IMG/VR virus record: IMGVR_UViG_3300027834_000020
Span: 1 to 35,385 of that record
Length of the DNA stretch: 35,385 nt
Direction: 5' to 3' (one strand)
DNA from: a virus
Part shown: positions 1-35,385 of the stretch, piece by piece
Layout of the letters: each line of letters begins with the position of its first letter
Position numbering within the stretch: the stretch's first letter is position 1
Position numbers and translations under genes: made by a program
Notes under the pieces: model-generated
Told to the model about the DNA's origin: nothing
Databases searched by the model: none
Seen by the model: only the letters and a program-made list of their open reading frames with translations

Positions 1-83
1 GCATTATGGATAGCTCGTTATCCACAGGCATATCTAAGTAGTGGGTGTGGATAACGTCAATACTGGATAGATACTGCAGATAC

Positions 84-109
84 GAAAAAGCCGCCCTTTC
101 GGACGGCTT
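84..109 (-). terminator. Host terminator of the tRNA-Thr transcript (now displaced)
   Basis: A 9-bp stem with one mismatch (88-96 with 101-109) and a TTTC loop. Read on the minus strand it is followed by a T run (84-88). Before integration it would have lain just downstream of the minus-strand tRNA-Thr gene, so it is probably that gene's original terminator, now separated from it by the prophage. Confidence 0.7.
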
Positions 110-145
110 AATCTAATTCTCTAACGCTTAACTTTTAACCACTAA

Positions 146-195
146 TTAGTGGTGCCGACACCAGGAGTCGAACCCGGGACCTACTGATTACAAGT
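146..195. repeat. attL: attL core (50-bp direct repeat, tRNA-Thr 3' fragment)
   Basis: Bases 146-195 are identical to 35260-35309. The copy contains the 3' 46 nt of the tRNA-Thr gene (150-195, including CCA) and stops inside the anticodon stem. The sequence then turns AT-rich and phage-like. The full tRNA is kept at the other end, so this is the leftover host 3' end. Confidence 0.93.
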
Positions 196-500
196 TATGT
201 AAATTAAATATAAAAACCAAAACCTTAGAATAAAATAATCTATGTAAAAAGCGCTATGTGAGGGCTTATAAATCATTGGCTTATAGAAACGAACTACGTA
301 AAAAATTGAGCTTGCAAGCCGCCCTGGCAGTGCTAAACAGTCAATTTCTCACGCCCTGCCACTGACCACCGCAAAAAGCGCATGAAAGCGCATGAAAACG
401 CATAAAAATATTACCCCTTATAACCGCCCTTCCGCCCAGCAGCGGCGCGGCTTGAGTGCCTGCCGCAATAGTGCATAAAAACCACTACATTTAGCGCGCG
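196..500. other. Non-coding att-to-cos segment with arm-like and iterated repeats
   Basis: I see no supportable gene here. The AT-rich first part holds ATCTATGTA (238-246), TATGTAAA (196-203 and 241-248) and CTACGTAAA (294-302). The first and last of these recur beside the integrase gene at 35174-35182 and 35188-35196, so they are likely integrase arm-type sites flanking the core in the circular phage. Three 10-bp iterations, GCGCATGAAA (378-387), GCGCATGAAA (388-397) and ACGCATAAAA (398-407), follow; their role is unknown. Confidence 0.6.
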
Positions 501-519
501 GGCGGGGCGGGGTGACGAT
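501..519. other. cos: Candidate cos site (packaging cut site)
   Basis: GGCGGGGCGGGG at 501-512 matches the first 12 bases of the P2 cohesive end (GGCGAGGCGGGG, from memory) at 11 positions. It lies about 200 bp outside the terminator that ends the portal gene, and as I recall P2 has nearly the same spacing and orientation. The seven bases that follow differ from P2, so the exact cut positions are not established. Confidence 0.55.
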
Positions 520-685
520 AGCGCGGCGTGGGTCGCCGCCGTGGGTGGGTAGGCGGGCCATACAGCGCGCACAAGGCGCGTTCTAATCTTGCGAGTGGTC
601 GGGATAGGGGCAGAATAAGAGCGCTTAAAATGAATCGTAGAGCTAATAAAAAGGCTAATGCGTCTCATTTTAAAATTGCTTCGTG

Positions 686-697
686 TGTGCGCGCACA
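686..697. repeat. Perfect 12-bp palindrome
   Basis: TGTGCGCGCACA is its own reverse complement and sits directly against the terminator after the portal gene. It may be incidental, or part of the cos/terminase recognition region. Confidence 0.4.
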
Positions 698-720
698 AAA
701 AAGCCGCCCAGGTGGGCGGC
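697..720 (-). terminator. Terminator of the leftward portal/terminase operon
   Basis: An 8-bp GC-rich stem (703-710 with 713-720) lies 18 bp past the portal stop codon. On the minus strand it is followed by six T residues (697-702). This is a classical intrinsic terminator, in the same place as in P2. Confidence 0.85.
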
Positions 721-738
721 GTCGATTAGCGGGTCGGT

Positions 739-1800
739 TTACTCGGCGTTGGGATCGTCAAGTGTGTAAGGGTCGAAGCGAACCACCTCTTCACCAACAT
801 GCTCGTTTATCTCACGCATTGTTGCTTGAAGCGGCTCTAATTCGTTGGCCACGAATACCCGCGCGGCCTTCTCGATGTCACCAAAGCCGCCGGTATTCTG
901 GGGGATGATCCCCATCAACTGGGGTGGGATGCGATGACCGGCGAGCTGATCGTCCCGGGTGATGTTCTTGATGTTGTAGAATTCGTCTTTAGCCGCCACC
1001 TCGCTGACCGGGATAATCTGAACGCCATCCTTCTTGCCTCTGGGGGAGTAGAGAAACAGGTTCCGGAAGTTGCCCGGCCCCTTGCTGTCCTTCAACGCCT
1101 TCCGCATATCGTCGATGTCTTTCTGATCGTGGGCGGCATCGTTAACGTACATGATAAAACCAGCGTGCGAGCCGTTCAGGTAGTACCGGCGGCGGAAAAG
1201 TGTCGCGCTTTCGTTTAGCCAGGCGCTTTGAAGTGAGCCGATATAATCCGGCACCCCGTATATGCTTTGATCGATGTCAGGCTCCAATAGATGGATAGTT
1301 CTACCCTCGGGCATTTCTACCCGCTCCATATAGTTGGGGATCCACCAATAGCGGTCGTCATCGCCGCGCCTCATGTACTTAGCCGCGCGGTGCTTCAACG
1401 CCAGACGTCGACCAAGCCGCCCTTTTACTTCCTCAAGGTACCCATTGCCGAACACCAGATAATCAAGGGCCAAAGCGCTAAAGTCGCGGCGGCTTAGTAG
1501 CTGGTTGGGTACAAACGTTTTCAGCAAGATATTCCGCTTAACCTGCATGGCGCTGCCGTGGTGCGGCGTAGCCCGGTAGCTCTTAGCCAAAACGCTCAGC
1601 GGGATCGGGGGCTCATACCACTCATCAGAAGTTAACCAGACACCCTCATACCAAACGTCACGCATCGAGGTAACCGGCTCGGGGTCGCCGAAGGTAAACG
1701 CCTCCATTCGCCCGCTGTCAGTGGCCACCGCTGGGGCGGCCTTGTCAGTCTCATAGGCATACACGCGGTGGCGCGGCTTAGCCGCAGCGGTAGTTGTCAT
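739..1800 (-). CDS. Q: Portal protein (P2 gpQ family)
   Basis: This 353-residue protein would form the dodecameric portal ring at the capsid vertex through which DNA is packaged, and to which the tail neck attaches. Length (P2 gpQ is 344), gene position and sequence fit the PBSX/P2 portal family: an N-terminal region reading SMRDVWYEGVWL, a central DYLVFGNGYLE stretch, and HRIPPQLMGIIPQNTGGFGD in the last third. The ATG overlaps the terminase stop codon (ATGA), so the two are probably translationally coupled in one leftward late operon. That operon should be driven from the Ogr-type site near 3640. No truncation seen. Confidence 0.95.
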   Translation of the reverse strand: MTTTAAAKPRHRVYAYETDKAAPAVATDSGRMEAFTFGDPEPVTSMRDVWYEGVWLTSDEWYEPPIPLSVLAKSYRATPHHGSAMQVKRNILLKTFVPNQLLSRRDFSALALDYLVFGNGYLEEVKGRLGRRLALKHRAAKYMRRGDDDRYWWIPNYMERVEMPEGRTIHLLEPDIDQSIYGVPDYIGSLQSAWLNESATLFRRRYYLNGSHAGFIMYVNDAAHDQKDIDDMRKALKDSKGPGNFRNLFLYSPRGKKDGVQIIPVSEVAAKDEFYNIKNITRDDQLAGHRIPPQLMGIIPQNTGGFGDIEKAARVFVANELEPLQATMREINEHVGEEVVRFDPYTLDDPNAE

Positions 1801-3584
1801 TCGTACATCTCCATTAGTGATTTACCGGTGCCCTCTTCGGCCGGGCCATCGATAGGTTCAAACTGCAGCGCGTGCATGGTCGCCCACGCGAGATCCGCGT
1901 GGCCGGTTGCCTTGTTGCGCCCGCTCTTATAAGTGAATTGCTGCCCGCCCTTGGTCAGCTCTTTCTTGATCGACATAAACGAAGCGGCGAGATCCGACCA
2001 ACCCGCGTCGAATTCCAGCCGCTCTTTGCGGATGATCTGCTGAGCCTGCAGCACCATCGACGTTTTCAGTGAAACGTCGTACCGGTACCGGATAACTGTC
2101 GGGAACCACTTTTCGACATACTCAGCCACCGCACCACCAATGCCGGTGGTATCAATGCCGATATGCCCAATGTTGTATTTGTCGCGGAAAGCCTTGATGA
2201 AATCTGCCTGCTTTTCGTAGTCCTGGCCTTTGAGCCGATGCCGTTCCAGCACGCGGTGCTTTTCCTCGCTGCTACGGGCGGGAAGAACTACCACCAGCCC
2301 GGCGCCGTCGCCATCCTCGCCTTGGCCGGTCGGGTCATAACCAATCCACACCTCCCGATCACCCACCGGGCGCGGGGCAAACGGCCGGTAGTCGTCCCAA
2401 ACTTCCCAGCTGTCGACCATGCAGCTCTTCATAGCCGCCAGCGGGAACGCGCTTTGGCTATCATCGACAAACCCACACATCAGCAGGTTGTCGAACTCAT
2501 CCGCCGAGTACTCGAGTCGCAGTTGATCGAGGTCGAAAAGATCACAGCCGCCCGCTATGGCATCCATCACCGTGACGATCTGCCGCCAATGGCCATCAGG
2601 GCAGAGCTTGCCGTCTTTCAGCGCATCGTGAGAAACATCAAACTCGACCCGCTCCGATTTTTTCCGGCGCTTATTGAACAGCTCGCCATTCCAGAACGGG
2701 TAACCCTCATGGCCAACACTCGACGGCGTCGAAAAGTACGTTTGCCGCCATTTTTTGTGCATGGCCATGCCGCTGGTGACCTTCCGGAATTCAGCAAAGC
2801 GATGAATCCAGAAATACTCATCAAGGTAAACGTCACCGTGGTAGCCCTGGGCGGTTTTGGAGTTGGTGCCCAGGAAATGCAGCTCGGCGCCGTTATCCAA
2901 AACAATCGGGTCGCCTTTCAGCTCGACATCACACACCTCTTTGACGAACTGAATAATGTAATTGCGGAAGATATGCGCCTGGGCGCGTGATGCGGAGAGA
3001 AAGATTTTATTCCGCCCATGCTTGAACGCATCGAGGATAGCCTCGCGGGCAAAGTACCAAGTGGCGCCGATCTGCCGAGACTTGAGAATGTTACGAATCC
3101 GGTGCTTCTGCCCCGCCTCATGCCATCCCATCTGATATTCGAACAACGAATCTAAGAAAGCCTCTTCCAGCGCCTCGACCTGCTCTTCGTCTAAAAAGTT
3201 ACGCTTCGCCTTCTTCTTCGGCGCAGCGTTGCGCGCCTCGATGTTCGGGTTTAAATCCGCCTCGTTGCCGGATTCGTCGTACTTTCGGATTCTCGCCTGA
3301 CGCTCTAATTGCCGCCCAAGCAGGTCAATTTCTTTCAGGTCGCCCGGTTCTTTTTTGTCCTTAGCGATGAGCTGAACCATGCGCGCTTCAAGCGTGTACT
3401 CGATCCGATCTGCTGGGGATTTATCTTCCCAGCGGTCGCGAGCCTTCCAGCTATGCACCGTCGCCGGTTTCTCGCCAATTTCCTCTGCAATGCGCGCAAC
3501 TCGCCACCCCTGCCAATACAGGTGGCGGGCAGTCATGCGCGGAGATTGAAGCGCGGTAAGAATCGGGTCGGGAGCTGTCGTCAT
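1797..3584 (-). CDS. P: Terminase large/ATPase subunit (P2 gpP family)
   Basis: A 595-residue DNA-packaging motor (P2 gpP is 590). It opens with a helix-turn-helix-like segment (around RVARIAEEIGEKPATVHSWK), as in other P2-type terminases. The ATPase region has the deviant Walker A KSRQIGATW and a Walker B-like DVYLDEYFW. The C-terminal nuclease half shows acidic clusters around IGYDPTGQGEDGDG, HIGIDTTGIGG and GHADLAWATMHAL. It would act with gpM to cut at cos and pump DNA into the procapsid. I chose the ATG at 3584 (MTTAPDP...); a GTG at 3617 would add 11 residues, and neither has a strong ribosome site. Confidence 0.95.
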   Translation of the reverse strand: MTTAPDPILTALQSPRMTARHLYWQGWRVARIAEEIGEKPATVHSWKARDRWEDKSPADRIEYTLEARMVQLIAKDKKEPGDLKEIDLLGRQLERQARIRKYDESGNEADLNPNIEARNAAPKKKAKRNFLDEEQVEALEEAFLDSLFEYQMGWHEAGQKHRIRNILKSRQIGATWYFAREAILDAFKHGRNKIFLSASRAQAHIFRNYIIQFVKEVCDVELKGDPIVLDNGAELHFLGTNSKTAQGYHGDVYLDEYFWIHRFAEFRKVTSGMAMHKKWRQTYFSTPSSVGHEGYPFWNGELFNKRRKKSERVEFDVSHDALKDGKLCPDGHWRQIVTVMDAIAGGCDLFDLDQLRLEYSADEFDNLLMCGFVDDSQSAFPLAAMKSCMVDSWEVWDDYRPFAPRPVGDREVWIGYDPTGQGEDGDGAGLVVVLPARSSEEKHRVLERHRLKGQDYEKQADFIKAFRDKYNIGHIGIDTTGIGGAVAEYVEKWFPTVIRYRYDVSLKTSMVLQAQQIIRKERLEFDAGWSDLAASFMSIKKELTKGGQQFTYKSGRNKATGHADLAWATMHALQFEPIDGPAEEGTGKSLMEMYE

Positions 3585-3629
3585 GCCGCCAGCGTACCCG
3601 CCGCGCGCGATGCCCACGCCTGCCCCGCT

Positions 3630-3654
3630 TTGTCATGCCCGCCCCGCACAACGC
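3630..3654. promoter_or_regulatory. Ogr-type activator site between P and O (late promoters PP/PO)
   Basis: TTGTC-N12-GCACAACGC, that is TGT-N14-ACA, lies in the divergent gap between terminase and scaffold genes. Two further copies with the same spacing lie before V (10461) and before FI (18436). P2 has Ogr-dependent promoters at exactly these three places, with an imperfect dyad TGT-N12-ACA near -55. Being roughly symmetric and centred between the two genes, one site could serve both directions. Confidence 0.75.
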
Positions 3655-3729
3655 GCAACCGTTGAGCCCAAACGCTTACGCGCGGAACCTGAGCGCTATC
3701 GAACAGCCAACCCGCTCAGGATGCCCAGC

Positions 3730-4539
3730 ATGAAGAAAAAATTCCGCGTTGCTACCGAAGGCGCAACCACCGACGGCCGCGAGATCCAACGTGAATGGAT
3801 CGAGCAAATGGCCGCCAATTACGACCCCAAAACCTACGGCGCCCGAGTCTGGGTAGAGCACATTCGAGGCATCGGCCCGGATAGCGCCTTCGGTGCCATG
3901 GGTGACGTGCTCTCGCTGGAAGCCCGCGAAGTAGACGGCGGCAAGTTGGCCCTATTCGCCGAAATCGACCCCACCGACGAACTCAAAGCGCTGAACAAAA
4001 AGCGCCAAAAGGTCTACAGCTCTATCGAGGTCAACCCCAAGTTTGGCGATACCGGCGAAGCCTATTTGGAAGGCCTAGCGGTGACCGACTCCCCCGCATC
4101 GCTCGGCACCGAAATGATCAAGTTCAGCCGCGAAGCGGGCGACAAATCACCGCTAGCTAGCCGCAAGCAGCACGCGGAAAACCTCTTCACGGCCGCCGAA
4201 GAAGTCGCCTTCGACTTCGACGAAGAAGAAACCCCCAAGCCCGGCATCGGCGACTTCGTCAAAAACCTGTTCAGCCGCCAAGACACCAAAACCAACAAGG
4301 GTTTTGAGGCGTTCGGCGCTGACATCAAAGGCGCGTTTTCAGAGTTTGCCCAGCGGTTCGACGCGCTAAGCGACGACATCGAAAAACGCCCCACCGCCGA
4401 ACAGTTCAGCAAGCTGCAAACCGAGCATGACGCCCTGCAAAAGCGCTTCGATGAGCTGTACACCAAGCTCGACAACGAACCAGACACCAAACACCGCGCC
4501 CCCGCCACCGGCGGCGGTGAACAGCTAACCGACTGCTAA
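3730..4539 (+). CDS. O: Capsid scaffolding protein/prohead protease (P2 gpO family)
   Basis: This 269-residue protein (P2 gpO is 284) should guide capsid assembly, cleave gpN and process itself. The N-terminal half is a serine protease. The residues matching the P2 triad Asp19-His48-Ser107 are Asp15 (in TTDGR), His44 (in VEHIRG) and Ser98 (in YSSIEV). The conserved LEGLAVTDSPASLGTE follows. The C-terminal third is charged and helical, as expected of the scaffold part. The ATG at 3730 is preferred because CAGGAT lies 8-9 bases upstream; ATGs at 3721 and 3583 are in frame. It heads the rightward O-N-M-L late operon. Confidence 0.93.
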   Translation: MKKKFRVATEGATTDGREIQREWIEQMAANYDPKTYGARVWVEHIRGIGPDSAFGAMGDVLSLEAREVDGGKLALFAEIDPTDELKALNKKRQKVYSSIEVNPKFGDTGEAYLEGLAVTDSPASLGTEMIKFSREAGDKSPLASRKQHAENLFTAAEEVAFDFDEEETPKPGIGDFVKNLFSRQDTKTNKGFEAFGADIKGAFSEFAQRFDALSDDIEKRPTAEQFSKLQTEHDALQKRFDELYTKLDNEPDTKHRAPATGGGEQLTDC

Positions 4540-4595
4540 GCCCTGGCCAGCAAAAAGCCAGCCGCCAGAGCCACTAAATTCAAGGGATAACACCA

Positions 4596-5609
4596 ATGCG
4601 CAACGACACACGTATCAAGTTCAACCAGTACCGGGATCGGTTAGCACAGCTAAGTGGTGTAACCAACGCGAGCGAGCAATTCAACGTCGAGCCCAGCGTT
4701 CAGCAAACGCTCGAATCGAAAATGCAGGAATCAAGCGCATTCCTCGGCCAGATCAATATGATCGGCGTTGACGAAATCAAAGGCGAAAAAGTTGGCCTTG
4801 GCGTCTCCGGCCCTATTGCTGGTCGCACCAACGTAGACGTAAAAGACCGTGAAACCCGGGACGTCTCCGAGTTAACCGCTAACACCTACGAATGCTTTAG
4901 CACCGAATTCGACACCCATCTCAAATGGTCAAAGCTAGACGCCTGGGCACGCTTCCCAGACTTCCAAGCCCGCGTGCGTAACGCCATCCTCCGCCGACAA
5001 GCGCTCGACCGGATTATGGTCGGCTTTAACGGTGTAAGCGTCGCCGCCGAAACCGACCGCACCGCGAACCCGATGTTGCAAGACGTCAACAAAGGCTGGC
5101 TGCAAAAGTACCGCGAAGATGCGCCCGCCCGCGTGCTTAGTGAAGTCGTCGCCGCATCAGGAAAAGTAACGGTCGGCGCCGCGAGCGACTACGCCAACCT
5201 GGACGCCCTGGTATTCGACGCGGTCAACGAAATGATCGAACCCTGGTACCGCGAAGACACCGACCTCGTCGCCATCATGGGTCGTAAAATGCTGGCCGAT
5301 AAATACTTCCCGTTGATCCAGCAAAACGCCGAAACGCCCACCGAAGCGCGCGCCCTCGACCTGATCATCAGCCAAAAGCGTGTAGGTGGCCTGCAGGCAG
5401 TGCGCGCCCCATTCGTACCGGACGGCTCCATTCTGATCACCTCGCTATCTAACCTTTCACTGTATTGGCAGCTAGGCAGCCGCCGCCGCTACGTGCTGGA
5501 CAACCCCAAGCGTAAGCGCATCGAAAACTACGAAAGCTCCAACGACGCCTATGTCGTTGAAGACTACGGCTTCGGCTGTCTCGTAGAAAACATCGAATTC
5601 GCTGAATAA
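4596..5609 (+). CDS. N: Major capsid protein (P2 gpN family)
   Basis: A 337-residue shell protein (P2 gpN is 357) of the HK97-fold P2 type. It begins MRNDTRIKFNQYRDRLAQL and ends with the conserved block YESSNDAYVVEDYGFGCLVE. The family-typical WARFPDFQARVRNAILRRQA is in the middle. A good ribosome site (AAGGGA) precedes the ATG. The first 25-30 residues are expected to be removed by the gpO protease during maturation. Located directly after the scaffold, as in P2. Confidence 0.95.
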   Translation: MRNDTRIKFNQYRDRLAQLSGVTNASEQFNVEPSVQQTLESKMQESSAFLGQINMIGVDEIKGEKVGLGVSGPIAGRTNVDVKDRETRDVSELTANTYECFSTEFDTHLKWSKLDAWARFPDFQARVRNAILRRQALDRIMVGFNGVSVAAETDRTANPMLQDVNKGWLQKYREDAPARVLSEVVAASGKVTVGAASDYANLDALVFDAVNEMIEPWYREDTDLVAIMGRKMLADKYFPLIQQNAETPTEARALDLIISQKRVGGLQAVRAPFVPDGSILITSLSNLSLYWQLGSRRRYVLDNPKRKRIENYESSNDAYVVEDYGFGCLVENIEFAE

Positions 5610-5646
5610 GCGGCAAAGCCACCAGCTAGCTGAAAAAGGGGATTAG

Positions 5647-6327
5647 ATGAAAAGCCCAGCCCGTAAACACTTCGAACAGGTATCCGCCGCGAAAGCGGCG
5701 GGCACCGCCACCCCAGGCGAGCAGCAACAAGGCGAGCAATACGAGCTATACAATCGCGCGCTTTATGAAGCAACTCGCTCCCTAAAAGACATCAAGTCAA
5801 TAGAGGCAAAGGTCGAGAAGAAGCGCGAGCTATTGCCGGACTTCATGCCCTATGTCGACGGCGTGTTAGCCGAAGGCAAAGGCGCAAAAGACGATGTCTT
5901 GATGACGCTCATGATCTGGTGCATTGACACCGGCGATTACGAAAAAGCCCTGCAAATTGGTGCCTACGCGGTGAAACATAACCTCGATACACCCGACCGC
6001 TACGCCCGCAACACCGTCAGCGTGTTAGCCGAAGAGATCGCCGAAGGCGTCAAGATCCAGCTAGCAAAAGAGGATGCCGACGCCGACGCGCTCGCCAACG
6101 TCATGGCCCGCGCCGTGGCTATTGTCGGTGATGCGGATATGCACGATGAGATCAAAGCCAAGGTACACAAAAGCTACGGCTACGCCCTGCGCGCCGCCGA
6201 AGATGTCGAAGGCGCATTGGCCCAGCTCAAGCGCGCCTTAGAGCTAAACGACAAAATTGGCGTCAAGCAAGACATAAAGCAGCTAGAAAGCCTCATCAAA
6301 AAACAGGGCGAACAGGCACCCGCCTGA
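5647..6327 (+). CDS. M: Terminase small/endonuclease subunit (P2 gpM family)
   Basis: A 226-residue protein (P2 gpM is 247) that in P2 recognises and cuts cos together with gpP. It has the family start KSPARKHFEQVSAAKAAG, then helical regions with DVLMTLMIWCIDTGDYEKAL and NTVSVLAEEIAEG. The C-terminal part resembles tetratricopeptide-like helical pairs (GYALRAAEDVEGALAQLKRA). A strong AAAGGGG ribosome site precedes the ATG. Third gene of the O operon. Confidence 0.93.
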   Translation: MKSPARKHFEQVSAAKAAGTATPGEQQQGEQYELYNRALYEATRSLKDIKSIEAKVEKKRELLPDFMPYVDGVLAEGKGAKDDVLMTLMIWCIDTGDYEKALQIGAYAVKHNLDTPDRYARNTVSVLAEEIAEGVKIQLAKEDADADALANVMARAVAIVGDADMHDEIKAKVHKSYGYALRAAEDVEGALAQLKRALELNDKIGVKQDIKQLESLIKKQGEQAPA

Positions 6328-6354
6328 CCGCCAACCGAGTCGCACCCCGACGGC

Positions 6355-6414
6355 AAGGGGGCATCGCTAAGCAAGGGCTCTAAGCCTCGCGCGAAGTGAT
6401 CCACCCCCTTCTTT
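6355..6414. other. Long-loop inverted repeat between M and L
   Basis: AAGGGGG (6355-6361) and CCCCCTT (6404-6410) can pair across a 42-nt loop, and the second arm is followed by CTTTTATTT. It could act as a partial terminator or mRNA processing point inside the capsid operon. The long loop makes this uncertain. Confidence 0.3.
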
Positions 6415-6432
6415 TATTTACAGGTGGCTAGC

Positions 6433-6894
6433 ATGATCGCCCACGGCACCAACCCGCCAAGCCCCACGCTAGAACCTATAGCCAACAACGGCTTTTGGCC
6501 CGAGATCGACCCCAACGAATTCCGCGAAGAAGAGCGCGTGCACAACGTCACGCCGCCGCGCATTAAGCAATCACTGCGCGCCGCAATAGCAGACGTCAAC
6601 CGCCAGCTAGCCGCCTACCAAGCCGACCAGCAAGAAAATGGCCGGCCAAGCATCGGAGAAGTACCGGTCGAGCCCTGGCAAACCCCCGGCGACCTCCACT
6701 TGCTCTACCGCCGCGCCGTCTACGCCCAGGCCCAAGCCGACCTACTCGAACGCTACCGCGACGCTTCCGCCACCGGCGAAGGCGAAGAACGCGGCGAAGC
6801 CAAAGATCTAGCCGCCGACGACTACCGCGCCGATGCCCGCTGGGCAATCGCCGAACTCACCGGCCGCAACCACGCCACGGTCGAGCTGATATGA
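6433..6894 (+). CDS. L: Head completion/stabilisation protein (P2 gpL family)
   Basis: A 153-residue protein in the position of P2 gpL (169 residues), which closes the filled head and forms the neck interface for tail joining. Family-like features are the early FWPEIDPNEFREEERV, RIKQSLRAAIADVNRQL in the middle, and a helical C-terminus ending DARWAIAELTGRNHATVELI. The ATG at 6433 is chosen because AGGTGG lies about six bases upstream; a GTG at 6424 inside that ribosome site is less likely. The stop overlaps the next ATG. Confidence 0.9.
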   Translation: MIAHGTNPPSPTLEPIANNGFWPEIDPNEFREEERVHNVTPPRIKQSLRAAIADVNRQLAAYQADQQENGRPSIGEVPVEPWQTPGDLHLLYRRAVYAQAQADLLERYRDASATGEGEERGEAKDLAADDYRADARWAIAELTGRNHATVELI

Positions 6895-7106
6895 AACGCA
6901 CAGTGCGCGCCCACCAAGGCGAAACCTTGGACGCCCTGCTCTACCGCGTCTACGGCAAAACCGCCGCGATTACCGAACAAACGCTGCAGCTAAACCCGCA
7001 CTTGGCAGAGCAAGGCCCGGTGCTCAAAGAGGGAACCCCGGTCACGCTACCGCCGCCGCCGGAAACCCGCGAAACAAAGAAACCAAAAATTCAGCTATGG
7101 AGCTGA
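6891..7106 (+). CDS. X: Tail protein X (LysM-like)
   Basis: A 71-residue protein matching P2 gpX (67 residues). It resembles a short LysM-like fold: an opening VRAHQGETLDALLYRVYGK, a central NPHLAEQGPVLKEGTPV and a proline-rich LPPPPE. Its role in P2 is in tail assembly or at the tail terminus; the exact site is not well defined. Coupled to L by a 4-bp overlap. Confidence 0.9.
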   Translation: MKRTVRAHQGETLDALLYRVYGKTAAITEQTLQLNPHLAEQGPVLKEGTPVTLPPPPETRETKKPKIQLWS

Positions 7107-7126
7107 GCAAACGTTAAGGGGAACCC

Positions 7127-7465
7127 ATGGCCGAACCATCAACCGCCGTCGCCGCCGGAACCGCAAGCCTCACCGCGTTGGTCATCGGCATGCTGCCCGG
7201 CATCGACGCAAACGCCGTCGTCGGCGCCTTTTGCGGCGCCACGCTATTTGTCATCAGCGCCAAAGACCTAACGATCATCGAGCGCCTGGTTTACCTGCTG
7301 ATCTCATTCCTAATCGGCTACCTCGGCGGCCCCGACACCCTCGGCGGCGTCATCGAGCACACCGCCGTCGCCGCCTTCATCGCCTCGGCCGTGTCAGTCA
7401 CTGCAGGCCTAAGAGTGATCGAGGGAGCCAAAACACTCGACCTCAAAAAATGGCTAGGGAGGTAA
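7127..7465 (+). CDS. Putative holin-like membrane protein, 3 TM
   Basis: A 112-residue hydrophobic protein with about three membrane segments (approximately residues 14-40, 48-66 and 74-94) and a short basic C-terminal tail (DLKKWLGR). It sits between tail gene X and the endolysin, where P2 has its holin gene Y. Length, topology and context fit a phage holin that would open the inner membrane at lysis. I cannot assign a precise holin class. A strong AAGGGG ribosome site precedes the ATG. Confidence 0.65.
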   Translation: MAEPSTAVAAGTASLTALVIGMLPGIDANAVVGAFCGATLFVISAKDLTIIERLVYLLISFLIGYLGGPDTLGGVIEHTAVAAFIASAVSVTAGLRVIEGAKTLDLKKWLGR

Positions 7466-7467
7466 GC

Positions 7468-7740
7468 ATGTCAATTACATACATCATCACCATCACAGCC
7501 GCGCTGGTCATCGTTGCCCGGCTAATCACCTACCGCCGCCAAGGGGGCCGCTATCGTCCCGGCGTGTCATTCGCCGCATGGCTAATCATCGTCGCCATGC
7601 CCGTCGCCGCCGTGTACGGCCCGCCGGTGCCAGAGCTGGCCCGCTGGCTAATCGCCGCCGCCATGGTCGTGCTAGCAATCGCCCTAATCCGCACCGGCGG
7701 CAACGTCGCGCACCTAATCCGCCCACTCCGGAGGCAATAA
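7468..7740 (+). CDS. Putative second holin/antiholin, small 3 TM
   Basis: A 90-residue membrane protein with hydrophobic segments around residues 3-18, 33-50 and 58-77. The segment RQGGRYRPGVSFAAWLIIVA resembles the putative 3TM holin family of P2-like phages. GGGAGG directly before the ATG decides this start; the frame is open from 7231 but the upstream part is a shadow of the preceding gene. Two adjacent small membrane proteins suggest a holin plus antiholin or pinholin partner; which is which cannot be told. Confidence 0.6.
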   Translation: MSITYIITITAALVIVARLITYRRQGGRYRPGVSFAAWLIIVAMPVAAVYGPPVPELARWLIAAAMVVLAIALIRTGGNVAHLIRPLRRQ

Positions 7741-7741
7741 C

Positions 7742-8554
7742 ATGTTGCTACGCCAAGGCTGCATAGGCCCCAGTGTCACCGCCCTGCAGCGCGAACTAAT
7801 CGCCGCCGGTTATGCGGTAAGCGTAGACGGCCAATTCGGCCCGCAAACCGAGCAAGCCGTCCGCAACTACCAGCGGATTAAGGGATTAGTCACTGACGGT
7901 ATCGCAGGCCCCAAAACCCGCGCCCTACTCCATGGCCAGAAAAACGAACGGCTACTAAGGCAGATTGATCTAGTCGACGCCGCCGACCGATTAGGAGTAG
8001 AGCTAGCCGCCGTCATGGCCGTCAACGAAGTCGAAAGCCGCGGTAACGGCTTCCACTTCGGCGGCCCACGTAATGGCGTGCCGATCATCCTGTTTGAGCG
8101 CCATATCATGCGCCGCCAATTACAGCACCACGGCATCAACCCGCTACCGTACCAGCGCGCCCAGCCCGACATTGTCAACGCCAGTCCCGGCGGCTATGTC
8201 GGTGGCCACCGTGAACACGACCGGCGCGAACGCGCGGGCGAGATCCACACCGCCGCCTCGATTGAGTCCGCAAGCTGGGGGCTCTTTCAAATTATGGGTT
8301 TCCACTGGAAGCGCCTGGGCTACGAATCCGCCGAAAACTACGCCGCTGACATGGCCATCAACGAAGCCAACCAGCTCGACGCCTTCGTCCGCTTCGTCGA
8401 AAAAGACAAAGGCATGCACGCCGCGTTACGTCGCCACGATTGGGCAGACTTCGCCAGCCGCTACAACGGCCCCAACTACGCGGCCAACGACTACGACACC
8501 AAGCTTGCCGCCGCCTACCGCCGCCACGATCAAGGAATGAGGGCCGCCGCATGA
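7742..8554 (+). CDS. Endolysin: peptidoglycan-binding domain plus N-acetylmuramidase
   Basis: A 270-residue modular lysin. Residues about 5-62 are a PG_binding_1 domain (GPSVTALQRELIAAGY, then VDGQFGPQTEQAVRNYQ). From about residue 80 comes a DUF3380-type N-acetylmuramidase domain with the candidate catalytic glutamate in NEVESRG and conserved ILFERHIM, ASWGLFQIMGFHW and ASRYNGPNYA. It should cleave the glycan backbone once holins breach the inner membrane. No signal peptide is evident, so export depends on the holin. A GGAGG site precedes the ATG. P2 itself uses an unrelated lysozyme (K), so the lysis module has been exchanged. Confidence 0.9.
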   Translation: MLLRQGCIGPSVTALQRELIAAGYAVSVDGQFGPQTEQAVRNYQRIKGLVTDGIAGPKTRALLHGQKNERLLRQIDLVDAADRLGVELAAVMAVNEVESRGNGFHFGGPRNGVPIILFERHIMRRQLQHHGINPLPYQRAQPDIVNASPGGYVGGHREHDRRERAGEIHTAASIESASWGLFQIMGFHWKRLGYESAENYAADMAINEANQLDAFVRFVEKDKGMHAALRRHDWADFASRYNGPNYAANDYDTKLAAAYRRHDQGMRAAA

Positions 8555-9048
8555 CCACCCAAGAAACCTACCTCGAAATATCAGGCCGCCAATCAGGCAA
8601 AACCAAACGCCTAATCGAAGCGGTTAAAAAGCACGCTGAAGAAAACGGTATCGCGCTGGTGGTAGTGCATGACGGCCTGACGGATCACATGCGTGAAAAG
8701 CTACCCGACATCGGCGTCGTGGTTATTCCAGAGCATTTGATGCACAGCAAGCTGGTAACAGGGATCGAGCCACAGCTTAAAAACGTCCGCTGGTTTTTCG
8801 ATGAATTCGACTGGCTCAAAGACGTACCCGTCAAAGAGGGCGCCTACTACTGCACCACCGCCCGCTACCTGAGGAAGCAAGACGCCAAAGCCGAAGGCGA
8901 CACCCTCTTAAAGCTAGTGGATAAGCTCGGCCAACCATCAGTCCGATTGCCCAGCCCCATCAGCAAAGAAGATGCCGCCGAGCACTACGAAAACGAAACC
9001 GAGCGCGCCCTGCTGCTCGAAGCCCAGTACATGGAGCCGCATCCATGA
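8551..9048 (+). CDS. Small P-loop NTPase-like protein in the lysis cassette
   Basis: A 165-residue protein of unknown function, overlapping the endolysin stop (ATGA) and the Rz start (ATGA). It has a compact ATPase-like pattern: Walker A-like GRQSGKTKR (residues 12-20), hydrophobic strands IALVVVH and IGVVVIPEHL, a Walker B-like VRWFFDEFDW (79-88), and a strand plus polar turn AYYCTTARYL (99-107) where sensor-like motifs occur. The P-loop spacing (GxxxGKT) resembles terminase-type deviant loops. No nuclease or helicase domain follows, so it looks like a bare core. The role is unknown; translational coupling suggests late expression with lysis genes. Confidence 0.8.
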   Translation: MTTQETYLEISGRQSGKTKRLIEAVKKHAEENGIALVVVHDGLTDHMREKLPDIGVVVIPEHLMHSKLVTGIEPQLKNVRWFFDEFDWLKDVPVKEGAYYCTTARYLRKQDAKAEGDTLLKLVDKLGQPSVRLPSPISKEDAAEHYENETERALLLEAQYMEPHP

Positions 9049-9395
9049 ACAAGCTAACCCTCATAGCCAGCGCCGCCGCCCTAGCCGCCACCTTCGCCGC
9101 AGGCTACCAAGTCGCCAACTGGCAAAACGACAGCCACGCCCTCACAGCAGAGCGCGCCGCCCAACAAGCAATCGACGCCGCCATGCAGCGCGAATCAGAG
9201 ATCGCCGCCCACGTTGAAAAACGCCTGGGCGAGCTGCAGGCCAACGAACGGGTAATCGATAGGGGAATCATCCGTGAAATTCAAAAGCCCATTTATCAGC
9301 GCGTCTGTATTGGCCCTGACGCTATCCGCCTGCTCAACCACGCCGCCGCCGGAACCGACCCCAGCGCAACAGAACCTAATGAAGCGCTGCCCTGA
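9045..9395 (+). CDS. Rz: Rz-like i-spanin (inner-membrane subunit)
   Basis: A 116-residue protein with an N-terminal signal-anchor (residues 4-22, LTLIASAAALAATFAAGY) followed by a helical, coiled-coil-prone periplasmic region (ALTAERAAQQAIDAAMQ onward). Together with Rz1 it should fuse inner and outer membranes in the last step of lysis. The identification rests on topology, length, position after the lysin, and the Rz1 gene embedded in its 3' part in another frame, which is a signature of spanin pairs. Confidence 0.85.
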   Translation: MNKLTLIASAAALAATFAAGYQVANWQNDSHALTAERAAQQAIDAAMQRESEIAAHVEKRLGELQANERVIDRGIIREIQKPIYQRVCIGPDAIRLLNHAAAGTDPSATEPNEALP

Positions 9396-9516
9396 AACGC
9401 TGCCCTACCTCACCGACGGCACCGGCGGAGATGTCACGCTCACAATGAAAAGCTGGGCCAGCCAGTACCACGACTGCGCAACCAGGCACAACGGACTAGT
9501 GGAAACCCTGCAATGA
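9274..9516 (+). CDS. Rz1: Rz1-like o-spanin lipoprotein
   Basis: An 80-residue lipoprotein with a signal peptide ending in the lipobox LTLSAC, cysteine at about residue 20, then a proline-rich stretch STTPPPEPTPAQ typical of Rz1. The start lies inside Rz in a different frame and the gene extends 121 bp past the Rz stop. The mature protein should sit in the outer membrane and bind Rz across the periplasm. The stop overlaps the start of gene R. Confidence 0.88.
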   Translation: MKFKSPFISASVLALTLSACSTTPPPEPTPAQQNLMKRCPETLPYLTDGTGGDVTLTMKSWASQYHDCATRHNGLVETLQ

Positions 9517-9998
9517 TCAAACTCCAATCCCTACGCCAACACCTGCTAGCCTCGGTCGAAGAGTTGCGCCGCAACCCCGAACAGCTCCACACCTTCGTCA
9601 ACGACGGCAATATCAAATTCGCGCGCGGTACAAACCTCTCCCACGAATACCGCGTTGACGCCCAAATAATCATCACCGATTACAGTGGTTCACTCGATAC
9701 GGTCATGATCCCCCTACTCCAATGGCTCAACACCTACCAGCCCGACCTAGTCGAAGACGAAGCCGTACAAATCGAAGCCGAAATCCTCAGCAACACCCAT
9801 TGGGATCTAGCCCTAACCGTGCGGCTAACCGAGCGCGTCGTCGCCAAGGTCAACTGCGAAACCGGCGACATCGACGCCCACCACCGCATGCCCGAATACC
9901 CCGCCGACGCCTGCCCAGCAACAAGCTGGCAGCTCAACATCAAACACCCGGGTAGCGAAGAATTCATCCAAGAGGCAGCATGGGATAGCCCGCAATGA
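9513..9998 (+). CDS. R: Tail completion protein (P2 gpR family)
   Basis: A 161-residue protein (P2 gpR is 155) expected at the head-proximal end of the tail. It starts MIKLQSLRQHLLASVEELRRNPEQL and contains ANLSHEYRV-like and ITDYSGSLDTVMIPLLQWL segments typical of the family. It overlaps Rz1 upstream and S downstream by 4 bp each, giving the P2 order lysis genes-R-S. Confidence 0.92.
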   Translation: MIKLQSLRQHLLASVEELRRNPEQLHTFVNDGNIKFARGTNLSHEYRVDAQIIITDYSGSLDTVMIPLLQWLNTYQPDLVEDEAVQIEAEILSNTHWDLALTVRLTERVVAKVNCETGDIDAHHRMPEYPADACPATSWQLNIKHPGSEEFIQEAAWDSPQ

Positions 9999-10450
9999 GC
10001 GACGAACTCCAACAGCTAGAAGAATGGCTAACCCCGCTCATCAACAAGCTGGGCACTAAAGAGCGCCGCGTATTAGCCCGCGAAGTCGCGCGAGATCTGC
10101 GCATCGCCAACCGGGACCGCATCAAAGCGCAAACCAACCCCGACGGCACACCGTTTGAGCCCCGAAATGAACTACGCGGGCGAAGCGGTCGCATCCGCCG
10201 CAAGGCCATGTTTAATAAGCTTCGCACCGCCAAATACCTACGCCTAAAAACCAATGCCGACGCCGCCGAAGTTGGCTTCCTCGGCCGCGTCGCCCGCATC
10301 GCTCGCGTTCACCACTACGGGCTAAGGGATCGCGTAGAGCGCGGCGGTCCGCAACACCAATACGCCCGCCGCGAACTCATCGGTATAACGGCAAAAGACG
10401 CCGGCCGCATCGCCGACAGCGTCTTGAACCACCTCACCCCGCCCAGCTAA
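9995..10450 (+). CDS. S: Tail completion protein (P2 gpS family)
   Basis: A 151-residue basic protein (P2 gpS is 150). It has a short N-terminal helix region (LEEWLTPLINKLGTKERR), the conserved ANRDRIKAQTNPDGTPFEPR-like segment and the VHHYGLRDRVERGG motif common to gpS and related tail-completion proteins (phage virion morphogenesis family). It works with gpR in finishing the tail for head joining. It ends the first late operon; an Ogr-type promoter follows. Confidence 0.92.
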   Translation: MSDELQQLEEWLTPLINKLGTKERRVLAREVARDLRIANRDRIKAQTNPDGTPFEPRNELRGRSGRIRRKAMFNKLRTAKYLRLKTNADAAEVGFLGRVARIARVHHYGLRDRVERGGPQHQYARRELIGITAKDAGRIADSVLNHLTPPS

Positions 10451-10460
10451 ACCCCATCAC

Positions 10461-10485
10461 TTGTCCTAACCGGCTGGCACAACGC
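10461..10485 (+). promoter_or_regulatory. Ogr-type activator site of the V operon (late promoter PV)
   Basis: TTGTC-N12-GCACAACGC in the 78-bp gap between S and V. Downstream bases 10489-10512 (CCGCTACCCTC, one base, CGCGCGTAAGCC) also match the copy before FI almost exactly. A transcription start about 45-55 bases past the dyad would fall close to the V start codon, so the leader would be very short. Confidence 0.78.
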
Positions 10486-10528
10486 TAGCCGCTACCCTCT
10501 CGCGCGTAAGCCGCGCAGCATTGGCGGC

Positions 10529-11095
10529 ATGAATAACGCCGCCGAAATACTCCGTCTGATTCAAAACTTGGTTCGCATCGGCACGATTGCCGAGGTCGAC
10601 CACGAAGCCGCCCGCGTGCGCGTTAAGTCCGGCGAACTGCTAACCGCCTGGGTGCCGTGGCTAACCGCCCGCGCCGGTACCACGCGCGATTGGAACCCGC
10701 CCACCGTAGGCGAGCAAGCCGTCGTCTTTTCGCCCGGCGGCGATACCGCTAACGCCGTGGCCATGCCGGGGCTCTACCAAAACGCCCACCCGGCACCCTC
10801 CAGCGATCCGGCATTAATCGGGCGGTGGTACCCAGACGGCACGCGCGTTGAATACGACCACGAAAACCATCGGCTGCTAATTCACTGCGTGGGCGACATC
10901 CATCTCGAAGTGAAAGGCAGCTTAACGGCAAATGTCGGTGGGGATATGAAAGCGACCGTTAAAGGGGTAGCCACCGTCGACGCCAAAAGCATTCATCACA
11001 ACGGTGGTAGCTCGGTGGTGACCACTGCCCACATTTGCCACTTCACCGGCAACCCTCACGGCGATGGCAGCTCAACAGTAACGGCAGGCAAATAG
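10529..11095 (+). CDS. V: Baseplate spike/membrane-piercing protein (P2 gpV family)
   Basis: A 188-residue central spike (P2 gpV is 211). The N-terminal OB-like part contains RIGTIAEVDHEAARVRV and WVPWLTARAGTTRDWNPPTVGEQ split across the domain. Residues from about 125 are a short beta-helix with repeating polar/hydrophobic strands (LEVKGSLTANVGGDMKATVK). The tip has histidine-rich HICHFTGNPHGDG, suggesting the metal-binding apex known in P2. First gene of the second late operon; the ribosome site is weak. Confidence 0.93.
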   Translation: MNNAAEILRLIQNLVRIGTIAEVDHEAARVRVKSGELLTAWVPWLTARAGTTRDWNPPTVGEQAVVFSPGGDTANAVAMPGLYQNAHPAPSSDPALIGRWYPDGTRVEYDHENHRLLIHCVGDIHLEVKGSLTANVGGDMKATVKGVATVDAKSIHHNGGSSVVTTAHICHFTGNPHGDGSSTVTAGK

Positions 11096-11097
11096 CC

Positions 11098-11295
11098 ATG
11101 GCACTCAGCAAAAGCGCACTCAAAAGCCGAATCGTCAGTGAAATGAAAGCGCAGGGCGCAACCGAGACGGGTGAATTTAGCTGGGTGAATCGCCTGGCCG
11201 AAGCTATCGCCAACGCGGTAGTGGATGAAGTGCAAAGTAATGCCGAAGTGCCGGTAACCGGCGGGTCATCAGCTGGAAATTACAAGGTGAAATGA
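11098..11295 (+). CDS. Small hypothetical protein between V and W
   Basis: A 65-residue protein (MALSKSALKSRIVSEMKAQG...) that I cannot name. A mostly helical N-terminal half (WVNRLAEAIANAVVDEVQ) is followed by a flexible polar tail. The ATG at 11098 is taken because the region upstream in the same frame overlaps V. The stop overlaps the W start. Small genes at this position occur in several P2/Mu-type tail clusters, so a baseplate-associated role is plausible but unproven. Confidence 0.75.
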   Translation: MALSKSALKSRIVSEMKAQGATETGEFSWVNRLAEAIANAVVDEVQSNAEVPVTGGSSAGNYKVK

Positions 11296-11633
11296 GCATG
11301 GGCATGAACGCAGCCACCGGCCGCAAGCTAGAAGGCCTCGACCATATCCGCCAAAGCGTGGCCGACATTATCACCACGCCCATCGGCTCCCGCGTTATGC
11401 GCCGGGACTACGGCAGCCTGGTGCCCGAGCTGCTCGATATGCCGATGAGTGACGCGCTGATGATGCAGGTTTATGCAGCGACCGTCATTGCTGTGACCCG
11501 CTGGGAGCCGCGCATTCAGATCACCGGCACGCGCCGCGAGGTCAGCACAGAAAGCCACGGCGCCGCCATCATTGAGCTGATCGGAAAAACCGCCAACGGC
11601 GAACCGCTTAGCATAGGGGTACCGTTTACATGA
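11292..11633 (+). CDS. W: Baseplate wedge protein (P2 gpW family, gp25-like)
   Basis: A 113-residue protein (P2 gpW is 115) of the T4 gp25-like wedge family. The family hallmark is TTPIGSRVMRRDYGSLVPELL near residue 30, with the EPR of WEPRIQITG further on. It forms part of the baseplate inner ring and initiates the sheath. It overlaps its neighbours by 4 bp on each side. Confidence 0.95.
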   Translation: MSMGMNAATGRKLEGLDHIRQSVADIITTPIGSRVMRRDYGSLVPELLDMPMSDALMMQVYAATVIAVTRWEPRIQITGTRREVSTESHGAAIIELIGKTANGEPLSIGVPFT

Positions 11634-12535
11634 GCACGCCCATCGATCTATCCAAGCTGCCCGCCCCGACGATCATTGACCCGCTCGACTTTGAGCAGCT
11701 GTTTGAAGAGCGTAAGGCGCGGCTAATCGAGCTAACGCCCGAAGCCGAGCGCGAAGAGCTGGTCGAAACCCTGCAGCTAGAAAGCGAGCCCCTGGTCAAA
11801 TTCCTGCAAGAGTCCGCCTATCGTGAGCTGATTTTAAGGCAGCGCCACAATGAGCGCGCCCGCGCGCTAATGCTCGCCTACGCCGAAGGCCCTGAGCTGG
11901 ATCACATCGGCGTCACCTACTATATGACCGAGCGCCTCACCTTGCAGGCTGCCGACCCCGACGCTACGCCGCCAGTAGACGCGGTCATGGAAAGCGACCC
12001 CGACTACCTGCGCCGCATCCTGCTAGCCCATGACGCATTCAGCACCGCCGGTGGCCGCAATGCCTACCGCTACTACGCGCTGGGCGCTGATCCGCAAGTT
12101 AAAGACGCTGACGCCATCCGCCCGCTAGCGGGCATGGTGCAGGTGTATGTTCTCTCGCGGGAAGACGATGGCGAAGCATCACTTGCGCTGATCGCAGCGG
12201 TTGAAGCCGCTTTGAATGCAGACGACGTGCGCCCACTGAGCGACACCGTCCGCGTCACCAGTGCCAGCGTACTCAGTTTTGCAGTCAGCGCCGCCCTTGA
12301 GCTGCGCAATGGACCCGATGCCGACGTGGTGCGTGACGAAGCCATCGCCGCCGCGCGTGATTACGTCAACCAGCGGCACGCCCTCGGCGAAGTGATTGTC
12401 GCGGGCGCCCTGGAGTCCCGACTCTACGTGCCCGGCGTCGAGCGCGTCACCATGGCATCACCCCTGCAAGACATTGGCGGCGATGCCAGCGAGGCGCCGT
12501 ATTGCACCGCTATCGAGGTGACCGTCAGTGGCTAG
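11630..12535 (+). CDS. J: Baseplate assembly protein (P2 gpJ family)
   Basis: A 301-residue wedge protein (P2 gpJ is 302). Family features include the early LPAPTIIDPLDFEQLFEERK, the central AEGPELDHIGVTYYMTERL and the YLRRILLAHDAFSTAGGRNA block. It should sit at the outer edge of the baseplate, linking W to I and the fibres. It overlaps the next start by 8 bp. Confidence 0.95.
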   Translation: MSTPIDLSKLPAPTIIDPLDFEQLFEERKARLIELTPEAEREELVETLQLESEPLVKFLQESAYRELILRQRHNERARALMLAYAEGPELDHIGVTYYMTERLTLQAADPDATPPVDAVMESDPDYLRRILLAHDAFSTAGGRNAYRYYALGADPQVKDADAIRPLAGMVQVYVLSREDDGEASLALIAAVEAALNADDVRPLSDTVRVTSASVLSFAVSAALELRNGPDADVVRDEAIAAARDYVNQRHALGEVIVAGALESRLYVPGVERVTMASPLQDIGGDASEAPYCTAIEVTVSG

Positions 12536-13616
12536 CCTGCTTCCGCCCAACACCACGCCCCTGGAGCGCCGCGTTGAACAAAGCGACGCCCTAATCGAAC
12601 GCGCGGACGCCCCGCTAGACACCGTCTGGAATGCACAGACCCAGCCCGCCCACATGCTGCCCTGGCTCGCCTGGGCGGTCGGGGTCGATGATTGGGATAG
12701 TCAGTGGGAAGAACAGCAAAAGCGCGACGCTATCGACGAAGCCATACCCATTCGCCGCAAGCGCGGCACCGTGTGGGCGGTCAAGCGCGCATTGGAAGTG
12801 CTGGGCTATAGCGATGTCGAATTGCTTGAGCACACGGCGCAGCGCGAAAAGTGGATCGCCGCCGGTGGCCTGCTGCTAGACGGAAGCTGGATGTTGGATA
12901 GCCGGTCCATGCTGGTCGAAAACGCCCCGCGTGTAGTGACGACGCATTGGGCGCAATACGCCCTAGCGTTCAATATCAACGACGCCCCCTTTACAGCCCG
13001 CAGCCAGCGACGTCTCCGCCGCCGAGTCGAAGCGGCCGCCCCGGTGCGCTCCGAATTAATCGCCCTCATCTACCGCTACGCCGCCGAGTTTGACGCCCGA
13101 ATCTGGTTATCCGCTCCGCAAAACCGCATTAGCCAGCGCTATGCCGGTTGCCGTGGCGAGCAAGTCCACCGCGCACGACTGCTTAGCGGTTGCTGGTCGC
13201 TTAGTGGCGGTTACGTGCCGCGCCTCCTGAACGAAGCCAAGCGCCTTGATGGTAGCTGGCGGATTACCGGCCAAGCACCGACCGGCGAGCCGCTAAATCA
13301 CGGCTGGGGAACGGTGGCCACGCGCGTCAAACAGCGAACCGCCATGGCCCTGCAGTCGCAAAGCCGCAACCACTGGACGCTCAACGAAGTAGAAATCGAC
13401 CGCCTCGACGGCACCTGGAAGTTAAACGAAGTGGTCGACGGCCACCGAAAGCTAGACGGCAGTTGGCCGCTTTCCGTTGGCCGCCTCACTCAGCACCGCC
13501 GCCCCAAGCTCAATGGCGCCCGCACCCTGGGCGGTACGCAAACCCTTAACAGCATCGGCACCACTGCCCGCGCGGTAATGCGTGACCGCCGCATCAAAAC
13601 GGAGATCCGCCTGTGA
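12528..13616 (+). CDS. I: Tail protein I with a C-terminal LDGSW-repeat extension
   Basis: The first about 185 residues are a P2 gpI-type baseplate protein (P2 gpI is 176 in total), with MLPWLAWAVGVDDWD and RRKRGTVWAVKRALEVLGY. It continues to 362 residues. The added half carries irregular repeats of a short motif: LLSGCWSLSG, RLDGSWRITG, WTLNEVEIDRLDGTWKLNE, KLDGSWPLSV and KLNGARTLGG, spaced roughly 15-40 residues apart. Another copy, LDGSWMLDS, lies inside the first half. Such repeats suggest a small beta-solenoid or a fibre-docking extension. GTG start, overlapping J. Confidence 0.9.
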   Translation: MASLLPPNTTPLERRVEQSDALIERADAPLDTVWNAQTQPAHMLPWLAWAVGVDDWDSQWEEQQKRDAIDEAIPIRRKRGTVWAVKRALEVLGYSDVELLEHTAQREKWIAAGGLLLDGSWMLDSRSMLVENAPRVVTTHWAQYALAFNINDAPFTARSQRRLRRRVEAAAPVRSELIALIYRYAAEFDARIWLSAPQNRISQRYAGCRGEQVHRARLLSGCWSLSGGYVPRLLNEAKRLDGSWRITGQAPTGEPLNHGWGTVATRVKQRTAMALQSQSRNHWTLNEVEIDRLDGTWKLNEVVDGHRKLDGSWPLSVGRLTQHRRPKLNGARTLGGTQTLNSIGTTARAVMRDRRIKTEIRL

Positions 13617-13972
13617 GTGACGTTATACCCGCCAATAAACAGTTCCGCGCCAAAGTCGCCGCCGCCGTGGCAGCGGGTACCGCCCCGCCCAGCATTACCC
13701 ATGCCGCCTGGGGCACCAACGGCGACCCGGCAAGTGACGACGATCAAGCACTCGGCAGCGAAGTGCACCGCCAGCCGGTGGATAGCGCGACCGCGCAAGA
13801 CACGCTGCTAACCGTGCTCGCCACGCTGCAGGGTGCCGACGTGGAAGGCTACGCCGTGCGCGAGATCGCCATTATCGACAGCGACGGCGACCTCGCAGGA
13901 CGCCGCGCGTTCCGCCCGCTTGAGCTAGAACCGGGCACCGAAATTGAAACCACACTAACCCTGCAGTTTTAA
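13613..13972 (+). CDS. Fibre-base protein (gpH N-terminal-like), stand-alone
   Basis: A 119-residue protein resembling the N-terminal attachment domain of P2-type tail fibres (gpH): ITHAAWGTNGDPASDDDQ, then EVHRQPVDSA and a C-terminal YAVREIAIIDSDGDLAGR. In P2 this domain is fused to a long fibre; here it ends at a TAA and the variable fibre gene starts 10 bp later with its own AAGGAGG. It probably joins the fibre to gpI/gpJ. GTG start overlapping the stop of I. Confidence 0.78.
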   Translation: MSDVIPANKQFRAKVAAAVAAGTAPPSITHAAWGTNGDPASDDDQALGSEVHRQPVDSATAQDTLLTVLATLQGADVEGYAVREIAIIDSDGDLAGRRAFRPLELEPGTEIETTLTLQF

Positions 13973-13981
13973 GGAGGCATC

Positions 13982-16012
13982 ATGGCCGACTATCTAACCG
14001 TAAGCAGCGAGCCCAGCTTTAGCGAAGTGCTGGGCGCGGTCACTGAAAACGATCCCGCCCACCCTGACACCTGGAACCCGCAGTATCACGCGCTCTTGGA
14101 AAACGACCACTGGCTCCGCGCCGCCATCCTGGCCACCCAAGGCCAAGTGGAAGACATTCTCGGCAGCGACCCGATCAACCTATCGGATCGCCTCGACGCC
14201 CTGGTCGAATACGGCGCCCAGCGCGTGTTTGTTGAGCGCCGCGAGCAAGTGCCCGAGCTAACGGTGGTAAGCGCCGTGGGCGGTGATGATTCCATCGACC
14301 TGGAAACCAGCGAGGGCATCGAAGTCGGCCAGCACTACTTTATTAACGATGCCGGTAACGTGCAGATTGTCCGCGTCGCCGAGATCCTTTCAGGCCAGCG
14401 CATCACCCTAACCACCACGCTCACCAGCACCGTCGCCAGCGGTTCCAAGCTAAGTCGGTTAGCACCCGAGGACTACCTCTCCCCCGAGCTGGAGGACATG
14501 GAGCGCGGCGCCTATCTGCACGCCCAAGGCGAAGGGCTAAGTGCTCGCTACTGGACAGGCAGTGCATGGCAAAACCTGACCCAGCGCGCTGACGGCAGTT
14601 GGGATATTCCCAGCAACATCACCCGCGTTCGTGTCACGGGCACCGTTAGTCGCGTGGCCATCATTACCGCACTACCCATCGGTGTAACGCGCCGCCCTGA
14701 AAACATCACGCCCGCCGAAGGTGCGACCGGCGTCACCGCAACGCCCACGCTAACCGGCGGTGCTTACTATCCGCTCTACGGTGTGCCGCAAGAGATGCGC
14801 CGCTTTTGGGTATTTGAAGCTGGTGGCGACGCGCCCATCTATGAAGCCGACGAAGCGCCGGTGGGCGATACGCCTATCGTTGCCCACACCGTCGACACAC
14901 CTATCGACATCGGCGCCGAACACGAATGGCAGTATCAAGATCGCAACGTCGAAGGCGAATGGGGCCAGCGCTCCCCACGCACGCGATTCAGTACCGCTAA
15001 CACCTACGTGGAAGCGCCCAGCGTCACTAGCCCGCTAGCCGGTGCAACCGACGTGCCCGAACAGCCCATCATTGAGCTGAGCGCGTTTAGTGTCGTCAAT
15101 GGCACCGATACCCACGTCGCCACGTCATTGCGCATCAAAGACGACAGCGGCGCTGTCGTGTGGCTGCTGGATCGCTCCACGCAGCTGGATAACATCGACG
15201 TGCCAGAAGGTATCCTGCAGCCGGGCGAACGCAACTACACCATCGAGCCCCGCCATCACGGCCAAACCTTTGGTGACTCCGCTTGGGGCAGTGCCATCAC
15301 CATCACGACGGCCGCCAGTTTCACGCCGGATTTTGAAGCCGAAGTGGGCGCGCCGTTCGGCGGCGGCTATGTCGCGGGCAAGATCGTGTCTGATTACGAC
15401 AGCCAAACCTACGGCCTGATCGTCTCCGACGGCGGCGGTGATAGTGCCCAGCAGGGCGACGGCACCATGAACTGGCGCACCTCCCGCACCTCGGTGTCAG
15501 TCACAGAAGGCGTGCCGCCGATGACGCTGGCCGATGGCCGCGCAAACCAAAACGCCATCCTCGCGCTAAACAGTCTCACCAGCTTCCCGGCGTTCAAGTG
15601 GATCGAAGACAACTGCAACGCAGGCGCGGGGCTTAACGGCCATAACGATTGGTACCTACCCAGCCGCGATGAGCTGGAATTGATTTACCGCAATTTCAAG
15701 CCGACCACGCAAGACAACAGCACAAGCACGCGCACCACATCGGGTTTTGGTGGTGATGGTGCGGTGTTTGGTACCAACGCTAGCTCAGTGCCCGCCGGTG
15801 CCGGTTACACCTTGTCGGCACCGTCACAAACCGCCCAGGCCAGCTTTCAGGAAAGCGGTGCAGACGCCGTCACGACCAGTTCCAACTACTGGACGAGCAC
15901 GGAGCGCGACGCCAGCACCGCCTGGTACCAGAGCTTCTACAATGGCAGCCAGTACAACATCACCAAGGACAATAGCTACCACGTCCGCGCCGTACGGAGA
16001 ATTGCCCTTTAA
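13982..16012 (+). CDS. DGR-variable tail-fibre/receptor-binding protein
   Basis: A 676-residue protein. The N-terminal quarter is fibre-like and helical (YHALLENDHWLRAAILATQG); the middle has two Ig/FN3-like units opening with ITPAEGATGVTATPTL and SPLAGATDVPEQPII. From about residue 455 comes a DUF1566/C-type-lectin-fold domain with NDWYLPSRDELELIYRNF, NYWTSTE and a final HVRAVRRI. Residues 634, 646, 649, 651, 653, 656, 658, 660 and 661 differ from the template at adenine-encoded positions. It should be the receptor-binding tip that the DGR diversifies. AAGGAGG precedes the ATG. Confidence 0.93.
   Translation: MADYLTVSSEPSFSEVLGAVTENDPAHPDTWNPQYHALLENDHWLRAAILATQGQVEDILGSDPINLSDRLDALVEYGAQRVFVERREQVPELTVVSAVGGDDSIDLETSEGIEVGQHYFINDAGNVQIVRVAEILSGQRITLTTTLTSTVASGSKLSRLAPEDYLSPELEDMERGAYLHAQGEGLSARYWTGSAWQNLTQRADGSWDIPSNITRVRVTGTVSRVAIITALPIGVTRRPENITPAEGATGVTATPTLTGGAYYPLYGVPQEMRRFWVFEAGGDAPIYEADEAPVGDTPIVAHTVDTPIDIGAEHEWQYQDRNVEGEWGQRSPRTRFSTANTYVEAPSVTSPLAGATDVPEQPIIELSAFSVVNGTDTHVATSLRIKDDSGAVVWLLDRSTQLDNIDVPEGILQPGERNYTIEPRHHGQTFGDSAWGSAITITTAASFTPDFEAEVGAPFGGGYVAGKIVSDYDSQTYGLIVSDGGGDSAQQGDGTMNWRTSRTSVSVTEGVPPMTLADGRANQNAILALNSLTSFPAFKWIEDNCNAGAGLNGHNDWYLPSRDELELIYRNFKPTTQDNSTSTRTTSGFGGDGAVFGTNASSVPAGAGYTLSAPSQTAQASFQESGADAVTTSSNYWTSTERDASTAWYQSFYNGSQYNITKDNSYHVRAVRRIAL
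15870..16000 (+). repeat. VR: DGR variable region (VR)
   Basis: Aligns without gaps to TR at an offset of 755 bp. Nine mismatches occur within 131 bp (at 15881, 15918, 15926, 15933, 15938, 15948, 15953, 15960 and 15963), and each one faces an adenine in TR. The last 37 bp (15964-16000) are identical and end with a GC-rich block (CCGCGCCGTACGG) that would serve as the initiation-of-mutagenic-homing region. All nine changes alter the amino acid. Confidence 0.95.
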
Positions 16013-16034
16013 CACTTCACCCTTTAACCCTTTA

Positions 16035-16054
16035 GGGCGGTGGTAACGCCGCCC
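16035..16054 (+). repeat. Hairpin downstream of VR
   Basis: GGGCGG (16035-16040) pairs with CCGCCC (16049-16054) across an 8-nt loop, 35 bp after the end of the VR match. TR has no such element after it. In the Bordetella phage DGR a GC-rich hairpin/cruciform just past VR stimulates retrohoming, so this is the likely counterpart. There is no T run, so it is not a classical terminator. Confidence 0.6.
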
Positions 16055-16077
16055 AACACGATCAAGGCACGGACGCA

Positions 16078-16467
16078 ATGAAGGCCAAAGAGACACCGAT
16101 ATACGCCACCACCTACCAGCTTGCAGAAATGCTGCTAAGGGTCACGCGCAATTTCCCGCGCGACCTAAAGCCAACGCTAGGGCAACGAATCATGGACACC
16201 AGCATGAACATGATTTTGACCATCTACCGAGCCAACGCAGCCAAGGAAGGCCGCGCGGTGCTGGTCGAAAAAGTCTTGGAAGATCTGCAGGTAATAGAAA
16301 TGGCGATACGGCTATCGAGCGACCAGCGCTTAATCAGCCGCAAGCAGCACGGCCAACTGATCGAGCTAACCGACTCCATCGGGCGCCAAGGCTTCCGGTG
16401 GAAGCAGGACGCCCAGCGGCGACAGCCGCAAATGCACCCCGGCAAAAGGCATGGCCAGAATGTGTAA
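16078..16467 (+). CDS. avd: DGR accessory variability determinant (Avd), four-helix bundle
   Basis: A 129-residue basic, all-helical protein matching the Avd/four-helix-bundle family: TPIYATTYQLAEMLLRVTRN, then FPRDLKPTLGQRIMDTSM and ISRKQHGQLIELTDSIGRQ. In known DGRs Avd forms a basic pentamer that binds the RT and the template RNA and is needed for cDNA synthesis. It lies between VR and TR as in Bordetella phage BPP-1. The C-terminal tail (QRRQPQMHPGKRHGQNV) is very basic and fits RNA binding. No clear ribosome site is visible (GGCACGGACGCA precedes). Confidence 0.93.
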   Translation: MKAKETPIYATTYQLAEMLLRVTRNFPRDLKPTLGQRIMDTSMNMILTIYRANAAKEGRAVLVEKVLEDLQVIEMAIRLSSDQRLISRKQHGQLIELTDSIGRQGFRWKQDAQRRQPQMHPGKRHGQNV

Positions 16468-16624
16468 AGCCAAGGCTATACGCAGCGAGCCAATAATCTC
16501 GGACTGCTCCCGCAGGGTATTGCAGTCGCAAGACGCGCCCCGCGAAAAGGTAATCACCAGTTCGGCCACGGCTCCCAGTGTTCCGTGGTCTGACGTGTCA
16601 GTGAGCAGCTTAACGAAGACGCCT

Positions 16625-16755
16625 TCACGACCAGTACCAACTACTGGACGAGCACGGAGCGCGACGCCAGCAACGCCTGGAACCAGAACTTCAACAATGG
16701 CAACCAGAACAACAACAACAAGGACAATAGCTACCACGTCCGCGCCGTACGGAGA
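16625..16755 (+). repeat. TR: DGR template repeat (TR)
   Basis: This is the template copy of VR, carrying ten AAC codons when read in the VR frame, eight of which are changed in VR together with one ACC. Homology reaches back to about 16618 but has one non-adenine mismatch (T16624 versus G15869), so I set the boundary just inside it. TR is transcribed to RNA and copied by the RT with misincorporation at A. It lies inside the open frame of the RT gene, in a different reading frame from VR. Confidence 0.95.
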
Positions 16756-17866
16756 TCATGACGCCTTTACCGCCGGGGAAGTATTCAAGGCCTACTTTGA
16801 CTGCCGTAAAAACAAAAGAAACACGGCTTCACAACTACTGTTTGAATCGAAATTAGAGCGCAATTTAATGCGGCTCACGCGCGAGCTAAACGACGGCAGC
16901 TACCGGATCAGCAAGTCGGTAGCGTTCGTCGTCAGCTATCCAAAATGGAGGGAAGTCTGGGCCGCCCAGTTCCGCGACCGCGTCGTGCATCACGTTATGT
17001 ACAACCGGATAGCCGAACGCTTTTATAAAGGCTTCATCCACGACAGCTACGCCTGCATACCGGGGCGCGGCTCACTCATGGGCGCGGATCGCGTTCACGC
17101 CTTCATGCGTCAAGCCACGCAGAACTGGCAGCAGCCCGCGCACTTTCTGCAGGCCGATCTATCCAACTTCTTTGTCAGTATCAATAAGGAGGTACTGTTC
17201 GAGCGCCTGTGCGCGCGGGTACCTGAATCAGTCACGCGCCGCCTAATCGCACAAATCCTGTTTCACGACCCCACGCAAGGGCCGATCATCAACAGCCCCG
17301 CCTGGAAGTTTCGCCATGTGCCGCGTCACAAAAGCCTGTTCAACAGCGGCGGCAAAGGGCTGCCCATCGGCAACCTTAGTAGCCAGTTTTTTGCCAACGT
17401 CCACCTGGATGCGCTCGACCAGTTCGTCAAAAGAGAGCTAGGCATAAAGCGCTACGGCCGCTATGTCGATGACGTCGTGATGGTCGATCCCGATCCGCAA
17501 AAACTCAACGACGCATTCAAGGCAATGCAGCACTACGCCACACACACGCTGGATCTCGCCTTCCACCCCAATAAAACCCAGCGCAATAGCGTTTATCGTG
17601 GCATCAACTTTTGTGGCTACATCATGAAGCCCTACCGCCGCTACGTGCGTCGGCGCTCCACCAACGCCATGAAAGAAGTGGCGCACAGCGCCGAGCGATA
17701 CACCGACCCCGAAGCCTGGGGCGCCCGAATGAACAGCTACCTAGGCATTTGTCAGCACGCCAATACCTACCGCTTGAGAAAGCAGCTAGCCATCGACACC
17801 GGTGCCACGTTCGGCGTTGGCCTGGATAAAGTCATCACCCGTAAAGCCAAGAGGAACGCCCCATGA
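16697..17866 (+). CDS. DGR reverse transcriptase
   Basis: A group II-intron-related RT of the DGR type. The polymerase core begins at HDAFTAGEVFKAYFDCRKNK. Motifs include FRDRVVHHVMY, DLSNFFVSI (catalytic aspartate), GKGLPIGNLSSQFFANV and RYVDDVVMVD (YVDD, residues 256-259 from this start). DGR RTs carry (I/L/V)GxxxSQ in place of QGxxxSP, and IGNLSSQ fits exactly. The start is unresolved. The frame is open from 16451; the only ATG close to the core is at 16697 inside TR, giving 389 residues with a Thr-rich 20-residue leader encoded by TR. Stop overlaps the next ATG. Confidence 0.93.
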   Translation: MATRTTTTRTIATTSAPYGDHDAFTAGEVFKAYFDCRKNKRNTASQLLFESKLERNLMRLTRELNDGSYRISKSVAFVVSYPKWREVWAAQFRDRVVHHVMYNRIAERFYKGFIHDSYACIPGRGSLMGADRVHAFMRQATQNWQQPAHFLQADLSNFFVSINKEVLFERLCARVPESVTRRLIAQILFHDPTQGPIINSPAWKFRHVPRHKSLFNSGGKGLPIGNLSSQFFANVHLDALDQFVKRELGIKRYGRYVDDVVMVDPDPQKLNDAFKAMQHYATHTLDLAFHPNKTQRNSVYRGINFCGYIMKPYRRYVRRRSTNAMKEVAHSAERYTDPEAWGARMNSYLGICQHANTYRLRKQLAIDTGATFGVGLDKVITRKAKRNAP

Positions 17867-18384
17867 GCATCAAGCACGTAACCGCCTACTACGTAGACGC
17901 CAAAGACGGCCGCCCAGCCAGCGAAGCCCCGTTACGACACGGCCCCATGCTGCCCAGTGTGAACCTAATCGTTAACGCCGTGGATCGCCGGGAATCGCCG
18001 CCGCTGATTATCGGCACGCTACCCGCCAGTGAGCCGTTATCACCCGGTATGCAGCTAATTGAAGAGTCAGAGCACGTAACCCGCGTTAACGACATCGAGC
18101 ACTGGCGTGAAAGCAACAGCCAGCGGGAGCTAGCCAAAAAGCGCGAAAGCATGGTGGTAAGTGCGTTCCAGGCCTTCGCCTCCCTCGCCGCCGCCGGGTA
18201 CCTCGATCAAATCGAAACCATGATGGCCGACCCAGAGACGCCGCGCATTCACCGCCTTGCGTTTGAAAAGGCTCAAGAGTTCCGCCGCCTAAGCCCTACC
18301 GTCGATCACTGGAAAGAGCGCCTAGAGCTAACCGAAGCCCAGTGCGACGAACTGTTTGAGAGCGCGGCTACCATCGAAGCCTAA
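17863..18384 (+). CDS. Putative tail-fibre assembly/chaperone protein
   Basis: A 173-residue protein of uncertain function, coupled to the RT by ATGA. The C-terminal part (LDQIETMMADPETPRIHRL, then FRRLSPTVDHWKERL and LTEAQCDELFESA) resembles the C-termini of phage tail assembly chaperones of the gpG/APC type. It sits where P2 has gene G, the fibre chaperone, directly after the fibre locus. The N-terminal half is unfamiliar. A chaperone for the variable fibre is the best guess, by position and weak similarity; a DGR-specific role cannot be excluded. Confidence 0.75.
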   Translation: MSIKHVTAYYVDAKDGRPASEAPLRHGPMLPSVNLIVNAVDRRESPPLIIGTLPASEPLSPGMQLIEESEHVTRVNDIEHWRESNSQRELAKKRESMVVSAFQAFASLAAAGYLDQIETMMADPETPRIHRLAFEKAQEFRRLSPTVDHWKERLELTEAQCDELFESAATIEA

Positions 18385-18401
18385 GCCAAACCGAAGAAAC
18401 C

Positions 18402-18426
18402 AAGCCCGCCACCCGGCGGGCTTTTT
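18402..18426 (+). terminator. Terminator ending the V-fibre-DGR operon
   Basis: A 9-bp stem (18402-18410 AAGCCCGCC with 18415-18423 GGCGGGCTT), loop ACCC, then a T run to 18426. It separates the fibre/DGR operon from the sheath operon, which has its own Ogr-type site 10 bp further on. Confidence 0.9.
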
Positions 18427-18435
18427 GCTTGCATC

Positions 18436-18460
18436 TTGTCCAGCCTCCACGGCACAACGC
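18436..18460 (+). promoter_or_regulatory. Ogr-type activator site of the F operon (late promoter PF)
   Basis: Third copy of TTGTC-N12-GCACAACGC. The next 27 bases, CCACCGCTACCCTC followed by CCGCGCGTAAGCC, match the V promoter with only a few differences, so the polymerase-contact region is conserved as well. It lies 98 bp upstream of the sheath start codon. Confidence 0.8.
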
Positions 18461-18558
18461 CCACCGCTACCCTCCCGCGCGTAAGCCCCACACCATGGCA
18501 GCACTAACACCGCCAACCGAACCTAGCCCGCTTGAGCCTGCGCAGGAGACAAGCACTC

Positions 18559-20067
18559 ATGATCGAATACCACCACGGCGCCCGTGTCACCGAGATCAAC
18601 GAAGGCACGCGCCCCATCCGCATCATTAACACCGCCGTCGTCGGCCTCATCGGCACTGCCCCCAATGCAAGCCCCGGCGTAAAAGCCACGGCCACCATTA
18701 ACGGTATCGAACCCGATTCCGGCCTGGTCATAACCGCCAAAAACGCGGGCATTTCCGGCAACAATATCCGCATTACCCTGGCAGACCCCGGCGAAATGTC
18801 CGCCGCCATCTTGGTCACGGTCGACGAAAAGCGCATTACCGTCTCACTCGCCACCGACGCCGAAGGCGAGATCCTCAGCACCGCCGCCGAAGTCGCCAGT
18901 GCCATCAACGCCGAAGCCAACGCCACCGCCCTGGTCACCGCCGCCGCAGTCGCCACCGGGCAAGACGTCGTCACCACCGCCGAAAACGTCCGCCTCACTG
19001 GGGGCATCGATGAACCCTTCCCGCTCAACGAGCCGGTATTGATCACCAATATCTACACCGCCATCGGCCAAGCCGGGGCCGGAGGCACCCTCCGCCGCTC
19101 GCTGCAAGCCATCGTCGATGAAGGAAAAACCGTCGTCGTCATGGTCCGCGTGGAAGAAGGCGAAGACGAAGCCGCCGCCACCGCCAACGTCATCGGCAGC
19201 GTCGACCAGCTCACCGGCAAGAAAACCGGCATCCAGGCATTTACCGCGGCAGAAACCAAGTTCGGCGTAAAGCCGCGCATCTTCGGCGCCCCGGATCTCG
19301 ACACCCAAGCCGTCACCGCCGCCATGGTCGCCATCGCCCAGCAACTGCGCGGCTTCGTCTACGCATCCGCCCACGGCTGCGCAACCAAAGAAGAAGCCCG
19401 CATGTACCGCGAAAACTTCGGTGCCCGCGAGCTAATGATCATCTGGCCAAGCTTCCAAGCGTTCGATGTCGACGCCGAAGAAACCCTGCCGCTCCCCGCC
19501 GTCGCCAAAGCAATGGGCCACCGCGCCCGACTCGATCAAGAAATCGGCTGGCATAAAACCCTATCTAACATGCCGGTAAACGGCGTGACCGGCATCACCC
19601 AGGATCTCTCCTGGGATCTGCAAGATCCGAATACCGACGCGGGCTACCTCAACGAAGCCGATGTAACGACGTTGATCAGAAAAGAAGGCTTCCGCTTCTG
19701 GGGCTCCCGCACATGCAGCGCCGAACCGCTCTTCGCGTTCGAGTCATACACCCGAACCGCCCAAGTGCTCGCTGACACTATCGCCGAAGCCCACTTTTGG
19801 GCAGTCGATAAGCCGATGCACCCCAGCTTGGTGCGCGACATCATCGAAGGCGTCAATGCCAAGTTCCGCGAGCTAAAGCGTAAGGGCTACATCCTCGGCG
19901 GATCCGCGTGGTTCGACGCAGAGATCAACACGCCCGAAGTATTGAAGGCTGGGCGGTTGTACATCGACTACGACTACACCCCGGTACCGCCGCTAGAAAA
20001 CCTCATGTTCCAGCAGCGCATCACCGACCGTTACCTCGCCGAATTCGCCGAAAGCGTCGCCGCCTAA
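18559..20067 (+). CDS. FI: Contractile tail sheath protein (P2 gpFI family) with insertion
   Basis: A 502-residue sheath protein; P2 FI is 396. The P2-like start [17 protein letters not shown] and the whole region from [12 protein letters not shown] (about residue 144) onward follow P2 FI, including [16 protein letters not shown] and [15 protein letters not shown]. Between about residues 40 and 142 lies an extra domain absent from P2 (starts [13 protein letters not shown], contains [14 protein letters not shown]), probably a beta-rich domain on the outer surface. AGGAG ends 10 bases before the ATG at 18559. Confidence 0.95.
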
Positions 20068-20125
20068 CAGCGGCCCCGACTGTCTTTATAACGACAGCCG
20101 AGCGCACTAACAGGAGCAAGCCAAC

Positions 20126-20638
20126 ATGGCATTACCCAACATCCTCAAAGACTTCAACTTGTTCGGTGACGGCAACAACTGGCAAGGCAAGATTCCAGAA
20201 TTGACGCTGCCCGAACTCGCCCGCCGAATGGTCGAATACGAAGGCGGCGGCATGGACGGCCCCATCGAAGTCGACCACGGCCAAGAGCTAATGACGTTTG
20301 AATGGACGGCCGGCGGGTTGATCATCGACGGCCTGTTCGACACCTTCGGCAGCCCCGTACACGACGCCGCCATGCTCCGCTTTACCGGCTCTTACGAATC
20401 CGACGAAGACGGCGGCATCATCCCGGTCGAGATCGTCGCCCGCGGTCGTCACAAAACCATCGGCATGGGCGACGCCAGCAAGGGCGACAACAACACCCAG
20501 AGCATCACCACCACGCTCAGTTACTACAAGCTGGTGGTAGACGGCGAAGTCATCATCGAGCGCGACGTCCCCGGCTACGTCTTCACCGTGCGCGGCACCG
20601 ACCGCCTAGCCGAACGCCGCCGCGCCCTAGGCCTTTAA
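20126..20638 (+). CDS. FII: Tail tube protein (P2 gpFII family)
   Basis: A 170-residue inner tube protein (P2 FII is 172). Family features: MALPNILKDFNLFGDGNNWQ at the start, VDHGQELMTFEWTAGGL in the middle and the C-terminal ERDVPGYVFTVRGTDRL. It stacks as hexamers inside the sheath, with length set by gpT. AGGAG lies before the ATG. A short hairpin (20080-20097) sits in the gap after FI. Confidence 0.96.
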   Translation: MALPNILKDFNLFGDGNNWQGKIPELTLPELARRMVEYEGGGMDGPIEVDHGQELMTFEWTAGGLIIDGLFDTFGSPVHDAAMLRFTGSYESDEDGGIIPVEIVARGRHKTIGMGDASKGDNNTQSITTTLSYYKLVVDGEVIIERDVPGYVFTVRGTDRLAERRRALGL

Positions 20639-20653
20639 TCCATCACTCACCAC

Positions 20654-20669
20654 GGCCGCCCAGGCGGCC
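20654..20669. repeat. Perfect inverted repeat between FII and E
   Basis: GGCCGCC and GGCGGCC (7-bp arms, 2-nt spacer) can form a tight hairpin just after the tube gene. No T run follows on either strand. It may trim readthrough or protect the abundant FI-FII mRNA. Confidence 0.45.
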
Positions 20670-20696
20670 AAACCCCATTAATAGGAAGCCAAAGCA

Positions 20697-21077
20697 ATGA
20701 CCGACAAGACTGAAAGCCAAGCCGTTGAGAAAACAGAGACAGCTAATGCACCAGGTGTGAAAACCGAAGCCCAGCCAGCAACAGCCCCAGGCGTACCAAG
20801 CGAAGTGGTAGAGCTAGAAACCCCGCTGCAGCGAGGCAAAACGCTGGTAAGCGAAATCACCATCCGCAAGCCCATGGCCGGTGGCCTGCGCGGCGTCAGC
20901 GTCGTCGACGTCATGAACCTCGACGTTGCCGCCCTCTCCAAAGTGCTACCCCGCATCACCACGCCCGCCCTCACCGAAGGCGAGCTGAAAACAATGGACA
21001 TCGTCGACCTCATCCAACTGGGCTCGGCGCTGAACGGTTTTTTAACACCAAAAAAGTTCAAGGAAGTCGAAGCCTAG
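20697..21077 (+). CDS. E: Tail assembly chaperone gpE
   Basis: A 126-residue protein (P2 E is 91) from the gene pair that chaperones the tape measure during tube assembly. The N-terminal 35 residues are low-complexity (TDKTESQAVEKTETANAPG). The core PLQRGKTLVSEITIRKPMAG and LRGVSVVDVMNLDVAAL are typical of gpE. Near the 3' end it contains two -1 slippery heptamers, used to make the longer E+E' product. Confidence 0.92.
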   Translation: MTDKTESQAVEKTETANAPGVKTEAQPATAPGVPSEVVELETPLQRGKTLVSEITIRKPMAGGLRGVSVVDVMNLDVAALSKVLPRITTPALTEGELKTMDIVDLIQLGSALNGFLTPKKFKEVEA

Positions 21078-21241
21078 CCCTGCCGGAGTTCCTCGAAGAC
21101 GCCATGGCCGACCTAGCCATGGTGTTCCACTGGTCGCCCCAAGCCATGGACGGCATGGAGCTGGAAGAACTCATGGAATGGCGCGAACGCGCCCGCAAAC
21201 GCCACGAAGGCAGCAAGCCCAAAGGTAAACCGGGCAAATAA
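20697..21241 (+). CDS. E': gpE+E' fusion made by -1 frameshift
   Basis: Slipping back one base at T TTT TTA (21038-21044) or at A AAA AAG (21050-21056), both in the zero frame of E, continues into a -1 frame open to the TAA at 21239-21241, giving 181 residues either way. The added tail reads LPEFLEDAMADLAMVFHW and MDGMELEELMEWRERARK, clearly like P2 E'. P2 makes E+E' by the same mechanism at a T6G site. The long form should bind gpT and the short form the tube protein. Confidence 0.88.
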
Positions 21242-21264
21242 AACGCATCAAATAGGAACGGTCG

Positions 21265-23997
21265 ATGGCACAAAATCTACGCCTGCAGGTCATGTTAAAC
21301 GCCGTGGATCGTGTCACCGGCCCACTAAAACGCATGCGCGAAGGCGCGGGTAAAACAGCGCGAGCCATGCGCGAAACCCGCGACCGGCTAAAGACATTAC
21401 AAGCCACCCAGAAAGACATCAGCTCTTTTCGCACCCTCAAGAATCAATCCGAAGCGACCGGCCGAGCGATGCGCGAACAGCAAGAACGCATCCGCCGGTT
21501 ATCGCGACAGATGCAATCCAACCAGGGCGACACCGCCGCCCTGGCTAACGAACGCCGAAAAGCCATTCTCCAAGCACGGCAGCTCTCCCAGCGCTACGAC
21601 AGCGAACGGCAAAAGCTGCAGCGCCTGCGCACATCTCTAAATAACAGCGGCATCAGCACCCACAACCTGTCGCAAGATCAGCAGCGCCTGGCCAATGAAA
21701 TCAAACAAACCAATCAAAAGATGGAGGCTCAAAAACAGAAACTAAAGCAACTGGCCGACCAGCAGAGAAGAGCAGCCCAGGCCAGTGATCGTTATCAAAA
21801 CAGCATGAGTCGTGTCGCCCGCGCCCAAGGCGTGGGCATGGGCATGTTCGGCACCGGCCTAGCCCAAGGCTACGCCGCCAGCCGCCTGCTCACCCCCGGT
21901 GTTGCCTGGGGCGAACAGATGAGCACACTTCAAGCCGTCGGCCGCTTCGGTGCCGACGATGAACGCTATCAAGCGCTACGCCAGCAATCCCGCGAGCTGG
22001 GCGGATCCACCGCCTTCAGCGCGACCGAAGTCGGCGGCGGGCAAGAGTTCCTGCTGCGCGCCGGTATGAGCGCCGAAGCAATTCAATCATCCATGCGCGA
22101 CGTATTGAATTTAGCGCTGGCCAACAATACCGAGCTAGCCCGCGCAGCGGACATCGCCTCCAACATAGCCGGTACCTTCAAGATCGATATGGAAGCCGAA
22201 GGCGCCATGGCGCGTGTGGGTGACATACTCTCCGGTACCGCCAGCCGCGCAAACGTCAGTCTTGAAATGCTCGGCGAAACCATGAAATACCTGGGCGGCT
22301 CCGAAGACCTCGACCTCACCATGGAGCAAGCCGCCGCCATGGCGGGCTTGATGGGTAACATCGGTATTCAAGGCAGCATGGCCGGTACCGCCATGCGCGC
22401 CATGGCCAACCGACTGACCAAGCCCGCCAAGGAGGGGCGAGAAGCCATGGAGGCGTTAGGCCTGCAGGTTTCAGATACCAGCGGCAACATGCGCGCCATG
22501 CCCGATATTCTCCGCGACCTCAACAACGCCACCCGCGACCTAGGAAACGTCGAGCGCCGCGCCATGCTGTCCGCCATATTCGGGGCGGAAGCCGGTTCGG
22601 GTATGACCGAGCTAGTCAACGGAATGTCGGATGGAATGCTCGACGAATTGATAAACGCCCTGCAGAACAACGCAGGCGAAAACGCCCGTATGGCAGAGGT
22701 GCAGGCCGACAACTTAGGCGGCGACTTAAAGAACCTGCGTAGCGCCTGGGAGGAGGTCGGCATCAGCATAACCGACACCAACGACGGCCCACTCCGTGAC
22801 CTAGTTCAGAACATAACCGAGATCACCCGCGGCGTCGGTGATTGGATCAAAGCCAACCCCGAGTTATCCGGCACTATCGCCAAAGTAGTGGCTGCCATAA
22901 TCGCCTTATCGGTAGGTCTAGGCGGGCTAACCATGACGTTTGCCAGCATCCTATCCCCGTTGCTGTTTGCTCGCTTTGCGATAACCACCCTGGGCATCAA
23001 AGTAGGTGGCCTCGGCACCGCATTAGGCTGGATCGCCAAAACCGCCATCCCCTGGGTGGTGGGTGCGCTCAAAGGGCTGCTGGTGGCCATGGGGCCAATC
23101 GGTTGGGGAATTGCTGCCATAGCGGGGGCTGCCTTCCTGATCTACAAATATTGGGAACCAATAAAAGCGTTTTTCGTAGGCCTATGGCAGCAAGTCAAAG
23201 CCGCGTTCGATGAGGGGGTGGGCGGCGTGGCCACGCTGTTGGTCAACTGGTCACCCTTCGGACTGATTTACAACGCACTGATCAGCGCAGTTGAACGCCT
23301 AGGAATTTCGGTACCCGACGAGTTTAGCAACTTCGGCAGCATGATCATTGACGGCATCATCGGCGGCATAGCCGACAAGATCGGCGAGCTGCGCGACTAC
23401 GTAACAAACTTGGCCGGTGACATTGCAGGCTGGATGAGCGACACGGTCGGGAATGCCACGGACGTCGGCCGCGACATTGCCAACGGCCTGGGCGATGGGA
23501 TCGCCAATGCAACGGGTAGAGTGAGAGGCGCAATACGATGGATGACAGGCAGTGCGGAAGAAGAAGCACGGGAAAGCCTGGATACTCACTCCCCTAGCCG
23601 TGTCTTTCAAAGCATCGGTATCGACGTAGCAAAAGGCCTGGCCAACGGCATCGAAGGCGACGCAGACGGCCCGCTAAAACAAGTCCGCACCCTGGCCAAC
23701 AACCTACGCAACGCAGCGGGCGGGCTAATCCTCGGTGCGGGGCTCTCCACCGGTGCCGCCGCCAACGTCGACACCGACAGCATTCAGATCGACGCCCGCC
23801 CGCCCCTGCAAAGCCACACAAGCGGCAGCGCAGGCAGCGTCACTATCAACCTGGGCGGTATCACCGTTAATGCAGCGCCGGGCATGGATGAGCAAGCCCT
23901 TGCTCGCATGGTCGGCGAACAAGTACAGCGCGCACTCCGCGAAGCCGAGCGCAACGCAGCCGCCGCCAGCCGCCGCAACTTCCACGATAACGATTGA
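21265..23997 (+). CDS. T: Tape measure protein (P2 gpT family)
   Basis: A 910-residue protein (P2 gpT is 815) that sets tail length. The first about 180 residues are strongly coiled-coil, rich in Gln/Arg (ERIRRLSRQMQSNQGDTAAL). The middle follows the phage TP901/P2 tape-measure core: GGSTAFSATEVGGGQEFLLR, NIAGTFKIDMEAEG and MEQAAAMAGLMGNIGIQGS. From about residue 530 to 640 several hydrophobic segments (VVAAIIALSVGLGGLTMTFA; LLVAMGPIGWGIAAIAGAAF) may enter the host membrane on ejection. It ends in a charged helix. AGGAA precedes the ATG. Confidence 0.95.
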   Translation: MAQNLRLQVMLNAVDRVTGPLKRMREGAGKTARAMRETRDRLKTLQATQKDISSFRTLKNQSEATGRAMREQQERIRRLSRQMQSNQGDTAALANERRKAILQARQLSQRYDSERQKLQRLRTSLNNSGISTHNLSQDQQRLANEIKQTNQKMEAQKQKLKQLADQQRRAAQASDRYQNSMSRVARAQGVGMGMFGTGLAQGYAASRLLTPGVAWGEQMSTLQAVGRFGADDERYQALRQQSRELGGSTAFSATEVGGGQEFLLRAGMSAEAIQSSMRDVLNLALANNTELARAADIASNIAGTFKIDMEAEGAMARVGDILSGTASRANVSLEMLGETMKYLGGSEDLDLTMEQAAAMAGLMGNIGIQGSMAGTAMRAMANRLTKPAKEGREAMEALGLQVSDTSGNMRAMPDILRDLNNATRDLGNVERRAMLSAIFGAEAGSGMTELVNGMSDGMLDELINALQNNAGENARMAEVQADNLGGDLKNLRSAWEEVGISITDTNDGPLRDLVQNITEITRGVGDWIKANPELSGTIAKVVAAIIALSVGLGGLTMTFASILSPLLFARFAITTLGIKVGGLGTALGWIAKTAIPWVVGALKGLLVAMGPIGWGIAAIAGAAFLIYKYWEPIKAFFVGLWQQVKAAFDEGVGGVATLLVNWSPFGLIYNALISAVERLGISVPDEFSNFGSMIIDGIIGGIADKIGELRDYVTNLAGDIAGWMSDTVGNATDVGRDIANGLGDGIANATGRVRGAIRWMTGSAEEEARESLDTHSPSRVFQSIGIDVAKGLANGIEGDADGPLKQVRTLANNLRNAAGGLILGAGLSTGAAANVDTDSIQIDARPPLQSHTSGSAGSVTINLGGITVNAAPGMDEQALARMVGEQVQRALREAERNAAAASRRNFHDND

Positions 23998-24008
23998 AGG
24001 TATTCAGC

Positions 24009-24452
24009 ATGATGATGAGCTACGGCATGTTTGTGTTTGGGCTCTCCACCGCCGCCTACCAAGAGCTACAGCGGCAAACCACCTGGCGCCACGCCAGCCA
24101 AAGCCGCATTCACGCGCGGCCGACCCATCAGTTTCTTGGCCCCGGTGACGACACAATCCGGCTCACCGGTCAGCTACTGCCCATGTACACCGGCGGGCAA
24201 CAAAACCTAGACATGCTGCGCGCCCTGGCGGATCAGGGCAAAGCATGGCCACTGATCGAGGGAACCGGCACCTACTACGGCATGTTTGCCATCACCGACA
24301 TGCAGGAACGCAAAAGCGAATTTTTCCGCGACGGCGCCGCCAGGCAGATCGACTTTGATATCGCGCTAACGCGAATCGACGAAGGTCGAACCGAACTACT
24401 CGGCGTGCTGGAAAGCAGCGCCCTGCGCGCAATCACCGGGGCGCTGGCATGA
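24009..24452 (+). CDS. U: Tail protein U (P2 gpU family)
   Basis: A 147-residue protein (P2 gpU is 159) in the T-U-D tail block. Conserved features: MMMSYGMFVFGLSTAAYQEL at the start, RPTHQFLGPGDDTIRLTGQL in the centre and YYGMFAITDMQERKSEFFRD. In P2-like phages it is a small tail-tip or tube-initiator component. The ATG at 24009 is taken because GAAGG ends about eight bases before it; ATGs at 24012 and 24015 are alternatives. It overlaps D by 4 bp. Confidence 0.93.
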   Translation: MMMSYGMFVFGLSTAAYQELQRQTTWRHASQSRIHARPTHQFLGPGDDTIRLTGQLLPMYTGGQQNLDMLRALADQGKAWPLIEGTGTYYGMFAITDMQERKSEFFRDGAARQIDFDIALTRIDEGRTELLGVLESSALRAITGALA

Positions 24453-25450
24453 GCATACAGCCGGATTACCGCATCACCCTACAAGGCCAAACCATCAGCC
24501 CCGAGTTTCGCGCCCGCCTCGCCTCGCTCACTCTCCACGACCGGCGCGGCATGCAAGCCGACCAGCTCGACATTGTGCTCACCGACGACGACGGCATGCT
24601 CGACATCCCGCCCACCGGCGCAGAGATCACCCTGGCCATCGGCTGGAAAGGCCAGGCGCTCACCGAACGCGGCACCTTTACCGTTGACGAAGTCGAACAC
24701 ACCGGCGCGCCCGACACGCTCAGCATCCGCGCCTCAAGTGCCGACCTACGCCAAGGCCTGCCCGGCAAACGTACCCAGAGCTGGGAAGACATCACCGTCC
24801 GCGACATCATTACCACCATCGCAAAACGCCACGACCTAACGCCCAGCGTCGGCGCAGTGCTCGCCGGTGTGCGCATTACCCACATCGACCAAACCGATGA
24901 AAGCGACCTCCACTTTTTAACCCGCCTGGCCGAGCGCTACGACGCCGTGGCCACCGTCAAAAGCGGCAACCTGATCTTCGTCCCCATGGGGCAGGCCACC
25001 ACCGCCAGCGGGTTAGAGATCCCGCCGTACATACTCCGACGCCAAAGCGGCGACCAGCACCGCTACATGCACGCCGAACGCGACGCCTTCACCGGCGTCA
25101 CCGCCCTATGGAATGACAAGGCCAATGCGGAGCGGATCGCGGTCACCGTCGGCGAGCCGCAAAACACCCAGCAACTACGCCACACCTACGCAAGCGAGCA
25201 GGAAGCACTCGACGCCGCCCAGGCAGAGTGGAAACGCCTACAGCGCGGCATCGCCTATTTCAGCATCACCCAAGCCCTAGGCGAATCGGAGATCTACCCC
25301 GAAACCCCGGTCTGGTGCATCGGCTGGAAACCCCAAATAGACGCCACCGCCTGGATCATCACCGAAGTCACCCACAACCTAACCGAATCCAGCTACACCA
25401 CCGCCCTACAGCTAGAAACCCGCAACGGCGAACACACCGCCCCCAACTAA
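24449..25450 (+). CDS. D: Baseplate hub/tail protein D (P2 gpD family, gp27-like)
   Basis: A 333-residue late-control/hub protein (P2 gpD is 387). It begins with ITLQGQTISPEFRARLASL; the conserved IRASSADLRQGLPGKRTQSW, DESDLHFLTRLAERYDAVAT and WCIGWKPQIDATAWIITEVT follow. It forms the hub to which the gpV spike is attached. Last gene of the rightward late genes, followed by a hairpin and the opposing lysogeny genes. Confidence 0.94.
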   Translation: MSIQPDYRITLQGQTISPEFRARLASLTLHDRRGMQADQLDIVLTDDDGMLDIPPTGAEITLAIGWKGQALTERGTFTVDEVEHTGAPDTLSIRASSADLRQGLPGKRTQSWEDITVRDIITTIAKRHDLTPSVGAVLAGVRITHIDQTDESDLHFLTRLAERYDAVATVKSGNLIFVPMGQATTASGLEIPPYILRRQSGDQHRYMHAERDAFTGVTALWNDKANAERIAVTVGEPQNTQQLRHTYASEQEALDAAQAEWKRLQRGIAYFSITQALGESEIYPETPVWCIGWKPQIDATAWIITEVTHNLTESSYTTALQLETRNGEHTAPN

Positions 25451-25456
25451 CGCCCA

Positions 25457-25482
25457 CAAAAAAGCCCCGCAAAAGCGGGGCT
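25457..25482 (-). terminator. Terminator of the leftward lysogeny operon
   Basis: An 8-bp GC stem (25463-25470 with 25475-25482) with AAAA loop. On the minus strand it is followed by T residues (25457-25463), so it is best suited to stop transcription coming from the repressor side. It may also partly stop late transcription leaving D. Confidence 0.82.
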
Positions 25483-25496
25483 GTCTGTGAGGCGTT

Positions 25497-25622
25497 TCAG
25501 GTTATCGCCCAAATGATCAAGCGCAGCAGTGCAGCTAGCAGAACCGCTGCCATCAGACCCGAGATAAAATTACCCAGCCATGGGCGCCGCTCCACCCAGC
25601 GAATCAAGCGAACGTGAATCAT
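25497..25622 (-). CDS. 41-residue single-pass membrane protein
   Basis: A small ORF: a basic amphipathic N-terminus (MIHVRLIRWVERRPWLGNF) then one long hydrophobic helix (GLMAAVLLAALLRLIIWAI) ending in T and a stop. Its ATG overlaps the stop of the upstream gene (ATGA), which is the main argument that it is real. Function unknown; position in the lysogenically expressed operon and topology suggest a membrane effector such as a superinfection-exclusion peptide or a toxin-like peptide, but this is inference. Confidence 0.55.
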   Translation of the reverse strand: MIHVRLIRWVERRPWLGNFISGLMAAVLLAALLRLIIWAIT

Positions 25623-25978
25623 AGGGCATCATCCAACTGGCACCGCACTTGATGCACCACCACGCCACGCACCATCCGCGCAGTGGCCATAACGCCGGTA
25701 CCGCCATTGGGCGGCAGCAGGCGAAAACGCGGGCCAATCCGAAACGTTTTATACAGATGCAACGCATCATCCATTTCCACCACCACTAGATCGTCATGCC
25801 CCAGGCTGCGGGATTCATCCACCAACAGCACATCGCCCTCGATCACGGCCCCATGTATGCCCGCTTCGGTAGTCACTTCCACAGCAAAGCAGCTCGGCGA
25901 ATAACCCGCGCTATCAACACCGTCTAGCGCGGGGTGCTCAATGCCCATCGCCATTGGGCCAAGATATGTTAAGCGCAT
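25619..25978 (-). CDS. S24/UmuD-like domain protein lacking the catalytic serine
   Basis: A 119-residue protein resembling only the C-terminal half of LexA/CI repressors. FAVEVTTEAGIHGAVIEGD lines up with the repressor's VRVRGDSMAGTLDDGD, and LLVDES with VFVDLS. The catalytic Ser of GDSM is replaced (alanine or glycine at about residue 39-40), while the general-base lysine seems kept (HLYKTFR, K77). No DNA-binding domain. It could act by pairing with CI or host LexA/UmuD-type proteins. Start at 25978 chosen because the longer TTG frame overlaps the lipoprotein gene; no good ribosome site. Confidence 0.75.
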   Translation of the reverse strand: MRLTYLGPMAMGIEHPALDGVDSAGYSPSCFAVEVTTEAGIHGAVIEGDVLLVDESRSLGHDDLVVVEMDDALHLYKTFRIGPRFRLLPPNGGTGVMATARMVRGVVVHQVRCQLDDAL

Positions 25979-25989
25979 AGTAGATATAC

Positions 25990-26415
25990 TCAGCGTAGTG
26001 CGGGAATTAGCCAATAATCGTCGGCGTAGCTGGGGATCTCATCTACCATCATATTCAGCCAATCACCGTTAACTGCTTTGGCTCTGCTGAAATTTAGTTT
26101 CATGTAAAACTGCGCTGGGTTGTCTTCGTGTTTCCAGCCAAAGAAAAAGCTGTCTATGTTGGGGTACTCATCAAGTAAAACTCTCATGGCCCGCTTCACA
26201 TCAAGTAAATGGCCTCTTGTGCTCATGCTGTTTGTCTGGAAAACCACCGACATATAGGCCGTCGAGTCGACGATTCGCGCTTCGGTGGGTAATTTACCAG
26301 TTGCTGATTCAACAACTTCTACGGGCGTTCCTTCTTCCGCTGTAATCTGTTTTTCCGCTTCGACACCACAAGCTGACAAAAGAACTGTAATTAATAAAGT
26401 GCTTAGTAAACGCAT
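25990..26415 (-). CDS. Putative lipoprotein of unknown function (moron candidate)
   Basis: A 141-residue protein with a signal peptide and lipobox (LLSAC, Cys16), acidic just after the cysteine (GVEAEKQITAEEG), then a compact domain with VDSTAYMSVVFQTNSM, LLDEYPNIDSFFFGWKHED and PAQFYMKLNFSRAKA. It lies 30 bp downstream of the repressor in the same direction, so it is probably made in the lysogen. Its base composition looks lower in GC than the tail genes. A surface role in lysogenic conversion or superinfection exclusion is plausible. No family recognised. Confidence 0.8.
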   Translation of the reverse strand: MRLLSTLLITVLLSACGVEAEKQITAEEGTPVEVVESATGKLPTEARIVDSTAYMSVVFQTNSMSTRGHLLDVKRAMRVLLDEYPNIDSFFFGWKHEDNPAQFYMKLNFSRAKAVNGDWLNMMVDEIPSYADDYWLIPALR

Positions 26416-26445
26416 TCCATTCCCCTTATTTTTCTACAAACTTAC

Positions 26446-27168
26446 TTAAAGTACCTGTCCCAAATTAACTAAACACCGCCCTAACACTTCTACAAACTGT
26501 TTCTTGTCTGGTGCGATTAGCTCTTTGTCATAACGGGGATTATCGCTTATCAACAGCCAGCCACCGCCCGCCACGCGCTGCATGCGCTTAATGCGTCGCT
26601 CGCCGTCCATTAATAAAAGGTAAACGCCCTCACGGCTGGGGTCGCGTTGGCTTAAGTCAACAAAAACCCAATCACCATCATCCAGCGTTCCAGCCATGCT
26701 GTCACCGCGAACACGAACGCCAACCGTGTGCTCCGGTGATGACTTATTTATTTGTTCAAAAGTGCTTCGATCCATATTGAAGTGAGCAATTATTGGCTCG
26801 CCTTCAAAGCTGCGACCTGAGCCAGCGGCACAGTCAACGTCATACATTGGAATAGTGACGAGGTTAGGGTCTTCATCCCTTTGCTGCTGATAAGTCGCTC
26901 GCTGTTCAGCTGTGCTCAGATCGTTATAAAGACCAGATTCCGGCGTTATTGGGCCTGGGCCATCACCAAGTAATAGCCAATCTAATGAAACGCCCGTTGA
27001 TAAAGCCGCATCAATACATACAGAAGTTGGGATATTTCCATTTTTCGACCAGTTATGGATTGTCGAGGCGGCTCTTCCAATAGCTTTTGATAGCTGCTGA
27101 TCATTCTTAACGCCGTAGGCAATTCTAAGCCTTTCAAGTACTTGTGCGCCTAGATGATCTGTTTGCAT
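26446..27168 (-). CDS. cI: CI-type repressor (HTH plus S24 self-cleaving domain)
   Basis: A 240-residue lysogeny repressor. The N-terminal HTH (residues about 7-65) has LERLRIAYGVKNDQQLSKAI and GRAASTIHNWSKNGNIP, like phage CI repressors. The C-terminal S24 domain has Ser157 (RVRGDSM) and Lys194 (RRIKRMQ) as catalytic pair and a likely Ala115-Gly116 cleavage site (VDCAAGSG). It should therefore be inactivated by RecA during SOS, as in phage 186-type or lambdoid repressors and unlike P2 C. It diverges from the early operon, with an inverted-repeat operator between them. Confidence 0.93.
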   Translation of the reverse strand: MQTDHLGAQVLERLRIAYGVKNDQQLSKAIGRAASTIHNWSKNGNIPTSVCIDAALSTGVSLDWLLLGDGPGPITPESGLYNDLSTAEQRATYQQQRDEDPNLVTIPMYDVDCAAGSGRSFEGEPIIAHFNMDRSTFEQINKSSPEHTVGVRVRGDSMAGTLDDGDWVFVDLSQRDPSREGVYLLLMDGERRIKRMQRVAGGGWLLISDNPRYDKELIAPDKKQFVEVLGRCLVNLGQVL

Positions 27169-27198
27169 ATTAATCTTCCATAATATGAATACTTTTCA

Positions 27199-27233
27199 TT
27201 CGAAAATTGGGATATCTTGTCCCAGAATTCGAA
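27199..27233. promoter_or_regulatory. Operator-like 35-bp inverted repeat between cI and the early operon
   Basis: TTCGAA-N3-TGGGA-N7-TCCCA-N3-TTCGAA is symmetric about base 27216. It lies in the 110-bp divergent gap, 30 bp from the repressor start and 45 bp from the first early gene. Its two nested arm pairs would let one or two CI dimers, or the RHH protein, cover both promoters. Flanking AT-rich sequence gives possible -10 elements (TATTAT on the minus strand near 27183-27188), but I cannot fix the promoters. Confidence 0.75.
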
Positions 27234-27278
27234 CAAGCCAGTAAAGTACATGACTGTAATTGAATGGAAGCCTAAACC

Positions 27279-27485
27279 ATGAAAGCTCCAAACGCTATTA
27301 GCCACATCCCAAAAGTGGGCGAAAACCGATGCACTGAGCAGTTCAGCGTCAATGTCACGCCCAACGAAAAAAAACTGATCGAGCAAATTGCTTCTACTGA
27401 AATTCGCTCTCGGTCAGCCGCTACGCGAATGCTGATCCTTCGCGGCCTTAGTCAGTACCAGCAAGAATCCCTCATCGCCGATTAA
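27279..27485 (+). CDS. RHH-type protein, likely Cro/Cox counterpart
   Basis: A 68-residue protein with a ribbon-helix-helix pattern: strand EQFSVNVTPNE, helix KKLIEQIASTEIRSR, turn, helix SAATRMLILRGLSQY. It is the first early gene, divergent from the repressor, where P2 has cox and lambdoids have cro. A DNA-binding switch protein is the natural reading. GGAAG precedes the ATG. Whether it also helps excision cannot be told. Confidence 0.78.
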   Translation: MKAPNAISHIPKVGENRCTEQFSVNVTPNEKKLIEQIASTEIRSRSAATRMLILRGLSQYQQESLIAD

Positions 27486-27521
27486 CCCCCCCCGCTCACG
27501 AACTGCATAAGGAAAGCCCTC

Positions 27522-27722
27522 ATGTATCAGGACGCTAAGCGCCTCCGCACCAAGAAAAGCGTTTACCTGGATGAGTACGAAGACGCCGTGATAACGGCAC
27601 ACGCCAACCTTCAAGGCATCAGCAAAGCAGCGCTCATGCGGGAAATGATAATGAGACAAGCCCGCGAGCTGGTAGGCCTTGGCGACCTGCACGAAAAAAG
27701 TATGGGCGACCGTGCGGGGTAA
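27522..27722 (+). CDS. RHH-like small protein (second)
   Basis: A 66-residue protein with an apparent strand KKSVYLDEYEDAVITAHA and a following helix GISKAALMREMIMRQAREL, consistent with a ribbon-helix-helix DNA-binding fold. AAGGAAA lies seven bases before the ATG. Target unknown; adjacent to other probable regulators in the early operon. Confidence 0.7.
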   Translation: MYQDAKRLRTKKSVYLDEYEDAVITAHANLQGISKAALMREMIMRQARELVGLGDLHEKSMGDRAG

Positions 27723-27768
27723 TGCCGCCCCTTCTTCAACCCCTGTTCCACCCCCGAAAAGGTGACGC

Positions 27769-27972
27769 ATGCCCAGCAGAGATAGGCGAACAGACATCAC
27801 GATGGATCCTGAGCTTGAAGCCACGATCAGGCAGGTTCGCAAAAGCCACGGGCTTGATTCCGACGAAGCCGCCATGGAGTTCCTCATATCGCGGAGCATT
27901 CGGGTCAATGGCAACCGGATGACCGGGCGGGGTCGAGCCCTTTACGAAGTGAAGAGAGGGCCAAGTGACTGA
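27769..27972 (+). CDS. RHH-like small protein (third), weaker
   Basis: A 67-residue, basic protein. TDITMDPELEATIRQVRKSH and DSDEAAMEFLISRSIRVNG give a strand-helix-helix pattern like the two preceding genes, though less clear. The stop overlaps the GTG of the next gene. AGGTGA precedes the ATG. Function unknown; probably a regulator or DNA-binding accessory. Confidence 0.62.
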   Translation: MPSRDRRTDITMDPELEATIRQVRKSHGLDSDEAAMEFLISRSIRVNGNRMTGRGRALYEVKRGPSD

Positions 27973-27991
27973 GCCAAACGAAGAGAACGAT

Positions 27992-28297
27992 ATGGAAGAG
28001 GTCAGTCGGCTACGGTTCGGCTGCCCTCACTGCGGTAGCCACCTAAAAGTGCGAACTTCGAAGACGCATTTGCCGGAATACCGCGAGTTGTATCTGTACT
28101 GCATCAACGAATGGAAATGCGGTTTCCGCTGTAAGGGGCACGCCAGTATCGATGAGACGTTGGTACCCAGTCATTGCCCTAATCCAGACGTCAGTATCCG
28201 CCCCTCTAATTGGCTCCTTAAAAAGCTGGCCTTAGAGGCTCAAGGCCAAATAAGCCTAGGCGATTTCAAGCCACCCAAGCAGGAAAAAAAACCATGA
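27992..28297 (+). CDS. ogr: Ogr/Delta-type zinc-finger late-gene activator
   Basis: A 101-residue protein (P2 Ogr is 72) with the family zinc-binding pattern CPHC...CINEWKC, the linker KVRTSKTHLPEYRELYLYC between the cysteine pairs, and a following PSHCPNP. It should bind TGT-Nx-ACA dyads and recruit RNA polymerase to the late promoters; three such sites are present (3630, 10461, 18436). ATG 27992 is preferred over the in-frame GTG at 27965 because GAAGAGA lies just upstream. In P2 ogr follows D; here it is in the early operon, upstream of gpA. Confidence 0.85.
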   Translation: MEEVSRLRFGCPHCGSHLKVRTSKTHLPEYRELYLYCINEWKCGFRCKGHASIDETLVPSHCPNPDVSIRPSNWLLKKLALEAQGQISLGDFKPPKQEKKP

Positions 28298-28680
28298 ACG
28301 TCACGCATATCAACACCGCGAAAGCCCCGTTTGACCTAGCCACCGAAATACTGTGGCAGAACCGCTGTGATAGCCGCGTCGAAGCGCTGCGCATCACCAT
28401 CGGCACCCTGGTCAACGACTACGGCATCAGCGAAGCGACCGCCGAGGTCGCCAGCATCCAAGCGTTTGCCGACCTCGATAGCGTCAACCTCTCCGCCCGC
28501 ATCGACGTAGATGCGACCACCTCGCAGGTCGTCATCTTTCGCGATGCCAGCGGCAAGCCGGTCATGCTCACCGCCCGCGACCTGGATCGCATGATCCAGC
28601 AAGCTCGCGATGCAGGCATGGCCCAAGTGGTCGATGCCGATACCCGGCGCCCTATCGTTCTTCAAACAGCCGCCCATTGA
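28294..28680 (+). CDS. Hypothetical early protein
   Basis: A 128-residue protein I do not recognise. N-terminal helical part (LATEILWQNRCDSRVEALRI), then alternating strands (RIDVDATTSQVVIFRDASGK) and a closing helix (ARDLDRMIQQARDAGM). It overlaps ogr by 4 bp. The position before gpA suggests a DNA-metabolism or host-takeover role, unproven. Confidence 0.75.
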   Translation: MNVTHINTAKAPFDLATEILWQNRCDSRVEALRITIGTLVNDYGISEATAEVASIQAFADLDSVNLSARIDVDATTSQVVIFRDASGKPVMLTARDLDRMIQQARDAGMAQVVDADTRRPIVLQTAAH

Positions 28681-28704
28681 GCTGAATTGCCGAGAGAGCC
28701 CGCC

Positions 28705-29115
28705 ATGACAAATGTCACTCCACTACCCGCCCGCCAAGCACCGCCCCGCGTTCAGATCGACCGCGCGGGTTTCGGCGAGCTTCGCGCCGAGCTGCACAAG
28801 CGCGCCGACGATCTCGATTTAGTCGAGCTGTGGGCAGAGCTGCCCCACAAAGAGCGGCGCATGCTGCTCAAGTCGGCCGACCTGCAGCAAGATTCAACGC
28901 TGCAAATTAGCCAACTCAACAAGCGCGAACGCGACGCGGTGCGCGGCGCTATTCACCGCATGAGCAACTACGCCAACCAACTGAAAGGCCGCCTGAACGG
29001 CAGCCGCCCACACCCAAGCCGCGAACTGGCCAGCCACGCTATCGCCGCTCTGAAAGAAGGCAATGCCCAAGCCGCCCACCACTGGCTATCAATGATCGAA
29101 GGGGGTGTCGCGTGA
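28705..29115 (+). CDS. Hypothetical early protein, helical
   Basis: A 136-residue mostly helical protein (LHKRADDLDLVELWAELPHK, then QISQLNKRERDAVRGAIHRM). It ends with an Ala/His-rich helix. ATG 28705 is chosen over TTG 28687 because GAGAG lies upstream. Unrecognised. The stop overlaps the next GTG. Confidence 0.75.
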   Translation: MTNVTPLPARQAPPRVQIDRAGFGELRAELHKRADDLDLVELWAELPHKERRMLLKSADLQQDSTLQISQLNKRERDAVRGAIHRMSNYANQLKGRLNGSRPHPSRELASHAIAALKEGNAQAAHHWLSMIEGGVA

Positions 29116-29471
29116 ACATCGAGCCAATCATACCAATGAGCTTGGATAACAAGCTGCACCACGGCGAGAGCGACTTCGCTGAAATGGCTGCTTGGAATGC
29201 AAACGTTCGGCAGCTAAGGCGGTTCGCCGACTTGATGACGGATCTTGCCGCCGATTGCGTGATGGAGCGCCGCAAGGGTGAGGCTAATGAAGAGCATGCC
29301 TATGCCCGTATTCGGCTAGCTGGCCACATGGATATGGCTCGCGAGCTAGTGGCCATGGTCGGGCGGCTGAGCGAAATGGAGCGCGAGGCTCAACGCGAGT
29401 GCGACCTAGCTCAAGAAGAGTACGAGTTTGGCAGGCAAATGCATTTGGCTAAAAGCAAAGGTGTCGCATGA
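29112..29471 (+). CDS. Hypothetical early protein
   Basis: A 119-residue, all-helical, charged protein (GTG start overlapping upstream stop). Segments such as RQLRRFADLMTDLAADCVM and LVAMVGRLSEMEREAQREC look coiled-coil. No family recognised. Coupled to the following gene by a 4-bp overlap. Confidence 0.72.
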   Translation: MNIEPIIPMSLDNKLHHGESDFAEMAAWNANVRQLRRFADLMTDLAADCVMERRKGEANEEHAYARIRLAGHMDMARELVAMVGRLSEMEREAQRECDLAQEEYEFGRQMHLAKSKGVA

Positions 29472-29761
29472 GCGTTATTACCGATATGTACGGCCTCTAC
29501 GTGTTAAAGGATCGCTTCGCTTATCTTGCCAAGAAGCTAGATGAGCAGGGCTATGAAATGGCCGCTGCCGAGCTAAAGCGAGAGGTCGACACGCTCGGAC
29601 GCCAGCTCTTACAGATTCACAGCGTTTTGGATGACTACCAAGTCGACATCGCCGCTGCTCAGCAAGTGGAAGATAAGCCAGCAGATAAGCCCCGCTTCGT
29701 GGGCGTAGATATGGGTTTGCCGGATGGCGACTTCACTTGCTTCAAGGGGGCGGGGCAGTGA
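29468..29761 (+). CDS. Hypothetical early protein upstream of gpA
   Basis: A 97-residue protein: a coiled-coil-like N-terminal two-thirds (YLAKKLDEQGYEMAAAELKR) and a short C-terminal tail FVGVDMGLPDGDFTCF that resembles a recurrent tail found on many small phage proteins. Function unknown. Overlaps the GTG start of the replication gene. Confidence 0.72.
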   Translation: MSVITDMYGLYVLKDRFAYLAKKLDEQGYEMAAAELKREVDTLGRQLLQIHSVLDDYQVDIAAAQQVEDKPADKPRFVGVDMGLPDGDFTCFKGAGQ

Positions 29762-32073
29762 GTTCGGCAATCGAGCAATCACGCGCCTATGGTGCGCCCG
29801 GCACACGCGATGGAATGGGCTGCGCCGATTGGCGGCAACAATACTTTGACCAGTTCCCCACCTGGGCCGAGCAGCTCGCCGCCGGTTTCGTCTACGTGGC
29901 CAAGCAACACGGCAACGCCGCGGGCAACCGCTGGTTACGCCGTAACACGCAAGGCTTGGTAGAGCCGTCGTTCATCCTGGGGCGTTTCCTTCCCATTCGC
30001 GGCGCGCTAACGCGGGCCATGAATGCCTTGGTCAATCGGGGCTCCACCACCATTGAAGGCCTGCACGCTGCCAGCGAGTGGATCGACAGTGTTGAAAAGC
30101 GCCTTGTCATCGGCAGCTTGAACGCCACCCACGATGACGACGCCTTGGTCAATTACGCCCAGGCCCAGGCCGGGGCGATTGATAAAAAAGCGAGCATCTT
30201 GATAGGCGATATTGCTAAAGCAAATCGGCTGCAGCGGTTAGGCATCTTCCCGCCGCCGAAGCCGACAATGGTGGCGAGCAAAAAGCCGCTGTCTGAGCAA
30301 TTCCGCGACTATCAAGACGCTTGTGCCCGCGCGCGCAACCAGTTAACGCCGCCGCCAGTGATCGGCAATTTCCGCTTTCAGCGCTGGCAGTATCTGCGCC
30401 CGCTGTGCCTGTCAGTGGTGCGCGCCAGTGCTATCGAGGCTGGCCGCCAACGCTGCGCACTTCATGGGATCGCCCCGCCCAGCCATAAGCTACCGGCCAA
30501 AACTCAGCTAGCCCGCCTGAGCTGTTCACTGTGGTGGCGTAAAAAGCTGCGCACTGCCTGTGGTCGCACCGTTGAGCAAGTGATGCGCGAAGCGCACCGG
30601 GTACATAAACAGGCGGGTATCTACTGCAGCGACTTCACGGTCGAGCGCCGCCGCGCCCAGAAATTCCGCAATAACGCCTTGCTGGAAACCTTAGAAGCCA
30701 TCAATCAAGAGGGGCAGGTTTTCACTCTGGCCGAGCTGGCTGAGAAGGGATTGGCAAACCCCGACCACCGCCGCGCTGAACTCATGCTGCGCATCAGCGA
30801 CACCGAGGCCGAAGCCCGTCGCCTGGGTCATACGGGCATGTTTTACACCATGACCACGCCGTCAAAGTTTCACGCAGTGATCGCTAATAACTGCGTGCGC
30901 AACCGCAAATACCAGGGCGACACGCCACGCCAGGCGCAACAGTATTTGCAAGGCTTGTGGGCGAAGATCCGCGCCAAGTTAGCGCGCGATGATATCGGCG
31001 TTTACGGCATCCGCGTGGTAGAGCCTCACCACGACGGCACGCCCCATTGGCACCTGTTGCTGTGGATGAAGCCGGAAGACGAAAAGACCGTCACCGAAAC
31101 AATGCGCGAGTACGCCGAAGAGTCGCAGCAAGAAGAGCTGTTTAGCCGTGGCCGTAAAACCACCGCCCGCTTTGATGCTAAGCGCATCGACTACAGCAAG
31201 GGCACCGCCGCCGGTTATGTCGCCAAGTACATCAGTAAAAACATTAACGGTGAACAGTTCATGGACGCCGACAAATACGATCACTCAATGAATGAGAGCG
31301 CGCCACGCATTGAAGCGTGGGCCAGCGTGTGGGGCATCCGCCAGTTTCAGTTCTTAGGCCTGCCGTCGGTCACGGTGTGGCGTGAAGTGCGCCGCCTCAC
31401 CGAGAAGCAAGATCAGATGCTTAAAGACTGGGAAGCGGCGACCAGCCCGCACCCTTGCGCGGCTATGCGCTTCGCTCAAATCCGAAAGGCCGCCAACGCT
31501 GGCCAGTGGGATCAGTTCTTAAGACTCATGGGTGGACCGATGACCAAGCGCAAAGACCAGCCCATCAAGCCGTGGGTAGAAACCAAGATGAACATGGGCG
31601 CGAACATCGAGACGTTCAGCCACGCCACTGGCGAGTATTACGGCAGCGAGGCAATGGTCGCCAGAGGCCGCTATGGCGAAGAGCAGAAAGTCACGTTCGG
31701 CTTGGTGGCCACTGGTCGCCCTGGCTTTTCCAGCGAGTACATGACCCGCGTTTATAAGTGGCAAGTGCGCGCGAAAGGCGCAGGGGTTGGGGTTGATTTT
31801 CAGGCTGTAGGCGAAGCCGAAAGCCCTTGGACTCGTGTCACTAACTGTACGCAGGGGCCAGATATTGAGCCCCGAGAGCCTTCACCAGCGGAGCTAAAAG
31901 CCCAGCTCGAACGCTTCAAGGCGTGGCAGAGCTCCGATTTTTATAAAGCCGACCGCGAAGCGGAATACCAAGACGCAATAACCGCCCGCGAAGCGGCTAT
32001 AAACCTTTTCGCACCGCCCCCCCCATCAACGTATAGCGAGCAGGAAGAATACTTCCCGCCCGAGCTTTGCTGA
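29758..32073 (+). CDS. A: Replication initiator endonuclease (P2 gpA family, HUH)
   Basis: A 771-residue rolling-circle initiator (P2 gpA is 761). The HUH metal site is HDGTPHWHLLLW with His430 and His432, and the two-tyrosine nicking motif is YVAKY (Tyr487, Tyr491) in GTAAGYVAKYISKNI. It should nick one strand at an origin that in P2 lies inside gene A itself. GTG at 29758 is chosen, with a GGGGCGGGG stretch upstream; TTG at 29737 is less likely. The P2 B helicase-loader gene is not recognisable nearby. Early operon. Confidence 0.95.
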   Translation: MSSAIEQSRAYGAPGTRDGMGCADWRQQYFDQFPTWAEQLAAGFVYVAKQHGNAAGNRWLRRNTQGLVEPSFILGRFLPIRGALTRAMNALVNRGSTTIEGLHAASEWIDSVEKRLVIGSLNATHDDDALVNYAQAQAGAIDKKASILIGDIAKANRLQRLGIFPPPKPTMVASKKPLSEQFRDYQDACARARNQLTPPPVIGNFRFQRWQYLRPLCLSVVRASAIEAGRQRCALHGIAPPSHKLPAKTQLARLSCSLWWRKKLRTACGRTVEQVMREAHRVHKQAGIYCSDFTVERRRAQKFRNNALLETLEAINQEGQVFTLAELAEKGLANPDHRRAELMLRISDTEAEARRLGHTGMFYTMTTPSKFHAVIANNCVRNRKYQGDTPRQAQQYLQGLWAKIRAKLARDDIGVYGIRVVEPHHDGTPHWHLLLWMKPEDEKTVTETMREYAEESQQEELFSRGRKTTARFDAKRIDYSKGTAAGYVAKYISKNINGEQFMDADKYDHSMNESAPRIEAWASVWGIRQFQFLGLPSVTVWREVRRLTEKQDQMLKDWEAATSPHPCAAMRFAQIRKAANAGQWDQFLRLMGGPMTKRKDQPIKPWVETKMNMGANIETFSHATGEYYGSEAMVARGRYGEEQKVTFGLVATGRPGFSSEYMTRVYKWQVRAKGAGVGVDFQAVGEAESPWTRVTNCTQGPDIEPREPSPAELKAQLERFKAWQSSDFYKADREAEYQDAITAREAAINLFAPPPPSTYSEQEEYFPPELC

Positions 32074-32087
32074 AAAAGGAGTAAGTC

Positions 32088-32285
32088 ATGCGCGTAAAAA
32101 TTGGCGGCCAATGGCACGACAGCGCTTTAGAGCCTATCTGCCTGCAGGTTTCAGAAAGCGAGCAACAGCAAATCGCCGGTATGGATCGAAGGGTTGCAAA
32201 GAACGGCAAATACGCGGCGTTCCCCGACGGATGGGTTCGCGAAAAGTGCTTTGAGTGGATGAATGAAGGCGAAGCCAATGGGTAG
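32088..32285 (+). CDS. Small hypothetical protein
   Basis: A 65-residue protein (MRVKIGGQWHDSALEPICLQ...). AAAGGAG precedes the ATG. The segment NGKYAAFPDGWVREKCFEW is distinctive but not assigned. The next ATG overlaps its stop region. Confidence 0.7.
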   Translation: MRVKIGGQWHDSALEPICLQVSESEQQQIAGMDRRVAKNGKYAAFPDGWVREKCFEWMNEGEANG

Positions 32286-32403
32286 CTACCTAGAGCCCCT
32301 GGTGGCCCTGGCCGCCCTATGCACCGCCATCGCCATAGTAATGGTGTGCTACGGAAAATACCCTGAAGATCTTAGAGAGGAGTGTCGTGAAGATGGCAAT
32401 TGA
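32278..32403 (+). CDS. 41-residue small membrane protein
   Basis: A short ORF overlapping the preceding stop and the following start. It has one hydrophobic helix (LVALAALCTAIAIVMVCY) then a charged tail (KYPEDLREECREDGN). Overlap on both sides in an operon built of 4-8-bp overlaps supports it. Function unknown. Confidence 0.55.
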   Translation: MGSYLEPLVALAALCTAIAIVMVCYGKYPEDLREECREDGN

Positions 32404-32881
32404 TCCAAATTGGGTTCGCGAAAACCCCGAAGAGGCCGCGCGGCAAATCGAACTACTGACAATAGAGCGCGACCAGTACCGCGCCGCCGAAGAGGCGCAA
32501 ATTGCACAGCGTCAGAAAATTCAGGAGCGTGTTGAAGAGCTGGAGTGTCAGGTCGAGGAAGCTGGTCGACGCCTGCGAAATCCGCCCCGCAATAATAAAA
32601 GAGAGACGTCTGAGTACCCGCCCTGTGACTATTGCGGCGCAATTCCAGAAACCCATCCGTGGCATGGCAGCGGATTATTAAACGGAAAGGATAGCCCCCA
32701 TATCCACGCCTGCAGTGGTTGCCGTAACAAGCTGCCAAGCTCGCCTTGTCGCGAACTAATACAGCATGCCGAAGCGCTGGAAGAGGCGGCAAAAGAAACA
32801 GTGCCAGCTATGCACAAGATGTCCAATTGGCTGATCGCACGCGCTGCAGAGAAGCGCTGCCAAGCCGAAGGGGGTGCATGA
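32387..32881 (+). CDS. Coiled-coil plus zinc-finger-like protein
   Basis: A 164-residue protein. Residues about 17-65 form a charged coiled coil (RQIELLTIERDQYRAAEEAQ). It is followed by a likely zinc site CDYCGAIPETHPW ... HACSGC. This coiled-coil plus Cys finger layout resembles lambda-type Ea/restriction-alleviation early proteins, without a firm match. GTG 32387 (AGGAG four bases upstream) or ATG 32393 (ten bases) could be the start. Stop overlaps next ATG. Confidence 0.75.
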   Translation: MKMAIDPNWVRENPEEAARQIELLTIERDQYRAAEEAQIAQRQKIQERVEELECQVEEAGRRLRNPPRNNKRETSEYPPCDYCGAIPETHPWHGSGLLNGKDSPHIHACSGCRNKLPSSPCRELIQHAEALEEAAKETVPAMHKMSNWLIARAAEKRCQAEGGA

Positions 32882-33159
32882 TGGCCGATAAATTCATGCG
32901 TTCACCAAAGGCATGCGTAAGCTGCAAGAAATATGAGCACCTTGGCTTTGATGAAGATAAGCATTGCCCGTTTGCGCAGCAGTCATCGCCACAACAAAAA
33001 CCAAGCCGAACACCTTACGGCCGGTGCGATCGCCATGGTGTGCAGGTATTTGCTACGCAGATTTGCAACGCTCACGACCCAGATCCACATATTGAGTGCT
33101 TTGAAGTGAGCAACCGGCCAAAGCCGCGGGAAGTTATCCAGGAGGGCATGGCGGTATGA
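32878..33159 (+). CDS. Cysteine-rich small protein
   Basis: A 93-residue protein with CVSCKKYEHLG, HCPFAQQ, RCDRHGVQV and ICNAHD, giving several Cys/His ligands for metal binding. The double ATG at 32878/32881 overlaps the upstream stop; frame further upstream is a shadow. Function unknown. Confidence 0.72.
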   Translation: MMADKFMRSPKACVSCKKYEHLGFDEDKHCPFAQQSSPQQKPSRTPYGRCDRHGVQVFATQICNAHDPDPHIECFEVSNRPKPREVIQEGMAV

Positions 33160-33524
33160 GCACAGCACTTGAAGAGCTAGTGGAGACAAACGCCCGGTAC
33201 ACTGCCGTTGATACAGGCCTCGACCCGAGAAAAAAACAGGAGCGGATAGACTCCTTGGCTGCTGAATACCAGATGACCGATGGCGAAGCCCTCTTGAAGC
33301 GCTTTTTTTATTCCCCAGTGGGTATTTGCTCGCTGGATCATCTGCTCAGCTGTTCGCGACCAGGCAAAGGGCGTGGCTGGACTGATAAGCGCGTGCTAAC
33401 GACGCTCGAAAAGTTAATTGCTGCAGCGCTGATTAAAAAAGTGGAAGGCGCGCTAGAAAAAGAATACGAGCTGACGGAATTAGCCTACCGCCATTACTCG
33501 GTAAAAGGGAGAAAGCAAGCGTGA
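33156..33524 (+). CDS. Winged-helix-like small protein
   Basis: A 122-residue protein. A helical N-terminus is followed by a likely winged-helix: CSLDHLLSCSRPGKGRGWTD, then KRVLTTLEKLIAAALIKKVE and a beta-wing-like EKEYELTELAYRHY. The fold suggests DNA binding, perhaps regulation of the early operon. Overlapped by neighbours (ATGA, GTGA). Confidence 0.68.
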   Translation: MSTALEELVETNARYTAVDTGLDPRKKQERIDSLAAEYQMTDGEALLKRFFYSPVGICSLDHLLSCSRPGKGRGWTDKRVLTTLEKLIAAALIKKVEGALEKEYELTELAYRHYSVKGRKQA

Positions 33525-33811
33525 ACAATACAGCCCCACCAAAGGGCGGCGCCTACGCCCGCCAAGCCGCAATGCTTTGCCAAGATAAAGCGTTCCAGCT
33601 CTATCTGGATCGCCGCCGCCGGTATAAGCATCAGCTAGCTGAAAGCCAGCTACCCGACGGCACCCACACCGCCGAAGATGCGCGCGATTGGCTGATCGCC
33701 GCATGCAAAATCAACAGCCGCGCCGAGCTGGATAGCAACCTGGACGCCTGCCAAATGTTTCGCATGATTCGCAACCGCTTCAACCGTTGGCGGGCAAGGA
33801 ATAAGTCATGA
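33521..33811 (+). CDS. Conserved small phage protein of unknown function
   Basis: A 96-residue basic protein. The pattern QDKAFQLYLDRRRR ... TAEDARDWLIAACKINSRAE ... FRMIRNRFNRW recurs in short phage proteins near replication or recombination genes, function not known to me. GTG start overlapping the upstream stop. Confidence 0.72.
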   Translation: MNNTAPPKGGAYARQAAMLCQDKAFQLYLDRRRRYKHQLAESQLPDGTHTAEDARDWLIAACKINSRAELDSNLDACQMFRMIRNRFNRWRARNKS

Positions 33812-34017
33812 GCCTACAAAACGTTATAAGCTCCGATGAGCTGAAAGCCATCACCGGTTACCAGCGGCCCGCCGACGCGGCCCGCTGCCTACGTGAACAA
33901 GGGGTGACCGTATTTAATGGTCGGCGTGGCCCATGGACCACCATCGACCTGATCAACAAGGCGGGCGGCATCGAAACCACCCCGGGAAAAGAGCTAAGTC
34001 CTAGCGACATACTATGA
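33808..34017 (+). CDS. DUF4224-like protein, candidate excisionase/integrase partner
   Basis: A 69-residue protein reading SSDELKAITGYQRPADAARC then LREQGVTVFNGRRGPWTTID, matching the short DUF4224 type (opening of the form L(T/S)xxELxxITGYxRP) that commonly lies directly before phage tyrosine integrases. Its ATG and stop overlap the neighbours, so it is co-translated with the integrase. A winged-helix or MerR-like DNA-binding fold and a role as directionality factor are plausible. Confidence 0.75.
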   Translation: MSLQNVISSDELKAITGYQRPADAARCLREQGVTVFNGRRGPWTTIDLINKAGGIETTPGKELSPSDIL

Positions 34018-35162
34018 AAACACGCCCGCGAAAACACAGCCCCGACATACCTGCGCACATTAACCAGGAAAAGCTCCCCAATGGGGTTTATTACGACAAG
34101 CGCGGGCGGGGTCGGTGGTATGTGCAGTATCGCGATGAAGCGGACAAGCTAAAAAGCGAGCGCATCGCCGGGGCAGATGCGACGCTGTCAGAACTTCACC
34201 GGGTCATGGAACAGCGCAGCGGCATCGACCGGCGAACGCTGCGTTACATGGCCAAGCAATTCCATGAATCCGCGCAGCTAAAAGAGCTAGCAATCAAGAC
34301 GCAACAGGATTATGAATACTGTCGGGCCGCCCTGCTGGAAATACCCACCAAGCTGAATAAGCCGCTGGGAGATCTGCCCACCGCGCAGTTCTCCCCGGCA
34401 CTGGTGCAGCGACTAGTTGACAAGATCGCCGCCGAAGGCACGCCGTCAAAAGCCAACCATTTATTGCGCTACCTGCGTCGCCTGTTCCGCTGGGGTATTA
34501 ACCGCGGTTACTGCGATAGCAATCCAGCCCAGGGCGTTGAGTCAGCAAAAGAGCGCAAACAGCGCCGATTGCCCGAGCTAACGACTATTGCCCAGCTAAC
34601 CGAGTTCGCCCAGGCGCGCGGTAAGCGCACGCGCGGCGAGAAAGGCGCTTGTGCTGCCTACCTGTGGATAGTGATGGAGCTGGCCTATATTTGCCGGTTG
34701 CGGGGCATTGAAGTGATAACCCTCAGCGACGCCAACAGCACCACCGACGGCGTGATGACCAACCGCCGTAAAGGGTCCCGGGATAATGTCGTTCGCTGGT
34801 ACCCAAGATTAACGGCCGCCTGGACAGCGGCCACTGAACGCCGCGCAAGAATCTGGAAGGCAAAAGGAACGCCGGTACCCATGCACCCAGAAAGCCGCCC
34901 GCTGATCGTCGCGGCGGACGGCGGCGAGTTGCGAAAATCCAGCCTGGACACTACGTGGCAGCGCTTCATGAAGATGGCGATTGAAGAGGGAGTGATTACC
35001 GAAGAACAGCGCTTTGGCCTTCATGATCTAAAACGCCGTGGCATCACCGACACCAAAGGCAATCGCCACGAAAAGCAGGAAGCCAGTGGCCACCGTTCGG
35101 CCGCAATGATGGACACTTACGATCTAAGCGTACCGCTGGTTTACCACCCCGGCGAAGAGTAA
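34014..35162 (+). CDS. int: Tyrosine-family integrase
   Basis: A 382-residue site-specific recombinase. N-terminal arm-binding part (GVYYDKRGRGRWYVQYRDE), core-binding helices (about 90-180), catalytic domain with Arg230 (CRLRGIE), the lysine in NRRKGSRDN, His337/Arg341 (HDLKRR), His360 (SGHRS) and nucleophile Tyr369 (MDTYDLS). It should integrate the phage at the tRNA-Thr 3' end. It lies at the end of the early operon beside attR, reading toward it. Unlike P2, where int reads opposite to the early genes, it is here part of the early operon, last in a chain of overlapping genes. Confidence 0.95.
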   Translation: MKTRPRKHSPDIPAHINQEKLPNGVYYDKRGRGRWYVQYRDEADKLKSERIAGADATLSELHRVMEQRSGIDRRTLRYMAKQFHESAQLKELAIKTQQDYEYCRAALLEIPTKLNKPLGDLPTAQFSPALVQRLVDKIAAEGTPSKANHLLRYLRRLFRWGINRGYCDSNPAQGVESAKERKQRRLPELTTIAQLTEFAQARGKRTRGEKGACAAYLWIVMELAYICRLRGIEVITLSDANSTTDGVMTNRRKGSRDNVVRWYPRLTAAWTAATERRARIWKAKGTPVPMHPESRPLIVAADGGELRKSSLDTTWQRFMKMAIEEGVITEEQRFGLHDLKRRGITDTKGNRHEKQEASGHRSAAMMDTYDLSVPLVYHPGEE

Positions 35163-35198
35163 AAAACAAAAAGATCTATGTAGAGTTCTACGTAAACG
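35163..35198. other. Integrase arm-type site candidates beside attR
   Basis: ATCTATGTA (35174-35182) and CTACGTAAA (35188-35196) repeat the motifs at 238-246 and 294-302 on the far side of the left core. In the circular phage these would flank attP on both sides, as expected of P and P' arm sites. Confidence 0.55.
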
Positions 35199-35227
35199 AA
35201 AAAGGCCACCTAGAAAGGTGGCCTTTT
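35199..35227. terminator. Bidirectional terminator between int and tRNA-Thr
   Basis: An 11-bp stem (35200-35210 AAAAGGCCACC with 35217-35227 GGTGGCCTTTT) and a 6-nt loop, with A/T tracts on both flanks. It can end int transcription rightward and tRNA-Thr transcription leftward, replacing the host terminator now 35 kb away. Confidence 0.88.
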
Positions 35228-35259
35228 AAATGCTCTAACGCTTTGCTTTATAACCACTT

Positions 35260-35339
<80 letters not shown>

Positions 35340-35385
35340 GCTTCACGTTTTCTTGAGAACATGATTGCTTCGCTGTTAGGCTCTA

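Follow-up and report, generated by a model that had tools for sequence, protein, structure and literature searches.

This locus raises the question of whether a diversity-generating retroelement (DGR) has become part of the tail operon of a P2-like prophage and, if so, how its guide RNA is laid out. We analyzed the whole 35,385-nucleotide stretch of IMG/VR record IMGVR_UViG_3300027834_000020 (the window), and we consider it very probable that it holds a working DGR in a P2-like prophage tail operon, with a guide RNA permuted relative to that of BPP-1 and with changed receptor binding as the likely benefit.

Using PHROGs and Pfam, we found that the prophage carries P2 gene families arranged as in P2 itself (Q, P, O, N, M, L ... 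V, W, J, I, FI, FII ... T, U, D, A, int), as expected of a P2-like (Peduoviridae-type) phage, and that this order holds on both sides of the DGR cassette. The host flank is Halomonas-like and an att-like repeat was found at tRNA-Thr; the virus is a prophage of a salt-loving, Halomonas-like bacterium. The cassette sits between gpI (12528-13616, Tail_P2_I) and the sheath gene (18532-20067) in the Pfam and PHROG assignments, just where the first-pass annotation had put it, and its proposal that a DGR occupies the H-G position in a P2-type tail operon is borne out by the parts, the RT tree, and the P2 gene order. P2-type relatives share the order V-W-J-I-fibN-fiber-avd-RNA-TR-RT-orf173-sheath. The protein-coding and repeat features of the cassette are as follows.

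13613..13972, + strand, fiber N-terminal protein encoded by a separate gene, 119 aa, baseplate attachment (PF12571 Phage_tail_fib, 6.2e-6)
13982..16012, + strand, tail fiber/receptor-binding protein, the DGR target, 676 aa (PF07603 Lcl_C, 6.7e-11, aa 543-672)
15862..16000, + strand, variable repeat (VR), in the final fiber codons
16035..16054, + strand, GC-rich 8-bp hairpin with a GUAA loop, 3' of VR
16078..16467, + strand, avd, 129 aa (PF22296 bAvd, 1.5e-12; PHROG Avd, 2.5e-25; NF033474, 3e-12)
16617..16755, + strand, template repeat (TR)
16772..17866, + strand, DGR reverse transcriptase (RT) core (PHROG RT, 4e-100; best solved-structure match 8ub7, 2.6e-40)
17863..18384, + strand, orf173, conserved third gene of the tail cassette, at the gpG position

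Fiber, VR, hairpin, avd, TR, and RT were all recovered, in order and at or very close to where the first-pass annotation had located them, but its view that every part was visible overlooked the most unusual one, a structured RNA 5' of TR. It also omitted the fiber N-terminal gene (13613-13972), which lies immediately 5' of the fiber gene in every relative examined, and the third gene after RT (17863-18384).

The expected C-type-lectin-related fiber tip agrees with the C-terminal Lcl_C match, which is above the Pfam cut-off and recurs in 10 of the 11 members of the family (E value of 0.01 or lower); the structure model of the tip had low confidence (pLDDT about 30 to 50) and was too poor for a fold search. 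VR and TR are 139 nt each and 93% identical (self-BLAST E value, 5e-47), and VR is the only TR-like copy elsewhere in the 35-kb record. Nine of their 10 mismatches fall at adenines of TR (hypergeometric P = 3e-4), and in relatives the corresponding counts are 13/13, 15/15, 11/11, 13/13, 15/15, 13/14, 17/17, 16/16, 14/14, and 9/9. The predicted hairpin is present, with its start 34 nt beyond the end of VR, but the GUAA loop departs from the BPP-1-type pattern (GC-rich, 7 to 10 bp, GRNA loop, 4 to 34 bp after VR). Among 11 loci examined it occurs only in the window and in the related locus L106, and none was seen in the naturally varying relatives described below; we therefore rejected it as a conserved part of the cassette.

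The spacing of the cassette is 149 nt between avd and TR and 16 nt between TR and the RT core. The longer gap is filled by a structured RNA that starts within the last avd codons and contains one side of a proposed pairing with TR.

16453..16612, + strand, structured RNA, compact and RT-15-like, 39 pairs in 6 helices (covariation; matched by model R1)
16496..16500, + strand, linker AUCUC, proposed to pair with the 3' edge of TR
16752..16756, + strand, GAGAU at the 3' edge of TR, proposed to pair with the linker

Single-sequence folding gave no significant signal (z = -1.33), so the case for this RNA rests on comparison. In 8 sequences, 15 of the 39 pairs had changed on both sides (0 of 500 shuffles), and the count rose to 35 of 39 in a larger set of 26 sequences whose alignment was fitted to the model. 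Model R1 also matched just 5' of TR in the held-out loci L134 and L136, and in sister DGRs it matched RT-15 loci at coordinates coinciding with those of Rfam RT-15 (RF03018). A search of the window with RF03018 itself found no match even at an E value of 5, and the gathering threshold was not reached. Like RT-15, the RNA is located 5' of TR, has its helices in matching order, and carries an AAUCU linker; it differs in its compact internal hairpins and in having AUCUC/GAGAU where RT-15 has AUCUG/CAGAU. Judged by these comparisons, the RNA and Rfam RT-15 are related, the window form being the compact one. The gap is also open in the RT frame, but we rejected a coding role in that frame, as comparison with the relatives L043 and L106 gave no codon periodicity or synonymous bias, unlike RT.

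No partner shuffle in 5,000 equaled the linker/TR-edge pairing, which disappears when slid by 22 to 66 nt and which extends beyond its core in 39 RT-15-type loci (again 0 of 5,000 shuffles), these shuffling tests being inflated by the relatedness of the sequences. Partner shuffling supports the pairing in the sister elements, and covariation support for the clamp likewise comes mostly from sister RT-15-type elements; support is weaker in the window's own clade, where the clamp is 5 bp only and the VR protein code fixes GAGA as well. We infer that the scaffold that would start cDNA synthesis is located 5' of TR.

The start of the RNA in the last avd codons recalls BPP-1, in which a motif in the avd 3' end terminates reverse transcription and the 3' spacer is the scaffold (PMC12875486). 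An ordinary element of that type, with its scaffold inside the RT coding region and a 5' RNA that serves only to halt reverse transcription or to control avd/RT translation, is nevertheless unlikely here: TR and the RT core are 16 nt apart, whereas the identically measured distance in BPP-1 is 90 nt, and the 5' RNA has 39 conserved pairs and contains a stretch complementary to the 3' edge of TR, the point at which cDNA synthesis would begin. The structured, RT-Avd-binding, cDNA-priming spacer of BPP-1-type elements is not found 3' of TR, where the gap is 16 nt, and the RNA is instead 5' of TR. Synonymous change is not additionally constrained at the 5' end of RT, which gives no indication of a 3' spacer concealed within the RT gene, a candidate that we rejected.

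In the 5'-scaffold arrangement that we prefer, Avd and RT would copy the TR RNA to cDNA, misreading adenines, and the cDNA would take the place of VR in the 3'-terminal part of the fiber gene, so that about a dozen residues of the C-lectin-like tip would be randomized while the remaining phage stayed fixed. The conserved multibranch scaffold, beginning in the last avd codons, presumably binds RT-Avd and sets priming, with the AUCUC linker pairing with GAGAU to keep the site of cDNA initiation at the scaffold. Altered receptor binding, with changes in receptor range or tropism, would be the likely benefit. We also lean, with less assurance, toward this being general to a large DGR branch (the P2-type fiber lineage plus the RT-15 temperate phages), in which a 5' RT-Avd scaffold would clamp the TR 3' edge through a short long-range helix and cDNA would be started by a 5'-side fold-back rather than from a 3' spacer of the BPP-1 kind.

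The RT carries the IGNLSSQ and YVDD motifs that had been reported for it. In a tree that includes BPP-1 and ACA1 together with group II and RT-Cas1 outgroups, it clusters among the DGR RTs that come with a TR and away from the outgroups; this answers the phylogenetic check proposed by the first-pass annotation. The P2-type cassettes form one clade (support 100/99). Profiles for group II, DRT, and retron RTs matched the RT too, but we rejected these assignments, as the NCBIfam ones scored far under their curated cut-offs and the others matched only as generic RTs. The NCBIfam Avd profile (NF033474) scored 46.8 bits, under its cut-off of 80, and a sequence search with Avd found no solved-structure match.

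The RT open reading frame is 471 aa long and opens inside avd (open from 16370, with an in-frame ATG at 16697 inside TR), while the ATG 3' of TR is out of the RT frame in the window, L043, and L106. A decaying remnant, with RT untranslated for lack of an in-frame start after TR and VR frozen, would account for this, as well as for relative L137, which retains the fiber though avd, TR, and RT are absent from its contig, and for the 1 in 10 TR/VR differences that is not at A. However, that one change is close to the 5' boundary of the repeat, sister phages likewise have an RT frame that is open across TR, and RT is intact with a strong third-position bias (90 differences from L043, split 16/9/65 by codon position, and 181 from L106, split 33/23/125), all of which makes decay improbable.

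Natural VR variation was measured in relatives that are ~69% identical to the window phage in the fiber. Four environmental phages (L108, L109, L111, and L113) are 99.8 to 99.98% identical outside VR (0.02 to 0.23% divergence) and differ at 15 to 19 of 135 VR positions (11 to 14%), with an invariant TR in L108, L111, and L113, the three contigs that include it. Compared to their TR, 56 of 57 changes are at adenines (P = 6e-27), as are 24 of 25 polymorphic VR columns. The adenine-specific variation that had been suggested as something to seek in related genomes was found, then, between near-identical phages, and these sequences show that the hypermutation process was active recently in nature; population-level, adenine-specific diversification is apparent in close relatives of the window phage. 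Phage recombination or mixed-population assembly deserves hardly any weight as the source, because although fiber C termini do recombine (window versus L106, 82% in the N-terminal part and 39% in the C-terminal part), the remaining fiber is nearly unchanged among these four phages and recombination or ordinary mutation would not select adenines.

The cassette, its adenine bias, the VR diversity of close relatives, and the RNA covariation, all read from sequence, can be set against known systems. The window resembles BPP-1 (mtd/avd/TR/brt) in its 3' VR in the target, Avd, adenine-specific TR, and RT, in identical order on one strand, with a phage tail target and a hairpin after VR. It differs in its RT (about 31% identical), its phage group, its Lcl_C-type rather than Mtd tip, and its layout, since in BPP-1 avd and TR nearly touch and the scaffold follows TR on its 3' side. 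The spacer is also 3' of TR in VHML and ACA1 (in the latter, 8 nt from avd to TR and 72 nt from TR to RT), the reverse of the window. Pseudoalteromonas ACA1/ACA2 are P2-like (Peduoviridae) phages with a DGR, described in 2023 (PMC10612066); with VHML/VP58.5 they share with the window a P2-like tail, a split fiber N terminus, an antireceptor-avd-TR-RT order with a third gene, and natural VR differences (PMC10612066). In contrast, their RT is 32% identical and on another branch, and their fiber, avd, and third gene are not detectably related to those of the window, which thus falls outside the ACA1/VHML lineage as defined by an RT of the ACA1/VP58.5 clade and a homologous antireceptor.

The nearest isolate RTs (43 to 48%) are those of the temperate phages Cruim01, LPPA56, QDWS, Magia, and Haboob, whose DGRs typically have two VRs. 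RT-15 RNA lies between avd and TR in Cruim01, LPPA56, QDWS, and Magia, and Cruim01 and LPPA56 have a lectin tip related to that of the window fiber, but the targets in all five phages are small proteins in the early/integrase-side region, not tail fibers.

P2-like phages with a DGR were therefore already known from ACA1/ACA2, and the window represents a second lineage distinct from theirs. Hypermutation has been acquired independently at least twice by P2-type tails, which are the most thoroughly studied contractile tails of phages. The new part appears to be the RNA, a scaffold 5' of TR in reverse of the textbook layout, although our literature search found no paper naming RT-15 and the novelty of this link is for that reason not certain. 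An Rfam family gains a likely role as a DGR guide RNA, a second way of building such an RNA is predicted, and the start of DGR cDNA synthesis becomes testable outside BPP-1.

The third gene, orf173, adjoins RT wherever the contig of a P2-type relative extends that far and is missing from other RT relatives. The window copy has no Pfam match, and its confident structure model gave weak fold matches to phage proteins, including a tail-fiber-assembly-like protein. Beyond it, and upstream of gene V, we noted three further elements.

18402..18423, + strand, terminator-like stem-loop at the operon end (such sites are no more numerous in this region than expected by chance)
10476..10540, + strand, repeat copy 1, 5' of gene V, late-promoter candidate
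18451..18514, + strand, repeat copy 2, 5' of the sheath gene, late-promoter candidate

Expression of the cassette is presumably late-lytic, and the two repeat copies place candidate late promoters before gene V and before the sheath gene.

The window carries matches to P2 gene families in P2 order, namely, portal, terminase, scaffold, capsid, small terminase, completion, lysis, tail completion, V, W, J, and I, followed by the fibre module, sheath FI, tube FII, tape measure, U, D, repressor, replication A, and integrase. A direct repeat near both ends (115-195 and 35229-35309), which overlaps a tRNA-Thr gene, makes the prophage look complete. The right flank shares 96% identity with Halomonas sp. 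PA16-9. A UmuD-like gene (25619-26014, minus strand) lies near the S24-type CI repressor (26446-27168). The diversity-generating retroelement (DGR) comprises a template repeat (TR), a variable repeat (VR), a reverse transcriptase (RT) gene, and the accessory gene avd, placed as follows:

13982-16012, plus strand, fibre gene, the DGR target
15862-16000, VR, at the end of the fibre gene
16453-16612, plus strand, structured RNA between avd and TR (5' RNA)
16617-16755, TR, between avd and RT
17863-18384, plus strand, orf173, the gene after RT

Nine of the 10 TR/VR differences are at TR adenines, and no third copy of the repeat was found in the whole 35,385-base record. In the VR reading frame, TR contains 12 AAY codons, 8 of which are altered in VR; adenine changes in AAC can never yield a stop codon. 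We regard the identities of Avd and RT as firm. The Lcl_C match is the one line that supports a C-lectin nature of the fibre tip.

Relatives of the fibre in IMG/VR retain the same cassette, and the 10 with both repeats have 9 to 17 TR/VR differences each, essentially all at adenines. Most telling are four related contigs (L108, L109, L111, and L113), which diverge by 0.02 to 0.23% outside VR and differ at 15 to 19 of 135 positions inside it, with an identical TR in all three whose contig includes it. Among these four, 56 of 57 VR changes from TR are at adenines (P = 6e-27), as are 24/25 polymorphic VR columns. This variation reflects natural DGR activity of recent date, which took place in a close relative of the window phage and not in the window phage itself.

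The DGR loci that we compared have two main layouts. In BPP-1, VP58.5, ACA1, BalMu-1, YPCBV-1, crAss LMMB, and a Halomonas plasmid, 72 to 223 nt separate TR from the RT core, and the avd-TR gap is small where measurable. In contrast, in the window's branch the TR-RT gap is mostly 7 to 50 nt and the avd-TR gap, of about 120 to 200 nt, contains the structured RNA, in which a 5' hairpin (helices 1 and 2) precedes a multibranch of three hairpins closed by helix 3. In eight P2-type sequences (DGR cassettes in P2-like tail operons), 98% of cells are paired and both-sided changes occur in 15 of 39 pairs (0/500 shuffles), a signal destroyed by sliding the partners. A model from these eight RNAs matches directly 5' of TR in about 25 further loci, including two held-out P2-type loci, and its matches coincide with the Rfam family RT-15 (RF03018) in sister phages; an Rfam scan of the window did not detect the structured 5' RNA. 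With 26 loci, in an alignment fitted to the structure, covariation is seen in 35/39 pairs. At L050:11960-12096, L054:10442-10578, and L077:11159-11261, the DGR VR is on the opposite strand, 1 to 10 kb away and downstream of TR. A Pseudanabaena plasmid (L126:898-3516) has a gene for a four-helix-bundle protein immediately before its RT-Cas1 gene, an avd-RT-like arrangement.

The window and most P2-type loci have AUCUC as the unpaired linker before helix 3 and GAGAU at the TR 3' edge; RT-15 loci have AUCUG and CAGAU at these two places. In shuffling tests that are inflated by the relatedness of the loci, linker and TR edge pair better with their own than with shuffled partners (0/5,000; signal lost when the pairing window is slid by 22 to 66 nt), and the pairing of 39 RT-15-type loci continues past TR with compensating changes (0/5,000), as in L049 and L088 (UUGAUCUG/CAGAUCAA), L074 (UUUCAAUCUG/CAGAUUGGAA), and L016 (UUGAAUCUG/CAGAUUCAA). 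The register appears to be shifted in L114 and L136. Because of this relatedness, and because part of the TR edge is fixed by RR codons of the fibre, we regard a clamp between the linker (16496-16500) and the TR 3' edge (16752-16756) as probable rather than secure.

In BPP-1, RT-Avd is bound by a 3' spacer, and an adenine in this spacer primes the cDNA (PMC12875486). Unlike BPP-1, the window has no such spacer 3' of TR, and a search for RNA-like constraint at the start of its RT gene found none. The simplest reading would make the 5' RNA a scaffold that the clamp brings to the TR 3' end. The alignments show the 5' RNA to be conserved and paired; we infer its roles in protein binding and priming.

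Across 16451-16772 of the window, the RT frame stays open, starting within avd and continuing past TR. Relative to RT, the ATG that follows TR lies in the wrong frame in the window and in the related loci L043 and L106, and an in-frame ATG within TR (16697) is present in the window and L106 but not in L043. In five other loci (L107, L108, L110, L114, and L045), RT begins right after TR in another frame. The TR of ACA1 has been described as translated, extending RT (PMC10612066).

A repeat of ~65 to 82 bp, with ~80% identity, is found upstream of V (10476-10540) and upstream of the sheath gene (18451-18514), and its core, GCTACCCTCNCGCGCGTAAG, occurs only twice. P2 has late promoters at the matching positions; the repeats are likely late promoters, in which case the DGR would belong to the V transcript and be expressed late.

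In the RT tree, P2-type cassettes form one clade (support, 100/99) nested in a DGR branch from bacteria and temperate phages and distant from both ACA1/VP58.5 and BPP-1. Among isolates, the closest phages (Cruim01, LPPA56, QDWS, and Magia) have their DGRs, which act on small targets, in the early or integrase-side part of the genome, and the small target proteins of Cruim01 and LPPA56 are related to the window fibre tip. For both reasons, the DGR plus its lectin domain was probably transferred onto a P2-type fibre. ACA1 and ACA2, P2-like phages with a VHML-type DGR (PMC10612066), acquired a DGR on a P2-type fibre independently of the window lineage.

Within contig reach, the genes and repeats of P2-type relatives run V-W-J-I, fibre N-terminal protein, fibre, avd, TR, RT, orf173, and sheath. 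At 2423-5100 in the 5.2-kb contig L137, from which avd, TR, and RT are absent, a P2-type fibre with a VR-like end is directly followed by orf173. Since this fibre runs straight into orf173, the DGR core is a separable module, and L137 is either a DGR-minus allele or a locus whose VR is served in trans. Between the window and L106, the fibre is mosaic (82% identity in the N-terminal part and 39% in the C-terminal part), and the sheath (18532-20067) is only 39% identical, though J, I, avd, and RT are 89 to 94% identical. The N-terminal half of orf173 is kept among relatives, with another C-terminal domain in L114, L137, and probably L136.
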